This document shows, in pieces, positions 1 to 64,000 of a stretch of 64,000 nt of DNA. A program made the position numbers and the translations under genes. The stretch covers positions 1-64,000 of the forward strand of contig CALAKU010000003.1 of NCBI GenBank assembly GCA_937922925.1. Reading direction: 5' to 3'. The stretch comes from an uncultured Arenicella sp. (lineage in GTDB: Bacteria > Pseudomonadota > Gammaproteobacteria > Arenicellales > Arenicellaceae). How positions within the stretch are numbered: position 1 is the stretch's first letter; each line of letters begins with the position of its first letter. The notes under the pieces were generated by a model, which saw only the letters and a program-made list of their open reading frames with translations, was not told where the DNA came from and ran no database searches.

Positions 1-356
1 GTCATGCTAAACGTGGCAAGGCTTACATTGTGCTTGCTGCGCTTAACTTCTGGCGATTTAAGTTGCTGCACACCGTATTGCTCAACATTCTCTAAAGATG
101 AATGCTTGAGGCGAATATGATGAATGTCATTGACCGCGAACCGTTGCCCCGCTTCGGTATCAAACTCAAGATGTTGATCAAGCGCCTGGATGCGATTGGG
201 AATCGGCCACTGCTTATGTGAGTTATGCGGGTCAACTTCTGAGTCTATCCCCTGCTCAGTCAATAATCGGACCGCTTGATAAAAATCAAACTGATAGGGT
301 TGCTTGACTAGCTCGGATTCTAAATAAGTTCTTGTTCGCCCATCATCGCTGGCCAT
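1..356 (-). CDS. tssG: Type VI secretion baseplate subunit TssG (N-terminal part, cut by window edge)
   Basis: TssG pairs with TssF in the T6SS baseplate wedge on the cytoplasmic side of the inner membrane. Reading the minus strand from the ATG at 356 gives an uninterrupted 118-codon frame to the window edge. It contains the TssG-like N-terminal segment PYQFDFYQAVRLLTEQG, then a phenylalanine/isoleucine-rich stretch (about residues 65-90) consistent with the family. The start lies inside the 3' end of tssF (37-base overlap), which is common for this pair and suggests coupled translation. The remaining two thirds of the protein lies outside the window. The call rests on the N-terminal motif plus position. 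Confidence 0.85.
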   Translation of the reverse strand, partial: MASDDGRTRTYLESELVKQPYQFDFYQAVRLLTEQGIDSEVDPHNSHKQWPIPNRIQALDQHLEFDTEAGQRFAVNDIHHIRLKHSSLENVEQYGVQQLKSPEVKRSKHNVSLATFSM

Positions 357-2371
357 ATCTTGATCGCCTCCGTTTGTTGATTTGAGAACAGTTTCAGACG
401 CACAAAAGAGCCGACTGAAATAAACAAAGCGAGAAACCGTTGAACGATTTCACCAAACAATAAAATGCTGGTTTTACAACCGTGCAAACGATTCGCATCC
501 ATGTGCACGCTCATGCTTAGGCCTCGATAAAACCCGCGCCAAGCGTCTTCTCCCATATGGGTAAGCTCTTGTTCGGTAGACACATCGATAATTGCATCAA
601 TCAAACGCTGGTGAGCGACGTTATTCACGTCACAATACTGGCGCAGCAAATTTTGCAGTGTGACCGCATTTTGAGATTTAGATCGAGTTTGATCTCGCTC
701 ATCTTGAGTTTGTTCATCTTGGGCATCTGTATTGCCGGTCTCCCTTATTGAATTGTTCGACTCATCGCATAGAGTCGAAAAATTTAAGGTGAGGTGTGCG
801 ATAAGATCCCATGGTTGCCTGCCTCTCAGCGCCGGTTCTCTATAGGGCGTTGGCTTGCTAGCAACTACCACCAGATCAGTAGGGCCTTCTCCAATCAAGC
901 GCATTTGATTGCCGATACGTAGGTGTTCAACCAAGTCTCGATTAGTGCAGCTCACATGCGCAAATAACGATTGGCTGCTAGGCTGACTGATGTGAAAACT
1001 AGGGTCGTGAAACGATAAGAATGTTTCAGTGCCGGGGAAGCGCTCACCGTCGGTATAGTCGCGGCGGGAAGACCAATAACAGTCTTCGGTCTCGAGATTT
1101 AGCCCATCGGTCGTTGGCAAGAACGCGGGTATCTGTTTGGCATTGCCCTGCTCATCGACACCGATTACTTTATCAATGGAATGTATTTCACAGGTACGAT
1201 ACTGGCGCACGTCCGGGATCAACAAATACTCATATTCTTTATGATTTACGCGCACCGGCTCACTCACTAAATCATACAAGTTGATGCTCGGGATGCAGTT
1301 CGTCATCAAACTGTCTTTGTCTATTAAGCGACGATTTGACAAATCCACGTCAAAGAGAAAATACAGATCAAGGTGATCACCGTCGCATTGAATATCGTGC
1401 ACATCAAAGAAGAGAAACTTTTCTGGAAACAAAAAGTATTCTTGGATTAATCGGTAACCCGGATGCGAGCTTGCGGTGTAAGGCAGAATGGCCTGTTCCT
1501 GAGCAAAACCTTGCCAACTTAATGAGGCCTCATGGAATTGTTCAACGGTTTGTCTTGGCTGTTTATCTTTGCCTAGAATTGATTCCAAGTTCTCAGAAAA
1601 GCCTTTTACATCAAAATTGTTTTTTATCGCTGAATCAATGGTTTGAGATAAATCTATCTCAGGCTGCACTTGCTCAATGTCCTCATATTGAACTGAGGTG
1701 ACAACCGAAATTAAATTGCTATGCAGATGATCAAATAGATCGTAGGCGCGCTGATTTGATGGGTTTATAAATAAGCGTAATCGATCCAACTCCAGCTTAT
1801 CAAAGCTGACATCGTTTAGCGTTTTGAGCCGCAGTTTCAGCACCGAACGAACTCGGCGAGAATTATTTCTGAAGCGCTGTTCAATCGATTCAAACTCCTC
1901 CGCTGGCAATAAAGATAAGTCTTCAACTTCTATGGGCCAAAGTTGAGTTTCATAGGCCGTTTTCATGAAGCATTCGTGTTTTTGATTGTCTTGCGACTTT
2001 ACTTTGCGTTTAAACTGCCGCCCGCGTTCTAAGCGGAAAGGTTCAGTAAATCCTTTTACATCTGCCCTTGGGCTAACTTGCAATACCGCCATTGACGGTA
2101 TTGGTGTTTCCAAATGCGGATACAAGTACTTAAAGATATTCGAGGGCACCTGCGGCAACTCAGCGTCTAAGTTGTAGCGCAAACGAGCCGTCATGTATGA
2201 AAAGGCTTGCAACAACATTTCAACGTGCGGGTCATCTGAATGCCCTGAACCTAACCTGAGTTCACTGGCGACATCCGGGTAGTCTTCTGCAAACGCGGAA
2301 GCACGTGTTCGAATGGCTTGAATCTCGTCAAGAAAGTAGTCGACTACCTTTTCATTACCGCGGCTGATCAT
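320..2371 (-). CDS. tssF: Type VI secretion baseplate subunit TssF
   Basis: TssF (ImpG/VasA) forms the T6SS baseplate wedge with TssE, TssG and TssK. The 683-residue product opens with the family hallmark: an N-terminal helix (YFLDEIQAIR, 12-21), the DPHVEMLLQAFSYMTARL segment (47-64) and the LYPHLETPIPSM segment (83-94). The C-terminal GLSMSVHMDANRL stretch (617-629) and the final W-x-A motif also fit. It is longer than the roughly 580-620 residues I expect. Two stretches look like insertions: about 235-295, and a very hydrophilic Q/D/E/R/S segment at 534-568. Start is ATG at 2371, 23 bases after the tssE stop codon. The order tssE-tssF-tssG is classical for T6SS. Confidence 0.95.
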   Translation of the reverse strand: MISRGNEKVVDYFLDEIQAIRTRASAFAEDYPDVASELRLGSGHSDDPHVEMLLQAFSYMTARLRYNLDAELPQVPSNIFKYLYPHLETPIPSMAVLQVSPRADVKGFTEPFRLERGRQFKRKVKSQDNQKHECFMKTAYETQLWPIEVEDLSLLPAEEFESIEQRFRNNSRRVRSVLKLRLKTLNDVSFDKLELDRLRLFINPSNQRAYDLFDHLHSNLISVVTSVQYEDIEQVQPEIDLSQTIDSAIKNNFDVKGFSENLESILGKDKQPRQTVEQFHEASLSWQGFAQEQAILPYTASSHPGYRLIQEYFLFPEKFLFFDVHDIQCDGDHLDLYFLFDVDLSNRRLIDKDSLMTNCIPSINLYDLVSEPVRVNHKEYEYLLIPDVRQYRTCEIHSIDKVIGVDEQGNAKQIPAFLPTTDGLNLETEDCYWSSRRDYTDGERFPGTETFLSFHDPSFHISQPSSQSLFAHVSCTNRDLVEHLRIGNQMRLIGEGPTDLVVVASKPTPYREPALRGRQPWDLIAHLTLNFSTLCDESNNSIRETGNTDAQDEQTQDERDQTRSKSQNAVTLQNLLRQYCDVNNVAHQRLIDAIIDVSTEQELTHMGEDAWRGFYRGLSMSVHMDANRLHGCKTSILLFGEIVQRFLALFISVGSFVRLKLFSNQQTEAIKIWPAMMGEQELI

Positions 2372-2394
2372 TTGCGTATTACCTATTCAATCGC

Positions 2395-2850
2395 TCATGC
2401 ATTGGCTTGATCGACTGAGTTTTCTTGGGCCAAACCTGGATACTGATCCAGCGACATGGTCAATGGGATAGTAAATTCCGCAGGGCTGTTAGACGCTTTC
2501 AGTCTCCCTTTAACTCGAACAATAAAGTTCAGGGGGTTGCTTGCATCCGGCTCAGCTTGCACACGGACATGACTTAGCCTTGGTTCATAAACCGTGATAG
2601 CACGATGCACCTGTTGAATTAAATCACTGAGTCTTGACTGGTTGCCTTCGCCACTGCTGACTAAGTCCTCCACGCCATAGTCAAGAATCGTATTAGTCGC
2701 ACATTGCTTAAAGCCTGAAAAATGCGATCTGGTATTCAAGAGGCGATCCAGCTCCATTTCAATTGAGGACACATAGGCTTTGTGCATTTGCGCAGAGCTC
2801 AATTGCTCGGCCGTTTGCGGCGCTATGATTCGGTCAAACAAACTACGCAT
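2395..2850 (-). CDS. tssE: Type VI secretion baseplate subunit TssE (gp25-like)
   Basis: A 151-residue protein of the gp25/TssE family, the wedge component homologous to phage T4 gp25 that helps start sheath polymerisation. Visible features are the N-terminal SLFDRI segment (3-8), a short basic region ending LLNTRSH, the DYGVEDL segment (57-63) and the helix with YEPRLSHVRV (93-102). The YEPRL motif is the conserved gp25 signature. Length is normal for TssE (about 130-170). The ATG at 2850 lies 5 bases after the hcp stop, so it is almost certainly co-transcribed and perhaps coupled. Confidence 0.93.
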   Translation of the reverse strand: MRSLFDRIIAPQTAEQLSSAQMHKAYVSSIEMELDRLLNTRSHFSGFKQCATNTILDYGVEDLVSSGEGNQSRLSDLIQQVHRAITVYEPRLSHVRVQAEPDASNPLNFIVRVKGRLKASNSPAEFTIPLTMSLDQYPGLAQENSVDQANA

Positions 2851-2855
2851 CGTTC

Positions 2856-3452
2856 CTAACCGCCGTAACTCTCACTAAATTGGTTAGGACGATTACGCGC
2901 CACACTCCAGTTGGCCACTTTCGAGCCAATGATCTGAGCGTTAACGTCTTGCGCCGAATAAGTCCACTGAATGTCGGTGAAATTGAGCGTGACTTGTTCA
3001 GTCGGCATATCGTTGGGATGCGACTGACACTCGATTGAGCTCACAATCACATTGCGCATTTCAATCGTCATTATGTTCGCTATGTTGTCTTCCTCTGACT
3101 CGCCAGGGGCATTGCGTAATAAAAACAGCCGGGTTGGATTATCGGGCGAGCCGTCATCTAACGGCGTTGCCGTTAAGCACTGCTTATAGAGTGTGGTTGA
3201 GGTTTTGTCGTAATACTTAATGCATGTAATATCGGTCAGGCTGGGTCGTCCAGAGGTTCTAGCGGAATTACTCACATCGGTCGTCATTTGCTGTTTCATT
3301 GCATAGTGGTACGACATCAATTCAATCGAATTGGTAAGCGCATCGTCGGCACCAAACTTATTAACTTTGCCATCTATGCGACTGCCACCGCCTTTAATTT
3401 CACCGCCGCTCACAATATCGGGGTTACCGGGTTTTAGAAGTACGAGATCCAT
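2856..3452 (-). CDS. hcp: Hcp-family type VI tube protein (TssD)
   Basis: Hcp forms the stacked hexameric rings of the T6SS inner tube and is both structural and secreted. The 198-residue product has the Hcp pattern: an N-terminal strand, a central SIELMSYHYAM segment (about 42-52), a CIKYYDKTSTTLYKQC stretch (76-91) matching the conserved region where substrates stack on the tube, and the C-terminal VTLNFTDIQWTYSAQD motif (153-168). It is longer than the usual 160-175 residues, with an insert near 98-120 and a hydrophilic C-terminal tail after 168. It lies between the sheath fusion and tssE. Because it sits inside the structural operon, it is more likely the main tube subunit than an orphan Hcp. 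Confidence 0.92.
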   Translation of the reverse strand: MDLVLLKPGNPDIVSGGEIKGGGSRIDGKVNKFGADDALTNSIELMSYHYAMKQQMTTDVSNSARTSGRPSLTDITCIKYYDKTSTTLYKQCLTATPLDDGSPDNPTRLFLLRNAPGESEEDNIANIMTIEMRNVIVSSIECQSHPNDMPTEQVTLNFTDIQWTYSAQDVNAQIIGSKVANWSVARNRPNQFSESYGG

Positions 3453-3487
3453 AATCTTTTACCTATAATTTATTTGCTTAATCTCGC

Positions 3488-5464
3488 TTAGGCTGGCAAA
3501 TCGGCCACTAAGCGAATTGATGTGGTTAACTCTTCGAGCTGAAAATGAGGTTTTAGAAATACCGTTGCTCGATAAGAACCGGGGCGCCCGGGAATGTCAG
3601 CCACCACCACTTTTGCCTGACGCAGCGGATAACGCGCTTTGATTTCCTGTGGCGGAGAATCATCAAGCAGAACGTATTGTGATATCCAAGTATTGAGATA
3701 GTCCTCGACATTGCCTCGGGTTAGAAAAGAGCCAATTTTGTCGCGCATAATCACCTTGATGTAATGCGCAAAACGAGACGCCGCCATAACGTAAGGCAGC
3801 ATCGATGAGATGCGGGAATTCGCGTTCGCTTCGTCGGTGTTATAGAGCTTTGGCTGGTTGGTGCTTTGGCCGCCAAAGAATGCGGCCTTGCTGCTGCCTT
3901 TTTGATGACAAATCGCCATAAAGCCTAAATCATTGAGTTCTTTTTCGCGCCGATCGGTAATGGCTACCTCTGTTGGACAGGCTATTTCCTCATCGCCCTG
4001 CGCAGTCTTAAAGTCATACAGTGGCAAGCCTTCGACCAGGCCGCCACCTTCAACACCGCGAATCGCGGCTGTCCATTTGTAGAGTGAAAACGCATTAGTA
4101 ATGCGTTCAGCCAAAATATAGGCAGCCCCACTCCAAACGAAACTCTCTGAATTTAAAGCGTCTATTGATTCAGAGTAAGACAGGCCTTTAACCGGGTTTT
4201 TAATCTTGTCATAAGGTCGGCGAATTAAGACTCTTGGCATGGTCAGTGTGACATATCGAGAATCCTCAGTTTCGCGAAACTCGCGCCATGAAATAAGTTC
4301 CTGGCTTTCAAAAAGCTTGGTTAAATCACGAGGTTTGTGCAGCGACGAATAGTCAGAAATGTCAAAAAGTTTAGACTTCGCGTTCGTGATAAACGGCGCA
4401 TGCGCGGCGGCGGCCACCTTACTTATCTCTTCTAGAAATCGAAAGTCTTGCGGTAAGCGGCCAATCTCATAGTCGCCAATCAAGACGCTGAATGGATCGC
4501 CACCAAAGGTGCCGTATTCAGCCTCGTAGATCTTTTTAAACAAAGCCGACTGATCCGTCTCCACGGCCTTTGACATGTCGTCTAACAGTTCATCTCGTGT
4601 CGCGTTTAATAAACGAAGTTTGAGATATTTTCCAGTTCTGGTTTTATCGACCAAATAGTGTAGGCCACGCCAAGACCCCTCGAGTGTGCGAAATTTTTCG
4701 TGATGCAAAATGGCATCTAATGCCACACGCAGCATTTCGTCAATCCTTCCGATTCGCAAGGTAATTGCGTCAACAGAATCCTCTAGGGCGTCGGCTTTGT
4801 TATCGCCAAAAACGCCGGTGGCAAACGCCCCGAGCAATTTCATTGCCGTGGGCTTTTGATGCTCATCAAGTACCATTTTACCGTCATTAATAATTGTCTC
4901 TGCGACATCAGCTGGTGCAATTTTGCCCCACTCAGATTCAGGTTTATTCTTGAATAAATCGGCCAGCTTTTTCTTGTCGGCAGCGGTTCCTTTGGTGGTA
5001 TTCAATAAGGCATGCAATGCGTCGTTTCCATCGACTTTTGCGAGCAAATCTCGTAGATGCTTGCGCTCAACATAAAGCGTATTGAGGCGTTCAACTCGTT
5101 GCACAACCATTTGTGGTTCAAAGTGTTCAACCTTTGTGAAATCAATCACCACCTTGGCACGATCCCATGCAAATTCAGGAGCCGGATTCGGTTTTTGATC
5201 GGCCGTTAAGGCCTCCCATTCAAGTTCGAGTCGGGGATTAATCTTCTCAAGTACTTCGTCAAAATTGTCGCGATCAAGCTGCACGAACTTACGTTCCTTT
5301 AATGGCTCTAGAGGCGATTCTGGATCACCTGAGAGATCTGCGAGAATCCCTGCAATAAAGGGCAGCTCTCTCATCTGGATCGCATCGCCTATTTCAACGT
5401 CGTAGGTGATTTGAACCCGCGGTGGCCTGGTCCGGCCTATTTCATTTTGATAGCTTTCATTCAC
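3488..5464 (-). CDS. tssBC: Natural TssB-TssC fusion, single-chain T6SS contractile sheath protein
   Basis: Canonical T6SS sheaths are built from two separate proteins, TssB (VipA, about 165 residues) and TssC (VipB, about 495). Here one uninterrupted 658-residue frame carries both. Residues 1 to about 158 are TssB: RVQITYDVEIGDA (16-28), MRELPFIAGILADLSG (31-46), VERLNTLYVERKHLRDLLAK (124-143). A linker follows (about 159-184), then TssC from about 185 to the end: VALDAILHH (247-255), EGSWRGLHYLV (262-272), YEAEYGTFGGDPF (313-325), and a C-terminal sheath domain to 658. No stop codon or frame change separates the parts. The start is GTG at 5464 with an upstream GAGG; there is no ATG before codon 31, inside a conserved TssB motif. 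Such a chain resembles the single-protein sheaths of contractile phages. Confidence 0.93.
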   Translation of the reverse strand: MNESYQNEIGRTRPPRVQITYDVEIGDAIQMRELPFIAGILADLSGDPESPLEPLKERKFVQLDRDNFDEVLEKINPRLELEWEALTADQKPNPAPEFAWDRAKVVIDFTKVEHFEPQMVVQRVERLNTLYVERKHLRDLLAKVDGNDALHALLNTTKGTAADKKKLADLFKNKPESEWGKIAPADVAETIINDGKMVLDEHQKPTAMKLLGAFATGVFGDNKADALEDSVDAITLRIGRIDEMLRVALDAILHHEKFRTLEGSWRGLHYLVDKTRTGKYLKLRLLNATRDELLDDMSKAVETDQSALFKKIYEAEYGTFGGDPFSVLIGDYEIGRLPQDFRFLEEISKVAAAAHAPFITNAKSKLFDISDYSSLHKPRDLTKLFESQELISWREFRETEDSRYVTLTMPRVLIRRPYDKIKNPVKGLSYSESIDALNSESFVWSGAAYILAERITNAFSLYKWTAAIRGVEGGGLVEGLPLYDFKTAQGDEEIACPTEVAITDRREKELNDLGFMAICHQKGSSKAAFFGGQSTNQPKLYNTDEANANSRISSMLPYVMAASRFAHYIKVIMRDKIGSFLTRGNVEDYLNTWISQYVLLDDSPPQEIKARYPLRQAKVVVADIPGRPGSYRATVFLKPHFQLEELTTSIRLVADLPA

Positions 5465-5494
5465 GTTGTTTACCTCATTTTGACGGTTTCGTTC

Positions 5495-5529
5495 TTTTAG
5501 CTTGCCTTGCTTTTTTTAGCTTGCCTTGC
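5495..5529. repeat. Two-copy 16-base direct repeat at a gene boundary
   Basis: The 16-mer TTTTAGCTTGCCTTGC occurs at 5495-5510 and again at 5514-5529, offset 19 bases. The second copy forms the last codons and stop of the small T6SS gene on the minus strand; the first lies in the spacer before the sheath gene. This looks like a slipped duplication of the gene's 3' end. Confidence 0.85.
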
Positions 5530-5755
5530 TGTAGAGTGTTTGGTCACCGAAGTTTCGCTTCACGATTTTTTTCTCGATAACTAGAAACTCCAACGCTTTT
5601 TCTACGACCTCAACCGATTCTTCGATTCGTTGTCGCGGGATCCACCACTTTGCAATTCCCTCAGCGGTCTCGGCAGCATTGGGACGCTTGTTGATGTAGT
5701 CGCTAATCTCTCCTGCTACGGATTCGATGATGTCTTGCCCATTTTTTGGATACAT
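5516..5755 (-). CDS. Small winged-helix-like protein heading the T6SS operon
   Basis: A 79-residue product starting at the ATG at 5755, with a weak GAG upstream; a TTG twelve bases earlier would add four residues and has no better ribosome site. The sequence reads as a small three-helix/winged-helix fold: helix IIESVAGEISDYINKRP, a segment AETAEGIAKWWI (31-42), helix VEVVEKALEFLVIEKKI, then a short strand KRNFGDQTLYSK. This resembles effector-less MarR/ArsR-like or adaptor modules rather than a full regulator. I do not recognise a named family. Position as first gene after the sigma-54 type promoter, 51 bases upstream of the sheath fusion, ties it to the T6SS. It could be a regulator or an assembly adaptor. 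Confidence 0.75.
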   Translation of the reverse strand: MYPKNGQDIIESVAGEISDYINKRPNAAETAEGIAKWWIPRQRIEESVEVVEKALEFLVIEKKIVKRNFGDQTLYSKAS

Positions 5756-5809
5756 AGATTCACTCAAATTTGTGGTTGATGGTTTTAGCTGATTTCACCT
5801 CTTCCTTTC

Positions 5810-5825
5810 AGCACGGACCGTGCCA
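5810..5825 (-). promoter_or_regulatory. Sigma-54 type -24/-12 promoter of the T6SS operon
   Basis: On the minus strand the sequence reads TGGCACG, four bases, then GTGCT. The sigma-54 consensus is TGGCACR-N4-TTGCW, so the spacing is exact and only one position (G for T) differs. Transcription would start about 12 bases further on, near 5798, roughly 40 bases before the ATG at 5755. The same stretch is a near-perfect palindrome (GCACGG/CCGTGC), so an operator is an alternative reading. Sigma-54 control of T6SS operons is known in Vibrio and others through VasH-type activators; no such activator gene is in this window. Confidence 0.65.
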
Positions 5826-5896
5826 ACTTTCTAATCCTTTTAAAATCATAGACTTAGGTTTTCGTTGAATTTGTTGAGTGAGGCAAAATGCCCTCA

Positions 5897-5999
5897 CAGA
5901 CACTTAGCTAACGACGTTCCATGTCGAGCATTTGCCGAGAGCAAAACCGATTAATAGCTCTTCTATAAAATGTGTGTATCTCAGACACCTAGCCAACGA
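5897..5999. repeat. 18-base direct repeat pair, candidate activator binding sites
   Basis: CAGACACYTAGCYAACGA occurs at 5897-5914 and 5982-5999 with only two differences, both T/C. The copies lie about 72 and 157 bases upstream of the -24 element, where sigma-54 activators usually bind. The first copy contains the palindrome TTAGCTAA. A related 10-mer, AAAATGCCCT, occurs at 5885-5894 and 6022-6031, followed shortly by GAC each time. Confidence 0.6.
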
Positions 6000-6189
6000 A
6001 CCGGAGCTGAGCGTGATAGAGAAAATGCCCTAGAGACCACTCTTTGGCAGGCACTGAGGCCATCAAACACCAAGTGAGGGAATTCTGCCTCAGCGGCATC
6101 GCAAATTTTTAGCCCGATGTTAGAAAGCCACGTAAAACAAAGGGCCTGCTTTTAAAACAATAAAGTTGAGATTAAACTAGTACAAGAGT

Positions 6190-6266
6190 CTCCCCGTAGC
6201 ATAATTGGATAATGCAATCGCCTCCTAAGCGATAGATTGTTGGTTCGAGTCCAATCGGGGAGGCCA
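6190..6266 (+). tRNA. tRNA-Arg (anticodon CCT)
   Basis: A full cloverleaf can be drawn. The acceptor stem is CTCCCCG (6190-6196) with CGGGGAG (6256-6262). The D arm has GCAT/ATGC around an AATTGGATA loop. The anticodon stem is ATCGC/GCGAT (6217-6221, 6229-6233) around loop CTCCTAA, giving anticodon CCT (6224-6226), which reads AGG. The T arm is GTTGG-TTCGAGT-CCAAT. G6263 is the discriminator and CCA (6264-6266) is encoded. No second copy of its 3' end was seen in the window, so there is no sign of a tRNA-targeted island here. Confidence 0.95.
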
Positions 6267-6357
6267 AATTTTCGATTAGTTTGATTTATCTAAAAAGAGA
6301 GCCTGGCTTGTTTCAAACCCCGCGCTCTAATTGAGAGAACGTTCACCGTAGCTTGCC

Positions 6358-7848
6358 ATGAACAGCAATATTCAAAAGGAAATAAACTCCACTGGCGGAT
6401 TGAGTCGTCGATTGTTTCTTGGCGGTTCTGCGGCGATGGTCAGTTTCGCAACCACCAGAATCGAAAGTTGGCTGAGCCACGATTATTCTCAATTTGGTCT
6501 GGATCAACTCTTTTCGGCCTTTACGCAGTCATTAAACCCAATTCAAAAACAACAAATCGTGTTGCCTGCGGATCATCCCATGCGGCAAGTGACGCTCACA
6601 CAAGCGACGTTTAATGGGCCTCATATAGGCTCCTTGTTTAATTGGCAGCAGATCGAGTTATTGCGCGCCATCTATTCCAAATTATTGTCAGAGCAAGGCC
6701 AAGCGTGGCTGGCCAATACCGTTTCGCTAGAAGGTTTGTTTGAGGCCGCGCTCGTCAGAATTTATTCCAGCGCCCCCAGCAGGATGACACTGCGTAATTC
6801 TCAGATTGTTCTCAATGGCGGTCACTTCCTTTTGCGCTCTCAAGATATTGCGGGTTCGGGCTACGCCCTTGGCGGGCCAGTCTCCTACGGCCAGCAAATT
6901 GGTAATAATCGTTTTAAGGTTCAAGGCAATGCCTTTAAGGCGCACGGCGATGCCGTCGATCAACTACACAACACCTTAAACCAAGCGGAACGGCTCAAAG
7001 CTTACAGAGCAGTGACGCCAAATGAGTTGAACTTGCAGCTACGCGGTGCTGCCAAGCGGACAAACAATCGTTTGGCGGATGGACTTAACATTGGTCAGGC
7101 TTCTGAGGCTGCTCAAGAAGTGGCCGCTGAGACAATTAAAACCCTTCTCAGCGGATTTTCAGCAAGCCATCAAAACGATGCCTGGGCAGCCATCGAAAAC
7201 AATGGCGGAATTAGCGAGTTAAGTCTAAGCCTTTGCCAAGATTATGGTTTTTACGCGAACGGAGAACGATTCTCAGAACTCAGCCAAACACAAAAAAACA
7301 CGCTTGGCCTGCCCTATTTTCAGGTTTGGCGCATCGAAGGGCCAGCATTGACGATTCACTTTCAAGGCTATCCGCATGTTCATGCCTATATGAATATAGC
7401 GAATGACGTTAGCAAAACGGCCATTGGAGAAACGCTTGGCGAAACTCAAATTGGCTTAAGCGAATCCCAAGTGCAAAGCATGATGATGGCCGTGCTACGC
7501 AACAACACAGGTGCTGACTTTGCCTTTATGCCGGCTCAGTTCAGTTATCGATTATCGCCGGGGGTTATAAGCACCGGAAGCATTCACGCCTTAGACCCCT
7601 TTGGGAATACGATCGTCGTCGCCGAGGTAGATGAGAGAACCATGTCGGCCGAGCTTAGAGACTCACTTAAACGCCAAGGGGCTCCTCTTAAAACCGGTGG
7701 AAAGCTACGAATTGCAACCATCGACTACATGCTCCAACGACCAGATCTATTTGCTCCAAGCGAAACTGTTGAAACCTCAGAAAACCGCTTGAGAGATGCC
7801 TTAATTGACTTGATTCGTAGCGAACGTGTCGATCAACGCTATGTCTAG
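6358..7848 (+). CDS. Tat-exported protein, possibly DUF3500-like
   Basis: The 496-residue product begins with a twin-arginine signal: LSRRLFLGG at 15-23 followed by a short hydrophobic stretch, so it is probably exported folded, perhaps with a cofactor. I do not recognise the mature protein with certainty. It has an N-terminal helical region (LFSAFTQSLNPIQKQQI), a mid region rich in N/Q/A, and a C-terminal segment VWRIEGPALTIHFQ followed by HVHAY, which recalls DUF3500 proteins (iron-dependent or unknown enzymes); that match is weak. The gene lies 91 bases after the tRNA and its last bases overlap the start of the FecCD-like permease gene, so the two are probably made together and act together. 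Confidence 0.7.
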   Translation: MNSNIQKEINSTGGLSRRLFLGGSAAMVSFATTRIESWLSHDYSQFGLDQLFSAFTQSLNPIQKQQIVLPADHPMRQVTLTQATFNGPHIGSLFNWQQIELLRAIYSKLLSEQGQAWLANTVSLEGLFEAALVRIYSSAPSRMTLRNSQIVLNGGHFLLRSQDIAGSGYALGGPVSYGQQIGNNRFKVQGNAFKAHGDAVDQLHNTLNQAERLKAYRAVTPNELNLQLRGAAKRTNNRLADGLNIGQASEAAQEVAAETIKTLLSGFSASHQNDAWAAIENNGGISELSLSLCQDYGFYANGERFSELSQTQKNTLGLPYFQVWRIEGPALTIHFQGYPHVHAYMNIANDVSKTAIGETLGETQIGLSESQVQSMMMAVLRNNTGADFAFMPAQFSYRLSPGVISTGSIHALDPFGNTIVVAEVDERTMSAELRDSLKRQGAPLKTGGKLRIATIDYMLQRPDLFAPSETVETSENRLRDALIDLIRSERVDQRYV

Positions 7849-8797
7849 CTCAAGCGCTAGCAAAGTAACTTTCGCGAGCCTAGCGATTATCGGCTTGCTT
7901 GTATTCGCTGTTTCAAGTTCTTATCGTTTGGGGCTGGTTGATTTGAGTTTTGTTTGGCAGGTCAATGTTCAACGCTATGCTCCTCTTTTGGCAGCTGGGC
8001 TTGCCTTTGGTTTACTTGGCGCTATGAGATCTAGCTTTAGCAAGCTGGGCACTCACGTTCTAGGCTTTAGCCTCGTGGCCACAGTAAGCTCCTTATTGTT
8101 ACTGGGCCAGCTAGTGTTTGAGAACTGGTGGGCCGGGCTTATTGGTGCCGGATTCTTCATCGCTGCTCTACTCTTTTCGGCACGCAAGTATTACTCCAGT
8201 TTAGATCAGGGGAGCGTACTTATTTTGGTAAGCCTTGTCGCTTTTGGGTTGCTACTTTCAATTGCTAATTATCTTGGCGCCGCTTTTGTAGGTGGCCAAA
8301 TTGGCTCACTGATTTTCTGGTCTCAAGGCTATCCATTTGCCTTTGGCTCGTTCGGTGTGTGGATGCTTCCGGCATGCCTTGTATTGATGATTGTGGCGCT
8401 GCGCTCAAGTGATAAAGAACTTCCGCAATTACTATTGATGGGCTTAGGCCTTGGTGTTGTTGGCCCTTTATTCTTTATCGCCTATTTAGCACCACTTATT
8501 GCCAGTGCTGTTATTAGCAATAAAGATTCTCGATGGCTTTTGCTTTTGAGCGCTTTACTCGGAGCACTCATCGTCGCGTTTGCTCATCTTATTCCGAGCC
8601 TACTAATTGGCGGTTATACGCCCAGTTTGATCATCCCAATCGCCGCTCTAGCGCTGCCCTTGATAGTCTGGAATTCAAGACAAAGCAGTGACACAGCGAG
8701 CAAAAACATCCTCAAAGGTTTAGCCGCTATGCTATGGATTGTCTTAGTACTTAGCGTGGTTTATCAAGTTGCGCATTATGCTGCGCCTCTGATCTAA
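7841..8797 (+). CDS. Divergent FecCD/BtuC-like membrane permease
   Basis: A very hydrophobic 318-residue protein with about nine or ten membrane segments. The ATG at 7841 overlaps the previous gene's stop by eight bases (ATGTCTAG); a GTG at 7826 is a less likely start. Although divergent, the order of features follows FecCD permeases of iron-siderophore and B12 importers: a QRYAPLLAAGLAFGLLGA segment where RLPR-LLAGAALA-GA is expected, FWSQGYPFAFGSF where W-x-GS is expected, GPLFFIAYLAPLIASAV where G-x-FVGLVAPHI-R is expected, then SALLGALIVAFAHLI. The conserved His/Arg of that PH-R motif are missing. No ATPase or binding-protein gene is adjacent. Function as an importer half is an inference. 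Confidence 0.6.
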   Translation: MSSSSASKVTFASLAIIGLLVFAVSSSYRLGLVDLSFVWQVNVQRYAPLLAAGLAFGLLGAMRSSFSKLGTHVLGFSLVATVSSLLLLGQLVFENWWAGLIGAGFFIAALLFSARKYYSSLDQGSVLILVSLVAFGLLLSIANYLGAAFVGGQIGSLIFWSQGYPFAFGSFGVWMLPACLVLMIVALRSSDKELPQLLLMGLGLGVVGPLFFIAYLAPLIASAVISNKDSRWLLLLSALLGALIVAFAHLIPSLLIGGYTPSLIIPIAALALPLIVWNSRQSSDTASKNILKGLAAMLWIVLVLSVVYQVAHYAAPLI

Positions 8798-9831
8798 GAC
8801 TTTTCTAATAACATGGCATCGCCATAACTGAAAAAGCGATATTCCTGATCGATTGCGTGTTGATACGCCTTTTTGATATTGCCTGTTCCAGCAAACGCAC
8901 TGACCAGCATCATCAAAGTCGATTTTGGCAGATGAAAGTTGGTCTGAAGTAGATCAATCACTTTAAACTCGAAACCGGGGTAAATAAAAATGTCGGTATC
9001 ACCGACAAAAGGCTCGATTAACTGATCTTGCGATTCGCGCGCCGCCGTTTCAAGTGAGCGCATCACCGTGGTTCCTACGGCGATAACTCGCCCGCCTCTG
9101 GATTTACATTCTCGAATAGCATTGCAAGTCTGATGACTCACTTCAATATACTCACTGTGCATTTGATGATCTTCAATCGACTGCGCTCTGACTGGCTGAT
9201 AGGTACCCGCGCCAACATGCAGCGTTATGTATGAAACATCTATGCCCTTGTCTTTGCATTTTGCCAGTAAAGCTTGGTCAAAGTGCAGCCCAGCAGTTGG
9301 TGCGGCTACAGCGCCACGTTTTTCGGCAAATACCGTTTGGTACCGATCTTGATCATCAACTTGCACCGATCGATCTATATAGGGCGGCAGCGGTAACTCT
9401 CCAACTTGTTCGAACCAATCAAACAACTCGCATGAACAATGAAGCTCAAGTTCAAAAAAACTGCCCTGCCGGCCTAACACCGTTAGGTAAGCCGATGCGT
9501 CTTGATTAATATTTAAGCGCTGGCCCGGCTTGGGCGCTCGGCTGGCTTTGATTTGTGCAAGGAAACGCCGCTGATCTAATGGTCGTTCAAGTACTAATTC
9601 GAACTTACCACCACTTTCTTTGGTGCCGAACAGCCGAGCTGGTACCACTTTGGTGTTATTCAACACCAATAAGTCGCCGCTATTGAAATACTTCAAGATA
9701 TCGGCAAACCCACCGTCAATAAGTGAGCCATCGGATTTGACGTGTAATAGCCGACTTGCCGAACGCTCAGCGCTTGGAAATTGAGCAATGAGATGCTCAG
9801 GCAGGTGGTAGTCAAAGTCATCGACGTTCAT
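8794..9831 (-). CDS. queA: tRNA preQ1(34) S-adenosylmethionine ribosyltransferase-isomerase QueA
   Basis: QueA moves the ribosyl part of S-adenosylmethionine onto preQ1 in tRNA, making epoxyqueuosine. The protein from the ATG at 9831 (345 residues, the usual size) begins MNVDDFDYHLPEHLIAQFP and has the typical RLLHV, LNNTKVVPARLFG, LPLPPYI and AAPTAGLHFD motifs, with HVGAGTYQPV further on. An open frame runs 46 codons further upstream, but that part overlaps the next gene's end and does not look like QueA, so I prefer 9831. The stop overlaps that of the convergent permease by four bases. Tgt, the preceding step in queuosine synthesis, is encoded at 26439-27554. Confidence 0.97.
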   Translation of the reverse strand: MNVDDFDYHLPEHLIAQFPSAERSASRLLHVKSDGSLIDGGFADILKYFNSGDLLVLNNTKVVPARLFGTKESGGKFELVLERPLDQRRFLAQIKASRAPKPGQRLNINQDASAYLTVLGRQGSFFELELHCSCELFDWFEQVGELPLPPYIDRSVQVDDQDRYQTVFAEKRGAVAAPTAGLHFDQALLAKCKDKGIDVSYITLHVGAGTYQPVRAQSIEDHQMHSEYIEVSHQTCNAIRECKSRGGRVIAVGTTVMRSLETAARESQDQLIEPFVGDTDIFIYPGFEFKVIDLLQTNFHLPKSTLMMLVSAFAGTGNIKKAYQHAIDQEYRFFSYGDAMLLEKS

Positions 9832-9845
9832 GGCCGCGGATGCTA

Positions 9846-11093
9846 TCACTGTTTGCTGGAGGTCTCCATCATAACGGTGGTATTCGAGTGGCTTGGTGGG
9901 TTTTGCCAACGCCCAAAAACCAAAAGCGGCAACGCCAAAGCAATACCAATCAAAAGGCCATTTGCCCAAACCGTCGGGGACATAAGCGAAACTACGCCAC
10001 TAACAAACACGCCCAAGCGAATCCATTCCAAGACACCAGCATACTGCTTGGATTCCATCAACGCACCGATGCTAAAGGTGGCCCATAGCACGAAACCAAC
10101 GACCATCGCCGATTGGCCTAGACTCATTTGCTCGGCGAACAAACTGTAGTAAATACCCACGGTGGCAGTTAAGGCATATTGGATTATGCAATAACACTTA
10201 AGCCAAGCATTCACTTGAGTATCGTATTTAGAAAAGTGTTCTAACTCATTCTTTTCAATTGGGAATTCCTCTTCTACGTCAGGAGGTCGCCAACCCGTTC
10301 GGCGAAACCAAATCGTTAGCTTGTACCACCAATGCTTGGTGCGCCATGCGTCCTTAATCAGCTGAGCGTAGATTTGCGCGTTTACCCAAAGCGGGTTCCA
10401 ACTTTGTACCGCACCGCGAATGCCAAAGATGGGCATGTCATCTTCTTGCTCTTCTTGGTAAGTGCCAAAGAGTCTATCCCAAAGAATAAACACGCCGCCA
10501 TAATTTTTATCAATATAGATGGTATTTTGCGCGTGATGCCCGCGATGGTTTGAGGGGGACACGAAGAACCATTCGTACCAACCGAGCTTGCCTACATGTT
10601 GGGTATGAACCCAGAACTGATAAATCAAATTCAAGGCACCAACGCTTAACACCATCAACGGATCAAAACCGACGATGGCAAGCGGGATGTAAAAGATAAA
10701 ACTGAGAAATCCTGTGCCGGTTTGTCTTAGAGCCGTGGTCAGGTTGTACTCTTCACTTGAATGGTGCACCACATGCGAAGCCCAAAGAATATTCATCTCG
10801 TGACCAAGGCGATGATTCCAGTAATAAAAGAAATCCCATAAGACAAAAACCACTAGCCAATTTAGCCAAGAGGCGCTTAAGTTCCAAATGGCAAAGTGCT
10901 GATGAACGGCTACGTAAACCGTAAATGGAATAAGCGCCTTGGAAACATTAATCAGCTGATTAATGGTGCCGGTCGCAAGACTAGTTAAGGAATCATTGAC
11001 TCGGTAATAGGCGGTGCCGCGCACTTTCTCAGCGATTAGCTCAATGGCAATCAGCAGAAAAAAACCGGGCACCGCATAAAGAATCAAATCCAT
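9846..11093 (-). CDS. Sterol desaturase / fatty acid hydroxylase family membrane protein
   Basis: A 415-residue membrane protein with the di-iron histidine motifs of the fatty acid hydroxylase superfamily in the right order: HRLGH (94-98 region), HVVHH shortly after, an HTQH segment and HRGHH. Four or five membrane segments flank the motifs, and a further group of three or four hydrophobic helices forms the C-terminus after about residue 300. This architecture resembles alkylglycerol monooxygenase-like members more than classical sterol desaturases. The true substrate (lipid, alkylglycerol or hydrocarbon) cannot be told from sequence. It lies 3 bases after fadJ and 14 before queA, so it may be expressed with the fatty acid oxidation genes. 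Confidence 0.88.
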   Translation of the reverse strand: MDLILYAVPGFFLLIAIELIAEKVRGTAYYRVNDSLTSLATGTINQLINVSKALIPFTVYVAVHQHFAIWNLSASWLNWLVVFVLWDFFYYWNHRLGHEMNILWASHVVHHSSEEYNLTTALRQTGTGFLSFIFYIPLAIVGFDPLMVLSVGALNLIYQFWVHTQHVGKLGWYEWFFVSPSNHRGHHAQNTIYIDKNYGGVFILWDRLFGTYQEEQEDDMPIFGIRGAVQSWNPLWVNAQIYAQLIKDAWRTKHWWYKLTIWFRRTGWRPPDVEEEFPIEKNELEHFSKYDTQVNAWLKCYCIIQYALTATVGIYYSLFAEQMSLGQSAMVVGFVLWATFSIGALMESKQYAGVLEWIRLGVFVSGVVSLMSPTVWANGLLIGIALALPLLVFGRWQNPPSHSNTTVMMETSSKQ

Positions 11094-11096
11094 AGG

Positions 11097-13211
11097 CTAA
11101 CTGTAAAAGCCTTTGCTCTGCTCGGCAAGGTCGAGAATCAGTTGTGCCGGTTTAAAGCGCTGACCATGCTCGGCATGTAAGCCTTCGAGCTTAGCTCTCA
11201 CCTCAGTCAAACCCAGCGAATCCATATAGCGGAAAGGCCCACCGGTAAATGGTGGGAAACCAAGGCCGAAAATCGCACCGATATCACCATCACGAGCCGA
11301 ACGCAGGATACCTTCTTGCAAGCAATATGCGGCTTCATTAAGCATTGAGAACAAGACGCGCTCAATAATGACCTGACGGCTCAACTCATTGCGGCCCGGG
11401 TTCTCTACACCAATCACCGAGTAAATGCTCTGATCGACTCGTTTGCCCTTAGAGTCTTCACTGTAATCGTAAAAGCCTTTGCCGTTTTTCTTACCCATTC
11501 GCTCATCGGCCAACACTTTGTCGACACCATCGATGAGAGGTATTCGATCGCCAAAGGCTTGATTGAGGGTCACAACAATATGAGCGCCCACGTCGATGCC
11601 GACTTCGTCCATTAATTTGATTGGCCCAACCGGCATACCAAAGCTCTCAAGCGAGTTATCGATCTCCTGAATGGCAACGCCTTCTAGTACCAATCGAACT
11701 GCCTCCATGTTGTAGGGAACCAGTACTCGAGTGGTGTAAAATCCGGGCCCGTCATTCACGACAATAACAGTCTTGCCTTGTTTCTTACCCAGCTCAACGG
11801 CGGTTGCGGTAACCCAGTCGGCCGTTTTAGTGCCGGAGATCACTTCTAATAGCGGCATTTTCTCGACCGGCGAAAAGTAATGCATACCAACAATGCGCTC
11901 AGGATGTTTTGCGGTGGCGGCCACATCATCAATTGGAATCGCGCTGGTGTTGGTCGCGAAGATGGTTTCTTTATTGCCAGATAAAGCCTCGATATCAGCT
12001 ACCATCCGCTGCTTGAGACTCAAGTCTTCAAACACCGCTTCGATCACCACATCGCTGTTCTTAAAACCACGATAGTCTAATGACCCAGTTAAGCGCGCCA
12101 TGATGCTTTGGTGTTGATGCGGCTTAATGCGGCGGCGATTGAGCTTTTTATCTACTAGCTTGCCTACATAGGCCATGCCTTTTGCCAAACCCTCAACACT
12201 GATGTCTTTAAGCCGCACTGTGGTTTTTGCCTTGTCGACCGTTACGTAACCAATCCCAGCTCCCATCAGCCCTGCTCCCAACACACCTACGTTTGAGATG
12301 GGGCGAGCCGTGGCGTCTGAATCCACGCCGGTGTCTTTTTTTAGGTCGGTAGTTGCAAAAAAGATATTAACGAACTGTTTTGATTCTGGTGTTACCAGCA
12401 ATTCACCAAAGCCCTTGGCTTCGAGGTCTAAGGCTTTGTCTAGTGACATAGCCAAACCGCGATTTACGGTGTCTAGAATCTTCAACGGCGCTGGATACTT
12501 ACCCTTGGTTTGGCTCATCACCTTTTTGCGCGCTTGGCTGATCACAAATTGGCGCACTGGCGACATGCGCATAAGCCGGTCTTTAAACCCGGATTTTCGG
12601 TTGGGTTTACCTTTTGCAACGTAGTTGTGCGCCACATCGAGCAGAATCGACGAGGCGACTACCTCATCCACCAAACCAATTTTTTTGGCTCGCGATGCGC
12701 TTAATTGGCGGCCAGTGAGCATCATATCCAGCGCATCAGGCAGCGGCACAACTCTTGGTAGACGTGTGGTTCCGCCGCCGCCCGGCAATAAGCCTAGTTG
12801 TACTTCTGGCACACCGATGCGAGTGGATTTACTGTCTGACGCGACTCGGTAGTCAAACACCAAAGAGAGTTCTAACCCACCGCCTAGACAAACTCCATTA
12901 ATAGCCGCGACAGTGGTAATGGGCAGGTCTGCGACCTGTTGCAGCATGCCGTGCAATAACTTGGATGACTCGTAAGCTTGCTCTTGGGTTTCAATGGTTT
13001 GGAATATACTGATATCCGCACCGGCCAAAAACACATCTTTTTTGCCTGATGCGAACACCATGCCTTTGAGGCTGTTGTCGTTACGAATGTCGGCCAAAAT
13101 ACTTTCGTACTCACTTTGGCTGGCTTCGCTCAATACGTTTTGCGGCGAGTCTGGCGTATCCATGGTAACCAGAGCAATGCCGTTGTTTTTTTCTAAGGTA
13201 AAAATGGCCAT
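11097..13211 (-). CDS. fadJ: Fatty acid oxidation complex alpha subunit FadJ-type (enoyl-CoA hydratase / 3-hydroxyacyl-CoA dehydrogenase)
   Basis: A 704-residue two-part enzyme of beta-oxidation. The N-terminal crotonase domain (1-about 190) shows the oxyanion-hole stretch FLAGADISIF, and NGVCLGGGLELSL and GVPEVQLGLLPGGGG, carrying both catalytic glutamates. The middle is an NAD-binding domain with GVLGAGLMGAGIGYV (about 310-324), and two C-terminal 3-hydroxyacyl-CoA dehydrogenase domains follow (HYFSPVEKMPLLEV, GPGFYTTRVLVPY, GKGFYDY). Length and start (MAIFTLEKNNGIALVTMDTP) match FadJ rather than FadB, which carries a longer N-terminus. It follows fadI by 13 bases, the usual thiolase-hydratase pair. 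Confidence 0.95.
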   Translation of the reverse strand: MAIFTLEKNNGIALVTMDTPDSPQNVLSEASQSEYESILADIRNDNSLKGMVFASGKKDVFLAGADISIFQTIETQEQAYESSKLLHGMLQQVADLPITTVAAINGVCLGGGLELSLVFDYRVASDSKSTRIGVPEVQLGLLPGGGGTTRLPRVVPLPDALDMMLTGRQLSASRAKKIGLVDEVVASSILLDVAHNYVAKGKPNRKSGFKDRLMRMSPVRQFVISQARKKVMSQTKGKYPAPLKILDTVNRGLAMSLDKALDLEAKGFGELLVTPESKQFVNIFFATTDLKKDTGVDSDATARPISNVGVLGAGLMGAGIGYVTVDKAKTTVRLKDISVEGLAKGMAYVGKLVDKKLNRRRIKPHQHQSIMARLTGSLDYRGFKNSDVVIEAVFEDLSLKQRMVADIEALSGNKETIFATNTSAIPIDDVAATAKHPERIVGMHYFSPVEKMPLLEVISGTKTADWVTATAVELGKKQGKTVIVVNDGPGFYTTRVLVPYNMEAVRLVLEGVAIQEIDNSLESFGMPVGPIKLMDEVGIDVGAHIVVTLNQAFGDRIPLIDGVDKVLADERMGKKNGKGFYDYSEDSKGKRVDQSIYSVIGVENPGRNELSRQVIIERVLFSMLNEAAYCLQEGILRSARDGDIGAIFGLGFPPFTGGPFRYMDSLGLTEVRAKLEGLHAEHGQRFKPAQLILDLAEQSKGFYS

Positions 13212-13224
13212 GAGTGATCTCCGA

Positions 13225-14508
13225 TTAAGCTGATTCCAGAACCATGGCAGCGCCCAAGCCGCCTGCCGCGCACGCTGTGATCAAGCCGTGCTGCTGGCCG
13301 GATCGTTTCAAGTCATAGAGCATTTGAGTGAGCTGGCGGGTACCCGTCGCAGCAAAAGGATGCCCCAGCGAAATAGAGCTGCCAGAGATATTAAATTTAT
13401 CAAAATCAATCTCGCCAATGGCGTCATTGCGGTTCAGCCGTTCTTGTGCAAACTGTTTGGATGCAAAGGCTTGCGTGTTTGAAAGTACTTGCGCAGCAAA
13501 GGCTTCGTGCATGTCGATTAAATCGATGTCTTTTAAACTCAAACCCGCGGCATCTAAGGCCTTAGGCGTTGCGAAAGACGGCCCCATTAGCATTTGCCAA
13601 TTGGGGTCGAGCGCCGCAAAGGCATAGCTTTTAATATAGCCAAGTGGTTGATGACCCAAGGCCTTGGCTTTTGCTTCGCTCATCAGCACAACAGCCGAAG
13701 CGCCATCAGTCAAAGGCGAACTGTTGGCGGCTGTCACCGAACCGTGTTTACGATCAAACACAGGCTTAAGCTTGGCGTACTTTTCAAGCTCTGAGCCAGA
13801 GCGTACTAAATTGTCTTTACTGATTGCCTGGTATTTTGGCCCCATAACCACGTTAATTACTTGCTCATCAAACCAGCCCTCTTCCCAGGCTTTGGCGGCA
13901 TTCATATGAGAACGATGCGCCAACGCATCTTGATCGGCTCTGGCGATGCCATTTTCTTTCGCCATGTTCTCGGCCGCCTGCCCCATGGTAAATTCCGAAG
14001 AAGGTTCTTTGATCGCAGGTTGGCTAGGCATCAAATCTTTTAGGCCTATCCCTTTGAAAGCCTTGAGCTTACTGCCTTTGCTGTATGAGCTTTTAACCAT
14101 GGCTTCGGTCATTTTTTTATTAAAGCTGATTGGCGGTTGCGACATCACATCGCAGCCGCCCGCGATGCCAGCGTCAATCACGCCAGTTTGAATGTTCATG
14201 GCGATGTCGGCGGCCGATTGGTAACTGCTGGCGCAGGCTCTTGAGACACTGTAAGCGTCGGTGCTCACCGGCAGATTCGCACCTAATACGATTTCGCGGC
14301 CAATATTTGGCGCATCGGGGGCCATCACCACCTGACCAAAGACCAGCTTTTCAATCTCGGTTTTATCCACATCAGCGCGTTCCACCAATTCGGCCACTAA
14401 GTGCGAGGCCAATGTCCGGGCCGGAAAGGTGCTGTAGCCAGTAGCAATTCGTAAAAATGGAGTGCGCGCACCAGCGACCACCGCGACGCGATTAAGTTGA
14501 GAAGCCAT
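13225..14508 (-). CDS. fadI: 3-ketoacyl-CoA thiolase FadI
   Basis: The last step of beta-oxidation: thiolytic release of acetyl-CoA from 3-ketoacyl-CoA. The 427-residue product carries the nucleophilic cysteine in VSRACASSYQSA (C92), the histidine in ISLGHPFAATGTR, and the second cysteine in ITACAAGGLGAAM near the end. The N-terminus (VAVVAGARTPF) and length fit FadI, the partner of FadJ, rather than the shorter FadA. The ATG at 14508 has a GAGGA sequence about 7 bases upstream. It is the first gene of the fadI-fadJ-hydroxylase-queA run; the 76-base spacer before it probably holds the promoter, but no clear hexamers or FadR site could be named. Confidence 0.96.
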   Translation of the reverse strand: MASQLNRVAVVAGARTPFLRIATGYSTFPARTLASHLVAELVERADVDKTEIEKLVFGQVVMAPDAPNIGREIVLGANLPVSTDAYSVSRACASSYQSAADIAMNIQTGVIDAGIAGGCDVMSQPPISFNKKMTEAMVKSSYSKGSKLKAFKGIGLKDLMPSQPAIKEPSSEFTMGQAAENMAKENGIARADQDALAHRSHMNAAKAWEEGWFDEQVINVVMGPKYQAISKDNLVRSGSELEKYAKLKPVFDRKHGSVTAANSSPLTDGASAVVLMSEAKAKALGHQPLGYIKSYAFAALDPNWQMLMGPSFATPKALDAAGLSLKDIDLIDMHEAFAAQVLSNTQAFASKQFAQERLNRNDAIGEIDFDKFNISGSSISLGHPFAATGTRQLTQMLYDLKRSGQQHGLITACAAGGLGAAMVLESA

Positions 14509-14584
14509 AATTTATCCTCAAACGTGGAATTCGCCGCTGATCATAGCAAACCTTGCCGTGAGTCCGCAGCAATACGCCATTAAG

Positions 14585-15133
14585 CTAGAAACAGGCTTCT
14601 AACTTTGACCAATCAAAATATGGGCCCGGGTCTGGTTTACGCCCAGGGGCAATATCGCTGTGTGCATAAACGTTATTTGAAATTGCGGGGTACTGCTGTT
14701 GAACGCAAGTAACTAGTTCCCGCAACGCTTTATATTGTTGTTCGGTAAATCCATTTGGATCAGTATCTAAGCCTTCAAGCTCAATGCCAATAGAGAAATC
14801 ATTGACTCGCCCACGTTGCAAACATTGAGACTCGCCGGCATGCCATGCGCGCTTGTTCACCGGTACAAATTGAATCAGCTGGCCGCTGCGTCTAACAAAA
14901 AAATGCGCACTCACCGTTAAGTGCGCCATACTTTCAAAATACGGGTGCTCGCTTGACGAGAGTTGATTCAAAAAGAAGCGCTCTACACAGTCGCCGCTGT
15001 ATTCACCAGGAGGCAAGCTAATACAATGAACAATAATTACACTTGGAGCCTCGTTGTTAGGGCGTTCATCGCAGTTAGGCGACGCCTTGTACTCGGCCGA
15101 CTCAACGAGACCGTTTTTGAGATTAAGCCGCAT
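14585..15133 (-). CDS. ampD: 1,6-anhydro-N-acetylmuramyl-L-alanine amidase AmpD
   Basis: AmpD removes the peptide from anhydromuropeptides in the cytoplasm during peptidoglycan recycling, and so keeps the AmpR-inducing ligand low. The 182-residue product has the amidase_2 zinc ligands at H36 (IIVHCISLPPGEY), H158 (YAHSDIAPGRKPDPG) and D168, plus the catalytic glutamate region IGIELEG (115-121). The FFLNQL and SAHFFVRRSG segments are typical. No signal peptide is present, as expected for AmpD rather than AmiD. It overlaps pgpA by 11 bases and ends the long riboflavin/nusB run. Confidence 0.95.
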   Translation of the reverse strand: MRLNLKNGLVESAEYKASPNCDERPNNEAPSVIIVHCISLPPGEYSGDCVERFFLNQLSSSEHPYFESMAHLTVSAHFFVRRSGQLIQFVPVNKRAWHAGESQCLQRGRVNDFSIGIELEGLDTDPNGFTEQQYKALRELVTCVQQQYPAISNNVYAHSDIAPGRKPDPGPYFDWSKLEACF

Positions 15134-15614
15134 AGATTAAGCGCAAAACCAGATGAGCCACGCCACAAGCCATCAATCCGGCAATCACATCATCCAACAT
15201 GATGCCAACACCACCGTGGACGTGTTTGTCGAGCCAGCTAATTGGCCACGGTTTAAGAATGTCGAACAATCGAAACAAAACAAAAGCCAAGACCAACGTT
15301 TTCCAGCTCAGTGGTAGCCACAACATGGCAATAAACAAACCCATGATCTCATCCCAAACAATCGCACCGTGATCGTGTACGCCTACGTCTCGAGCGGTTT
15401 GTCCGCAGAGGTAAATGCCAATAACACAACCCAAAACAATCAAGCTAAGGAAGCCAATAGAATGAGTCGTTAGAAGCGAAGACGCCAGCCAAACTAAGGG
15501 AACCCCCGCGAGAGTACCCCACGTGCCCGGCGCGGGTTTTAATAATCCACTTCCAAAGCCCAGCGCGAGGAAATGCACCGGATTGTTTAGTTGAAAGTTG
15601 TTTGATTGATTCAT
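15123..15614 (-). CDS. pgpA: Phosphatidylglycerophosphatase A
   Basis: PgpA dephosphorylates phosphatidylglycerol phosphate at the inner membrane. The 163-residue protein has the family start FGSGLLKPAPGTWGTLAG, followed by membrane segments, the DHGAIVWDEIMG motif holding the conserved acidic residues, the FRLFDILKPWPI stretch and the C-terminal GVGIMLDDVIAG motif. These are all PgpA signatures in order. It lies between thiL and ampD; the thiL-pgpA order is widespread in gammaproteobacteria. Confidence 0.95.
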   Translation of the reverse strand: MNQSNNFQLNNPVHFLALGFGSGLLKPAPGTWGTLAGVPLVWLASSLLTTHSIGFLSLIVLGCVIGIYLCGQTARDVGVHDHGAIVWDEIMGLFIAMLWLPLSWKTLVLAFVLFRLFDILKPWPISWLDKHVHGGVGIMLDDVIAGLMACGVAHLVLRLIYAA

Positions 15615-15629
15615 AAGCTTTGGGCTCCG

Positions 15630-16607
15630 CTAATCAGTAAAATGTTCGAAGCCCAGATTTTTAGCTGCTGGCAAGACGTTATCACCTTGTCTAAGGCATA
15701 CCGAACTGCTAGTGCTGCGAGTGACGCTGCCTATTTTACTTAGTGGCAAACCTAACGCTTTGCTGAGGTCTTTGACTTCGCCGCGTCTCTCTGGTTTGAC
15801 GGTAAAGGCCAATTCGTAGTCGTCACCACCGTAAAGTGCGAAGTCCATTTGTTGTTTGCTATTTAAATCAAATACAGACTTATAGGCCGCGGAAACTGGG
15901 ATGGCGTCAACATTGATTTCCATCGCCAACTGGCTTTGATGGCAGATATGCGTCAAATCGGCGACGAGACCGTCGGAAACATCAATACATGCATTGGCGA
16001 TATTCAGCAAACCAAGCCCCAGTTCAACTCTGGCTTGAGGCCGATAGTGCGCCATTTGAACCTGGGTTTCTAAGCTTTTTTCTAGGGCAATTTTACCTTG
16101 TAAATTAGCCAGCCCAAGTGCCGCATCACCGACACAACCAGACACATAAACATCATCGCCAAGCTTTGCATTTCGCCTAGAAAGTACTTTACTTTTATCT
16201 AATAAACCTATGATTGTGCAGGATAATGTGAGATTTCCATTTGTGGTGTCGCCGCCAATCAGTTGAACTTGATAGTGTTCAGCTTGGGCTTTCAATCCGC
16301 TCGAAAACTCAGCCAGCCATTCGGTGTTCACACTTGGTATCGTCAGCGCCATGGTTGCATACTTAGGCAAGGCGCCCATGGCCGCCATATCGCTGCAATT
16401 TACTGAGAGAATTTTATGTGCTAAATGGCTGGCTGGCGTGCCCTCAAGAAAATGCACGCCTTCAACCATGGTATCGGTACTGATGGCGATATCTTGATCG
16501 TTTGGCGGTTCGAACACGGCGGCATCATCGCCGATGTCGATACGAGTACTGTGGTGTTGAGGCCCAATGCCCTGACAATAGTCGCGGATAATGGAGAACT
16601 CAGCCAT
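15630..16607 (-). CDS. thiL: Thiamine-monophosphate kinase ThiL
   Basis: ThiL phosphorylates thiamine monophosphate to the diphosphate cofactor. The 325-residue product shows the AIR-synthase-like fold motifs in order: IGDDAAVFEPP (26-36), STDTMVEGVHF (44-54), NCSDMAAMGA (70-79), QLIGGDTTNG (about 114-123), CIDVSDGLVADL and ALYGGDDYELAF. All the aspartates that bind Mg and ATP appear to be present. It sits 8 bases after nusB and 15 before pgpA. Confidence 0.96.
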   Translation of the reverse strand: MAEFSIIRDYCQGIGPQHHSTRIDIGDDAAVFEPPNDQDIAISTDTMVEGVHFLEGTPASHLAHKILSVNCSDMAAMGALPKYATMALTIPSVNTEWLAEFSSGLKAQAEHYQVQLIGGDTTNGNLTLSCTIIGLLDKSKVLSRRNAKLGDDVYVSGCVGDAALGLANLQGKIALEKSLETQVQMAHYRPQARVELGLGLLNIANACIDVSDGLVADLTHICHQSQLAMEINVDAIPVSAAYKSVFDLNSKQQMDFALYGGDDYELAFTVKPERRGEVKDLSKALGLPLSKIGSVTRSTSSSVCLRQGDNVLPAAKNLGFEHFTD

Positions 16608-16615
16608 TTAGGTAA

Positions 16616-17029
16616 TTAGGCCGCGGCTCTTACCTGTTGCGCAATTTTATCTATCACGCCATTGATAAACTTATAGCTGTGTTCAGCGCCAAAGGTTTTG
16701 GCCAATTCGATCATCTCATTGATCACAACCTTAGTAGGAACATCGGGCTTGTATGCCAATTCGTAGGTTCCCAAACGCAATATGGCGCGCTCTACTGGGT
16801 CTAACTTAGCAAAATCGCGACCAATGTGAGGTTCTATTATGCCGAGCAATTCATCGGAGACCTTTGGAACTTCGTTCATAATTTCTCTTAGAAACTTACG
16901 ATCGATGTTTTGCATGTCATGAATTTGGCTAAACCGCTCTTCTATATCTTCTGCAGGCTGCTGTGTGATATCCCATTGATACAAAGCTTGAACAGCAGCT
17001 TGGCGCGCATTATGGCGGTTTTTGCTCAT
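16616..17029 (-). CDS. nusB: Transcription antitermination factor NusB
   Basis: NusB binds boxA RNA with NusE (ribosomal protein S10) and is needed for antitermination on rRNA operons. The 137-residue all-helical protein begins with the basic RHNARQAAVQALYQWD segment and has VERAILRLGTYEL and KVVINEMIELAKTFG..SYKFINGVID near the end, which are family hallmarks. It follows ribH by 13 bases; ribH-nusB-thiL is a classical order. Confidence 0.97.
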   Translation of the reverse strand: MSKNRHNARQAAVQALYQWDITQQPAEDIEERFSQIHDMQNIDRKFLREIMNEVPKVSDELLGIIEPHIGRDFAKLDPVERAILRLGTYELAYKPDVPTKVVINEMIELAKTFGAEHSYKFINGVIDKIAQQVRAAA

Positions 17030-17042
17030 TGTAGAACTCAGA

Positions 17043-17513
17043 CTACGTCAAATGCTTGACGAGGTTAACCATTTCTAGCACCGTCATCGCGGCTTCTGCG
17101 CCTTTATTACCCGCCTTGGTACCGGCGCGTTCAATGGCTTGTTCGATGGTATCCACTGTGAGTACCCCAAAACCCACAGGCACACCAGAACTGAGCTGCA
17201 CTTGGGTAAGACCTTTTGCGCATTCTCCTGCTACGTAGTCGAAATGCGGCGTACTCCCGCGAATGACAGCGCCCAGGGCGATCACACCATGGTAATCGCC
17301 GCTCTCGGCCATTTTTTTGACGGCCAAGGGGATTTCAAATGCGCCCGGCACGTATGCAACAGATAAAGACTCTGTATCCACACCGTGGCGACCCAGCACG
17401 TCAATCGCGCCACTCAGCAAGGCATCGCCAATAAAACTATTGAACCGCCCTACCACGATGGCTAGTTTTTGACCTTGACCGCTTAATTCGCCACTGATGA
17501 CCTTATGACTCAT
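17043..17513 (-). CDS. ribH: 6,7-dimethyl-8-ribityllumazine synthase RibH
   Basis: RibH condenses the pyrimidine product of RibD with the butanone phosphate made by RibB, giving the lumazine substrate of RibE. The chosen start is the ATG at 17513, which has an AGGA sequence 8 bases upstream; a start 18 bases earlier is open but lacks this. The 156-residue product has [17 protein letters not shown], the YVPGAFEIP motif, the [19 protein letters not shown] stretch with the catalytic histidine, and [11 protein letters not shown]. All are standard. Confidence 0.97.
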
Positions 17514-17591
17514 AGTATTTTCCTCAAACACATTTTCTAGTTTGCTTGGATTTGCTTTGCCTGATCTGTATTCGGCCGTTGCGAATACGGC

Positions 17592-18695
17592 TTAGCCGTA
17601 TATATCCAAACCAATATAATCGACTATTTCTAAATCAAACCCCGATAGACCATGGGTTTTGCGTTCTCGCCCCAACACCTGAATTTTGCCCGCGCCCAAA
17701 TTTGAAAGAATTTGGCTGCCAGCACCAAGTAAGCGCAAATGACCAGACGCGCTGGGATGTTGATTATTTTGCAATTGATCGAGATCATACACGACCTCCT
17801 CGGCATTTTGGGTATAGCGCAAGATCACCACAATGCCATTGTTCTCAAGAATGTAGTCCATGGCCTTTTGAACCGGGAAGTAGTTCTTGCCATTTAATAC
17901 TTTTAAGGTTGCTAAAAGATCGGATTCAACGTGAATGCGTACCGGAATAGGCACAGTTGGATCAACCTCGCCTTTGATAAAAGCAATGTGAGTTTCGTCG
18001 CGCTCGTTGTCTTGAAACACAACCGCCTTGAGATCGCCTTTAGTGGTATTGATGATCGATTCTTTAACGGGTACAACACTAGGCTCATGCTCTAGACGAT
18101 AGCGAATTAGTTCGGCAATAGAACAGATTTTTAAATCATGTTCTTTGGCGAACTCAACTAAGTCTGGCATTCGCGCCATACTGCCGTCTTCATTTAAAAT
18201 TTCGCAGATCACGCTGGATGGCTCTCGGCCCGCAAGTCGTGAAAAATCGACACCGGCCTCAGTGTGCCCGGCCCGGCTTAATACCCCACCTGGCTGAGCC
18301 ATAATCGGGAAAATATGCCCTGGCATGACGATATCACTGGGTTTGGCATTCTTGGCCACCGCGGCTTGGATGGTGCGGGCACGATCGGCTGCCGAAATGC
18401 CTGTGGTTACGCCTTCTGCGGCTTCAATAGACATAGTAAAGTTGGTCGAAAAACGCGCGCCATTATTATCGCCCACCATCAACGGCAAGCCTATTTGCTG
18501 GCAGCGCTCTTCGGTGAGCGTCAGGCAAATTAGGCCACGACCGTAGCGAGCCATAAAGTTGATGTCTTCTGGGCGCACGCAATCGGCGGCCATCATCAAA
18601 TCACCTTCGTTTTCACGGTCTTCATCGTCGGTGATGATGACCATCTTACCGTTTCGGTAGTCTTCTAGAATTTCTTCAACGCTGCTGATCGACAT
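17592..18695 (-). CDS. ribB: 3,4-dihydroxy-2-butanone-4-phosphate synthase with degenerate GTP cyclohydrolase II-like domain (RibBX)
   Basis: Residues 1 to about 200 are a full RibB domain: [12 protein letters not shown] (23-34), [31 protein letters not shown] and the PGHIFP loop, with the acid and cysteine residues intact. It makes the four-carbon unit of riboflavin. The remaining 165 residues align with GTP cyclohydrolase II in position, but the zinc cysteine motif (C-x-TGDVFGS-RCDC) is replaced by [18 protein letters not shown], so this half cannot bind zinc as RibA does. Such hybrids are known in proteobacteria as RibBX. A separate functional ribA is expected elsewhere. No FMN riboswitch-like leader precedes it; only 16 bases separate it from the MAPEG gene. 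Confidence 0.93.
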
Positions 18696-18711
18696 AATGT
18701 TCTTTACTGAT

Positions 18712-19101
18712 TTAAACCGCGAAATAGTAGCGCAGAATCGCCAAGGCGAGCCAAATAATCAGGCCCAGCGACATAACAACGCCGATTTGCCTCAAAACAA
18801 GAAACTGACGCGGATACATCATGCCAATCACATGCAAAACGCGAGCTATTAGCAATACCGCTCCGGCCCAAAAGACGCGCGAGGGCGACAAATCCAAACT
18901 CTCAAGTATCCACATTAAGAATAAGGTCAACGGCACGTATTCGACAAAATTGCCTTGAATTCGAATTGCGACATTAAGTTCTTTAAGACCGCCGTCGCCT
19001 AAGGAAATGCGCTCCTTAAAACGAAAGCGGATGACATTGATGCAAAGCATGACAAACATCAAAGCCATAGCGGCGGCGAATAAAGGGGTAATCAGAGTCA
19101 T
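18712..19101 (-). CDS. MAPEG-family membrane protein inside the riboflavin operon
   Basis: A 129-residue integral membrane protein of the MAPEG family (membrane-associated eicosanoid/glutathione metabolism). It has four hydrophobic helices, the RVQGNF-like motif here as IRIQGNFVEYVPLTLFL, and a RVLHVIGM segment. The ATG at 19101 lies one base after the ribE stop; an alternative ATG 36 bases upstream would overlap ribE. Bacterial members are mostly uncharacterised glutathione-dependent or lipid-related proteins. Its place between ribE and ribB suggests co-expression with riboflavin synthesis but no known role in it. Confidence 0.88.
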   Translation of the reverse strand: MTLITPLFAAAMALMFVMLCINVIRFRFKERISLGDGGLKELNVAIRIQGNFVEYVPLTLFLMWILESLDLSPSRVFWAGAVLLIARVLHVIGMMYPRQFLVLRQIGVVMSLGLIIWLALAILRYYFAV

Positions 19102-19102
19102 A

Positions 19103-19774
19103 CTATTTAAACCCGTGCTGAGATAAGAACTCAGCACTTATTGAATTAGAACCTTGAGACAATTGCTTACCTTGCGAATCAACATCGCCAGTTAGAAGGC
19201 GCTCGAGATATCGGGCGATTAAATCGACTTCGATATGAACTTGATCGCCGACAGCAATATCGCCAAAGGTAGTCACCTCAAATGTATGCGGTATAACATT
19301 AATGTCAAAGTGATTTCCATCAACTGAGTTGACCGTCAAACTGGTGCCGTTGATGGTAATCGAGCCTTTTTGAGCAATGTATTTGGCCAAGTTATTAGGT
19401 GCTTCAAATACCATTCGCCAAGATCGTGCGTCTTCTGTCATAGACACCAATTTTGCCAAACCATCGACATGGCCTGACACCAAATGCCCGCCCAAGCGGG
19501 TTGTTGGCAACAAAGCCATTTCAAGATTGACGCGAGTACCAACTTGCCATTGGCCTATCAAGGAATGATTAATCGACTCAATAGACACATCAAAAGCATA
19601 CTGGCCATCTTTGATATCTACGACGGTTAAACATACGCCGTTGACCGCAATGCTATCACCGAGTTGTACGACGCGATCACGAAACTCATGTGCTGTGACA
19701 ACAATACGCACATCGCCTTTCACGCGGTTGACAGCGCTGACTGAACCAATGGTTTCGATAATTCCGGTGAACAT
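19103..19774 (-). CDS. ribE: Riboflavin synthase alpha chain RibE
   Basis: Riboflavin synthase dismutates two lumazine molecules into riboflavin. The 223-residue protein has the MFTGIIE start and two repeated lumazine-binding domains: the first with GDSIAVNGVCLTV (38-50 region), the second with KGSITINGTSLTVN, and the joining GGHLVSGHVDGLA motif. Both halves are complete. It follows ribD after 93 bases; that spacer shows no riboswitch. Confidence 0.97.
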   Translation of the reverse strand: MFTGIIETIGSVSAVNRVKGDVRIVVTAHEFRDRVVQLGDSIAVNGVCLTVVDIKDGQYAFDVSIESINHSLIGQWQVGTRVNLEMALLPTTRLGGHLVSGHVDGLAKLVSMTEDARSWRMVFEAPNNLAKYIAQKGSITINGTSLTVNSVDGNHFDINVIPHTFEVTTFGDIAVGDQVHIEVDLIARYLERLLTGDVDSQGKQLSQGSNSISAEFLSQHGFK

Positions 19775-19867
19775 TTAGGCAGCCTCCGAGTTAATCCGAT
19801 CTTGAGGCCATTGCCCCGTCTAAGTTAAAACGTTGTTGACGCATCAATGGCGCGACTATTGAAATGA

Positions 19868-21007
19868 TCAAAACAGTTTTTGTGACAATAGTGCCACCGA
19901 GGCTGAATTAGAAGCGCTTAGCAAAACGTCTTCGCCAACGATTTCGGAAGCACGTATGCGAAATTCTGGTCGCTGGTCGAATGGAATCGCTTGATTGAAC
20001 TTGAACATACTCCGCCCTTGATCACCAAGTACAGAGCCAGCATAAAACAAGGCCATTTCGTCGACCAGCTCCGCTTTTACAAAAGCGCCTGCAATCGTCT
20101 GCCCTGCTTCGATGAGCACTTCATTGCATTGCCAGCGCGCCAGTTCAGCCAACACTTCTTGAGGAACGATTTGCCCGTCGACACCAATGTTAACGACCTC
20201 AGCGCCTACTTCAATTAAAGCGGCTGTTTTATCGGCGTCTTCCGATGCAGTTAGAATTAAACACTGATGATCGTCACCAATAATTCGCGCATCTAAGGGG
20301 CATCGTAGCTGCGTATCAAGCACGACCCGTAAGGGCTGACGTTGCGTTCCTTCAGCCCGCACATTGAGTTGGGGGTCGTCAGCCAATACCGTACCAATGC
20401 CGGTAAGAATCGCTGAACATTCCGAACGCAGGCTTTGCACTCGCTGACGAGCAACTTCACTCGTAATCCATTTACTTTGCCCATCAAAGGCCGCAGTACG
20501 GCCATCCAAGGTGGCCGCCGACTTTAGAATGACCCAAGGCCGCCGATGCGCCATGCGCATAATGAAACCACGATTCAGCCAACGAGCTTCGTCGCCGAGC
20601 AGATCCGATTCCACCTCAATACCGGCGCCAGTTAATTGTTCAAACCCGCCGCCTTCTACCAAGGGATTTGGATCTCTGATGGCAGCAACCACACGAGCAA
20701 CGCCCGCGTCGATCAACCCATCTGTGCACGGTGGCGTTCTGCCTTGATGACAGCAAGGCTCTAGATTTACATAAGCGGTCGCACCACGCGCCTTGTCACC
20801 GGCGTCGGCTAAGGCCAACCGTTCGGCATGCAGTTCACCGGCCGATTGATGCCAGCCTGAGCCCACGATTACCTCATCACGCACTAACACGCATCCAACT
20901 CTGGGGTTGGGTTGAGTTGTGGATTCACCTTGCGCCGCCAAGGCCAACGCAGCGCGCATCATGGATGCGTCGTCGCTGGGGTCAAATTGGCTAAAATCGA
21001 ACGACAT
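19868..21007 (-). CDS. ribD: Bifunctional riboflavin deaminase/reductase RibD
   Basis: RibD performs the second and third steps of riboflavin synthesis: deamination of the pyrimidine and reduction of its ribosyl side chain. From the ATG at 21007 the product is 379 residues. The N-terminal deaminase domain has the zinc motif H60-A-E and LEPCCHQGRTPPC with C85 and C94; the C-terminal reductase domain starts near RRPWVILKSAATLDGR and has ITSEVAR and GIGTVLADDPQLNVR. The frame is open 59 codons further upstream through nrdR, but that part is not RibD-like; starting at 21007 leaves a 4-base gap to nrdR. Confidence 0.96.
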   Translation of the reverse strand: MSFDFSQFDPSDDASMMRAALALAAQGESTTQPNPRVGCVLVRDEVIVGSGWHQSAGELHAERLALADAGDKARGATAYVNLEPCCHQGRTPPCTDGLIDAGVARVVAAIRDPNPLVEGGGFEQLTGAGIEVESDLLGDEARWLNRGFIMRMAHRRPWVILKSAATLDGRTAAFDGQSKWITSEVARQRVQSLRSECSAILTGIGTVLADDPQLNVRAEGTQRQPLRVVLDTQLRCPLDARIIGDDHQCLILTASEDADKTAALIEVGAEVVNIGVDGQIVPQEVLAELARWQCNEVLIEAGQTIAGAFVKAELVDEMALFYAGSVLGDQGRSMFKFNQAIPFDQRPEFRIRASEIVGEDVLLSASNSASVALLSQKLF

Positions 21008-21011
21008 CGTG

Positions 21012-21524
21012 TTAATTGTCTTTATTGAGTTTGGATTGCGCTCGAGCTCGGGATGCTTTGCGCCCGCGCATGGTTTGTTGTTGCAGACGTTTGATTTCCT
21101 CGCTAAAGGCGTCGACGTCTTGAAACGAACGATACACAGAAGCAAAGCGCACATAGGCAACTTGATCGACTTCTCGTAGCTCATTCATAACTAACTCGCC
21201 TATTTGTCGTGCCTGAATTTCGCGCTCGCCACTGGTGAGCAAGGTATGCTTTATTCGATGCAATATCTGTTCAATTTGATTCGAATCTACGGGTCGTTTC
21301 TCCAAAGCTCGTTCTAAGCCTCTAACCAACTTGTTTGAATCGTAGTGCTCACGATCGCCATTGGATTTCACCACAAACGGCAGTTTAAGACTGGCCTCTT
21401 CGAGCGTACTAAAACGTTCTCCACAGGCTTCGCAAGATCGGCGACGCCGCACGGCATCGCGATCTTCGGTAAGGCGCGAGTCTATCACTCGCGTATCGTC
21501 GTTTTGGCAAAATGGGCAACGCAT
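21012..21524 (-). CDS. nrdR: Transcriptional repressor NrdR
   Basis: NrdR represses ribonucleotide reductase genes in response to ATP/dATP. The 170-residue product has the N-terminal zinc ribbon (C3, C6, C31, C34) with the [15 protein letters not shown] signature, followed by an ATP-cone domain ([19 protein letters not shown] onward) and the conserved [15 protein letters not shown] segment. The C-terminus carries an extra basic tail after about residue 152. Its place between glyA and ribD is the usual gammaproteobacterial order. Confidence 0.97.
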
Positions 21525-21589
21525 AAGGCTTAGTCTATTGCGGTTAAGCGAATTTCACCAATTTGAACGACAAATAACTATGGAGTGTC

Positions 21590-22858
21590 TTAACTGTAGA
21601 CTGGAAATTGGCTGCACAATTCGACAACTTCGCCTTTAACGCGCGCGACCACGTCGGCGTCGTAATTGCCTTCGCCATCGATGGTGTCCATCACATCGCT
21701 CATCCAATCGGCCAGCGTTTGCATTTCGCTCAAGCCAAACCCACGAGTGGTAATCGCTGGAGTGCCGATGCGAATGCCACTGGTAACAAAGGGGCTTTGT
21801 GGATCGCTTGGCACTGCGTTCTTGTTGACCGTAATGTTTGCAGCGCCGAGCGCAGCCTCGGCGGCTTTACCGGTAATGCCTTTGCTTACCAAGCTGATCA
21901 AACTCAAATGATTGTCTGTGCCACCAGAAACTGGAGAGTAACCGCGTTCAAGCAAGGCCGAGGCCAAAGCGCGAGAGTTATCTAAGGTGCGTTGTTGGTA
22001 GTTAGTAAATTCTGGTTCAAGCGCCTCTTTGAAGGCCACGGCTTTCGCAGCAATCACGTGCATTAATGGGCCACCTTGGCAGCCAGGGAATACGCGCGAG
22101 TTAAAGGCTTTTTCAAGTTCTGGATTGGATTTGGCCAAGATAATGCCACCACGTGGGCCACGTAGAGTCTTGTGCGTGGTGCTGGTGCAAACATCGGCGA
22201 TTTGAACGGGGCTGGGATAAAGCCCGGTCGCAATCAAGCCAGCGACGTGCGCGATATCGCACATCATTACCGAGCCAACTTTATCACTGATGTCGCGGAA
22301 TCGTTGCCAATCAACAATTCGCGAATACGCGCTAAAACCGGCAACAATCATTTTCGGTTTGTGCTCAAGCGCAAGAGCCTCAACTTGATCGTAATCGATC
22401 TCGCCCGTGCTTTCGTCCAAGCCATATTGCACCGAATTGTACAAGCGACCGGAGAAGTTCACTTTGGCACCGTGAGTTAAATGCCCGCCGTGATCCAAAC
22501 TCATGCCCAGTACTGTATCGCCAGGATTCATCACTGCTTGATAAACCGCAATATTGGCCGACGAGCCGGAGTGAGGCTGTACGTTCGCGTAATCGGCGCC
22601 AAACAGCTTTTTGACGCGCTCAATGGCTAAGTCTTCAGCCACATCAACGTGAGCACAACCACCGTAATAACGTTTGCCTGAATAACCTTCTGCATATTTA
22701 TTCGTGAGCTTGCTGCCTTGCGCTTGCATGACTGCGGGGCTGGCGTAATTCTCTGACGCGATTAGCTCGATATGCTCTTCTTGGCGACGATCTTCGTCCA
22801 AGACGGCTTGCCATAGTTGTGGGTCAACATTGGCAATGGTGCTGTTGTTCGAAAACAT
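21590..22858 (-). CDS. glyA: Serine hydroxymethyltransferase GlyA
   Basis: GlyA interconverts serine and glycine while loading tetrahydrofolate with a one-carbon unit. The 422-residue PLP enzyme has [18 protein letters not shown] near the start, [15 protein letters not shown], the [14 protein letters not shown] stretch, and the PLP-binding lysine in [13 protein letters not shown]. Length is normal. It is the first gene of the run down to ampD, separated from nrdR by 65 bases. The spacer upstream (22859-23085) holds short tandem repeats rather than a clear glycine or SAM riboswitch. Confidence 0.98.
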
Positions 22859-22925
22859 GATGTGGCTCCGACTCTCTGTGTTTGTAGGTTTTAACTAGTT
22901 CGAATATGGGCTTAATTTAACGTGG

Positions 22926-22970
22926 GCAACTTACAGCTAAGCGACTTACAGCTATGCGACTTACTAGGAC
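22926..22970. repeat. 15-base tandem repeat, three units, upstream of glyA
   Basis: The units are GCAACTTACAGCTAA (22926-22940), GCGACTTACAGCTAT (22941-22955) and a partial third GCGACTTACTAGGAC (22956-22970). Further decayed pieces (ACTAGGA, CTTACAGCAA) follow up to about 23045, so most of the 227-base secF-glyA spacer seems built from them. Confidence 0.85.
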
Positions 22971-23085
22971 AAAATTCACTAGGATACGACTCACAGCAAC
23001 TGACCTAATGGCTATTTGATAGATCGCTATTTAACTTACAGCAATTCAAATTGGCTACTAACTTGGCAAAAACGATAGCCAAGTT

Positions 23086-24036
23086 TTAAGGAATATCTGG
23101 TAGATCGGCTCCTTCTTTGTCAACCACTTCAACAATAAGGTCTTCGGCTTTTGCGCCCAGCGCTAAGACTGTCGGGCTGGCAACAAAGATCGACGAATAC
23201 GTTCCGATCAACACACCGATGATTAAGGTAAGCGCAAAACCACCAAGGGCTTCGCCACCAAAAAAGTAAAGTGCAATCAACACTAATAAGGTAGTCAACG
23301 AAGTGAGTATGGTTCTTGGCAATGTTTGATTAATGGAAATGTTCATCACATCGTCGGTGGCGGTGTCGCGTACTTTACGAAAGTTCTCGCGAATACGGTC
23401 AAACACCACAATCGTATCGTTTAAGGAATAACCGATTACTGCGAGTAAGGCCGCCAACACTGGCAGTGTAAATTCAAACTGCAATATTGAGAACACACCG
23501 ACGGTAATAAGTACGTCGTGTATCAAGGCAGCGACAGACCCGAGTGAGAACTTCCATTCAAAGCGAAAAGCAACATAAATCATGACGCCAATTAATGCAT
23601 AAATCAGCGCAAGAATACCTTTCTCAAACAGCTCACGGCCAAAGGTCGGGCCAACAAACTCAACGCTACGAACTTCGCCGCTGCCAATTTCAGATGCGGC
23701 TAAAAGATCTACAATTCGGGTACTCACTTTGTCGTCGCTAGTTTGTTCGGTCAACGGTACTCGAATTAATACGTCTTGCTTGGTACCAAAGTGCTGCACG
23801 ACTGCATCCGATACACCACCGGAAGCCATTACCTCGCGAATGCCGATCACTGAAACTTCTTCGGGGTAGAAAAGTTCAACCTTAGTACCACCAGAAAAAT
23901 CAATGCCAAAATTAAGACTATTGGTCGTCAAAGAATAAATGCTGGCGATCAATAAAATGATCGAGAAAACCAAGGCAATTTTACGCTTGCCGATAAAATC
24001 AATTTGCGTTGTTTTTGCGAGTAATTCCATGGCCAC
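23086..24036 (-). CDS. secF: Protein translocase subunit SecF
   Basis: SecF pairs with SecD to pull translocated proteins across the inner membrane using the proton gradient. The 316-residue protein has an N-terminal membrane helix, the NFGIDFSGGTKVEL motif, a periplasmic domain, and five C-terminal helices with the RFEWKFSLGSVAALIHDV, YSLNDTIVVFDRIREN and TLPRTILTSLTTLL motifs typical of SecF. It starts 4 bases after the secD stop. Confidence 0.98.
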   Translation of the reverse strand: MAMELLAKTTQIDFIGKRKIALVFSIILLIASIYSLTTNSLNFGIDFSGGTKVELFYPEEVSVIGIREVMASGGVSDAVVQHFGTKQDVLIRVPLTEQTSDDKVSTRIVDLLAASEIGSGEVRSVEFVGPTFGRELFEKGILALIYALIGVMIYVAFRFEWKFSLGSVAALIHDVLITVGVFSILQFEFTLPVLAALLAVIGYSLNDTIVVFDRIRENFRKVRDTATDDVMNISINQTLPRTILTSLTTLLVLIALYFFGGEALGGFALTLIIGVLIGTYSSIFVASPTVLALGAKAEDLIVEVVDKEGADLPDIP

Positions 24037-24040
24037 TCTC

Positions 24041-25897
24041 CTAAATTGCGAGCTTTTCTAAACGACGATTGCCGTAGAAAAGGTTAACGAGAATGCGCGA
24101 CACAAAAATAGCCGTTAGCATCGATGTCAAAATTCCGATACACAAGGTGATCGCGAAACCTTGAATAGGCCCGGTACCAAAATTGAACAGCACAAAGGCA
24201 GCAATCAAGGTAGTTAAATTGGCATCAAAGATAGTGCTGAATGCGTTTCCATAACCTTGATGAATCGCGCTTTGAGGCGGCGCCCCGTTTTTGACTTCTT
24301 CGCGCACGCGCTCGAATATCAACACATTGGCATCAACCGCCATACCCACCGTCAGCACTAAACCAGCCACGCCGGGTAGTGTTAGCGTAGCTTGCAGTAA
24401 AGATAAAACGCCAACGATCAAAACCAGATTGAGCATCAGCGCAAAGCTGGCGACCGCGCCAAACACGCGGTAATAGACAATCATAAACACGAGAACAGCG
24501 AGAAAACCGTAGAGCACCGACTTAAAGCCTTTGGATATATTTTCCGCGCCAAGACTCGGCCCAACGGTGCGTTCTTCGATGATATAAACCGGGGCGGCGA
24601 GTGACCCCGCACGCAATAACAAAGCGATGTCATTCGCTTCTTTAGAGCTATCAAGACCACTTATTTGAAAACGTTTGCCTAGCTGCTGCCTGATTACTGG
24701 TGCAGTGATGACTTCCTTAATTTCACGGGTTTTGATGATCGGATCACCGTTTTCATCAAAGCGGGTATCTGCCACTGTTTCAACATAAACAACGGCCATT
24801 CGTTTATTAATATTTTCGCCAGTGACATCCGAGTTAACCGCAGAGCCTTTCGCGTCCAAGGTGATATTGACAACCGGGCCGCCATTTTGCGAATCAAAAC
24901 CGGCACTGGCATCAACGATGTTATCACCCGAATACAAGACTCTAGATTTCAATATGATGGGTCTGGAATCACGAAAGAAAAACCGCTTTGAGCCTGTTGG
25001 CACACGGCCTCGAGCCGCGGAGGCCTGATTGTCCTCATCAACTAAATGAACTTGCAGTGTTGCTGTTTTACCCAAGATATCCTTAGCTAAAGATGGGTCT
25101 TTCACCCCCGGTAATTGCACCACGATTCGATCAGTCCCTTGTTGTTGAATCACGGGCTCAGACACACCAAGTTGATCGATTCGGTTACGAATCGCCAGCA
25201 TATTCTTTTTCAAGGCCGCTTTACGGGTTTCAGAAACGCCCGCTTCGCTTAACTGCATGCTCAATACGAAGCTGTTATTGTTCTCGCTGGTGGTCGCCAC
25301 CAACTCAGGATAGTCACGGGCAAACAAGCCTCGGGCTTGTTCACGTAATTCTTCAGTCTTAAACCGAACCACAATGGCGCCGTTGTCACGCTGGGTAATC
25401 CCAGATAAACGCACGCCCTCTTCTCGTAATTTTTTGCGTAAGTCTTCGTAGTAATCGGCATTGGCTTTGCGCTCGGCGGCATCCATATCGACTTGCATCA
25501 AAAAGTGCACACCACCGCGCAAGTCCAAGCCCAGATACATTGGTGCGCCGCCTAAAGACTGCATCCATCCTGGTGTGGTTGGCATATCTGCAAGCGCAAC
25601 CGGGTAGAGATCTTTCAAATCAGCCTTGAGAACATTTTGGGCAAGGATTTGATCGTCTTCAGACGCTAAGCGCACCTGAATCTTTTCACCATTTAAGCGA
25701 ATGTCTTTGATGGGCACATCCGCAGACGACAAAACAGACTTGGCTCGCTCTAAAATCGTGGTGTCGACCACAGCATTACGAGCGCCGATAATTTGAACGC
25801 CAGGCTCCGCCTGATACAAGTTTGGCGATGCGTAAATCAAACCGAAAGCCACAATCAGTACGACGGCTAAGTATTTCCATGCTGGGTTCTTATTCAT
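24041..25897 (-). CDS. secD: Protein translocase subunit SecD
   Basis: The 618-residue SecD has an N-terminal helix, the LGLDLRGGVHFLMQVD motif (about 120-135), a large periplasmic P1 domain, and six C-terminal helices including GMAVDANVLIFERVREE with the conserved aspartate, and the GYGNAFSTIFDANLTTLI stretch. It works in the inner membrane with SecF, YajC and SecYEG. The distance to yajC (138 bases) is larger than elsewhere in the operon and is partly filled by 15-base repeats. Confidence 0.98.
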   Translation of the reverse strand: MNKNPAWKYLAVVLIVAFGLIYASPNLYQAEPGVQIIGARNAVVDTTILERAKSVLSSADVPIKDIRLNGEKIQVRLASEDDQILAQNVLKADLKDLYPVALADMPTTPGWMQSLGGAPMYLGLDLRGGVHFLMQVDMDAAERKANADYYEDLRKKLREEGVRLSGITQRDNGAIVVRFKTEELREQARGLFARDYPELVATTSENNNSFVLSMQLSEAGVSETRKAALKKNMLAIRNRIDQLGVSEPVIQQQGTDRIVVQLPGVKDPSLAKDILGKTATLQVHLVDEDNQASAARGRVPTGSKRFFFRDSRPIILKSRVLYSGDNIVDASAGFDSQNGGPVVNITLDAKGSAVNSDVTGENINKRMAVVYVETVADTRFDENGDPIIKTREIKEVITAPVIRQQLGKRFQISGLDSSKEANDIALLLRAGSLAAPVYIIEERTVGPSLGAENISKGFKSVLYGFLAVLVFMIVYYRVFGAVASFALMLNLVLIVGVLSLLQATLTLPGVAGLVLTVGMAVDANVLIFERVREEVKNGAPPQSAIHQGYGNAFSTIFDANLTTLIAAFVLFNFGTGPIQGFAITLCIGILTSMLTAIFVSRILVNLFYGNRRLEKLAI

Positions 25898-25937
25898 AAC
25901 AACTCAATTAATAAAGGCTCTAATTCTCAAGGCCGAG

Positions 25938-25982
25938 ATATCACTCATATAAGTATCACTCGTATAAGTATCACTCGTGTAG
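25938..25982. repeat. 15-base tandem repeat, three units, between yajC and secD
   Basis: Units ATATCACTCATATAA (25938-25952), GTATCACTCGTATAA (25953-25967) and GTATCACTCGTGTAG (25968-25982) follow each other exactly; a fourth decayed start (GTATTGATCAT) comes next. The spacer is inside the yajC-secDF transcription unit. Confidence 0.9.
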
Positions 25983-26035
25983 GTATTGATCATCATCGTC
26001 GGAGGTCTGAGCCTTAGTCGACAATTCGATCAAGC

Positions 26036-26365
26036 CTATACCGTGCCCTTTGGCATCATGGCTTGAACCGCAACTCTTTGGACCTTGATTTCAGTATCCT
26101 TAGCGATTTGCAGCGTCACAAAGTTTTCGTCAACCGAAGTTATTTTGCCTAGCACTCCGCCCATAGTGACCACCTCGTCGCCTTTAGCTAGCCCAGCAAC
26201 CATGTTTTTATGTTCTTTTTGGCGTTTTTGTTGGGGGCGAATCAGCAAGAAATAGAAGATCACAAACAGCGCAACCATGGGCAATAAGCTTAAAAAGCTG
26301 CCTTGGCCACCGCCACCAGTTTGAGCAACGGCATCCGAAATAAATAGGCCTAGTAATTCGTTCAT
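26036..26365 (-). CDS. yajC: Preprotein translocase accessory subunit YajC
   Basis: A 109-residue single-span membrane protein: hydrophobic helix (SLLPMVALFVIFYFLLI), the family motif RPQQKRQKEHKNM, then a small cytoplasmic domain with KGDEVVTMGGVLGKI. YajC associates with SecDF. The order tgt-yajC-secD-secF is typical of proteobacteria. The unusual feature is an extended N-terminus rich in G/Q (GGGGQG) before the helix, which is common in this family's longer members. Confidence 0.97.
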   Translation of the reverse strand: MNELLGLFISDAVAQTGGGGQGSFLSLLPMVALFVIFYFLLIRPQQKRQKEHKNMVAGLAKGDEVVTMGGVLGKITSVDENFVTLQIAKDTEIKVQRVAVQAMMPKGTV

Positions 26366-26438
26366 TTTTAGTCTCGTCGAATTAAGTCAATTTGCTGGTC
26401 TTCGCGCAGTGCACACCAGCGGCTAAAAAGAGCGCGAA

Positions 26439-28015
<1,577 letters not shown>

Positions 28016-28029
28016 CGCCGCACCCTAAT

Positions 28030-29127
28030 TTAGCCTTGTACCGTCGACAAAGAATCAACAATATCGCTGTGGTCTACGTCGGTCGAAACAACGCCTTTAC
28101 CGATACCATCAATAAGAATGAAATTTAGTTTGCCATTGATGTTTTTTTTATCGTGCGACACAACCTCTAGAACTCGTTGAGGGTCAACCTTGCCTAACTC
28201 AGGCAAATCAAAGAGATTGAGCACACGCTGAGCTTGTTGGTACTGCGAATCGCTTAGCAGCCCTTTTTTATTAGAAATAAAATTAGCGCACTTCATGCCG
28301 TAAAGAACCGCTTCCCCGTGATACAAACCACCATAGTCTTGAATGGTCTCAAATGCGTGACCAATAGTATGGCCATAATTCAAAAGCCGGCGCTCGCCAT
28401 TTTCAAATTGGTCATTTGAGACAATTTGAGCTTTGATTCGACAGCTCTTGGCGATGATGTCACTTAATAGAGCTTGATCACTTAAGCTAAGTAAATCGTC
28501 AAATCGCGCCTCAATCGTGTCAAAAATGGATTTGTCGCGAATGAAGCCGTACTTAATCGCCTCAGCTAATGACGAAATCACATTGCGGCGTGGCAATGTA
28601 GCCAAAAAGCCGGGATCAACCAATACGGTTTGCGGCTGATAAATGGCACCAACAAGGTTTTTTCCGGCTGCTAAATTAACCGCTGTCTTACCGCCAATCG
28701 CTGAATCGATCATCGCCAACAAGGTAGTCGGAATTTGAATAAAGGGGATGCCGCGCATGTACGTCGCCGCCACAAACCCGCCAAGATCACCAACTACACC
28801 ACCGCCTAGCGCCAGTAACACGCTAGAGCGGTCGCAGCCGATTTCAACCATTTGTGACCAAACTTGTTCGGCAAACCGAATGTTTTTGGCCGACTCGTCG
28901 CCGGGTACCACAATACATTCAATTCGATAGCCCGCCGCATTGAGCTCATCGATTACCGATTGATACTCAGCCAAAATAGCGGCTTGACTGAGCACAACCC
29001 ATTGTTGGCCTTTATTCCAAGGTTTGAGCAATTCCGATAAGCGATGGCGTAAACCATCTTCGACGTGAATTGAATATGAGTCGGCTCCCAGATCTAGATC
29101 AATGATCTGCGCTTGAATAGATGTCAT
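28030..29127 (-). CDS. aroB: 3-dehydroquinate synthase AroB
   Basis: The 365-residue NAD-dependent enzyme that closes the ring in the shikimate pathway. Motifs: [51 protein letters not shown], the metal-binding [16 protein letters not shown] histidines and GEAVLYGMK. Complete and of usual size. It lies 37 bases after aroE and belongs to the aroG-aroE-aroB-aroQ run. Confidence 0.97.
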   Translation of the reverse strand: [365 protein letters not shown]

Positions 29128-29164
29128 AAGAGAATAGCTGCGGCGAAGATTGCCAAGTGTGCTG

Positions 29165-30013
29165 CTATTTTATCGTTTTCTCTAGGTCTCTGACCAGCGC
29201 ATTCATATCGACATGCGCAACGATATTGCCGCCCATCCAGATTTCGACGGAATAAACCGCTTGCGCGACCAGCATTTGGATGCCATTGACCGTATGCGCG
29301 CCTTGCTTGGCCGCTTTGGCCAAAAACTCACTCTTGAGTGGGTTGTAGATTAAATCGACGGCCGCCCGAGATGCCTCGAAAAACGCATCGCCCACCGGTG
29401 ATTCCTGTGCATTGGGGCTCATGCCGACTGAGGTGGTATTGATAATACAATCGCAACCTTCGGCCGCCGCTGGATCACTTAAGTCATCAAAGATGGCCAC
29501 GTTTGTTGCTTCATTAATGGCGAGAATAGTGTTCTTTAGTTGCTCTGCGCGTTCAACCGTACGATTGACTATGTTCACGCTCTGCGCCTCGCCTTCAGCC
29601 AGCACTGCTCCGACAGCTTGGGCACTGCCACCAGCGCCAATCACAAGAAAGCGCTTGCCCTGAACATCAATATCGTTTTGACGCAGCGTATAGGCAAAGC
29701 CCATGACATCGGTATTGTAACCGGTGAGCTTGTTGGCTACCCGATTAACGCAGTTAACCGCGTTCATGACTTTGGCTTTGTGGTCGACTTCATCCAGCAA
29801 ATCGATAACATTGGCCTTGTGAGGAATGGTGACATTCACTCCGTCAAAGCCACCGACTCGAAAGCCGGAGAAGAAACTTTTTAGGCGCTCTTGGGGTAAT
29901 TCGATTGAGCGATAAGATGCATCGTCTATTTCCAATTGACGATAGATTGCTTTGTGCAGGGCTGGGCTCAAACTATGGCCTAATGGCTCACCAAGTAACG
30001 CGAATCGTTTCAA
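29165..30013 (-). CDS. aroE: Shikimate dehydrogenase AroE
   Basis: AroE reduces 3-dehydroshikimate with NADPH. The 282-residue protein has the substrate site LGEPLGHSLSPALHKA (7-22), NVTIPHKANVIDLLDEV with the catalytic lysine, GYNTDVMGFAYTL, the nucleotide motif VIGAGGSAQAVGAVLAEG and the closing NGIQMLVAQAV. Everything expected is present. It sits after the DAHP synthase gene with a 69-base spacer. Confidence 0.96.
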   Translation of the reverse strand: MKRFALLGEPLGHSLSPALHKAIYRQLEIDDASYRSIELPQERLKSFFSGFRVGGFDGVNVTIPHKANVIDLLDEVDHKAKVMNAVNCVNRVANKLTGYNTDVMGFAYTLRQNDIDVQGKRFLVIGAGGSAQAVGAVLAEGEAQSVNIVNRTVERAEQLKNTILAINEATNVAIFDDLSDPAAAEGCDCIINTTSVGMSPNAQESPVGDAFFEASRAAVDLIYNPLKSEFLAKAAKQGAHTVNGIQMLVAQAVYSVEIWMGGNIVAHVDMNALVRDLEKTIK

Positions 30014-30082
30014 ACCCCACCTTTATTGGTCGTGTGACACAACCGTTGTTTGGTTAACAGCATAAAGCAAGGCAAACGCCAT

Positions 30083-31147
30083 CTAAGCGACACCCTTGCT
30101 TCGTCTTGATCGTACCGCATTTGCTAAATTTCGGCAAAGTTGCTTGGTGTCTGTCCAGTTGATGCAACCGTCGGTGATGCTTTGACCGTAAACCAAAGGC
30201 TGATCCAACACCACTTTTTGGTTACCCTCAACCAAGTTAGATTCAATCATGATTCCAAAAATACGCGATTCGCCGTCAGCGATTTGTCGACATACGTCTT
30301 CGCAAACTTCTTTTTGACGCGATGGCGTTTTAAAACTGTTGGCGTGACTAAAGTCGATCATGATATTCGGTTTTAAACCCGCCTCCCTCAGCATGGTGGC
30401 GGCCTCCTCGACATGCGGCGCCTCGTAATTTGGCTGCTTATTGCCACCACGTAAAATAATGTGGGTATAGGCATTACCTGTGCTTTTAACGATGGCCGTG
30501 CGCCCTTCTTTGGTTACCGACAAAAAATGGTGAGAGTGGCTTGCCGCACCAATCGCATCGACGGCTATCTTGAGGTTGCCATTGGTACCATTTTTAAATC
30601 CAACCGGGCACGACAACCCCGATGCCAATTCCCGATGACATTGGCTTTCGGTAGTACGCGCGCCAATGGCGCCCCAGGCAACACAATCGCCCGTGTATTG
30701 AGGCGTAATTAAGTCCAAATACTCGCAACCCGCAGGAACGCCTAACTCATTGATGGACAACAATAAGTTACGCGCAATCCCCAAGCCTTTATTAACACTA
30801 TAGGTGTCGTTTAAATCAGGGTCGTTGATCAGCCCTTTCCAACCTACAGTAGTTCTAGGCTTCTCAAAGTAGACTCGCATAACAATGACTAAATCACTCG
30901 CAAGCTCTTGCTTTAACTCGCTCAACCCCTGTGCATATTCTAAGGCCGCCTCGGGGTCGTGAATGGAACAGGGCCCAACCACAGCAACTAAACGATCATC
31001 ATCGCCGGCTAGCACCGCTTCAATCTCTTGCCGCCCTTTATAGGTCGTGCTCGCGGCGGCCTCTCCTAATGGGTATTGCTCATGAATTTGGGTTGGTGAA
31101 ACCAGCTCTTTGGTTTCCGCAATACGGATGTCATCAGTTTGTTTCAT
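30083..31147 (-). CDS. aroG: 3-deoxy-7-phosphoheptulonate synthase (class I, AroG/AroF type)
   Basis: DAHP synthase joins phosphoenolpyruvate and erythrose 4-phosphate as the entry to the shikimate pathway. The 354-residue product has AVVGPCSIHDPEAALEYA, RVYFEKPRTTVGWKGLINDP, GARTTESQCHRELASGL, GFKNGTNGNLKIA and IMIDFSHANS, all class I alpha motifs. It heads the aro operon, which makes it a plausible control point. Which aromatic amino acid inhibits it cannot be decided by eye. A second copy of the enzyme lies at 39888-40961. Confidence 0.95.
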   Translation of the reverse strand: MKQTDDIRIAETKELVSPTQIHEQYPLGEAAASTTYKGRQEIEAVLAGDDDRLVAVVGPCSIHDPEAALEYAQGLSELKQELASDLVIVMRVYFEKPRTTVGWKGLINDPDLNDTYSVNKGLGIARNLLLSINELGVPAGCEYLDLITPQYTGDCVAWGAIGARTTESQCHRELASGLSCPVGFKNGTNGNLKIAVDAIGAASHSHHFLSVTKEGRTAIVKSTGNAYTHIILRGGNKQPNYEAPHVEEAATMLREAGLKPNIMIDFSHANSFKTPSRQKEVCEDVCRQIADGESRIFGIMIESNLVEGNQKVVLDQPLVYGQSITDGCINWTDTKQLCRNLANAVRSRRSKGVA

Positions 31148-31392
31148 ACTTCTTTTAGTTCGTTTTAGCCCAATTCAAAACCCATTATGTGAGCGCACAA
31201 GCAGGCCGAATCAACCGCACTGCGTACAACAAGGTTAAGCCGTGGTTTAAAATTGATTAATTTAGATTTATTATCAAGGTCTTGGGAGCGAAAGTTAATT
31301 TAGTACCCAAGGTTGATTTGCAACTATAACATGTCATCATTGCATTGGTTCAGCCGCCTCAACTATTTAGCCTAGAAAGTTTACCCAACTCC

Positions 31393-33474
31393 ATGAGCAA
31401 ACACGATCAAATCCCTTTTTTACACACTGAACTGAGCCTGCTGGCATTTAATGAACGTGTGTTAAACATGGCCTTGGATCCGAACACGCCGTTACTTGAA
31501 CGGCTAAAGTTCTTGTGTATTTTTAGCTCGAACATGGATGAGTTTTTTGAAATCAGAGTCTCGGGCCTCAAAGCCCTTGCCAGCACCTCCTTCGCCAGCG
31601 AAGGCGTAGACGGCATGGCTCCTGCCATTGCCCTGGAAGAAATCTCAGAGCTTGCTCACCGATTAACGGATTTACAGTACGACACCTTAAATCAGCATGT
31701 GATGCCTGCTCTGGCCGATTTTGGCATACGCTTCTTAAACCGCGAGGACTGGAGCGTAGAGCAGCAAAAATGGTTGAAAACCTATTTCAAGCGCGAAGTG
31801 TTGCCAATTCTAACCCCCATTCGGCTGGACCCAGCGCATCCGTTCCCGCTCACAATCAACAAAGGCTTGTCGATTGTCGCCGACCTGCATGACCCGGAGC
31901 GTGACGAATCTCATAACATCGCTGTCGTGCCTGCGCCGCGCGCCCTGCCTCGCTTTATTCGCTTGCCCAGCGAATTGTGCGACTCTGAGTATGAGTACGT
32001 TTATTTATCCGCAATCATAGCGGCTAACATCAAACGCCTGTTTAGCAACGTTAAAGTACTGGGTTGTTATCAGTTTCGCATTACTCGCAACAGCGATTTG
32101 TATGTTGACCTAGAAGAAGTCGAGGATTTGGCGCGCACCTTGGAAGGCGAACTGCCTTCGCGTCTTTATGGCGAGGCGATTCGTCTGGAAGTAACCGAAA
32201 GCTGCCCGAATCGAATCGTTAAACTATTGCAGAATCGATTCAAAATCACTGATGATTATGTGTATCGAGTCAACGGCCCGGTCAACCTAAACCGCCTGAT
32301 TGGCTTGCCCGACATGGTTAATCGCCCGCAGATTAAATACCCAAATTTCACGCCCTCCTCGCCTGACATTCTCAGCTCGCAAAATAATATTTTCGAGACG
32401 ATCAGCAATGCGGATGTGTTGTTACATCATCCGTTCCAGTCGTTTGCACCGGTGGTCGACTTGCTGCGACAAGCGGCTCAAGACCCAAATGTATTGGCCA
32501 TCAAACAAACTCTGTATCGCACCGGTTCAGACTCGGTATTAGTGGAGCACTTAGCTGAAGCCGCGCGGGCAGGCAAAGAAGTGACCGTCGTGATTGAGCT
32601 GATGGCGCGCTTCGATGAACAAAACAATTTGGCTACAGCGCAAACATTGCAAACCGCCGGCGCGCATGTGGTATACGGCATGGTGGGCAAAAAAACGCAC
32701 GCAAAAATGTTGATGATTGTGCGGCGTGAAGGCAAAAAACTAAAACGCTATGTGCATTTAGGTACCGGCAATTATCATCAAGGTAACACGCGAATTTATA
32801 CGGACTACGGCCTGCTGACATCACGCTCAGACATTACCAGTGATGTACATGAAATATTCTTACAACTCACAACCCAAGGGCCGAACCCAGAGCTTAAGAA
32901 ATTGCATCAATCGCCGTATGGGATCAGCGACATGTTTGTCGAGCGCGTCGAACGCGAAACCGAGCACGCCTTGACCGGCCGGCCTGCTAAGATAATTGCC
33001 AAGGTTAATGGACTATCTAGCCCCGCTATTATCAATGCGCTATACAAAGCCTCTCAGGCTGGCGTTGAGATTAAACTGATTGTTCGCGGTATCTGCTGTT
33101 TGCGTCCGGGGCTGGCGGGCATCTCTGAAAACATCGAGGTGCGCTCAATCGTGGGCCGGTTTCTCGAACATGCCCGGGTTTTTTACTTCGCCAATGATGG
33201 CCAATCTGAGGTGTTTATTTCCAGTGCCGACCTCATGCCACGTAATCTCCGTAATCGCATCGAACAGTGCGTACCGATTGAAGACGAAAAACTCAAAGAG
33301 ATTGTGCTTGAGCAACTCCAGTTTTACTTACAAGACAATACCAATGCTTGGCTGCAGCAAGCCGATGGCCAGTATGTTAAAGCCATTCACTCACCTACAG
33401 AGAACAGCGCGTTAGAGAACAGCGCGTTCAGCTCGCAGCTGACTTTATTGGATTATTACTCAGAGAACTATTAG
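31393..33474 (+). CDS. ppk: Polyphosphate kinase Ppk1
   Basis: Ppk1 polymerises ATP gamma-phosphate into polyphosphate. From the ATG at 31393 the product has 693 residues; a TTG start 48 bases earlier is also open. It has the N-terminal ELSLLAFNERVL and SSNMDEFFEIRV segments, a central PFQSF motif, IKQTLYRTGSD, the phosphorylated histidine region KTHAKMLMIVRR, LGTGNYHQGNTRIYTDYGL and, near the C-terminus, IVRGICCLRPG and SSADLMPRNL. The last residues contain a 5-residue direct duplication (ENSAL-ENSAF) from a 15-base DNA repeat. It faces ppx convergently. Confidence 0.96.
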   Translation: MSKHDQIPFLHTELSLLAFNERVLNMALDPNTPLLERLKFLCIFSSNMDEFFEIRVSGLKALASTSFASEGVDGMAPAIALEEISELAHRLTDLQYDTLNQHVMPALADFGIRFLNREDWSVEQQKWLKTYFKREVLPILTPIRLDPAHPFPLTINKGLSIVADLHDPERDESHNIAVVPAPRALPRFIRLPSELCDSEYEYVYLSAIIAANIKRLFSNVKVLGCYQFRITRNSDLYVDLEEVEDLARTLEGELPSRLYGEAIRLEVTESCPNRIVKLLQNRFKITDDYVYRVNGPVNLNRLIGLPDMVNRPQIKYPNFTPSSPDILSSQNNIFETISNADVLLHHPFQSFAPVVDLLRQAAQDPNVLAIKQTLYRTGSDSVLVEHLAEAARAGKEVTVVIELMARFDEQNNLATAQTLQTAGAHVVYGMVGKKTHAKMLMIVRREGKKLKRYVHLGTGNYHQGNTRIYTDYGLLTSRSDITSDVHEIFLQLTTQGPNPELKKLHQSPYGISDMFVERVERETEHALTGRPAKIIAKVNGLSSPAIINALYKASQAGVEIKLIVRGICCLRPGLAGISENIEVRSIVGRFLEHARVFYFANDGQSEVFISSADLMPRNLRNRIEQCVPIEDEKLKEIVLEQLQFYLQDNTNAWLQQADGQYVKAIHSPTENSALENSAFSSQLTLLDYYSENY

Positions 33475-33501
33475 GGCGATTACTAGTGGCACGATTACTA
33501 G
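33400..33501. repeat. Two 15-base duplications around the ppk stop codon
   Basis: GAGAACAGCGCGTTA occurs at 33400-33414 and, with one change, at 33415-33429, inside the ppk frame. Just after the stop, CGATTACTAG occurs at 33477-33486 and 33492-33501, again 15 bases apart. Further on, 33552-33568 is a GTGTTG/CAACAC hairpin without a T tract; no real terminator is visible in the ppk-ppx spacer. Confidence 0.8.
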
Positions 33502-33664
33502 CGTATTTTAGGTAATAAAACGTTATAGGCGAGCCCCGCCAACCTATATCAGTGTTGCGCGCCAACACATCCGACATGCGGTGGGCAAGGATTGTTAGAC
33601 AGCGAGTGAACGAGTAGTTTGGGTTTAGAATGTATAGCTCAAGGCTGAATTTGCCTAGAGAGAA

Positions 33665-35269
33665 TTATGAGAACACCAAATTGATGCCTATGGCTTTTAG
33701 CCAGGCTCGTTCCTGATTCAAATCCGCATTTGTCAGTGGATGGGTTTCCAACCAGCCCTCGTCGAATGACAGCGTAATTGAAGAGCCTTGCGCATGAGCC
33801 TTTACCGAGGTTGATAGTGACTGCTCACGCCCTCGATGCAATAACACCGCCAGCCTTAAAATCACCGCAATACGTTTGCCCGGCGTTACAAGATTTGATG
33901 GCAGGGATTCGAACTGATCTATCGGAAACTTACGTCGATGACCTCTAATAATCGCCGCCAACAACAATTGGTCACGGCGCGCGAAACCCGCCATATCACC
34001 ATTAGCAACGAGATACGCACCGTGTTTATTGTATCCATCGTGGCTGATTTGCAAGCCCACTTCATGCAGTAAAGCAGACCACTTAAGTTGATCAGCGTAG
34101 CTCTCGTGTTGGATATCCCAATCGCCACAGACTTGAGCATAGATGCCATAAGCGCTTTCCGCCACAGTCGTGCCATGATCCTTATCGATTGACCATTTTT
34201 GCAGCATTGCGGCCACCGTGACATCACGGATGTCCTCCGCTGATGAACGGCCAACCAAGTCGTATAACACCCCTTCTCGAAGAGCGATATCGGATACCGA
34301 CATTTCTTTGATATCAAACAAATCAAACAACGCGAGTAAGATAGCCAAGCCCCCAGCGAACACCGGCAGTCGATCGCGAGTGAGGCCTGGAATAGTCAGT
34401 TTATCAATCTGCCTATCGTTAATGGCTTGCTCTAGTAAAGCCTCAAGGCCCTGTTTGTGGATCACGTCTTTTGAAAGACCACTTGCCAGTATCGCCGAGG
34501 CCATAGACTTCATTGTGCCAGAACATCCAATTACCTCGTTCCAACCTTGCAGTCGAAACTGGCTCAGCACCGGTTGTATGGCCAACTCAGCCGCCAATAT
34601 GGCCTTTTTAAAGCGTTTTCTACTGAGTTTCCCGTCTGCAAAAAATTGTTGCGATAAGACCACGCAGCCTATTTCAAGGCTTTCCCGGCACAATGCCTCC
34701 TCGCCTCGCCCGGCGATCACTTCAGTGCTGCCACCACCGATATCAATCACCAGTCGCGATTCATTACCTCGCGCAGACCACTTTGAGACGCCAAGATAAA
34801 TCAGGCGAGCCTCTTCCCGGCCTGCGATGATCTCGATATTGTGACCTAGGGCTTTCTCTGCACGTTCCAAAAATAGATTTTTATTTTGTAAACGACGCAA
34901 GGCATTGGTGCCAACTGCACGAATGTTTTCGCTGGGCAAGCCTTTTACCAATTGCCCGAATTGACGAAGACAGCTCAATGCTCTTTTGGCGACCACTTCG
35001 TCTAAATTGTTGTCGTCGTCTAAGCCGCCCGCCAAGCGCACCGACTCACGCTGACGGTCCAACACAGTAAACTCTCCGTGTTGGTAGCGCGAGATCATCA
35101 TGTGGAAAGAATTTGAACCTAGATCAACCGCGGCATAACAATCCGAACCAAAGGTTTGACTGACTTGGTCGCTATTCTGGCCGGGTTTTATGCTGTGCTC
35201 CTCGGGGGATAGGTAAGCAACACTGGAAGCTTGCGCCTTTTCTTTGGTTTTATTTTTTGCCGACGGCAT
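33665..35269 (-). CDS. ppx: Exopolyphosphatase Ppx/GppA family
   Basis: Ppx removes phosphate from polyphosphate ends (or acts on pppGpp). The 534-residue product starts at the ATG at 35269 and carries the ASKHA phosphatase motifs: YAAVDLGSNSFHMM (about 46-59), RESVRLAGGLD, AVGTNALR, the REEARLIYLGV stretch, VIDIGGGSTEVI and a C-terminal HD-like domain beginning near LLHEVGLQISHDGYNKHGAYL. About 45 polar residues precede the first motif, longer than usual. Pairing with ppk, here tail to tail, is common. It is probably cytoplasmic. Confidence 0.93.
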   Translation of the reverse strand: MPSAKNKTKEKAQASSVAYLSPEEHSIKPGQNSDQVSQTFGSDCYAAVDLGSNSFHMMISRYQHGEFTVLDRQRESVRLAGGLDDDNNLDEVVAKRALSCLRQFGQLVKGLPSENIRAVGTNALRRLQNKNLFLERAEKALGHNIEIIAGREEARLIYLGVSKWSARGNESRLVIDIGGGSTEVIAGRGEEALCRESLEIGCVVLSQQFFADGKLSRKRFKKAILAAELAIQPVLSQFRLQGWNEVIGCSGTMKSMASAILASGLSKDVIHKQGLEALLEQAINDRQIDKLTIPGLTRDRLPVFAGGLAILLALFDLFDIKEMSVSDIALREGVLYDLVGRSSAEDIRDVTVAAMLQKWSIDKDHGTTVAESAYGIYAQVCGDWDIQHESYADQLKWSALLHEVGLQISHDGYNKHGAYLVANGDMAGFARRDQLLLAAIIRGHRRKFPIDQFESLPSNLVTPGKRIAVILRLAVLLHRGREQSLSTSVKAHAQGSSITLSFDEGWLETHPLTNADLNQERAWLKAIGINLVFS

Positions 35270-35738
35270 GCGCAACCTAAACTTAATTTGGTTAGATGGA
35301 TTTGCTCATTTAGTTGCGCTTATTGTATCGAAATTTCTCAATTAACGCATGATTGAATCCGAACCAAAAAAAGTAATTCTAGGGAATTGGCAAACCTAGC
35401 CAGAATAGACAGCCTTCCTTGACTATTTGTGAGCCAGGGCCAATCTTTAGTGACCCGCCAGTATTAATCTCGTAATCTCCAGCAGCGATCTGATATCTAA
35501 TCTTGAGCGGCAAGCTACCAATCTCCGATAGCTCGCTACATATAGGCCTTCAAACTGCAATTTATTGGTGAAAAAACTTGAGTTTAAGGGCAAGCTTCTC
35601 TAAAGTCCGCGTTGGAATTTAGTACAAAAAACACAACTGTTTTCACCTCAGGCTCTCGCGCTAACCTCACTGCTCGCTTAGTTTGTCAGCCAGTTTGAAC
35701 AACACAACGAAATTAGAAAACCCCATAAGGGTAACCGT
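35270..35738. other. 469-base divergent spacer between ppx and cytochrome c4 gene
   Basis: The two flanking genes diverge, so promoters for both should lie here. No ORF of note, tRNA or hairpin with T tract was seen, and no -35/-10 pair was good enough to call. Shortly before the cytochrome gene an AAGGGT sequence (about 35727-35732) can serve as its ribosome site. Confidence 0.5.
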
Positions 35739-36398
35739 ATGTTGAATCGTTTTATTACTCTTGTCATCGCAAGCCTCACCTACCTATTGGTGTTTAGTGC
35801 GAACGTGTCTATCGCCAATGCCGCCGACGCCGAGCGTGGTGAAAAGCTTTCGCAAACTTGTTTGGGTTGCCACGGCGCTCCGGGGCTGCGAAATCCAGGC
35901 CCGGTGTACTCCATCCCCATGGTTGGTGGTCAGCACGCCGAATACATTGTGACCGCACTAAAGGCCTACAAATCACAAGAGCGCTCTCATAAGACAATGC
36001 AAGCTCAGGCGTCTAACCTGTCGGACCAAGACATGGCCGATATTGCCGCTTACTTTGCTTCGATCAAAGGCGAATCTCGTCCCGCTCACGTCAGCAGCGC
36101 TAAAAAAGCGCGCGGTAAAGAAAAAGCGGCTCAATGCGCAACCTGCCATGGCTCAATTGGCGACGGTGATCAACCTGGATTCCCCAAACTGGCGGGCCAG
36201 TATCAAAGCTATCTAGCGCAGGCCCTCAAAGACTACCGCTCGGGCGAACGAGACAATGCCATCATGAAAGGCTTTGCTGCTGGCCTAAGCTTTAAAGACA
36301 TTGATGATCTATCTGCCTATTTTGGTTCGCAAAAAGGTGGCCTATCTGGAACGAAAAGCCGGATAAAAGCGAGCTATTTCAGCAAAAGCGAAGATTAA
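35739..36398 (+). CDS. Diheme cytochrome c4
   Basis: A 219-residue periplasmic electron carrier. A signal peptide (1 to about 29, ending IANA-ADA) is followed by two similar c-type domains, each with a CxxCH heme site: CLGCH (41-45) and CATCH (133-137). The methionines M87 (HKTMQ) and M176 (NAIMKGF) sit where the sixth heme ligands are expected, so both hemes are probably His/Met. This two-domain plan is cytochrome c4, which feeds electrons to terminal oxidases such as cbb3. Two tandem hairpins follow the stop codon. Confidence 0.93.
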   Translation: MLNRFITLVIASLTYLLVFSANVSIANAADAERGEKLSQTCLGCHGAPGLRNPGPVYSIPMVGGQHAEYIVTALKAYKSQERSHKTMQAQASNLSDQDMADIAAYFASIKGESRPAHVSSAKKARGKEKAAQCATCHGSIGDGDQPGFPKLAGQYQSYLAQALKDYRSGERDNAIMKGFAAGLSFKDIDDLSAYFGSQKGGLSGTKSRIKASYFSKSED

Positions 36399-36414
36399 AC
36401 CTCGACGAGGTTTT
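36397..36414 (+). terminator. Short hairpin at the cytochrome c4 stop codon
   Basis: AAACCTC-GAC-GAGGTTTT forms a seven-pair stem with a three-base loop directly on the stop codon, ending in four T. It precedes the stronger terminator at 36434 and may add to it. Confidence 0.55.
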
Positions 36415-36433
36415 AGCAATCAGCAAATCTCGC

Positions 36434-36460
36434 AAAAGCCCGCGTTTGTGCGGGCTTTTT
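36434..36460 (+). terminator. Rho-independent terminator after cytochrome c4
   Basis: AAAAGCCCGC-GTTTGT-GCGGGCTTTTT: six G/C pairs extended by four A-T pairs, six-base loop and a T tract. It ends the cytochrome c4 transcript well before the next gene. Confidence 0.93.
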
Positions 36461-36516
36461 GTTGGCTGTTTGATAAACCTCATAGGCACAAATTAACAAA
36501 TAGCAACATCAAACAA

Positions 36517-36544
36517 TTGACTTGTAAGACCAGCTTCTTAAAAT
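36517..36544 (+). promoter_or_regulatory. Sigma-70 promoter of the small periplasmic protein gene
   Basis: TTGACT (36517-36522) and TAAAAT (36539-36544) are one mismatch each from consensus and are separated by 16 bases. The start would be near 36551, leaving about 18 bases that contain the GGAGGAA ribosome site. Confidence 0.75.
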
Positions 36545-36568
36545 CAGTAAAAAGATAACGGAGGAAAT

Positions 36569-36964
36569 ATGAACCGACTAAAACACACCACTCTCGTTGC
36601 ACTAATCGCCCTGACCTCGCCACAGTTCGCATTTGCCGACGATCATGCGGCAAGCGAAGATGCGGTCGAAGCCGCCGCCGCTTGCGCTCAGTCCAGCGCG
36701 CCTATCATTCCCGACGGTAATGTCGCAAGCAAAGACGAGTTGATTGCCGCACAAAAAGCCTACAAAGACTTTGATGCCAATATTCAAAGCTTTCGTGAGT
36801 GCCTATTAAAAGAAAAAGAAATGCTCGAAGCTCAAGGTTTGACACCAGAAGAATTGGAACAAAAATTGGCCGCAAATTTGGCAGCCGATAATGCAGCGGT
36901 AGAAAAATTGGTTATGGTGGCTGAAGAATTTAATAAAGCGGTTCGCGCTTTTAAAGCCCGCTAA
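36569..36964 (+). CDS. Small periplasmic alpha-helical protein, unknown function
   Basis: The 131-residue product has a clear signal peptide (MNRLKHTTLVALIALTSPQF, cleavage likely after AFA at 23). The mature part is short, acidic and mostly helical: an alanine-rich stretch, two cysteines (C39 and C78) that could form a disulphide, and a likely coiled coil from about 76 to 128 (KEKEMLEAQGLTPEELEQKL). I do not recognise a family. Expression signals are unusually good: a near-consensus promoter, GGAGGAA upstream of the ATG, and its own terminator. It is therefore likely a well expressed single-gene unit. Confidence 0.85.
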   Translation: MNRLKHTTLVALIALTSPQFAFADDHAASEDAVEAAAACAQSSAPIIPDGNVASKDELIAAQKAYKDFDANIQSFRECLLKEKEMLEAQGLTPEELEQKLAANLAADNAAVEKLVMVAEEFNKAVRAFKAR

Positions 36965-37014
36965 CACTTATCGATACTGATAGATCGGTTTTAACTCTCA
37001 AATCGATTTGCAAA

Positions 37015-37047
37015 ACGGTCACTTCGCCCACGAACTGGCCGTTTTTT
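37015..37047 (+). terminator. Rho-independent terminator after the small periplasmic gene
   Basis: ACGGTCA (37015-37021) pairs with TGGCCGT (37036-37042, one G-T pair) around a 14-base loop and is followed by a run of T to 37047. Confidence 0.8.
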
Positions 37048-37109
37048 ACGTGCGTGTCATCGCTCTAATAAGGATGCGTAAGCGAGCACCGAATAACAAA
37101 TTGCAGATA

Positions 37110-39035
37110 CTAAATCGCGACCTTTGGGATTCTGAGGCGCTGCCCTACGTAAATTTTTGAATTACGGCGCAATTGGTTAGCATCCAGTAATGCGCTGCAC
37201 CGCACTCGATAACTCTCTGCAATTCCACAAGCGGTTTGCCCGCGGCGAACGGTATGCCAACTATTGGAGGCCGACACACGCACCGCCTGCCCAACTTGGA
37301 TGACCGAGCCGCGCTTCAGGCCGTTGAGGGCCAAAAACTCACTGCAACGCATTCCAAATCGATTAGCAATTAAGCACGATGAGTCTCCACGGCGTACTCG
37401 ATAGTCTTGAAAGCTTCTGCTGTCTTGATTGCTGAGATTGCCACCTCGATTTTGACTCACCGCGGGTTGTGATGAGCTTTGCGAGCTAGCGGCGACGCTA
37501 ATACCACCAGTTTTGCTGGGAACTTTGATGCGCTTTCCAGCATAAATAGTGGCCCGTTTATTCAAGTTATTCAGCCGAATCAGCTCTCGGCAAGACGCTC
37601 GGTATCGCTCAGCGATATTACATGCGCTTTCACCGCGTTTAACACGATGCCATGTGAAACCAGGTTTCTCTATCTCGCGCGGCAAGGCATAAACGCCTCG
37701 CATGGCAGCCGACCAACCTTGGTCTTGGTAAGGCAAACTCACTTCAATACCTTTGGGAATCAAGGCCTTATGGTTCCAGATAACTCGTTTGAACGCCGGA
37801 TTTCGTTTTTTTAGCTCTGATAAATCAATATTAAGTTCCTTAGCCAGTCTTTTGGCTGAGGTCGCACGCGAGAGCCTGATTGTTGAACTTGCAGACGCAG
37901 ACAAAGGTCGAATCGTATCGATATCGTTAAAAAACTGAGACGCATTTTTTGCGACATGACGCGCAGCCAAAAAGCTCGCATAAAAGTTCTTAACCGCGGT
38001 CTGAAAATTAGGCGACTTATATTCTTTGAGTAAGCGCTCATAGTCCAAACCTACTTGCTTAACCGCTCGCTGCATTCCCCGAACCCCATAGTTGTATGAC
38101 GTAATAACAAAGGGGTTCAAATTCTCTGCCGTAATGCTGTGCCCGTTTTCAAATGCAGTCTCACTTAAATCGTCTACCGAATCGCGAAAATACTTTGCGG
38201 CTGCATACGTTGCCGAGCGCGGGTCGTATCGCTCATCAATTCGAGCATCAACGAGTAAGCCCAGGCGGCGGCCAGTACTCGGCATAATCTGCCACAAACC
38301 TGCAGCGCCAACGTGGGATAAGGCATTTGGATTAAACGCCGATTCAACGAAAGGCAAATATTGCAACTCCGGCGTTAGATTCTCTTTCTCTAAGGCATCC
38401 AATATAGTGGGGCGATACAATTGGAATTGCTCAAGTGCTTCTCGCATGCGATTTCGATTGCCGGATTGACACCGAATACGCTCAGACGCATTTTGAACTT
38501 CGTTGGCTGAGGCACCGTCAAAACTCGCGTAAAGACGAACTTGATCACTATTTAACGCTTTTCCTGAGCGCAGTTTCGCAGCCAAATTGCTTAGGTTTTT
38601 CTTGAGGCGTTTGCGCTCTCTGTCTATCGCATCACCTTTTTTACTGCGCCGACAACCCTGCTCACGCTTGACAGTTGAATAAACTCTTTGCGGCGTATTT
38701 TTATCGTGAAAAATAGCGGTATTGGTATCCCAGCGGCTAAACACCTCTACCCAAAACCCAACCCTGGGCATTAATGACTCAGGACAAGCGAAGGTGCCCT
38801 GGCAATCGATTGGGTATATTTGAACTGGCTTCGATAATCGAATCGAGTTTTGTGCATGGGTAGTGGTCGAAATAAACACCAAACCCAGAACCATACCTGC
38901 AGCGCTGGTCGCGCCAAGGTTTAGACAATACCGTTTTGCCACAAACCTCAAAAGTTGTATGGGCAATAAAGGTCTAAAAACCAACTGCGTAAACCAGTTG
39001 TTAAGGGCCAATAGTAAACGTTTTTTTGCTTGCAC
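37110..39035 (-). CDS. Membrane-bound lytic transglycosylase with LysM repeats (MltD-like)
   Basis: The enzyme cleaves peptidoglycan glycan strands to anhydromuropeptides. After a hydrophobic export segment (about 45-62), residues about 205-345 form an SLT domain: LPFVESAFNPNALS with the catalytic glutamate E231, GAAGLWQIMPSTGRRLGL and ITSYNYGVRGM. A degenerate LysM-like segment (about 385-435) and three clear LysM domains follow (about 461-507, 543-589, 592-637). Each of the three has a cysteine pair with the same spacing: C472/C482, C554/C564, C603/C613. The annotated start is a GTG at 39035 without a good ribosome site; an ATG 141 bases further in would leave only a short signal. Confidence 0.88.
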   Translation of the reverse strand: MQAKKRLLLALNNWFTQLVFRPLLPIQLLRFVAKRYCLNLGATSAAGMVLGLVFISTTTHAQNSIRLSKPVQIYPIDCQGTFACPESLMPRVGFWVEVFSRWDTNTAIFHDKNTPQRVYSTVKREQGCRRSKKGDAIDRERKRLKKNLSNLAAKLRSGKALNSDQVRLYASFDGASANEVQNASERIRCQSGNRNRMREALEQFQLYRPTILDALEKENLTPELQYLPFVESAFNPNALSHVGAAGLWQIMPSTGRRLGLLVDARIDERYDPRSATYAAAKYFRDSVDDLSETAFENGHSITAENLNPFVITSYNYGVRGMQRAVKQVGLDYERLLKEYKSPNFQTAVKNFYASFLAARHVAKNASQFFNDIDTIRPLSASASSTIRLSRATSAKRLAKELNIDLSELKKRNPAFKRVIWNHKALIPKGIEVSLPYQDQGWSAAMRGVYALPREIEKPGFTWHRVKRGESACNIAERYRASCRELIRLNNLNKRATIYAGKRIKVPSKTGGISVAASSQSSSQPAVSQNRGGNLSNQDSRSFQDYRVRRGDSSCLIANRFGMRCSEFLALNGLKRGSVIQVGQAVRVSASNSWHTVRRGQTACGIAESYRVRCSALLDANQLRRNSKIYVGQRLRIPKVAI

Positions 39036-39220
39036 TTGATTCAGGTTGCAACGAATAAATTCACAAGAGGTCTACGCTTGTAGTCACGCCCCTCATCTTG
39101 ATAACCGATAATAAAATTGTCGAACACATAAAGATACTTTCATTGCCGATTTTTATGTTGTTGACTTCGCGCGCCACATGCGCCCTTTGAACAAAACTCG
39201 AATTGACAGAGAAAGCCCCA

Positions 39221-39772
39221 ATGACAGACACCACTAGTAAATCAAACTTGGTTATTAATGCCGTTCTTTTTCAGATCACGTGGTTTGCCTGTGTTCTTGG
39301 CAGCGCCAAGGGCTTAACTTGGCCAGCCATTGTCAGCTTTATGGCCTTGGCTTGTTACCAACTTCAAGCCAAGAATAGGCATGCTAACGACCTACATTTG
39401 CTGGTTTTGAGTATTGCTCTAGGCCTGATAGTCGACACCTTTTGGGTTCAGAGCGGGATGATGATTTTCACGGAAAATGGCCCCATCGATGGCTTAGCAC
39501 CGTTGTGGATCATCTTCTTATGGATGGGTTTCGCGCTGACCATAAACCATTCTCTTTATTGGCTATCCAAGCATCCAGCTCTGCCTGCATTGATGGGTTT
39601 GTTTGGCGGCCCAATGTCATATTTTGCTGGCCTAAAATTTGGTGCCGTCGAGTATCAACAAAACTATGTTCTAGTGTCGTTAGCCCTAGGGATAGCATGG
39701 GCTCTGGCGCTGGTGGTCATGGTGCGCTTTAACCAAAAAACATGGGCGCGCCAACGGGTCATTAGCTCGTAG
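39221..39772 (+). CDS. DUF2878-family inner membrane protein
   Basis: A 183-residue protein with five or six hydrophobic helices. It matches DUF2878 in the segments LWIIFLWMGFALTINHSLYWL and GLFGGPMSYFAGLKFGAV. Members are integral membrane proteins of unknown function, often next to lipid or cyclopropane fatty acid genes, though none are adjacent here. The ATG at 39221 is preferred over a TTG 18 bases upstream. It is followed by the second DAHP synthase gene after 115 bases and may or may not share its transcript. Confidence 0.88.
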   Translation: MTDTTSKSNLVINAVLFQITWFACVLGSAKGLTWPAIVSFMALACYQLQAKNRHANDLHLLVLSIALGLIVDTFWVQSGMMIFTENGPIDGLAPLWIIFLWMGFALTINHSLYWLSKHPALPALMGLFGGPMSYFAGLKFGAVEYQQNYVLVSLALGIAWALALVVMVRFNQKTWARQRVISS

Positions 39773-39887
39773 TTAGACAACTAATTTTTTGGGCCCTTAA
39801 CACCGATAAATTCGATATGCCTAGGTGTTTATCTGTGGCTGCCTATGTTTAAATACGGGGCTGTCTTACCAACCATCAACCAGCATT

Positions 39888-40961
39888 ATGAGTCTGGAAA
39901 ACACCAATATAAACAGTCTTGAGAGACTGGTTACTCCGCAGGAATTCAAACAACAGTGGCCAACAGACAGCGCAATTGAAGCGCATGTCAATACGAGCCG
40001 CCAAACTATCAGAGATATCCTCGATCGTAAGGATCACCGGCTCATTATCGTGGTTGGGCCCTGTTCTGTGCACGACACCAAAGCGGCGATTGAATACGCA
40101 AAGCGCTTGGCCGATTTGGCTGATCGGGTAAAAGACCAACTCTTTATTGTAATGCGCGTTTATTTCGAGAAACCACGCACCACGGTCGGTTGGAAAGGGC
40201 TAATTAACGACCCCTATCTTGACGGCAGTTTTCAGATGGAAAAAGGCATGGCCATGGGCCGCGAGTTGATGCTGCAAATCAATGCCTTGGGGCTGCCGAT
40301 CGCCAACGAGGCATTGGACCCAATTTCTCCACAATACATGCAAGACTTAATTACTTGGTCGGCGATTGGCGCGCGAACAACTGAGTCGCAAACACATAGA
40401 GAAATGGCCAGTGGCTTATCAGTACCCATCGGGTTTAAAAACGGAACCGATGGGGGCTTAGGCGTTGCTATTAACGCCTTACAATCAGTCAGTAACCCGC
40501 ATAGTTTTTTAGGCATTGATGCGCAAGGCAAAGTATCTATCGTGCATTCGCGCGGTAACCCCTATTCGCATATTGTCTTGCGCGGCGGCGGTGGTAAACA
40601 AAACTACGATTCGGTAAACGTAAGGCTAACTGAGCGGGCTCTGCGTGAGAAAGATCTGCCTATCAATGTGATGATCGATTGCAGCCACGCGAATTCGAAC
40701 AAAGACCCGCAATTGCAACCTTTGGTATTAGATAATGTTTGCCAGCAAATTCTTGAAGGCAATCAAAGCATTATTGGCGCCATGCTCGAGAGCCATTTAA
40801 AGGCCGGAAACCAAAAACTGACCGAAGATAAATCGTTGCTAGAATATGGAAAATCCATCACCGACGGTTGCATCGATTGGGAAACAACCGAAGCCGCACT
40901 AACAAAGCTTAGCGATAAGTTACGGGCGTTTAGAAGTTCACCAAGCCAAAGCTACGTATAA
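39888..40961 (+). CDS. aroF: 3-deoxy-7-phosphoheptulonate synthase, second copy
   Basis: A 357-residue class I DAHP synthase paralogous to the one at 30083-31147. It has VVGPCSVHDTKAAIEYA, MRVYFEKPRTTVGWKGL, GARTTESQTHREMASGL, GFKNGTDGGLGVA and MIDCSHANS. The ATG at 39888 is chosen because the reading before it (21 codons) is not family-like. The two copies are clearly distinct, so they are likely different feedback isozymes; assigning Tyr, Phe or Trp sensitivity by eye is not safe. Its 3' end overlaps the convergent symporter gene by 32 bases. Confidence 0.94.
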   Translation: MSLENTNINSLERLVTPQEFKQQWPTDSAIEAHVNTSRQTIRDILDRKDHRLIIVVGPCSVHDTKAAIEYAKRLADLADRVKDQLFIVMRVYFEKPRTTVGWKGLINDPYLDGSFQMEKGMAMGRELMLQINALGLPIANEALDPISPQYMQDLITWSAIGARTTESQTHREMASGLSVPIGFKNGTDGGLGVAINALQSVSNPHSFLGIDAQGKVSIVHSRGNPYSHIVLRGGGGKQNYDSVNVRLTERALREKDLPINVMIDCSHANSNKDPQLQPLVLDNVCQQILEGNQSIIGAMLESHLKAGNQKLTEDKSLLEYGKSITDGCIDWETTEAALTKLSDKLRAFRSSPSQSYV

Positions 40962-42279
40962 GCAAAAACAACACAATTGCAGGGCAAACAAAGCGCACAT
41001 AATTAGGCCAAATACGCCAAAAAAGGCTGCGCTCCAATTCTGGATTGCCCTGCTTTAGCTCATTGAGTATGGCATTGCGCTGCCATATCCAGCCCACAAA
41101 TAGACAGAACAAAATACCGACCATCGGTTCGCTAAACTGCGTGGCAAAGTTAACGACCATGTCGAACAAGGGATTCATGTTATAAATAATCACCACGCTT
41201 AGCGCGAAGATTAAGCCACCAACCATCCATGAGGCTTTCTTACGCGTTGCATTTAAGCTGTCGCTGGCGAATGCTACGGGTACTTCCAGCATTGAAATGG
41301 ACGATGTTAACGCCGCAATACTCATCAGAAGGAAAAACACCAAAGACGTAATTATCCCGGCTGAGCCCATAACCTCAAACAACGACGGCAAAACATTAAA
41401 GATAAGCCTGCCGCTTTCAATTAGCTTGCCGGACTCGTCATAGATAATCACTCCATTAAATTGAGCGACGTACATTGCTGGAATAACCAACATGCCTGCT
41501 AGCACAGCGATGCCAATGTCCATCGCGGCCACGGTCGCTCCAAGCCTTGGTAGATTTTCAGATTTTGATATATACGAGCCATAGACCATCATTGTGCCGA
41601 CGCCCAAGGAGAGGCTAAAAAATGCCTGACTAAGGGCATCCAGTACTAAACCTGGCTCGGTTACTTTAGAAAAATCCGGTTGCAAATACACTTTCCAACC
41701 TTCGGCAGCCCCTTCAAGCGTGGTGATGTAAATGATTAAAGCCACGATCAGGAAAATCAGCATTGGCATTAGTCGCGATGACCATTTTTCAATACCACTG
41801 GCAACGCCATTCGCGATAATTGAAATTGTCAGCACAAAGAACACAGCAGCAAACACCAAACTGCGAGTTGTCGAGTCGCTGGTAAGCCAAGCGCTTGATA
41901 TACCAACAAGGTCTAAGGCCGAACCAGCGCCATGAGCGATCATCCAACCAGCGACAATCGCGTAGAAACTTAGAATCAAACTGGCGGTTAACATGCCCCA
42001 TCCGCCGGTGATCATAGCCAACCAACGGGTTTTAGGGCTACTGACCGCTAACATCGATCTAACCGTATCAGCCTTGGCATAGCGCCCTATTACTAATTCC
42101 GCCATAAGAATCGGATAGGCGAGCAAAAAAGTCAGCACAATGTAGGTGAAAACGAATGCACCGCCCCCGTTTGACGCGACTTTAATTGGAAAGCCCCAAA
42201 TATTTCCTAAGCCGATTGCCGAGCCTGAGGCCGCCAACACAAACGCCATTTTGGAACTGAATTCTCCACGAGCTGCCAT
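40930..42279 (-). CDS. Sodium-dependent transporter of the NSS/SNF family
   Basis: A 449-residue symporter with about eleven membrane helices and the LeuT-fold signature of the neurotransmitter:sodium symporter family near the start: GSAIGLGNIWGFPIKVASNGGGAF (the unwound helix 1 sodium site), followed by YPILMAELVIGRYAK. The middle shows FFSLSLGVGTMMVYGSYI, which is helix 6 with the second binding site. Bacterial members carry amino acids, often aromatic or branched. Being between a DAHP synthase and an aromatic-type aminotransferase suggests an aromatic substrate; that is inference. Confidence 0.93.
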   Translation of the reverse strand: MAARGEFSSKMAFVLAASGSAIGLGNIWGFPIKVASNGGGAFVFTYIVLTFLLAYPILMAELVIGRYAKADTVRSMLAVSSPKTRWLAMITGGWGMLTASLILSFYAIVAGWMIAHGAGSALDLVGISSAWLTSDSTTRSLVFAAVFFVLTISIIANGVASGIEKWSSRLMPMLIFLIVALIIYITTLEGAAEGWKVYLQPDFSKVTEPGLVLDALSQAFFSLSLGVGTMMVYGSYISKSENLPRLGATVAAMDIGIAVLAGMLVIPAMYVAQFNGVIIYDESGKLIESGRLIFNVLPSLFEVMGSAGIITSLVFFLLMSIAALTSSISMLEVPVAFASDSLNATRKKASWMVGGLIFALSVVIIYNMNPLFDMVVNFATQFSEPMVGILFCLFVGWIWQRNAILNELKQGNPELERSLFWRIWPNYVRFVCPAIVLFLLIRSFGLVNF

Positions 42280-42381
42280 TTTAAGCCTCTTGGTTTGTTT
42301 TTTTGGTTAACGTGTACAACTTGATTTTGTTTCTCTGCAGTGTGTCGCTTTTAAGCGCTGGTATTAGTCATCAAGTAAGGT

Positions 42382-43578
42382 TTAGCGAGATATTACATCG
42401 CTGACACGCTCGATGATGACCGGTAGATTTTGCTCGGATAAGCCTGCCACATTAATCCGTGTTGACTCCAGCAAATAGATACCGAACTCTGAGCGCAAGG
42501 TTAGCACCTGCTCTTTTTCTATACCTAAGAAACAGAACATGCCTTTGCTTTGGGCCAAGAAGTCAAAATTAACTGCCGACTGCGCTGTATTCAAACCCTC
42601 CGCTAAATTAACTCGCAGGCTGTTCATGCGCGAACGAACCTGATCTAGCTCGGATTTCCATTCACTGGTAAGCGCTTGATCGTTTAACAAATGCCCAACA
42701 ATACCGCCACCGTGATACGGCGACATGCTGTAACTTCGCCGGGCTGCCGACAATATTTGGGATTTTGCTGCCGCAGTATCGCGTTCGTTCTCGCAAACCA
42801 CAACGGCTGCGCCGGTTCGCTCTCGATACAAACCAAAGTTTTTAGAGCAAGAGTTCGCGACTACGACTTCTGGCATCATCGAAATGGCCTCTCTGATCGC
42901 AAATGCATCTTCATTTAAACCATCGCCAAACCCTTGATAAGCGATATCAAAAAACGGGAGTAACTCTCGTTGTTTTACGATATCAAGCACTTCTTGCCAT
43001 TGCTGTGGGTTCAAATCTGCGCCAGTTGGATTGTGGCAGCAACCATGCAATAGAATAATGTCGCCTTGCGGTATTGCCATCAATGACGCTTTCATTGCAT
43101 CAAAATCAACCGCGTGTAACTCAGGGCTATAATAAGCGTACTCTTTAAGAGTTAAACCCGCGCTTTGTAACAATGGGAAATGATTGGCCCATGTCGGTGT
43201 GCTAACCCAAAGCGTCGCCGTTGGGCGCACAGAAACCAGCAATTCCGCGATCATTCGCAAGGCTCCGCAGCCTCCAGGTGTCATCACGGTTGCCAGTCGA
43301 TCACCGAGTTGCTCGACTAAGGTGTCGCCTAAAAGCAATCGCCCGATAGACTCATTAAACTGGGGGTCACCAGCTTGCGGTGCGTAACTTTTGGTGTGCT
43401 GCGCTGCCAGTAACTCACTCTCAGCTTTTTTAACCGCTGTGAAAATCGGGGTTTGCCCTTGTGCATTTTGGTAAACACCAACAGAAAGATTTATCTTGTC
43501 TGGGTTGGGGTCTTTTTGAAATGTTTGATTGAGGCCAAGGATAGGATCGGGCGGCAATTGTTGTGCGTGTTCAAACAT
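42382..43578 (-). CDS. Aromatic amino acid / aspartate aminotransferase (TyrB/AspC family)
   Basis: A 398-residue class I PLP aminotransferase. Hallmarks: LSVGVYQNAQGQTPIFTAVKKAE near the start, SYAPQAGDPQFNESIGRLLLG, HGCCHNPTGADLNPQQW, DIAYQGFGDG, and the PLP lysine K246 in SCSKNFGLYRERTG. The C-terminus has GLNTAQSAVNFDFLAQSKGMF. AspC and TyrB cannot be separated by motif alone; the aromatic neighbours favour TyrB-like action (tyrosine/phenylalanine with 2-oxoglutarate). It precedes the symporter gene on the same strand with a 102-base gap. Confidence 0.92.
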   Translation of the reverse strand: MFEHAQQLPPDPILGLNQTFQKDPNPDKINLSVGVYQNAQGQTPIFTAVKKAESELLAAQHTKSYAPQAGDPQFNESIGRLLLGDTLVEQLGDRLATVMTPGGCGALRMIAELLVSVRPTATLWVSTPTWANHFPLLQSAGLTLKEYAYYSPELHAVDFDAMKASLMAIPQGDIILLHGCCHNPTGADLNPQQWQEVLDIVKQRELLPFFDIAYQGFGDGLNEDAFAIREAISMMPEVVVANSCSKNFGLYRERTGAAVVVCENERDTAAAKSQILSAARRSYSMSPYHGGGIVGHLLNDQALTSEWKSELDQVRSRMNSLRVNLAEGLNTAQSAVNFDFLAQSKGMFCFLGIEKEQVLTLRSEFGIYLLESTRINVAGLSEQNLPVIIERVSDVISR

Positions 43579-43612
43579 GAGGTGATTTTGCGTTTTAGCT
43601 GTTGTTAATTAA

Positions 43613-44167
43613 TTAAATATCTGGAGTATCTTCTGCTTCGGAGTCAGCCGAATCAAGCTGGGATTCGGCAACTGCCTCTGATTGCAACTGCGAGAGAAAT
43701 TGAAAAATAAGTCTAGCCGATTTTGGTGGCTTATTACGTTTGGCTTCGTTGACTGCATTGCGCGCTAGCTGGCGCAGATGTTGGCGATCCATATTAGGGA
43801 ATTGATCTACCAATTCATTAAACACCAAGTCGTCGCCCGAGATTAGCCTGTCGCGCCAAGCCTCCACTCTGTGTAAAAGGGCTGTCTGCTGTTTACTAGG
43901 TTGTTTTTGGCGCGTGAGCTCAAGCTGAATTGCCGCCACATCTTCGCGCTGCATGAGATTCGCAATACGGCGTAGTTGACGTTGCAAAGCGCCTCGCTGA
44001 AAGCGTTTACCGTCGTGAATGGCGTCGCGCATCACATCAGAAAGAGGTACTTTTTTAAGACTTGATTCAGGGAGCGCGATCAATTCCTTGCCCAAATCAT
44101 TCAACACACGTATTTCGCGTTTGAGTTGGGTTTTATTTGGCCGAATGGCGTATTTAGAATCGCTCAT
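43613..44167 (-). CDS. darP: Ribosome biogenesis factor DarP (YjgA, DUF615)
   Basis: DarP helps the 50S ribosomal subunit assemble. The 184-residue basic protein has the family pattern PNKTQLKREIRVLNDLGKELIALP near the start, the RRIANLMQREDVAAIQ stretch and DQFPNMDRQHLRQLARNA with KPPKSARLIFQFL near the end. An acidic tail (SEAEDTPDI) finishes it. It lies between the aminotransferase and a histidine kinase gene, 35 bases from the former. Confidence 0.93.
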   Translation of the reverse strand: MSDSKYAIRPNKTQLKREIRVLNDLGKELIALPESSLKKVPLSDVMRDAIHDGKRFQRGALQRQLRRIANLMQREDVAAIQLELTRQKQPSKQQTALLHRVEAWRDRLISGDDLVFNELVDQFPNMDRQHLRQLARNAVNEAKRNKPPKSARLIFQFLSQLQSEAVAESQLDSADSEAEDTPDI

Positions 44168-44249
44168 AAGGTAGCCGACACTATCTGTCGTAAAGCTTAG
44201 CTTGTCTTACAAGCCTAGCGAAATCGCGTAAGCGCTGATTATGCGCCGC

Positions 44250-45623
44250 CTAGTGCTGCTTTTCCAGTGCTTTACGCTGCGCCTCATCAAAAAGAAGTTC
44301 GAAACGCGTGCCAACATCCACTTGGCTTTCGACGTCCACAATCCAGTTGAAACGATCGGACAGGCGCTTAACGATGGTTAGGCCTACGCCATAGCCTTTA
44401 CGTGTGGTTTTCTCACCATGCTCAGCACGATAATAGGGTTGAAAAATTCGCTTGATTTGGTCTTCCGACATGCCAATACCGGTATCCTGGATCACCACCG
44501 AAAACTGCTTGATGGTAATAACCACCGAGCCTTCATTGGTATACAAAATGGCATTGCGGATCAGATTCCCTAACACAATGGCAACCACTTTGCGGGCTGT
44601 CATTAACTCCAGCGGAAACTGTTGATCCACTTCGATTACCACTGGCTTGTCTTCCAAATAGATCGAGGCGCTTTCAACCTCTCGCTCTACCGTTTCAGCG
44701 ATCACGCAGTATTCGTCTTCAAATTCTTTATCCGTTTCACGAGCGAGAATCAAAAACGCATCAATCAACTCTTCCATGTCGCGCGCTGAACCTTTGATGC
44801 GTTGCGCAAATTTGCGAGGGTACTCGTCTAGCTCCTGCTCAGAAAGTAGTAAATCGGAGGCCATTTTGATAACCGTTAAAGGCGTTCTAAACTCGTGGCT
44901 CGCATCACGCGTGAACGCCCTTTCGCGTTCGACAAAACGCTGAATTCGCCTGGAGTAAGATGCAAAAGAACTCACTAGCTTTTCGACTTCCCAATCCATG
45001 TCTCCGGGGATTTCATTGAGGTCGGCTATGTTCGAGTCGGGATGAGCGGGGTCAAAGTTATCAAATTTATTGGCTAACCAAACAATGGGGCTGAGTAAAA
45101 AATTAGATTCTCGATAGACCCACCAAGCGGTCATGTAGATCAGCACCAATACGATACTCAGGGGGAAGATGCCAAAAAACAAAGCAAGCCTCATCACTGA
45201 ACGACCGTCGAACAACAGAGTAAGTCGTTGGCCATTGTTCTCTGAGGAATACATTAATGAATGGGCGGTTTGCCCATGCATTTTCTGGAAACCCAGCCCA
45301 TAGCCACGCATCTCATCAGGCAAGCTTGAGTCATCACCAATCGGTGTTAAATAACCTTTGAGATTATCGGTATTCGGCGCAGCAACGGTGTGGTCTTGTT
45401 GATAGCGATTCCAAAAGTGCTCTGCTTCGCCGGTTAATGCTTCGCGCACCAAAAATTGCTCGATAACCACGCTCGCGAAACCGATACTCAACACCGCCAC
45501 CAAGCCTATCAAACAGGCCTGCAGCGTCATTTTGCGGCTGAGCTTACTCCGTATTGTCGACTGGCTTAAATCGTTGCTGGGCATGCGCCGCAGCATAGGG
45601 GCTTTGTTATTGTTTGTCTGCAC
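44250..45623 (-). CDS. Sensor histidine kinase
   Basis: A 457-residue two-helix membrane sensor kinase. A first membrane helix (about 33-54) and a second (about 148-168) enclose a periplasmic sensing stretch of roughly 90 residues. A HisKA domain follows with DASHEFRTPLTVIKMAS (phospho-histidine H243), then a HATPase domain with the N box VLGNLIRNAILYTN, DTGIGMS and GYGVGLTIV. No HAMP domain is obvious. The start is uncertain (GTG at 45623; ATGs at 45596 and 45584). It is downstream of its regulator gene at 45712-46401, an operon pair. The stimulus cannot be told. Confidence 0.9.
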   Translation of the reverse strand: MQTNNNKAPMLRRMPSNDLSQSTIRSKLSRKMTLQACLIGLVAVLSIGFASVVIEQFLVREALTGEAEHFWNRYQQDHTVAAPNTDNLKGYLTPIGDDSSLPDEMRGYGLGFQKMHGQTAHSLMYSSENNGQRLTLLFDGRSVMRLALFFGIFPLSIVLVLIYMTAWWVYRESNFLLSPIVWLANKFDNFDPAHPDSNIADLNEIPGDMDWEVEKLVSSFASYSRRIQRFVERERAFTRDASHEFRTPLTVIKMASDLLLSEQELDEYPRKFAQRIKGSARDMEELIDAFLILARETDKEFEDEYCVIAETVEREVESASIYLEDKPVVIEVDQQFPLELMTARKVVAIVLGNLIRNAILYTNEGSVVITIKQFSVVIQDTGIGMSEDQIKRIFQPYYRAEHGEKTTRKGYGVGLTIVKRLSDRFNWIVDVESQVDVGTRFELLFDEAQRKALEKQH

Positions 45624-45711
45624 CTAAAATCACTCTAAAGCCATGCTGCACTCTAAATTAATAAATACGAATGATAAACATGGCATTGAAGACCCAGCGA
45701 GTTTTGGTTTG

Positions 45712-46401
45712 CTATGGCGCATCACCGATTCGGTAACCGCGAGATTGAATGGTTTGCAATAACGGCACTTCAAATGGCTTGTCGATTTGTTTGCGCAAGT
45801 TATACATATGGCTGCGCAAGGTATCGCTATCAGGCAAAATATCGCCCCAAATCTCGTGCTCCAATTGGCTACGGCTGACGACTTTTGGTGACTCTTTCAT
45901 TAAGATCGTTAGTATCTTCAAACCAATCGGCGAGAGATAAATCGACGTTTCTCCACGCTTGACTTCCAATGTGCCAGTATCAAGTTGAAGATCGCCTACT
46001 TCTAATATTTCTTGCTGCGCAATCTGCCCTTTGCGACGCATCAAGGCTTTGATTCGTGCTTCAAGTTCGAGAATCTCGAAAGGCTTTACCAAATAATCAT
46101 CAGCGCCGATATCAAGGCCTTTTACTTTGTCTTCTAAGGTATCGCGCGCAGTGAGCATCAAAATGGGAGTATAAACTTTGGACTCTTCTCTAAGCTTTCG
46201 ACAAACCTCTAAACCATCCATTTCAGGCAGCATCAGATCGAGCAAGATAATGTCGTATTCATTTTGGCTGGCTAAGTTAAAACCCATACGACCATCGCTG
46301 GCGTAGTCGAGTTCGTAATCGCGACGCTCAAAATAGTCGTACATCATCTCTGCTATATCGCGATGATCTTCAATTATCAGCACTCGAGTGCTATTACTCA
46401 T
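45712..46401 (-). CDS. OmpR-family response regulator
   Basis: A DNA-binding regulator of about 229 residues with the receiver domain (VLIIEDHRD start, phospho-acceptor aspartate in IILLDLMLPEMDGLE, lysine in DDYLVKPFE) and a C-terminal winged-helix domain (LSPIGLKILTILMK ... VVSRSQLEHEIWGD ... RSHMYNLRKQID ... IQSRGYRIG). Start is the ATG at 46401, two codons inside the longest frame. The kinase gene follows after 88 bases. Confidence 0.92.
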   Translation of the reverse strand: MSNSTRVLIIEDHRDIAEMMYDYFERRDYELDYASDGRMGFNLASQNEYDIILLDLMLPEMDGLEVCRKLREESKVYTPILMLTARDTLEDKVKGLDIGADDYLVKPFEILELEARIKALMRRKGQIAQQEILEVGDLQLDTGTLEVKRGETSIYLSPIGLKILTILMKESPKVVSRSQLEHEIWGDILPDSDTLRSHMYNLRKQIDKPFEVPLLQTIQSRGYRIGDAP

Positions 46402-46617
46402 AGCCATAGTGGGATCTTCTCTTCTTAATCATTTTTTGGCCGCCCCGCGCGACTTGAAGCCTTGTTGAGAACTTAGCGATAACAAGGTATTTCAACATCC
46501 AACAGAGGCTTAGCTCTGCCTTTATGATTTTCGAGTCTAGGCAACTCAGAGTGATTTCAATGTGAACAAAACACTAGGTTGGTACACATCGGTGGCGGTT
46601 GCCGATAAGCTTGGAAA

Positions 46618-47064
46618 ATGAATAGGAAGTTGTTTTTCATCTGTGTTGGAGCCGGCTTATTGCAAGCCTGCGCTTCGCTCGTCGAACCAACAAACCCAAG
46701 CTCGCATCTTGTCTGCCATGACGCCCAGCGCTATGCCAATCAAGTGGTTGGCGATGGCCACTGTGTGAGCCTTATTAAACAATGCTCAAAGGCTCCCGAT
46801 ACGCGCTTTTGGAAACCTGGTCGAACGGTACTTGATCAAGCTCAATTGCCTTCCGGAACGATTATTGCGACTTTCAAGAATGGCCGTTATCCGAATCGCA
46901 GCGGTTACCATGCAGCAATCTATATCCGTCATGACAGCAATGGAATTTGGGTATGGGATCAGTGGCTAGGCAAAGCCGTGCATCAGCGTTACATTCGTGT
47001 TCGAAGCGATGGTGCCACCGCCAATAATACGGCCCAAGCGTATAAGACAGTGCGAGTAGATTAA
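46618..47064 (+). CDS. BPSL0067-family lipoprotein, putative NlpC/P60-like amidase fold
   Basis: The 148-residue product begins with a lipoprotein signal: MNRKLFFICVGAGLLQAC, with C18 as the lipidation site. The mature part follows the BPSL0067 pattern: VGDGHCVSLI with C49, FWKPGRTVL, IATFKNGRYPN, YHAAIYI with H98 and WVWDQW with D114. Cys, His and Asp in this order are the catalytic triad of CHAP/NlpC-P60 type peptidases and amidases, so cleavage of peptidoglycan peptides is plausible. BPSL0067-like domains are seen in bacterial amidase toxins. It is a single gene with no neighbour of the same strand. A T6SS link cannot be shown. Confidence 0.85.
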   Translation: MNRKLFFICVGAGLLQACASLVEPTNPSSHLVCHDAQRYANQVVGDGHCVSLIKQCSKAPDTRFWKPGRTVLDQAQLPSGTIIATFKNGRYPNRSGYHAAIYIRHDSNGIWVWDQWLGKAVHQRYIRVRSDGATANNTAQAYKTVRVD

Positions 47065-47158
47065 TCTCTTTAACCTAGGATACCTGCGTTCAAAAGCTTT
47101 GTTGCAACAGCTCTCTCACAACACCACTCTAGTTTGCAAATAGAATGTTCGGAAACGA

Positions 47159-48568
47159 TTATCCTTTATTCCCGCCTTGCAAGTTTGCCGACGGGCCATC
47201 GGTACTGATTCGAACAAGCAAGCCCGGTTGATTGTCGGCAAAGTTCAAATTGAGTTTGTGCAATTTCAGCACCGCGAAAACCAAAGCCAAGCCCAGCCCG
47301 CTGCCTGGCGTGGTTCTGCTTGGATCGATACGATAAAAACGCTGCACCACTTTCTCGTATTCAGCCTCGGCAATGCCGGGGCCATCATCAGCTACTTCGA
47401 CAAACCAATCTGTGCCTTTTTGCCCAGAAACCAAGGTGATTTGGCCGCCTTGTGGTGTGTATTTGATGGCATTGTCGATCAAATTGGCGAAAGCTTGAAA
47501 CAACATGTCGCGGTCGGCGTCGAATTCGATTGCAGCGCCAAGTTCGGCAACAAAAGTTTGCTCTCGCTCTTCCGCCAGAGGCTCATAGAGTTCAATTAGA
47601 TCGGTCAGTATTGAATTGATGTCGACACGAGCAAACGCTTTGCGTTGCTCGCTGTACTCAATTCGAGCAATACGGAGCAAAGCATTAAAGGTTGCCAACA
47701 AACCGTCGGCTTCTTGAAGTATTCGATCCAGCGCGATTTCTTCGTCGGCCCGGCCAGCTACCTTGAACTTAAGTTCTTCAACTTTATTTTTAAGCCGAGC
47801 CAGTGGTGTCTTTAAATCGTGAGCAATGTTATCCGAGACACGACGCACGCCTTCCATGCCGTTCTCAATTTGGTCGAGCATTCCATTAAGATTGTTCGCC
47901 AACTCATCAAACTCGTCGCCAGTACCACGTGTGGCGATTCGCCGACGCAGATCGCCTTGCATGATGCGCCGGCTAGTTTGATTGATGGCGCCGAGGCGGC
48001 TGCGCAGAGTCTGGCGCATCATAAAGCCGCCAATTAAGCCAAGCGCTACCGTGAGCACCAACCCCCACACCAAGGCCCTGCCTACCAATGCTTGCAAATT
48101 GGCCAGATCGCGCATACCGCGCCCGACCAAAAGGTTATAGCGATTATCGAAAACCAAGGCTCTGGCTCTGGCCGTCACTTCGGTTGCGCCCTCTTCTTCG
48201 ATCGCTCCTAACTTGAAATCCATCCAACCGCCTTCGCGGTCAAAGGCCAATCGTGGCCAGCCAGAGATATTCGTTACAAGGGGCCTGAATTGGCTGTCGG
48301 TAAGTAAATAAACAGTAGAGTCGCCGGGGCTTTGCTGCTCGACGCGCTGCGACAGCAGCGTGACCAAACCGGGATAGCCGCTGCGTTCGTACACCTGAGA
48401 CAACTCGAGTATCTCGGCATTGATATTGTCTTCGGTTTGATTATTTTGGTAAGCAATAGTCGACCAGTAGACAAACCCTAAGATAATGCCTACTGATAAA
48501 CTGAAAAGTAAAACGTAGACCAGCGTTATACGAAACGCTGAACTACGGAACGGACTAATCTGGTTCAC
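47159..48568 (-). CDS. Sensor histidine kinase with HAMP domain
   Basis: A 469-residue kinase. Membrane helices at about 14-36 and 168-190 enclose a periplasmic domain of about 130 residues. A HAMP domain follows (about 190-240, with MQGDLRRRI), then HisKA with DNIAHDLKTPLARLKNKVE (H250), and HATPase with FANLIDNAIKYTPQGG, VADDGPGIAE and GSGLGLALVFAVLKLH. It overlaps the regulator gene by 14 bases, so the two are translated together. Together with the upstream HtrA-type protease gene this suggests a cell-envelope stress system. Confidence 0.92.
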   Translation of the reverse strand: MNQISPFRSSAFRITLVYVLLFSLSVGIILGFVYWSTIAYQNNQTEDNINAEILELSQVYERSGYPGLVTLLSQRVEQQSPGDSTVYLLTDSQFRPLVTNISGWPRLAFDREGGWMDFKLGAIEEEGATEVTARARALVFDNRYNLLVGRGMRDLANLQALVGRALVWGLVLTVALGLIGGFMMRQTLRSRLGAINQTSRRIMQGDLRRRIATRGTGDEFDELANNLNGMLDQIENGMEGVRRVSDNIAHDLKTPLARLKNKVEELKFKVAGRADEEIALDRILQEADGLLATFNALLRIARIEYSEQRKAFARVDINSILTDLIELYEPLAEEREQTFVAELGAAIEFDADRDMLFQAFANLIDNAIKYTPQGGQITLVSGQKGTDWFVEVADDGPGIAEAEYEKVVQRFYRIDPSRTTPGSGLGLALVFAVLKLHKLNLNFADNQPGLLVRISTDGPSANLQGGNKG

Positions 48569-49250
48569 TCAACATATAACCTGCACCACGAACGGTGTGT
48601 AACAGGGCAACATCAAATTCCTTGTCAATTTTACCGCGTAACCGACTAATGTGGACATCGATCACATTGGTTTGCGGGTCAAAATGATAGTCCCAAACTT
48701 TTTCTAGTAACATGGTCCGGGTAACTACTTGGCCACTGTGACGCATGAGATATTCCAACAGGCGAAACTCTCTGGGTTGAAGGTCGATTTTTTGCTCGGC
48801 TCGCCGAACTTCGCGTTTCAGCAAATCCATTTCCAGATCAGAAACTTTAAGCACCGTATCCGGCGACTCGGGCTCGGCACGTCTGACCAAGGCTTCTATT
48901 CGCGCCTGCAATTCTGAAAAGGCAAAAGGCTTAACCAGATAATCATCAGCGCCGGCCTTCAAGCCTACAACCCGATCATCAACATCACCTAAGGCACTTA
49001 GCATTAGTATTGGAGTGCGATTGCCTCCGCCTCTTAAAGTGCGAGTCATGGTGACACCATCAACCTTAGGCAGCATACGGTCAGCGATAATGACTTGGTA
49101 CTCTGTTGAGTCGGCCATTAACAAACCTTCTCGACCGTCCGCGGCGTGATCGGCAATGTGGCCACATTCAGTGAGCCCTTTGACAATATACTTGGCGGTT
49201 TCGCTGTCGTCTTCAACGACCAAAACTCGGATCATACTTTTTTTAGACAT
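48555..49250 (-). CDS. OmpR-family response regulator in the htrA operon
   Basis: A 231-residue regulator: receiver domain with VLVVEDDSETAKYIVKGL, the phospho-acceptor D57 in IIADRMLPKVDG and DDYLVKPFAFSEL, then a winged-helix domain (LQPREFRLLEYLMRHSGQVVTRTMLLEKVWDYHF ... IDVHISRLRGKID ... TVRGAGYML in successive pieces). It lies 67 bases after the protease gene; a hairpin sits in that gap. The kinase gene overlaps its end. Confidence 0.92.
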   Translation of the reverse strand: MSKKSMIRVLVVEDDSETAKYIVKGLTECGHIADHAADGREGLLMADSTEYQVIIADRMLPKVDGVTMTRTLRGGGNRTPILMLSALGDVDDRVVGLKAGADDYLVKPFAFSELQARIEALVRRAEPESPDTVLKVSDLEMDLLKREVRRAEQKIDLQPREFRLLEYLMRHSGQVVTRTMLLEKVWDYHFDPQTNVIDVHISRLRGKIDKEFDVALLHTVRGAGYMLSEPD

Positions 49251-49287
49251 AGTAATCGTTACTCCATTTTACGCTAATCGCTTATGG

Positions 49288-49310
49288 GCTCCCAGCATTT
49301 AACTGGGAGC
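49288..49310. other. Hairpin between htrA-type gene and its regulator gene
   Basis: GCTCCCAG (49288-49295) and CTGGGAGC (49303-49310) pair perfectly across a seven-base loop. The T-rich flank (TTTTATCTTA) follows on the plus strand, not in the direction of the flanking genes, so it is a poor terminator for them. It may stabilise the upstream mRNA or attenuate. Confidence 0.6.
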
Positions 49311-49317
49311 TTTTATC

Positions 49318-50952
49318 TTATTTGATATTGAATACTCGAAAACCTTGCACACCACGGCGATTGATCAATAAGGCAATAGACTCGCGCTTATCTTTCTTTG
49401 CTGCCTTGAGTGCTTTGTCGATTTGGTCTGGCGAACTGATCTTTTTGAGGTTACCAAATTGAACAATTACATCGCCGGGCACCAAATCGTTTTTATCGGC
49501 CAAACCGCCGCGCTCAACGGAGGTAATCAACACACCTTCGACTTTCTCGCCAATGCGATAGCGCTCGCGCAAACTGTCAGTAAGGCTGCTCAATTCGGCG
49601 TCTAATAAGGTGTCTGACTCAGTGGTCGCTTCGGGTTCTTCTTCGGCTTCATTGCTAGCAACGACATCATCTTCTGGAAAAGGCTCGGTCTTTAGCTTGA
49701 TGGTTTTGCGTTTGCCGTCACGCCAAATTTCGACGTCGTAGGTCTTACCTACCGGTGCTTGTGCAACGACTTTTGGTAAGTTACGCACTTCCTTAATTTT
49801 TTCGCCATTAAAGGACAAAATAATGTCTCGGGCCTGCAAGCCTGCTTTTTCGGCCGGCGAGTCTTCGATGATTTGCGATATCAAGGCGCCCTCTTTACTG
49901 TCGCGACCAAATACCTCGGCAAGATCATCGGTGATCGGCCCAATCGATACGCCAATCCAACCACGTTCAACTGCGCCATTGTCTTTAAGTTGCGCGACCA
50001 CACCTTTGGCTAGATTTGCCGGAATCGCAAAACCAATACCGACACTGCCCCCGGTGGGCGAATAAATCATCGAGTTAATGCCGATGACTTCACCATTCAT
50101 ATTGAACAATGGCCCGCCAGAATTTCCCCGGTTAATCGCCGCATCGACCTGAATAAAATCGTCGTAGGGCCCGGCGTTGATATCACGCCCAATCGCCGAA
50201 ATAATGCCAGTACTGGCAGAACCACCTAAACCGAATGGATTGCCGATGGCCAATACCCAGTCGCCAACTCTTGAAAGCTCGTCGTCGCCCCAGGGTAAGA
50301 ACGGTAGATCTTGAGCATCTTTTAACTGCAATACCGCCAAATCCGTCTTCGGGTCACTCCCCTTGATTTCGGCTAGATATTCTTCGCCATTGGTCAAGGT
50401 CACGATGATTTCATCGGCTCGATCGATTACATGATGATTGGTCACCACTAGCCCGTCAGAGGAAATAATAAAGCCTGAGCCGATTCCCAATGGGCGAGTC
50501 TCGCGGTCCTCATCGCTCTGATCAGAATCTTGCTCCTGCTCAGGCTCTGGTTGCTGATCACGATTGTTTGGCCCGCGGCGATTAAAAAAGTCTTCGAAGA
50601 AGTCTTCAAAACCCGGAGGCCCTCTAAACTCTCTGAAACCCCGGTTGCGATTCAAACGCCGTCGTTCAATGAATCCAGCGGTGGCAACATGCACTACGGC
50701 TGGGCTGACGTCTTCAATTAGGTCGGCAAAGCCATTTGCCGGCGTCCATGTAGACGCGTCAAATCGAGCTTTGTTGGTGGTGTCGCTGTCAATTTCTTGC
50801 ACAGCTAGTGCCTTGGTCGTGTCTATGGCTTCAGCTGTCGGGCTGTGACCGTCAGCATTAGCTTGAATTGACACCACGATAACGGCTCCGATTGTGGCAA
50901 CAGCGCCCCACTTCGCGATTGGTGCCACCGATTTCCAGATTTCTTTGATCAT
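49318..50952 (-). CDS. Periplasmic serine protease Do (HtrA/DegP-DegQ family)
   Basis: A 544-residue envelope protease/chaperone. A signal-like hydrophobic segment (about 14-32) is followed by the trypsin-like domain with the triad H174 (VVTNHHV), D204 (KTDLAVLQL) and S278 (NRGNSGGPLF). Two PDZ domains follow: about 330-420 (GWIGVSIGPI onward) and about 455-540. Between them lies a strongly acidic linker (EEEPEATTESDT). Another acidic/glutamine insert (about 130-155) sits in the LA loop, which in DegP controls the resting state. It heads an operon with a two-component pair, in the manner of stress-response operons. Confidence 0.94.
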   Translation of the reverse strand: MIKEIWKSVAPIAKWGAVATIGAVIVVSIQANADGHSPTAEAIDTTKALAVQEIDSDTTNKARFDASTWTPANGFADLIEDVSPAVVHVATAGFIERRRLNRNRGFREFRGPPGFEDFFEDFFNRRGPNNRDQQPEPEQEQDSDQSDEDRETRPLGIGSGFIISSDGLVVTNHHVIDRADEIIVTLTNGEEYLAEIKGSDPKTDLAVLQLKDAQDLPFLPWGDDELSRVGDWVLAIGNPFGLGGSASTGIISAIGRDINAGPYDDFIQVDAAINRGNSGGPLFNMNGEVIGINSMIYSPTGGSVGIGFAIPANLAKGVVAQLKDNGAVERGWIGVSIGPITDDLAEVFGRDSKEGALISQIIEDSPAEKAGLQARDIILSFNGEKIKEVRNLPKVVAQAPVGKTYDVEIWRDGKRKTIKLKTEPFPEDDVVASNEAEEEPEATTESDTLLDAELSSLTDSLRERYRIGEKVEGVLITSVERGGLADKNDLVPGDVIVQFGNLKKISSPDQIDKALKAAKKDKRESIALLINRRGVQGFRVFNIK

Positions 50953-51228
50953 TAATTACTCCAAATAATTGAAACCTTTTCGTTTATAACCTCATTTCTC
51001 GACTACTGGTTGAGAATAAGGCATTGAAAAACTAGGGCTCTAAAACATTACTTTCACGACAGATGCTAAATAACTGTCGATGAATGGAGTGTAAGGTCGC
51101 TTTCGTTACCCTCAAGTGACCAGCGTGTTACCTTTTTTTAATTGATGAGCATTTTGTGTGCTTTACTGAGCAGGCGTCTACTAACGTAGGTAACTTTTTG
51201 GCAATCTTTGGATATCCAAGTAATTTTC

Positions 51229-51278
51229 AAAAAAATACCGCCGATCCTATTACTAGAGTCGGCGGTACCAAATTTTTT
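51229..51278. terminator. Bidirectional terminator upstream of the protease gene
   Basis: TACCGCCGA (51236-51244) pairs with TCGGCGGTA (51259-51267), nine pairs around a 14-base loop, with an A tract before and a T tract after. It can stop transcripts from either side. Confidence 0.88.
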
Positions 51279-51314
51279 GAAGAGTCTTAGGGGGCTTATC
51301 AAAAGAGTCTTATC

Positions 51315-51354
51315 AAAAGCGCCTGATTTGCAAGGGTATAAATCAGGCGCTTTT
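51315..51354. terminator. Terminator after the bicupin gene
   Basis: AAAAGCGCCTGATTT (51315-51329) and AAATCAGGCGCTTTT (51340-51354) are perfect 15-base complements around a ten-base loop, ten bases after the bicupin stop codon. The symmetrical A/T ends make it usable in both directions. A direct repeat CTTATCAAAAG (51295-51305, 51309-51319) adjoins it. Confidence 0.9.
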
Positions 51355-51363
51355 GAATTGAAG

Positions 51364-52269
51364 CTATTGGTAGTTCGGGTCTTCCATCGGCCCCGCTGAC
51401 TTAGAGCGAACGGGTTGCAGCAATGCCGGTGGTTCGCTTTGAGGATAGTCATCGCCCCAGTTGACTGGGTCTCCCAACATTTCGACACGCGCATTATCGG
51501 TATACCAGTCGACCAAATCGCCATCGCAGCGCAGTAAGAACGTGGCACCGTCTTTATCACCAGCAGCGAAATCACCGTGGCGAATGTGTGCGGGGCGAAA
51601 GAAATATGTACCGCGATCCAGGCTACCAAAGTTGTAGTGGAATTCGCCATCCAGAGTATAAGACTCCTCAAACACGGGATGGTGCGCCAAAGGATGCTCG
51701 CGCCAACCCGGCTTGGCTTTAATCAAGCGCGTGTAAAACCCAGTGATGGGGTCGCGATACATTAGCTTGATATACAAACCCGGTACCGGCGTGCCACCAC
51801 GATCGAAATCCATAGGGCTGCCATTATCAGGATCGGTCACTTCGTACCATTCCATATCGTTGGTGTGCACCACCGTTAATTCGTTCAACTCAGGCTTGTC
51901 TGGGGAATCCGCATCGGCAGGAGTAAACTGCCAATCTCCGTATTCTCGAAACAATAAGATTTCGGTGCCTGCATTGACCTCAATAGCGGGAGTCAGCACG
52001 CCTTTGGGCGCACAAAAATACCCACCTTCGCCTAATACGTGCTCATCGCCAAGGCGAACCTCGCCTTTGAGCACATACCATTCGGTCATCGCATTGTGGA
52101 TTCCCTGAACGCGCGACCAGTTGCTTGTGAAGTCGACTCGCATTGAAGCGGACCCGTCTTCTTCATCGTAGCTCAAGTTTTTTTGCTGCGCCTCACCAAC
52201 GCCATGCGGCAGTTCAGCCATATGCCAAATAAGGTCTTTTTCGTGTACAAATTCAACGTGTGGACGCAT
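51364..52269 (-). CDS. Bicupin domain protein (DUF4437-like)
   Basis: A 301-residue protein with two cupin barrels. The first (about 40-115) shows NAMTEWYVLKGEVRLGDEHVLGEGGYFCAP; the second (about 170-255) shows HHPVFEESYTLDGEFHYNF and GTYFFRPAHIRHGDFAAGD. Metal-binding histidines and glutamates are clear in the second barrel and weaker in the first. Function is not known; the neighbours (LysR regulator and racemase/decarboxylase-like protein on the same strand) suggest a small-molecule catabolic unit. It follows the LysR gene by 98 bases. Confidence 0.85.
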   Translation of the reverse strand: MRPHVEFVHEKDLIWHMAELPHGVGEAQQKNLSYDEEDGSASMRVDFTSNWSRVQGIHNAMTEWYVLKGEVRLGDEHVLGEGGYFCAPKGVLTPAIEVNAGTEILLFREYGDWQFTPADADSPDKPELNELTVVHTNDMEWYEVTDPDNGSPMDFDRGGTPVPGLYIKLMYRDPITGFYTRLIKAKPGWREHPLAHHPVFEESYTLDGEFHYNFGSLDRGTYFFRPAHIRHGDFAAGDKDGATFLLRCDGDLVDWYTDNARVEMLGDPVNWGDDYPQSEPPALLQPVRSKSAGPMEDPNYQ

Positions 52270-52367
52270 CTGCGCATCTCCAATAAGAGGTTGTTAACTA
52301 GTAAAAGATAGCAAAATCTATTGATAGATAAAAATAGATTTTTTATTTGATATGAATAGACTTTAAT

Positions 52368-53369
52368 CTATTTGTTAACTTTATGTTCACGACCCCAGAT
52401 TCCTTTGATCGCTAAGTCGATATTCTTCTCGATCGTCTGCATCGGCAGAAGGTTGCGGGCGTTAAGCGTCGTGAACTCAATAAACTCTTTGGCGACAGAA
52501 GACAGCCTTTTGTTGCGCAAGGTCACAACTTGCCATTGCGACATGATTGGGAAGCCTTCGACATTCAGCTGCGTGAGGCCGTCAACGTCTGCGTTGCCCA
52601 AGATATACGCCGAGATTATAGAAATACCCATGTTGGCCATTACCGCACGTTTAATCGCTTCATTGCTTTCGATTGTCATGACTTGATGAATCTGCAGCTT
52701 GCGTTGTCGCAAAAATCGATCAACTTCTAGCATCGAATCAGAACCTTCTTCTCGTAAGATAAAGCGTTCTTGCGCAATGTCATCCCAGCGCAGGGTTTTA
52801 CGCAAGGCCAAACGGTGATTACGTGAGGCGATCACCGCTATGGGATTATCTAAAAAAGGTTGGCGCTCTACATCCAACTCGGCACCGACCTCATTAACAA
52901 AGTAAACGTCGTCGAGGTTGTCGTGCATGCGTTGGCGAATATCGCTGCGATTACCGATATTCATTTTGATATCGATCCCGGGATAGCGCTCGCAAAAAGG
53001 GCCCAAAATATAAGGTAAGAAATACTTTGCCGTTGTCACAACCCCAATGCTCAAGGTCCCAGACTTTAAGCCCTTGAGTTCATTGAGGTGCTCGTCAAGA
53101 TCGGCAATCGTGCTGAAAATGGCATGCCCCGAATCCACCACCGCTCGCCCGGCTTCCGTGAGTTGCAATTGTTTGCCTATCACTTCATAAAGCGGCAAGC
53201 CGATGGCTTCTGATAGCTTGCGAACTTGAATGGAGACGCTCGGTTGCGCCAAATGTAATTGTTCCGCGGCCCGAGCAATGCTGCCGAGCTCAGCCACTTT
53301 CAAAAAAATTTCGATCTGCCGAAGCGTGCCGAGCTTAGTTAAAAGATGTGGGTCAGAAACTTTCGCCAA
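52368..53369 (-). CDS. LysR-family transcriptional regulator
   Basis: A 333-residue LysR-type regulator. The N-terminal winged helix is clear: LRQIEIFLKVAELGSIARAAEQLHLAQPSVSIQVRKLSEAIG in successive pieces, with a 70-residue linker helix and a two-lobed effector domain starting at TLSIGVVTTAKYFLPYIL. The profile is near CbbR/CysB-type members. The start is a TTG at 53369, since no methionine precedes the DNA-binding helix in frame; it follows the previous gene's TGA by one base, so it is translationally coupled to the racemase-like gene. Usually LysR genes diverge from their targets; this one is downstream of its likely target. Confidence 0.93.
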   Translation of the reverse strand: MAKVSDPHLLTKLGTLRQIEIFLKVAELGSIARAAEQLHLAQPSVSIQVRKLSEAIGLPLYEVIGKQLQLTEAGRAVVDSGHAIFSTIADLDEHLNELKGLKSGTLSIGVVTTAKYFLPYILGPFCERYPGIDIKMNIGNRSDIRQRMHDNLDDVYFVNEVGAELDVERQPFLDNPIAVIASRNHRLALRKTLRWDDIAQERFILREEGSDSMLEVDRFLRQRKLQIHQVMTIESNEAIKRAVMANMGISIISAYILGNADVDGLTQLNVEGFPIMSQWQVVTLRNKRLSSVAKEFIEFTTLNARNLLPMQTIEKNIDLAIKGIWGREHKVNK

Positions 53370-53370
53370 C

Positions 53371-54117
53371 TCAATGATCGCTCATCAATAGACCAATGCC
53401 CTGCATTTGGTCTTCAAAATTATTGGCTCTCAGTGCGTGCCAATAGGTAGCAGTGTTGATAGCAATCACAGGCTTAGCCAACTCTTGTTCTAACTCAGCC
53501 GCCACTTTAACTGCGGATAGATTCGTCCCAATCTGCATAATAGCGTCAACGTCATCGCTGTCTAAGTCACGCATAACTTGCTTGGTTTGCTCGTGCGGAA
53601 CTTGTGCGATGGCCGTCCAACTTGGGCAACGCAAGCAATGCTCGCGAACTGTGTCATAGCCATGATCACTGAAAAAATTCGCTACTTCGTCGTTGGCTAC
53701 TGGGTAATACGGCGACATAAAGGCGATCTTCTTGACTCCGCCATAGGCTTTCAAGGCTTCAACCAGCGATTCAGACCCAACCGAAATCTTCAAACCGGAA
53801 TAGTCTTCTACTCGCCCCTTCCACTTTGCCGCGCCTTCGGCCCCGCCGTAGAATGTCACCGCCGACATTCCCATCACGAGGTAATCTGGCGCACAGGGTA
53901 AAACGTGTCGCACCGCATCTAAGGTGTTTTCTGAGATCACCATTGTGCCCGACATAAACGCCTCGTTAGAAATGGCATTCGCGTTCTCGACGTAGATGCG
54001 ACTGTAATGATTGGTAATGCCCTCGGGGCGCATATCATCAAAATCGGGCTGAACAATGGTGTTGGTCGCTGGGCCAAGTACGCCAAATTTTGCGCGATAG
54101 CCTTGTGCATCGATCAT
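53371..54117 (-). CDS. Asp/Glu racemase superfamily protein (arylmalonate decarboxylase / maleate isomerase-like) lacking catalytic cysteines
   Basis: A 248-residue protein of the Asp/Glu/hydantoin racemase fold, closest by eye to arylmalonate decarboxylase and maleate isomerase. Matching segments are GVLGPATNTIVQPDF (12-26), HYSRIYV, YLVMGMSAVTFYGG (79-92), VGSESLVEALKAYGVKKIAFMSPY-like region 113-137, and VDAIMQIGTNLSAVK (190-204). The usual catalytic cysteine positions fall at G83/M84 and G197; neither is cysteine. Arylmalonate decarboxylase naturally lacks the first but needs the second. The protein may be inactive, use another mechanism, or bind a ligand. Coupled LysR gene follows. Confidence 0.82.
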   Translation of the reverse strand: MIDAQGYRAKFGVLGPATNTIVQPDFDDMRPEGITNHYSRIYVENANAISNEAFMSGTMVISENTLDAVRHVLPCAPDYLVMGMSAVTFYGGAEGAAKWKGRVEDYSGLKISVGSESLVEALKAYGGVKKIAFMSPYYPVANDEVANFFSDHGYDTVREHCLRCPSWTAIAQVPHEQTKQVMRDLDSDDVDAIMQIGTNLSAVKVAAELEQELAKPVIAINTATYWHALRANNFEDQMQGIGLLMSDH

Positions 54118-54246
54118 GGCAAAGAGTTTTGTGGAGTTTTGAAGACTGGTTATTGTAGACCAAACTCAGGAAATTTAGTGTCTATGAAACGCAAAGGCAT
54201 GAGCCATAAAAGCTCAAACACCATCTCAGATGGGCAGCCCGCCTCA

Positions 54247-55620
54247 CTACGGCAACTCGCAATCGTAGTCACTGAGTTGGTTTGAAAAACAACGCTGGAA
54301 GCTAAAATCGTCGTTATCGCATCCTTGATTGCGATTCTCAAACAAGTCGAGCTTGCCTTGATTGGATAAGCCTTTGTCAACCGACTGCGTTTCAAAAATT
54401 ATCGCGGTGATATAACTTTGCACATAACATCCGAATACGTCGTTGTGATTTTTGATAAATTTTCGATCGGTCTTTAAAAACACCAGAGGATCATTCGAGC
54501 CAACTGGAATATGATTTCTCTGATCTTGGATTCCACACTCCTTCGGATTGTCTCGGCACCGATGGTATTGCCATTTAGCTTGGTCGTCGTCAAAAAACAA
54601 GTAACCGGTTCGCAATTGATCGCTGTTCCCAATTGTAGAGACGTATAGGTCGCCTTCGTTAAGCACCACATCTTTGCCGCTGATATTTCGAGGTAATTTT
54701 TTTGGCGTTAGCGTTTTGCTTAGATTGGTCGCTTGGCCTAGCGGAAAATACACGCGAGTGGCATTGTCTCCGTCACTACTCAAAACGTGCATTAGGTTCG
54801 GCTGGTCAGCACCAAACTGACAACGACTGGCGGCCTCTCTTAGTTGGATTACTTTATTTGCCTCAATTGCCGGATTGAGCAGCACCAAGGCATCCGCGAA
54901 ACGCTTTACCTTGTTGCAATTAGCGATGCCTTGCATGTCGCTGACCGGCCGCGCGGCAATCAGCTCTTTAAGCATCACATCGTGCACTGCCGACAGCACA
55001 ATCGCACCGCCAAAACTGTGCCCAATCACAACATAGGTATTTCGATATAGGGAACCTCGACTTTGCTCATCATCAAACTGGGCAACCAGAATTTGATGCA
55101 ATTGGGTCAGCACTTCGGTGGCCCCACCTTGACCTATTTCCTCAGCAACATTTTTACGGCCCCAATAGCTAAGATTGCGAACCAAGGGAATTCGAGTTGT
55201 ATCTCCTCGCCAACCAAGGAAGACACCGACAACCTTGCGCTTACCGACCACCTCATTTTCAGCCGCGCGCGCTAAAAATTGCCGGAACTGTTTTACATTA
55301 CTGTCTGACTCGTCGGCGTTGTGCTTCCAGCCATGAACAAATACAAAGATCGCGGCACCGCGAGGTGTATTCGCTATGGTATTGATATGCGAATAAACCT
55401 GATTGGCATGCTGGCGGTTAAATAAATTACCGCGCTCGGTAAATTCAATGAAACTTAAATCAAACTCGGGATATCGTTGAATAATTGAGCGGCTGCAATC
55501 AATTTCATCCCATAGGCAGTTGCCTTCGACCATTTCAGAGCGAATCTGGTGGCTGGAATAGCAGGATGATACAAGCAGGCAGACAACCCACATCGCGATT
55601 AGTTTGCTGAGCTCAATCAT
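54247..55620 (-). CDS. Alpha/beta-hydrolase-fold lipoprotein
   Basis: A 457-residue protein from the ATG at 55620 (a longer frame exists but its extra 37 codons are the tandem DNA repeat and part of the GST gene region). The signal MIELSKLIAMWVVCLLVSSC gives a lipidation cysteine at C20. The body shows an oxyanion-type VHGWKHNAD motif (95-103) and the nucleophile elbow GHSFGG (200-205, S202), which are the lipase/esterase landmarks. The C-terminal third is unlike common esterases and carries several cysteines. Substrate unknown; an outer-membrane-anchored esterase or phospholipase is plausible. Confidence 0.83.
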   Translation of the reverse strand: MIELSKLIAMWVVCLLVSSCYSSHQIRSEMVEGNCLWDEIDCSRSIIQRYPEFDLSFIEFTERGNLFNRQHANQVYSHINTIANTPRGAAIFVFVHGWKHNADESDSNVKQFRQFLARAAENEVVGKRKVVGVFLGWRGDTTRIPLVRNLSYWGRKNVAEEIGQGGATEVLTQLHQILVAQFDDEQSRGSLYRNTYVVIGHSFGGAIVLSAVHDVMLKELIAARPVSDMQGIANCNKVKRFADALVLLNPAIEANKVIQLREAASRCQFGADQPNLMHVLSSDGDNATRVYFPLGQATNLSKTLTPKKLPRNISGKDVVLNEGDLYVSTIGNSDQLRTGYLFFDDDQAKWQYHRCRDNPKECGIQDQRNHIPVGSNDPLVFLKTDRKFIKNHNDVFGCYVQSYITAIIFETQSVDKGLSNQGKLDLFENRNQGCDNDDFSFQRCFSNQLSDYDCELP

Positions 55621-55621
55621 C

Positions 55622-55688
55622 TTCGTGACCTTGGTTTTCTCTGGTTCGTGACCTTGGTTTTTTCTGGTTCGTGACCTTGGTTTCTTTT
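55622..55688. repeat. 23-base tandem repeat, three units, between GST and lipoprotein genes
   Basis: TTCGTGACCTTGGTTTTCTCTGG (55622-55644), the same with one change (55645-55667), and a third partial unit (55668-55688). They fill the whole spacer between the GST stop and the lipoprotein start, so the lipoprotein leader mRNA consists of this repeat. Confidence 0.93.
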
Positions 55689-56330
55689 CTATGTCGCCAA
55701 ACTCGGCCGCCCTTCCAGCGCTTGCCGCCAACGACGTAAATTAACATGGTGCTCTTGCGGCGTTACCTTGACAACTCTAGCAAAATCGACCGCGACGACC
55801 GCTGTGATATCAGCGAGGCTAAAGCGATCAGTCGCGATAAAATCCCGCCCTTCAAGATGGGCATCCAAACGATCGAAAAATAGTTTAAGTCGCACTAAAC
55901 CGCGCTCTGCCAATTGTGGAATCTGGGGGAAATTATCTGGCCCAGTGATCGCTCGCTCCGCCATTGCTGGGCTAGAGTTACGCAGCGCCTCAGCCACTGG
56001 CATCAAACCCTGTATTTCAATGGCGGCGTTCCAATTGAGCACCAAACCTCTTTCGACATCAGACTGGCCTAGTAAAGGCGGCTGCGGGAATTTGGCGTCA
56101 AGATACGCAGCAATGCCTAGATTTTCAGTGAGTTTAGTGCCGTCGTCCAATGCCAAAACCGGGACGGTACACGATGGGTTAATGGCTTTAAATTCTGAGC
56201 CTAATTGTTCGCCGTTACGCAGATCAATCTGGACGACCTCTAGATCAAATGCTTGGCCAGCCTGTTTTTCGGCAATGAAGATTCGGGCTCGACGTGGGCT
56301 AGGAGCGGTTGCACAGTCATAAAATATCAT
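55689..56330 (-). CDS. Glutathione S-transferase family protein
   Basis: A 213-residue soluble GST. The N-terminal thioredoxin-like half has the start MIFYDCATAPSPRRARIFIAEK, the NPSCTVPVLALDDG stretch (the cis-proline and glutathione site) and LTENLGIAAYLD; the C-terminal helical half ends with DRFSLADITAVVAVDFAR. The ATG at 56330 is preferred over a start 54 bases upstream. The substrate is unknown. It shares its promoter region with the divergent tandem DsbA-like gene at 56407. Confidence 0.92.
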   Translation of the reverse strand: MIFYDCATAPSPRRARIFIAEKQAGQAFDLEVVQIDLRNGEQLGSEFKAINPSCTVPVLALDDGTKLTENLGIAAYLDAKFPQPPLLGQSDVERGLVLNWNAAIEIQGLMPVAEALRNSSPAMAERAITGPDNFPQIPQLAERGLVRLKLFFDRLDAHLEGRDFIATDRFSLADITAVVAVDFARVVKVTPQEHHVNLRRWRQALEGRPSLAT

Positions 56331-56406
56331 TGGGGCCTCGTTTAATTGACGCTTCTGGCAAGATAATGCCATATTCGTTATCAAATCACAGCCGCACCGA
56401 AAACCA

Positions 56407-57762
56407 ATGCCCTTTAAGAATTTAGCTCGCCGTTTAAAACCCTACTTTGGTAAAGCTTTGCTCAGTGATCGCGTATTGTCTGTGCGTCGACATGCTCACG
56501 AGCGAATTAGGCGCACAAAAAAGCAAGGCCATGTGGCAACCGTGTATTTGCGAATAAACGACCCGTATTCGTATCTTTTGATTCAAGCATTACCGTTGCT
56601 ACAAAAACGGTATCCATTGCAATACGACTTTAGAACGATTTTAGACCTCAGTGATTCAGCGCATCCTGCACCATCCCGATGGGCCGATCACGCCTTTGTG
56701 GATGCGCAGTTTCTAGGTGAATTGTACGCCGATCTTGGTCTGCGTTTCCCCAAGATGCCGCCAACAGACCATCAGCTGGAAAATCAAAACAACGTCAGGG
56801 AGCTAACCGCCCAACTGTTGCATTGGGAATTGAGCGCTGATTTTCTAGATCAGGCAACGCAGTTATTCCACGCCTACTGGCACCAAGATCAAGAGTCAAT
56901 CAATAAGCTGTGTTCAACCGCCGTCACATCTAGCCTCGAGTGCTATCAGCATCATCTGCAAAATAATCAAGCCCATTTAGAAAAGCACGGGCATTATCAA
57001 AGCGCCATGATTGACTACGCCGGAGAGTGGTATTGGGGTCTGAGGCGGCTAATTCACCTTGAAGAACGTTTAAACTTATTGGGCTTGGGAACCGGCGAGG
57101 TCTTCAACCGCAGCCACCTTGGCGCAGTGACGCTGCCGGAGTTATCCGAGCAACAGCGCGCCAAACTTGAGGGCCAATCTATTGACATGTATTTGTCGAT
57201 TCGAAGCCCCTACTCTTATCTCAGCTTGGAGCGGGCTAAGAGCATTGCTGATCATTATGGAATGCGATTGGTTTTGAAGCCCGTGCTACCCATGTTGATG
57301 CGGCGAATGCAGGTACCTAAGTTAAAACACCGCTACAGTATTCATGATCTAAAACGCGAGGCCAAACGCTTTAACATCCCATTTGGCTTTATTGCAGACC
57401 CCTTGGGCCGAGGGGTAGAAAACACATATTCCTTTTTTGACTTGGCGTCAGAACATGGCAAGGCCTATGAATTTTTCCTAAGCGTTGCGCGCGGAGTATG
57501 GAGCGAAAATCTAGATGCCGCCAAAGAGACCGACATGAAAATCATGGTAAAGAGAGTCAATCTAAGCTGGCCAGATGCTAAGCAAATCATGTTTGAACAT
57601 CGATCGCAGCAATGGCGAGACTGGGCCCAGGCCAATCTTGAGGATCTTTACGCGCTCAACCATTGGGGCGTACCGTGCTTTAACTTTAAAGATCAAACTA
57701 CGTTTGGCCAAGACAGCCTCGACCGACTCAATGACGTTATCCGAGAATACTCATTGAGCTAG
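56407..57762 (+). CDS. Tandem DsbA / HCCA isomerase-like (kappa-GST type) two-domain protein
   Basis: A 451-residue protein made of two copies of the thioredoxin-fold DsbA/2-hydroxychromene-2-carboxylate isomerase family. The first active-site-like motif is NDPYSYLL (51-58), the second RSPYSYLSL (266-274). Both replace the CxxC of DsbA with the S/P-Y-S/A-Y motif of isomerases and kappa GSTs, so redox activity is unlikely and glutathione-linked chemistry more likely. The cis-proline end motif WGVPCFNF-GQDSLDRL is present only in the second copy; the first ends differently, at about GEWYWGLRRLIHLEERL. It diverges from a GST gene, 76 bases apart, which supports a glutathione-related role. Confidence 0.82.
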   Translation: MPFKNLARRLKPYFGKALLSDRVLSVRRHAHERIRRTKKQGHVATVYLRINDPYSYLLIQALPLLQKRYPLQYDFRTILDLSDSAHPAPSRWADHAFVDAQFLGELYADLGLRFPKMPPTDHQLENQNNVRELTAQLLHWELSADFLDQATQLFHAYWHQDQESINKLCSTAVTSSLECYQHHLQNNQAHLEKHGHYQSAMIDYAGEWYWGLRRLIHLEERLNLLGLGTGEVFNRSHLGAVTLPELSEQQRAKLEGQSIDMYLSIRSPYSYLSLERAKSIADHYGMRLVLKPVLPMLMRRMQVPKLKHRYSIHDLKREAKRFNIPFGFIADPLGRGVENTYSFFDLASEHGKAYEFFLSVARGVWSENLDAAKETDMKIMVKRVNLSWPDAKQIMFEHRSQQWRDWAQANLEDLYALNHWGVPCFNFKDQTTFGQDSLDRLNDVIREYSLS

Positions 57763-57806
57763 GGCTGTTAGCGCATCAAATCGGCGAAACCAAACTAAAG
57801 CACTGT

Positions 57807-58532
57807 CTAGGATGCTGTCTCTTTTGATAAAGCTCGCTGCCTCGCAGTTTGTTCATCACATAGAGCTTGAATCGCGGCTTCGTCGTAGTCTCGCAAACCA
57901 CTCAAAACCAATTTTTTGCGACCCGACCCAATTTGCGTTTGGCCATCTAACAAATGAAAATTGAGCCAGGCATTGCCGCGCTTGCCCTGCACTTCCAATT
58001 GAGTTTCAGCTAATTCGATACTCAGGTCAGTAAATTCAAGGCGATCAAATTTCAGTGACATTTGCTCGTAGATCACCAATGGTCGATTAGGGTTGAACAT
58101 CACTTGTTGTTCGCGCATCAAGGGAACCAAAATATGCGGGAAGTTTTGGCCTGAAAACCGAACATAGATGCGAGCCAATTGCTCGATAGCCTGATCCGTT
58201 TTATGAGTCTCGCCCGTGATATCAAGCCGCAACACAACCTTCTGGCGATCATTAACCAGTTCAATCAATTTCCCTTCTTGGTCATCCGGGAAATGCAAAA
58301 ATCGATCCGCCTTTAACAGTTCAGCAAACTGAAAGTGCATTGACTCACTAATGCCATAGCGCTGCAAACACAAAGCAAACAATAAATCGCCGGGCACACA
58401 AAAGCGCTTCGAATCCTCGTCGTGAATGGGATTAAAGTCATAGGCAATCTGCTTAGCAAACCGGCTGCCTTGTTTGGCGCTGATTGAGATTCCCTGAGCT
58501 GATCTGGAAATATAATTTTCAAGAAACATCAT
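57807..58532 (-). CDS. DUF3581-family protein
   Basis: A 241-residue protein resembling DUF3581: the N-terminus FLENYISRSAQG-IS, KQGSRFAKQIAYDFNPIHDEDSKRFCVPGDLLFALCL in pieces, and a C-terminal region ending with an aspartate/glutamate-rich helix. The NPIHDEDSKRF-CVPGDLL pattern resembles the hot-dog fold dehydratases (MaoC-like), which hold a substrate by an N-P-x-H motif, so an acyl-thioester role is possible but unproven. DUF3581 is mostly found in gammaproteobacteria. Two adjacent ATGs (58532, 58529) can serve as start. Confidence 0.85.
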   Translation of the reverse strand: MMFLENYISRSAQGISISAKQGSRFAKQIAYDFNPIHDEDSKRFCVPGDLLFALCLQRYGISESMHFQFAELLKADRFLHFPDDQEGKLIELVNDRQKVVLRLDITGETHKTDQAIEQLARIYVRFSGQNFPHILVPLMREQQVMFNPNRPLVIYEQMSLKFDRLEFTDLSIELAETQLEVQGKRGNAWLNFHLLDGQTQIGSGRKKLVLSGLRDYDEAAIQALCDEQTARQRALSKETAS

Positions 58533-58888
58533 TGAACTGTTTAACTTTTATGATCTTTTTAGTCGTTACTCGGGTCTGCATGGCTTGGTCTCGAAATTTG
58601 ATTTATTAACACAAAGCTCTGCGTCAGTGTGATGATCGAAACGAAAGCCCGCGCAAGTGTAACGCAATTTAATGCTCGATTCGCCTTCATTAAGCGCCAA
58701 AACAACTTGTCTCTTTTTACGCTTGAACTACACTCTTGCGGTGGCCACTAAGGGGTTCTCACAAACCTTTGAGCTTCATTAAATCGAAAGCTTTCATTAA
58801 ACTAAGAGTTTAAGCAGTAAGAATTTAAACAGTAAAAATTTAAACAGAGAGAGCTGGCAATGTTGACTGACCCAATAGCGTTTCGGAC
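58533..58888. other. 356-base divergent spacer before the DUF349 gene
   Basis: No gene larger than a 14-codon frame is visible. The last third (about 58770-58850) is made of short related units such as TTCATTAAA and TTTAAACAG. No convincing promoter hexamers could be picked. The minus-strand frame at 58840-59160 is a shadow of the DUF349 gene. Confidence 0.5.
58806..58850. repeat. 15-base tandem repeat, three units, upstream of the DUF349 gene
   Basis: GAGTTTAAGCAGTAA (58806-58820), GAATTTAAACAGTAA (58821-58835) and AAATTTAAACAGAGA (58836-58850) follow with no gap. The last unit ends in GAGAGAG, which can act as a weak ribosome site for the short frame at 58860. Confidence 0.9.
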
Positions 58889-58904
58889 ATGTTTGGAAAA
58901 TTAA
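58860..58904 (+). CDS. Possible 14-codon leader ORF overlapping the DUF349 start
   Basis: ATG at 58860, preceded by a purine-rich GAGAGAG, gives MLTDPIAFRTCLEN and stops at 58904. It overlaps the start codon of the DUF349 gene (58889) in another frame. Overlap of this kind can couple translation. The DUF349 start itself has no visible ribosome site, which supports the idea; the peptide itself need not matter. Confidence 0.3.
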   Translation: MLTDPIAFRTCLEN

Positions 58905-61627
58905 CAAAAGCGGCGTGGCAACATCCTTCGCCCGCGCGCCGACTAAAGGCCATCCAAAAGCTCAATGCGGCAAAAGACGAAGACCAGCACATACTGCTTG
59001 AACTGGCTCTAAATGACCCAGACCAAGAAGTAGCGAATGCCAGTTTAGAGGCAATCAATGACCCAATAACCTTGTGGCAGGCGCTTAATGATGAGAGTTC
59101 TGCAAAAGCCGTAAGCCGCATAAAAAAAAGGATTGCAAGAATATTCGCGGAACCGAGCATCAGCGTAGATCAGGTTCGAGAATGCCTAAACAAGCAAGCC
59201 GAATTGGCACCGGTGGTTGTGGCCCACTCAAACAATGCAGCGCTGCGACACGAGCTTCTTGAGGCGATCAGCGACAGCGAAATCGCCCACATTATTGGCG
59301 AAGTAAGTTATGTCGACACTCGCGCATTGATCGCAGAACGGCTAACAAACGAGGCAGACTTAGAGGTCGCGCGCCGGCATCTCAAAGGTAAAGACAAAAA
59401 CGCAGAGCGACTTATCAAGCAGAAGCTAACAAGGCTTCGAGCCGAAAAAAAAGCCGAGGATGAAAACAATCAGGCGGCGCAAGACCTGTGCGAAAAGATG
59501 GAAGCCATCGCTCACAGCAGCGAGTGGCGTAAAGAGTTCTCTGCCCAGTTCAATGTTTTCTCTCAGCGTTGGCAAGCGCTAGAGCGCAAACCCGATTCCG
59601 ATTTAATCAAGCGATATGAAACAAGTTGCGCGACCATCTTAGAAACACTTAACGCTCAAGAACAGCAAAGGCAGGCCGAGTTAGGACTACACAAGCTGGT
59701 AAAACGGCACAAGACTGAGCTAGCAAATTTAGCTACTTATTCTTTAGACCAATTGATTGATGCGAAGTTAGACATCGCACAGTCTCTCGCCAACCTGATA
59801 GCCGAAACAAATACTTTGGTCACGCCAGAAAAGTCTGAACAAGGGCTTTTTAGCGCTGATCAAAGTGCGATTCAAGCTTTGGTAGACCTTGCTGATTTTG
59901 CCCAAGACCTCGATGCCTACGATAATGATTCAAAAGCACTTAGTCGCGATGAAATCCAATATGCAAATGCTTTGCTGACGCCCCACGCTTTATTGAAAAA
60001 CAGCTCAGTTCGCCAAGAACTGAAAGCGCGGCTTGAAACAACAAAGCTAAACGAGCAAGCAGAACAACAGCGCTACGATCGCAAACTAAGTGAGCTGCAC
60101 AAACGCATAAGTCGCCTAAGCTCCAGCAGCCGCAAAGGTAATTTGCATGTAGCCCTCAAAGAACTGGCTGCCACGCAAAAGCTATCCGAAGCCTACACTG
60201 GTCACGATCGTAAGAACTTAGAAGAACGATTAGTGCAAGCCCAAGAAACCGTTGACAAACTGCGAGACTGGCATGACTTTGCAACCAAACCAAAATTTAC
60301 AGAATTATGCGAGAAAATGGAGGCTTTAATCCCCGCCAAGCTCCATCCAGATCATAGGGCGCAAAAGATTCGACAGCTTCAGTCTCAGTGGAAGAGTCTC
60401 GGCATGAATGACGATGAGGCTCTTTGGGATCGTTTTAAAACGGCTGCTGACAAAGCCTTTGAGCCTTGTGCTAAGTTTTTCACTCAACGCGATCAAGAAC
60501 GCGAAGCTAACCTTAAAAAAAGAGAACCCCTGGTCGATCAATTAGCTCGTTTGTTGCAGAAAACAGATTGGCAAGACTCACCAGACTTTGCTCAAGTCGA
60601 ACAGCAATTAAAGGCCGTTCACAGCCAATGGTTGTCGATTAAAAATGTGACAAAAGACGCCAGCGAAGAACAATGGCAACGGTATCGCAGTGCCAGAGAG
60701 AGCGTATTTGAAAAACTCGCTCCAGAATACGATCGCAATCAACTATTAAAGCAAAAGCTGGTCGATCAAAGCGAGCGCCTGATCAGTGACGGTGCAACTC
60801 ATGACAGCTTTGACAAACTCAAAACTTTGCAGCAGCGTTGGAAAACGATTGGAATTACGCGCATTAAGGAAGATCGCAAGCTTTGGGCGAGCTTTAAAAA
60901 GAACACTGATCTATTTTTTCAATCCATTCGTGAATTTGAGCGCAGTGAAACTCAAAAGTTTGATGACATGCTTGTCGAGCATCTACGAATTATTGATGAG
61001 ATTCATCAATTGAGCAAAGCCGGTGAGGCAGCGGATTTACAAATTGAAAATCTGGAAAAAGAATTTGCCGAGCTACCTGCGCTGCCAAAGATTTTCCCAG
61101 AAGCAAAACTGGAAAATATCAATAAGCGATTTCAAAAGGCGTTACAAAGCTACCAACGTTCTCGTGAACAAGCTCAGAAAACATCCGACAAAGAACAAAG
61201 CAAAAGGCTGCTGCAAAAGGCCAATTTATGCAGCGACCTTGAGGCAATGCTTCAAAAATCGCCGATTGATCAACTAAACATTGAATCGTTAAAGGCCGAA
61301 ATCGACGCGCTGATTCTCGACGATGCGGCGATCGCTAAGCGGTTTCAAACACGGCTTGCGGGCGCGGCCGAGCAAAACCGGCAAGCATTTGATGCAGCTC
61401 GGCGAGAGCTGTGCATTCGAATTGAGATAGCCTGCGGTACTGATAGCCCTAAACCTGACCGCCCATTGCGCACACAAATTCAACTCGCCGACATGAAAGC
61501 GCACGGCATTGGTGGGCAAAGCGCAAGCGTCGAAGACCTCAAACTTGAGTGGTATTGTTCTGAGGGCGCCTCTGCTGACTTACAGCGTGAATTGAATGCC
61601 CGTGTCTCCAGTGCTTTTAAAACCTGA
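58889..61627 (+). CDS. Large DUF349-domain coiled-coil protein
   Basis: A 912-residue, very hydrophilic, mostly helical protein with no signal peptide. DUF349 repeats are visible in the second half: LQSQWKSLGMNDDEALWDRF (about 495-514), VHSQWLSIKNV-EEQWQRYRSA (about 575-597) and LQQRWKTIGI-EDRKLWASF (about 652-675), each with the W-x6-W/F spacing of the family. The N-terminal quarter resembles HEAT/ARM-like repeats (LLELALNDPDQEVANASLEAI). Cytoplasmic scaffold or nucleic-acid-related roles have been suggested for relatives; none is shown here. Confidence 0.88.
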   Translation: MFGKLTKAAWQHPSPARRLKAIQKLNAAKDEDQHILLELALNDPDQEVANASLEAINDPITLWQALNDESSAKAVSRIKKRIARIFAEPSISVDQVRECLNKQAELAPVVVAHSNNAALRHELLEAISDSEIAHIIGEVSYVDTRALIAERLTNEADLEVARRHLKGKDKNAERLIKQKLTRLRAEKKAEDENNQAAQDLCEKMEAIAHSSEWRKEFSAQFNVFSQRWQALERKPDSDLIKRYETSCATILETLNAQEQQRQAELGLHKLVKRHKTELANLATYSLDQLIDAKLDIAQSLANLIAETNTLVTPEKSEQGLFSADQSAIQALVDLADFAQDLDAYDNDSKALSRDEIQYANALLTPHALLKNSSVRQELKARLETTKLNEQAEQQRYDRKLSELHKRISRLSSSSRKGNLHVALKELAATQKLSEAYTGHDRKNLEERLVQAQETVDKLRDWHDFATKPKFTELCEKMEALIPAKLHPDHRAQKIRQLQSQWKSLGMNDDEALWDRFKTAADKAFEPCAKFFTQRDQEREANLKKREPLVDQLARLLQKTDWQDSPDFAQVEQQLKAVHSQWLSIKNVTKDASEEQWQRYRSARESVFEKLAPEYDRNQLLKQKLVDQSERLISDGATHDSFDKLKTLQQRWKTIGITRIKEDRKLWASFKKNTDLFFQSIREFERSETQKFDDMLVEHLRIIDEIHQLSKAGEAADLQIENLEKEFAELPALPKIFPEAKLENINKRFQKALQSYQRSREQAQKTSDKEQSKRLLQKANLCSDLEAMLQKSPIDQLNIESLKAEIDALILDDAAIAKRFQTRLAGAAEQNRQAFDAARRELCIRIEIACGTDSPKPDRPLRTQIQLADMKAHGIGGQSASVEDLKLEWYCSEGASADLQRELNARVSSAFKT

Positions 61628-61666
61628 TGCGAATAAGTAGTGCGAACAAGTAATGCCAATAAAAAT
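61628..61666. repeat. 13-base tandem repeat, three units, at the DUF349-SRPBCC boundary
   Basis: TGCGAATAAGTAG (61628-61640), TGCGAACAAGTAA (61641-61653) and TGCCAATAAAAAT (61654-61666). The start codon of the next gene (ATG at 61653) is made of the last base of unit two and the first two of unit three, so the repeat creates the start site. Confidence 0.85.
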
Positions 61667-62252
61667 TAGCCAAGCCTCATTCATGAAAACAGTATGGAGT
61701 GTTTTCTTGGCAAGCACACTCTATATTGGTGCTTGCTTAACGCCAAGTCTATGTTTGCAGGCCCAAGAGAAGGCGACCGTCGAAGACGTAACGCAAGTCA
61801 ATAAATACAGCTTGCAACTTAAGGTCGAAACCACAGCAAGCCGGGAGACGATATGGCAGTTGTGGGAAGACGTAGAAAATTGGAAGCGCTATGATGAGCT
61901 GGTTATTTATTCTCGACTGGACCCCGGCCACGAATTTGTTAAAGGCGCTCAAGGTGAAGTCAAAGCCAAAGGCGCGCCTAAAAGCCGCTTTACGTTAACC
62001 GAAGTAAGCCCCGGTAATTCCTTTACCGAGCGACTATCGACACCTTTGTGGCAATCCATTAACCTACATCGTTATTTCGAAACCTCGGACAATGGCAACA
62101 CGGTATTTGTCCACGAAGTCGAGTTCAAGGGTCGTTTACGCTGGCTGATCTATGCAGCCGCTGGGGCAACCTTTAAAAAGGAATTGCCGCGCGTCATGAA
62201 TAAGTTGCGTGAGCTAGCCGAAACTCTGGAAGATGAGTCTAACAACGATTAA
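61653..62252 (+). CDS. Exported SRPBCC (START-like) protein
   Basis: A 199-residue protein with a signal peptide (hydrophobic stretch about 12-36, ending LQAQEK) and a mature SRPBCC/polyketide-cyclase-like domain: TASRETIWQLWEDVENWKRYDELV, FVKGAQGEVKAKG, TLTEVSPGNSF and a long C-terminal helix (RVMNKLRELAETLEDE). Such domains bind hydrophobic ligands in a deep pocket. Export is unusual but not rare for the family. It follows the DUF349 gene by 25 bases and has no clear ribosome site; the ATG at 61683 is an alternative start. Confidence 0.84.
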   Translation: MPIKISQASFMKTVWSVFLASTLYIGACLTPSLCLQAQEKATVEDVTQVNKYSLQLKVETTASRETIWQLWEDVENWKRYDELVIYSRLDPGHEFVKGAQGEVKAKGAPKSRFTLTEVSPGNSFTERLSTPLWQSINLHRYFETSDNGNTVFVHEVEFKGRLRWLIYAAAGATFKKELPRVMNKLRELAETLEDESNND

Positions 62253-62344
62253 TTCGTGGCTGCTAAGGGCTAATCCACGAACTCGCAAAAGCTAAGGCCT
62301 CCAAACACTCTTAGAAACATCTATAACTATTTGGATTCACTCGA

Positions 62345-64000
62345 CTAACGCAAAGGTAAAGCTGGGTCGCCAAGCAACGCCCAGTTGTCGAGCATTTGAT
62401 TCGCTGGCGACATTTGGCTTTTCGCGTTGAGTATCGCCTCACCGACCGTCGGCGACGCCTCAGTTTGACGTAAATAACGTTGCGCAAAGACCGCATTTTC
62501 TCGATATTGCCCTAACACCATCGCACCGTGAATCGCAGCGGCACCTTGGGTTCCGGCAAACAACCACTGATGGGCTAAGGTGTTTACGCTGAGCGATTCA
62601 TAGTTAGTGGTGTAACAGGCCAATGGCATTACCATCGCCGGTGTTTGCGCATTGCTTAAGCTCTGCACTAGGTCGGTATCGACGATGCTGTCAAAACTCC
62701 ACGCTGCGTCACTGCCATGCCCAGCAAAAGAAATCAGCTCGGCACCTTGATTTATGGTGTCAACGATTTGCGCTTGGGCATCGGCTATAGAAAGACCCTC
62801 GCCGAACAATTCTTCAAGATAGACCTCTTTGATTTGATCGAACTCGGAATCTTGCTGCAAGTGATTGCCCACATAGGCTCGAATTTGATCATCAAATTGC
62901 AAGCCTCGATTGTCAGGCTGCTGCGCAATCAGCAGCGCGTTCTGATATTGGGTTTGTGCACGATTTTGATGCCAAACCTCGGTCTTCGATACAATGGCAC
63001 TCAAATCTTCAGCGCTTCTTACCGGCCATCGTCCTATCGCAAATTCAGGCTTATTATCTCCATCAAGATCGGCGAATTGATTGTCAGTGGGCGAAAAATT
63101 AAACACACTCACCGGGCGATAATGGGTAGGAATAAAATTAACGACCTCGGCGTCTATCACACCGAGATAATCATAGGTGTGGCCACCAACGATCAGAGCG
63201 TGCTTGATGGTTTGGTTTGTGTTCGCCCGAGTTAAAAATCGATCGAGCGCACTTGGTGTGTTGTTTCCAAAACCATAGGCTGACACCAAATCCAGCCAAT
63301 TCACTAGCGAAACTGTATGGCCCTGCTCTCGTTTTAGCTCAGCAAAGCGCTGTAGATCCGTATTCATAAATTGTGGATGCGCAATAATCCAATAGTCGGC
63401 TCCGCTTGCGTGCAATTGAGAAATTGATTCGGCCTTAATTTCACTAGGTTGCGGCCACTGCTCAATATCGCCAACGCTGTAAGCCAGCCCTCCAATCACC
63501 GGCAATCCGGCAAACGCGATTTGGCCTTGTGCTAGCGCCTTAAAATCAATTGGCCGAAACGCGCCGTTTTCAGTATGCGCAAACACGTCTGATTGAGCAT
63601 TGCCATCGAGCTTAACGATATTCTGTGTTTGAGCAAACGCTTGAAACCTTAATGGGCGAGTCTCGATAATGTTGGTTTTAGCAAACGCATCAATTCGATC
63701 AACTAAGATCAAATCCGCGATAAATCCTGTGTCACCTGGCACCACGACAGAGACCGTGTCGCTAACCCCATTTAACACGCCGCCCGGTATTTCAATTCGG
63801 CGACTGTACTGCTCTAAGCCATCAAATCGTATGTCGGCCACGAGCTGTTCATTTACCCACACTTGCGCATGGTGATCGTCGCCCTCACCGGGAATATCGA
63901 TACCTCCGAAAAGGCTAAACTCTAATTCGAACGGCTGATCAACTTCAATGGCGTGGTCAAATTGCAGTGCAAAGTCGGCTCGCGCTGGCTGACTAAACGC
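62345..64000 (-). CDS. C25 (gingipain-like) cysteine peptidase, C-terminal part (cut by window edge)
   Basis: The reading frame is open from 62345 to the window end, so at least 552 residues of a larger protein are present. The last 350 residues are a C25 peptidase domain: the strand-rich start YWIIAHPQF, the GHTYDYLGVID loop, the QFADLDGDNKPEFAIGRWPV calcium-type stretch, the catalytic histidine in AGHGSDAAW and, 34 residues further, the catalytic cysteine in PLACYTTNYES, then LLGDPAL at the end. This is the typical H-34-C spacing. The part near the window edge, residues before about 150, is beta-rich (PGEGDDHHAQVWVNEQL). Export through a type IX-like or other system cannot be judged since the N-terminus is missing. 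Confidence 0.9.
   Translation of the reverse strand, partial: AFSQPARADFALQFDHAIEVDQPFELEFSLFGGIDIPGEGDDHHAQVWVNEQLVADIRFDGLEQYSRRIEIPGGVLNGVSDTVSVVVPGDTGFIADLILVDRIDAFAKTNIIETRPLRFQAFAQTQNIVKLDGNAQSDVFAHTENGAFRPIDFKALAQGQIAFAGLPVIGGLAYSVGDIEQWPQPSEIKAESISQLHASGADYWIIAHPQFMNTDLQRFAELKREQGHTVSLVNWLDLVSAYGFGNNTPSALDRFLTRANTNQTIKHALIVGGHTYDYLGVIDAEVVNFIPTHYRPVSVFNFSPTDNQFADLDGDNKPEFAIGRWPVRSAEDLSAIVSKTEVWHQNRAQTQYQNALLIAQQPDNRGLQFDDQIRAYVGNHLQQDSEFDQIKEVYLEELFGEGLSIADAQAQIVDTINQGAELISFAGHGSDAAWSFDSIVDTDLVQSLSNAQTPAMVMPLACYTTNYESLSVNTLAHQWLFAGTQGAAAIHGAMVLGQYRENAVFAQRYLRQTEASPTVGEAILNAKSQMSPANQMLDNWALLGDPALPLR

Follow-up and report, generated by a model that had tools for sequence, protein, structure and literature searches.

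The sheath gene of the window, the whole stretch of 64,000 nucleotides from an uncultured Arenicella sp. that was analysed here, encodes TssB and TssC as one uninterrupted chain, and we put the probability at roughly three in four that this protein serves as the only sheath subunit in a distinct type VI secretion system (T6SS) lineage whose sheath ClpV does not recycle. In the usual view ClpV is a hallmark of the T6SS, and TssB and TssC are two proteins.

The coding frame lies on the minus strand, which the sequence-only reading had left unstated, and runs from a GTG at 5464 to the stop at 3488, while the plus strand of the same region carries many stops. The description of one 658-codon frame composed of a TssB part (residues 1 to about 158), a linker and a TssC part (about 185 to 658) is borne out by the open reading frame, by Pfam (T6SS_VipA at residues 10-168, E 5e-37; VipB at 237-535, 3e-119; VipB_2 at 545-656, 3e-45) and by the NCBIfam models TIGR03358 (TssB, 6-165) and TIGR03355 (TssC, 187-657), both above their curated cut-offs (Table 1). 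This gene is also the only VipB match in its own genome. That the window's TssBC is a naturally occurring sheath protein of one chain, belonging to a distinct T6SS lineage, is supported.

Table 1. Features of the fused sheath operon and its upstream region, in window coordinates
Feature	Position	Strand	Basis or remark
tssBC, fused TssB-TssC sheath gene, GTG start	3488..5464	minus	658-codon stop-free ORF, 5464->3488
TssB (VipA) domain, residues 6-165	4970..5449	minus	TIGR03358, 125.9 bits against a cut-off of 97
Junction, residues 166-236, predicted helical, pLDDT ~76-92	4757..4969	minus	AlphaFold2 model
Equivalent of the ClpV-docking helix, residues 185-197 ADVAETIINDGKM, LLD motif lost	4874..4912	minus	N-terminal alignment
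TssC (VipB) domain, residues 237-656	3497..4756	minus	PF05943 and PF18945
hcp (tube, TssD)	2856..3452	minus	PF05638, E 2e-21
tssE (gp25-like baseplate)	2395..2850	minus	TIGR03357 above cut-off
tssF	320..2371	minus	TIGR03359 above cut-off
tssG, 5' part only, at contig start	3..356	minus	home-made HMM of the TssG of congener G015
Small winged-helix protein, GIxxWW family	5516..5767	minus	ATG at 5755 or TTG at 5767
Sigma-54 (-24/-12) promoter-like site TGGCACGGTCCGTGC	5811..5825	minus	43 bp upstream of the TTG at 5767

A joined frame in a fragmented metagenome-assembled genome (MAG) might be suspected of being an assembly or frameshift artefact, yet the same stop-free fusion is present in two congeners (G015, 65% identity; G017, 68%) and in many independent genomes, isolates included, so that a sequencing error as the source of the fusion can be set aside with near certainty. 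A scan of 84,980 species genomes, from which the best 80 loci were kept, gave for the most part either uninterrupted fusions some 630-780 aa long or tssB and tssC as separate neighbouring genes, each counted fusion being verified from stop to stop with home-made TssB and TssC HMMs. Among the fetched loci 47 distinct fused rows were obtained, to which a later sample added three genomes. They comprise isolates of Marinomonas, Thalassolituus, Oceanobacter, Bacterioplanes, Algicola, Planctobacterium, Aliagarivorans, Chitiniphilus, Chitinimonas and Trinickia, as well as MAGs labelled Finniella, Caedibacter, SAR324 and Nitrospinaceae; in cultured isolates such as Bacterioplanes sanyensis, Thalassolituus alkanivorans and Aliagarivorans marinus, among others, the fused type is the sole T6SS detected. 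Several candidates were rejected: the 692 aa frame first listed for G241 consists of two ORFs, the frame-length listing having bridged stop codons, a TGA separates tssB from tssC in G176, and supposed extra fused copies in G206 (contig C15), G216 (C70) and G222 (C9 and C16) are separate genes beside ClpV. Overall the fusion is rare: an even sample of the class contained 58 genomes that matched TssC strongly, of which only the window's genome and one congener were fused, and in an even sample of the phylum three besides the window's own were fused among 84; none of the 30 best sheath matches listed on plasmids was annotated as a fusion.

Both domains and the linker are under purifying selection, with dN/dS between close pairs of 0.01-0.09 over TssC and 0.04-0.17 over the linker. 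In a quick tree of the TssC domain (99 rows, junction excluded), 32 of the 47 fused rows, the window included, form one clade (SH-aLRT 99), while the 15 others are placed among alphaproteobacterial rows and mixed with separate ones. The fused or separate label changes five times on this tree, two of the changes being forced by well-supported branches; there were at least two fusions, or a fusion and a re-splitting. The earlier proposal of a distinct T6SS subclass thus holds in the sense of a distinct lineage, but not of one confined to a single clade, given at least two origins and many genera.

The gene neighbours are those of a conventional T6SS. The window operon reads tssBC-hcp-tssE-F-G and is ended within tssG by the start of the contig; because contig C3 starts with the first base of the window, the remainder of the cluster falls outside it. 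The genes whose synteny had been proposed as a check, namely the winged-helix-like gene, hcp and tssE, F and G, are all present beside the window's tssBC, tssG in part. In congener G015 the cluster includes Hcp, TssE, TssF, TssG, VgrG, TssK, TssL, TssM and TssA, and at 33 fused loci, some of them overlapping pairs, TssBC, Hcp, TssE, F, G, K, L and M are encoded on a single contig without ClpV. TssA is also found in fused clusters, as is a candidate TssJ-like lipoprotein (u164 family), which shows a lipobox-like N-terminus, precedes tssK and matches no Pfam model. The alphaproteobacterial fused clusters were followed as far as tssE. Between tssG and tssK, G015 (L113, 8386-12946) and other fused loci in one branch of the fused clade carry an effector-like cassette of VgrG, DUF2169-pentapeptide, pentapeptide, DUF3540 and PAAR-like genes, which is missing from the compact marine branch.

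What sets these clusters apart is the lack of ClpV, which was searched for with TIGR03345 at its curated cut-off, the positions of the matches being compared with those of the sheath genes. None of the 38 scorable fused clusters encodes it, against 33 of 37 clusters of relatives with separate TssB and TssC, and it is equally absent from all three fused clusters of the later sample. Most fused genomes, among them the window's own (G000), G015 and G017, are devoid of a ClpV above the cut-off altogether, as are G540 and G588 of the later sample. Where a fused genome does encode ClpV, the gene accompanies a separate tssB/tssC pair or sits on a different contig; in G731 of the later sample it lies 63 kb off, beside another, separate TssC, and in genomes with several T6SS the ClpV genes adjoin separate tssB and tssC. 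Single-contig maps of the separate relatives read tssB-tssC-hcp-tssE-tssF-tssG-clpV-vgrG, and the slot after tssG is held in fused clusters by vgrG or the TssJ-like gene; in the later sample ClpV was adjacent in seven of nine separate relatives. The absence from the window's own genome rests on an incomplete assembly, a MAG of 104 contigs that is 87.6% complete and in which the cluster is cut at tssG, and the argument is carried instead by the 99% complete G015.

The fusion is not needed for ClpV loss, since four to six relatives with separate subunits have no ClpV either (L075, L083, L096 and L102, with G863 and G867 added by the later sample), which is compatible with ClpV having been lost first and the subunits fused second. 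In two of these, L096 and L102 (Acidobacteriales bacterium 59-55 and an unclassified MAG), tssB and tssC are separate, tssG is followed by vgrG and no ClpV exceeds the cut-off in the genome. Fusion and ClpV absence are strongly associated within few origins; causality is unproven because most fused rows belong to one clade and a phylogenetically independent comparison leaves only two to four contrasts, for which a sign test is not significant.

The docking site has been lost as well. The N-terminus of TssC has the form [L/S]LLD-x-I-x-x-E/D-G in relatives with ClpV, and the hydrophobic-hydrophobic-acidic pattern at LLD is kept in 29 of 30 of these and in all four separate rows without ClpV, but in none of 45 fused rows; the Fisher p-value for this contrast takes no account of relatedness. 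As the four ClpV-less separate rows retain LLD, motif loss tracks the fusion and not the loss of ClpV. It is also local, because the segment just after LLD (GxMxxDxSQxPYAxxLIGxF) is kept in most fused rows; the length of the junction was set against the C-terminal tail of TssB and the N-terminal tail of TssC of separate genes. The sequence-only reading, which reasoned that with an internal TssC helix sheath recycling must use a different handle or not occur as known, was right in that recycling as known cannot apply, but the position of the helix is not the sole reason, as the ClpV gene is absent and LLD has decayed.

An AlphaFold2 model built with 37 fused sequences (mean pLDDT 76, pTM 0.73) predicts a helical junction, with block means of pLDDT of 76-92 over residues 150-240. 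Superposed on whole TssC chains the model deviates by an rmsd of about 16 Å, and only local and Z-score matches were used because the overall domain arrangement is less certain. Its best structural matches are solved T6SS sheaths, and single-chain sheaths of phages and extracellular contractile injection systems (eCIS) align across both of its halves (residues 30-540, Z about 15), the best of these alignments giving 3.4-3.8 Å over about 235 residues. The model fits the view that fusion brings back a single chain of the phage type. Among the linkers between subunits of the T6SS sheath is the N-terminus of TssB (PMC5797969), which stays free in the fusion.

Compared with the canonical TssB/TssC (VipA/VipB) pair, the window's protein has both domains, with high similarity, and the same gene neighbours but consists of one chain and not two, has lost the ClpV docking motif and is encoded in a cluster without ClpV; the closest solved structure is the extended sheath of Azotobacter vinelandii (9n4v; TssC E 1e-191, TssB E 3e-36). 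A TssB-TssC fusion alone is not unprecedented, because a natural VipA and VipB fusion of roseobacters, TssCL, was published in 2022 (PMC9515649). That protein has 1,684 aa and two VipA domains and is encoded beside intact tssB and tssC, whereas the fusions described here span 630-780 aa (658 aa and one VipA domain in the window) and are the sole sheath gene of their cluster. Within the literature searched, which excluded subscription papers and preprints, no description of this lineage, of a sole-sheath fusion or of its link to ClpV absence was found. Neither is ClpV strictly required for T6SS membership, as the T6SS of the Francisella pathogenicity island (FPI) and of Campylobacter/Helicobacter do without it (PMC5481754; PMC3667781). 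These share the missing ClpV gene with the fused clusters but retain separate subunits (IglA/IglB and TssB/TssC), and Francisella IglB is not close in sequence (3j9o, E 4e-65 against 1e-191 for 9n4v). The sheaths of phages, pyocins and eCIS (PVC/Afp) resemble the window's protein in being single chains without ClpV and in having a fold that corresponds to its own over both halves, but are only about 10% identical to it, lack a TssJLM complex and have another helical outer domain. Nor does the window's protein belong with the eCIS- or phage-type sheaths as defined by Phage_sheath Pfam domains and eCIS genes (Pvc16, CIS_tube, DUF4157-type): only VipA and VipB models were matched in it, and its likeness to those sheaths is one of fold only.

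The reading we favour can be put as follows. The join between TssB and TssC coincides with the site at which other T6SS have the ancestral sheath gene divided. This site falls within the helical portion of the sheath that is exposed at its surface, and the N-terminus of TssB and the C-terminus of TssC, which interlock neighbouring subunits, therefore stay free. The single chains would assemble around Hcp, with an ordinary TssE-F-G-K baseplate and a TssJ-L-M membrane complex, and would contract and fire in the manner of a phage tail. With neither ClpV nor its docking motif present, the contracted sheath would not be recycled by ClpV.

What becomes of the sheath after contraction may follow either of two courses, each of which we rate a little below even odds. 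The housekeeping disaggregase ClpB might replace ClpV and dismantle the fused sheath for reuse, as in Francisella, which without ClpV needs ClpB for sheath disassembly (PMC5481754). Nearly all these genomes encode ClpB-like proteins, which score about 800-850 bits to the ClpV model and so fall short of its cut-off, but their presence does not discriminate because ClpB is nearly universal; moreover, no linkage of a ClpB gene to the cluster was seen, and the TssC helix motif is lost while no new conserved recognition site has been identified. The fused sheath might, on the other hand, be used once and be diluted or degraded after contraction, as in phage tails and eCIS. Phage, pyocin and eCIS single-chain sheaths work without ClpV, and the fused clusters are without it throughout, those that were annotated encoding no other unfoldase either; single use would, however, be costly for a cell-bound weapon, and the other ClpV-less T6SS that have been tested use ClpB. 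That another unfoldase dismantles the fused sheath appears improbable.

Two further explanations would deny the single-chain sheath or its function. Conserved Met residues in the junction of part of the family could hint at a polyprotein or an internal start that yields separate TssB and TssC, which we regard as quite improbable: an in-frame start with a Shine-Dalgarno-like tract occurs in the junction of only eight of 47 fused genes, at scattered positions, with none in that of the window, and the junction is predicted to be ordered and helical. Alternatively, the fused lineage might comprise decaying, non-functional remnants, fusion and ClpV loss being signs of degradation. The lost ClpV would agree with this, as would T6SS-1 of Azoarcus olearius BH72, cited here for its missing tssH only, which is induced during nitrogen fixation and expressed but for which secretion was not seen (PMC6423157). 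Complete clusters and intact frames in many genera, low dN/dS and a conserved promoter and companion gene make decay a very remote prospect.

The companion gene encodes the GIxxWW protein, predicted to be a winged helix that matches DNA-binding winged helices, among other winged helices, with Z 11. It lies upstream of fused tssBC in 46 locus matches (27 distinct, overlapping loci being counted in the former), and no such gene precedes separate tssB in the fetched loci. Twelve fused genomes, several with two to four T6SS, have one clear copy each, which shares a contig with the fused gene in 11 of them and is on a different contig in G212; in the main clade the gene marks the fused cluster, and we infer a role in operon regulation. 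On plasmids it had no match. The sigma-54-like site is the sole match in the window (0.08 expected), and a -24/-12 site precedes the GIxxWW gene in most main-clade members, with a perfect match in eight of the 32 loci listed. In the phylum sample the gene occurs in four genomes, three of them fused, the fourth being G538, in which an eCIS cluster (sheaths, CIS_tube) follows it; the class sample adds G189, where it is found at an eCIS cluster (Phage_sheath, Pvc16_N), and G268, where it is located beside a sigma-54 activator at a contig end. Such activators also adjoin it in IMCC1989 (L034), G731 and G189. With a related winged-helix gene at two eCIS clusters, the protein is possibly a regulator common to single-chain contractile machines, and its occurrence at both fused T6SS and eCIS is a hint that these two types of machine have exchanged regulatory parts.

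A bolder reading, doubtful to us as a whole, is that the sheath is back at its ancestral single-chain, ClpV-free state, as a single-use phage-like contractile injector within a complete TssJKLM envelope machine with sigma-54 control and the winged-helix regulator shared with eCIS. New here are the winged-helix gene and sigma-54-like promoter before most fused main-clade operons. A lineage that is fused, ClpV-less and motif-less offers a natural experiment on the reason for the splitting of the sheath; the site of the split lies in the outer helical domain, on which the ClpV-binding helix is displayed, and the prediction is that a split sheath and recycling by ClpV occur together. For structural work, too, a sheath made from one gene is simpler.

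Two observations concern the surroundings of the gene. In Holosporales-type MAGs (L042, L098, L101 and L136) the fused tssBC is accompanied by tssE and a small unassigned gene, no further T6SS genes having been recognised near it, the cluster being diverged or scattered. In the window, a tRNA-Arg (CCT) gene at 6190-6266 on the plus strand directly adjoins the T6SS operon and could mark an island boundary.

Follow-up and report, generated by a model that had tools for sequence, protein, structure and literature searches.

Background

ABC importers are defined by their ATPase. In type II importers, of which BhuUV is an example, the permease contacts the ATPase through a coupling helix that lies on its cytoplasmic side, between TM6 and TM7, according to the text available for PMC5136619; for type I importers, the accessible portion of PMC7658222 reports ATPase sharing. 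HupE/UreJ proteins are reported to be Ni/Co transporters (PMC7689651, as far as its text was available), and the extracytoplasmic domains attached to them are described as metal-binding 'anglerases' in the accessible part of PMC12537917. There is scarcely any literature on DUF3500 (Pfam PF12006). In the portions available to us, a review puts forward a DUF3500 protein of Aspergillus nidulans as a putative ring-opening dioxygenase of gallate breakdown (PMC12388069), and no other functional statement on DUF3500 was found.

The gene pair and its surroundings

The window analysed here, a stretch of 64 kb, comes from the Arenicella-type metagenome-assembled genome (MAG) G000, which comprises 2.69 Mb and is 87.6% complete. 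The two genes of interest sit on the + strand between a tRNA-Arg gene and a convergent gene that resembles queA by eye:

6190..6266, + strand: tRNA-Arg(CCT) gene (ARAGORN), just 5' of the Tat gene, a neighbour outside the module
6358..7848, + strand: open reading frame (ORF) of a two-domain protein of 496 aa with predicted Tat export, containing SRRLFLGGSAAM
7841..7848, + strand: start/stop overlap of the Tat gene and the permease gene, 8 nt
7841..8797, + strand: ORF of a FecCD/BtuC-derived permease of 318 aa without the ATPase-docking segment (Pfam, BtuC profile match, profile-profile alignment)

Both ORFs are intact, and the permease ATG at 7841 (ATGTCTAG) overlaps the stop of the Tat gene, just as the first-pass annotation had read it. 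A promoter and terminator scan gave no promoter-like site 5' of the Tat start. The GC content at the pair is 0.46-0.48 per kb, similar to the surroundings, and therefore gives no sign of recent foreign origin. A match to CcmE (cytochrome c maturation), at 16.3 bits against a cut-off of 152, was rejected as chance. Just upstream of the tRNA gene, the opposite strand (320-5464, -) carries type VI secretion genes, which by eye resemble those for TssF, TssE, Hcp and TssC.

Among 109 searched genomes of the order, both genes are present in the same six, all of them in the genus of the window (6 of 18 Arenicella genomes); neither gene was detected in the 91 genomes outside the genus. The pairing is not chance, because the same six genomes carry both genes. 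In five of them the genes are adjacent on one contig. In the sixth (G011), one contig breaks off after the Tat gene and the start of the permease gene (matching residues 7-94 of the query), and another contig opens with a very similar permease. Two additional contig matches have the same lengths as G011:C164 and G013:C218; they appear to be these contigs again and do not count as independent genomes. The distance between the Tat stop and the permease start varies among the relatives from a 20-nt overlap to a 4-nt gap, depending on the choice of start codon. Judged by eye, the flanks mostly differ between genomes. The pair is flanked by type VI secretion-like genes and queA in the window, whereas G015 has rpoC with a citrate-synthase-like gene there, and G016 has groEL-like and other genes. 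Therefore, the conserved unit consists of the two genes, and both the conserved exported/membrane module that had been proposed and the conservation of the overlapping pair in relatives are borne out by the survey. As an exception, G007 and G016 have two small genes in common upstream of the pair, cupin-like and GFA-like by eye (G016, L060:7506-8370; G007, L062:5416-6240), which are possibly part of the module in this branch.

No pair was found outside Arenicella in a class sample of 369 genomes, where full-length matches occurred in G000 and G016 only, or in a phylum sample of 398 genomes, where G000 alone was recovered at E<=1e-6. No match was found on plasmids. Seven further genomes of the class sample match only the C-terminal domain of the Tat protein profile, and the three that were read by eye (L024-L026) resemble ordinary 5'-nucleotidases. 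Between species, the permeases are 23-45% identical and the exported proteins 40-62%. The pairwise distances measured for one protein track those for the other (r 0.76, Mantel p 0.004, 720 permutations, six taxa), a correlation that species ancestry alone could be sufficient to cause.

The exported protein

The product of the first gene carries a Tat-type motif (SRRLFLGG) followed by two domains:

6358..6471, + strand: Tat-type signal region, Arg17-Arg18 invariant in 6/6 followed by a hydrophobic stretch; export predicted from the motif
6487..7413, + strand: DUF3500-like domain, residues 44-352 (hhalign to eight canonical DUF3500 proteins)
6823..6825, + strand: His156, putative metal ligand, at the position of the first His in the GHH motif of DUF3500
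7375..7383, + strand: His340-Val-His342 (HxH), putative metal ligands, both His invariant
7429..7767, + strand: 5'-nucleotidase C-terminal-like domain, residues about 358-470, with PFxN motif (PF02872 match)

A profile-profile search, suggested along with the first reading of the locus, identified the N-terminal domain: residues 44-352 align with the eight canonical DUF3500 proteins at E 1.7e-12 with a score of 97.7, while 30 shuffled controls reached at most 25.3 and the reversed control 20.1. The Pfam DUF3500 model gives 3.2e-4 and 20.8 bits for the protein of the window, below the gathering score of 27.2, and the relative in G016 clears this cut-off with 34.9 bits. His156, His340 and His342 are invariant in 6/6 Arenicella proteins and in 8/8 canonical DUF3500 proteins, and the second His of the DUF3500 GHH is missing from the Arenicella protein. 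From this conservation it is plausible that the three-histidine site binds metal.

The C-terminal domain matches PF02872, a domain that also occurs in UshA, over residues 367-425 with 27.8 bits, above the gathering score of 23.6; five of the six members match at E<=0.01. An AlphaFold2 model of the protein, built from three sequences only, had a pLDDT of 39.6.

An orphan permease without the ATPase-docking segment

The FecCD relationship that had been recognized in the second protein was confirmed at the sequence level by three comparisons. Pfam FecCD (PF01032) matches the permease of the window at 1.3e-5 with 24.8 bits, slightly below the cut-off of 26.5, and matches five of the six family members at E<=0.01. 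A profile built from the six sequences covers most of Escherichia coli BtuC at 4.9e-8, with the match divided into two segments: residues 13-199 align with BtuC 15-214 and residues 203-282 with BtuC 242-320, so that the break falls at BtuC residues 214-242. In addition, profile-profile alignment of the six orphans with 17 canonical FecCD permeases of Arenicella (those of 24 matches that have a full-length locus) gave E 9e-11 and a score of 81.9, against a maximum of 28.1 among 30 block-shuffled controls and 14.3 for the reversed control. According to the profile-profile alignment, the FecCD core is kept along the permease, which has 21 invariant positions among the six sequences, including GP and GGYxP and a single His, H72. 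FecCD was its sole Pfam match; no match to HupE/UreJ (PF13795) was found in the permease or elsewhere in G000. HupE is present in seven of the 18 genomes of the genus, one of which also has the pair. The AlphaFold2 model of the permease, from two sequences only, had a pLDDT of 42.7, too low for a judgement on a BtuC-like fold.

Two features set the orphans apart along their length:

8402..8428, + strand: short TM6-TM7 joint, residues about 188-196, with 26 residues including the coupling helix missing (W160-to-G208 distance)
8717..8773, + strand: extra C-terminal hydrophobic segment, residues 293-311, past the FecCD core (family alignment hydropathy)

The conserved Trp that precedes TM6 and the conserved Gly in the GPxxF region lie 48 residues apart in 6/6 orphans, whereas the distance is 74 in 17/17 canonical FecCDs. 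Fifteen of the 17 canonical proteins contain LGESEARHLG, which the profile-profile alignment places in the gap of the orphans. The loss of the PH..R residues after the GxxxF region, which had been noted for the window, holds in part across the family: the His is gone in 6/6 orphans, and the Arg is gone in the protein of the window but still stands at that place in three of the six.

In agreement with the first-pass annotation, no ABC ATPase adjoins the pair: a motif search detected none among the ORFs of the 64-kb window, nor in six stretches surrounding the relatives, each at least 6.4 kb long. In comparison, an ATPase gene adjoins the permease gene at 17/17 canonical FecCD loci. A canonical FepC/BtuD-type ATPase query matches at E<=1e-40 in 16 of the 18 genomes of the genus. 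The two that give no such match, G000 and G011, are likewise the only two in which a canonical FecCD permease is missing. The idea of a co-occurring lone BtuD-like ATPase thus found no support at this threshold in these two members, both MAGs of about 88% completeness, and it may be this incompleteness that accounts for the absence of canonical FecCD and ATPase. Because all members have lost the docking segment and no FepC-grade ATPase was found in G000 or G011, the orphan permease does not qualify as an ordinary ABC importer, and the distinction from normal ABC importers that had been drawn from the window alone was upheld.

DUF3500 relatives and their neighbours

Two canonical DUF3500 proteins served as queries against plasmids and gave overlapping sets of 52 and 44 records; 14 of these loci were opened. 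In 10 of the 14, a HupE/UreJ gene or a gene for a small, probably exported protein lies beside DUF3500. In four, HupE/UreJ is the next gene or the one after it: Spirosoma and Deinococcus aetherius pDAETH-1 (both confirmed by Pfam PF13795), Deinococcus pDAETH-2 (by annotation) and Paenibacillus (unannotated, by eye and BLAST). In the other six (Falsirhodobacter, Shinella, Komagataeibacter, Sphingomonas, Agrobacterium and Qipengyuania), a protein of 156-187 aa, mostly with a signal-like N-terminus by eye, is encoded at once after DUF3500; two of these proteins are relatives of the HupE/UreJ extracytoplasmic part, and four group with a small protein of pDAETH-1. Neither kind of neighbour was found in the remaining four loci (Hymenobacter, Pannonibacter, Singulisphaera and Streptomyces). 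In the genome G748, a HupE/UreJ gene comes after each of two DUF3500 genes (by eye; one confirmed by Pfam), and no HupE was seen by eye near canonical DUF3500 in six whole-genome loci (L017-L019, L050-L052).

Several of these arrangements deserve mention in their own right. DUF3500 directly or nearly directly before HupE/UreJ recurs in several phyla (L065, L067, L068, L074, and L053-L055 of G748) and goes unmentioned in the portions of the DUF3500 literature available to us. The small proteins that follow DUF3500, in two sequence groups, stand alone in Alphaproteobacteria (L069, L070, L073, L076, L077, L078). On the Hymenobacter plasmid (L066), a TonB-dependent siderophore-type receptor precedes two DUF3500 genes. 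On the Shinella plasmid (L070), DUF3500 lies near a tannase gene, in agreement with the gallate-pathway proposal for the fungal protein.

Of the metal, heme or corrinoid handling suggested for the pair at first sight, metal appears plausible from the DUF3500 His triad and the DUF3500-HupE neighbourhood, and nothing specific supports heme or corrinoid.

Possible function of the module

The reading that we favour, tentatively and at somewhat less than even probability, is a two-part envelope module in which an exported metal-site protein works with an ATP-independent, FecCD-derived membrane partner, by analogy with DUF3500 and HupE. The Tat protein, with its putative three-His metal site in a DUF3500-type domain and its 5'-nucleotidase C-terminal-like ligand domain, would capture or oxidatively process a metal ion or a metal-bound small molecule, and the permease, acting as a facilitator or an ion-coupled carrier, would let this cargo through the inner membrane with no use of ATP. 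The helix that an ABC ATPase grips on the cytoplasmic side is deleted; therefore, such an ATPase could not drive this permease in the usual way. Several findings count against the favoured reading. The identity of the permease between species lies below the mean of 68% among 15 canonical BtuC-type permeases, and such low conservation is unusual for a specific transporter. No HupE adjoins DUF3500 at four of the 14 plasmid loci, nor, by eye, the canonical DUF3500 genes in six whole genomes. Some DUF3500 genes lie near genes of aromatic degradation (tannase), which, like the fungal dioxygenase proposal, is as compatible with an enzyme as with a metal carrier. In addition, the pair is known from only six genomes of one genus, and one of the copies is split over two contigs.

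The main rival, unlikely on balance but to be taken seriously, is that the FecCD-derived protein does not transport at all and serves as a membrane anchor, assembly factor or electron-relay partner of an exported, metal-dependent oxygenase of the DUF3500 type. MsrPQ is a known pair of a Tat enzyme and a membrane protein. The faster divergence of the permease than of the exported protein, the conserved His triad of the latter, the invariant H72 of the former and the fungal dioxygenase proposal would all suit such an arrangement. However, H72 is the single invariant His in the membrane protein, and bis-His heme is therefore unlikely; the FecCD core is retained over the whole length with its invariant GP and GGYxP, and known metal permeases occur among the DUF3500 neighbours elsewhere. 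We consider it improbable that the pair takes up nucleosides, nucleotides or a nucleotide-containing cofactor, with the 5'-nucleotidase C-like domain binding the nucleoside moiety and handing it to the permease. The above-threshold PF02872 match shared by five of six members, the PFxN that is kept, and BtuC as the nearest solved relative of the permease speak for it, since the ligand of BtuC has a nucleotide loop. Nevertheless, Pfam found no metallophosphatase domain in the Tat protein, and, judged by eye, it has other residues in place of the GGDG[FY] that the 5'-nucleotidase domain shows in L026, a change that may have abolished base binding.

It is more improbable still that the permease works in a genuine ABC importer, drawing on a shared ATPase encoded at a distance and on a binding protein from elsewhere. 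Four of the six genomes with the pair also have canonical FecCD systems with their ATPases, and the ATPase sharing of type I importers offers a precedent; however, the docking segment is deleted in all six orphans, and G000 and G011 yielded no FepC-grade ATPase, although the missing part of these MAGs leaves room for one. Least probable of all, and very much so, is a decaying remnant of a transporter operon without present function. The low identity of the permease between species and its patchy presence in 6 of 18 genomes are what a remnant might show, but the frames are open and overlapping or abutting in every complete copy, the 21 invariant positions persist in the permease, and the 26-residue deletion is identical throughout.

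A wider proposal may be ventured, which we regard as rather doubtful: a type II ABC permease would have shed its ATP motor, a Tat-exported DUF3500/5'-nucleotidase-C fusion replacing the binding protein, and DUF3500 proteins would generally be exported metal-site partners of ATP-independent permeases, with an exchangeable permease family (HupE/UreJ or FecCD-derived). The orphan permeases, a natural family with a FecCD core and a cleanly deleted docking helix, allow a direct test of whether the FecCD fold can transport without ATP or can be reused as a membrane scaffold. DUF3500 gains a working hypothesis, namely an exported three-histidine protein with a membrane permease as partner. No paper on an ATPase-less FecCD permease or on this pair was found in the portions of the literature searched.

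Comparison with known systems

The component families of the module are known; what is new is their combination and the clean deletion. Compared with DUF3500 (PF12006), the N-terminal domain of the Arenicella protein aligns nearly end to end and has the three His in common with all eight canonical proteins; it differs in that the protein of the window scores below the Pfam cut-off, lacks the second His of GHH, and has an extra 5'-nucleotidase-like C domain and a Tat-type signal. This C domain is like that of 5'-nucleotidases (PF02872) in its score above the cut-off and its PFxN motif, but it is joined to a DUF3500-like domain and not to a metallophosphatase domain. The orphan permease resembles BtuC/FecCD (PF01032) in its similar TM series, the conserved Arg near the start of TM2, the GxxxF region, the C-terminal layout and homology over most of the length, whereas it differs by the loss of 26 residues with the coupling helix and of the PH..R His, by the extra C-terminal segment and by having no adjacent ATPase. 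The loci of DUF3500 with HupE/UreJ (PF13795), and the 'anglerases', share with the pair a gene order in which the exported protein comes first and a multi-pass membrane protein follows at once; in Arenicella, however, the membrane partner belongs to another, FecCD-derived family, and G000 has no HupE match. The TRAP transporters, in which an ATP-independent permease is combined with a periplasmic binding protein (PMC9352664, as far as its text was available), are comparable in their way of working only. Taken together, certain species of the marine genus Arenicella make a motor-less permease, of the type that takes up vitamin B12 or iron, along with a single exported protein that probably binds metal, and this suggests a two-part, motor-free uptake or enzyme system.
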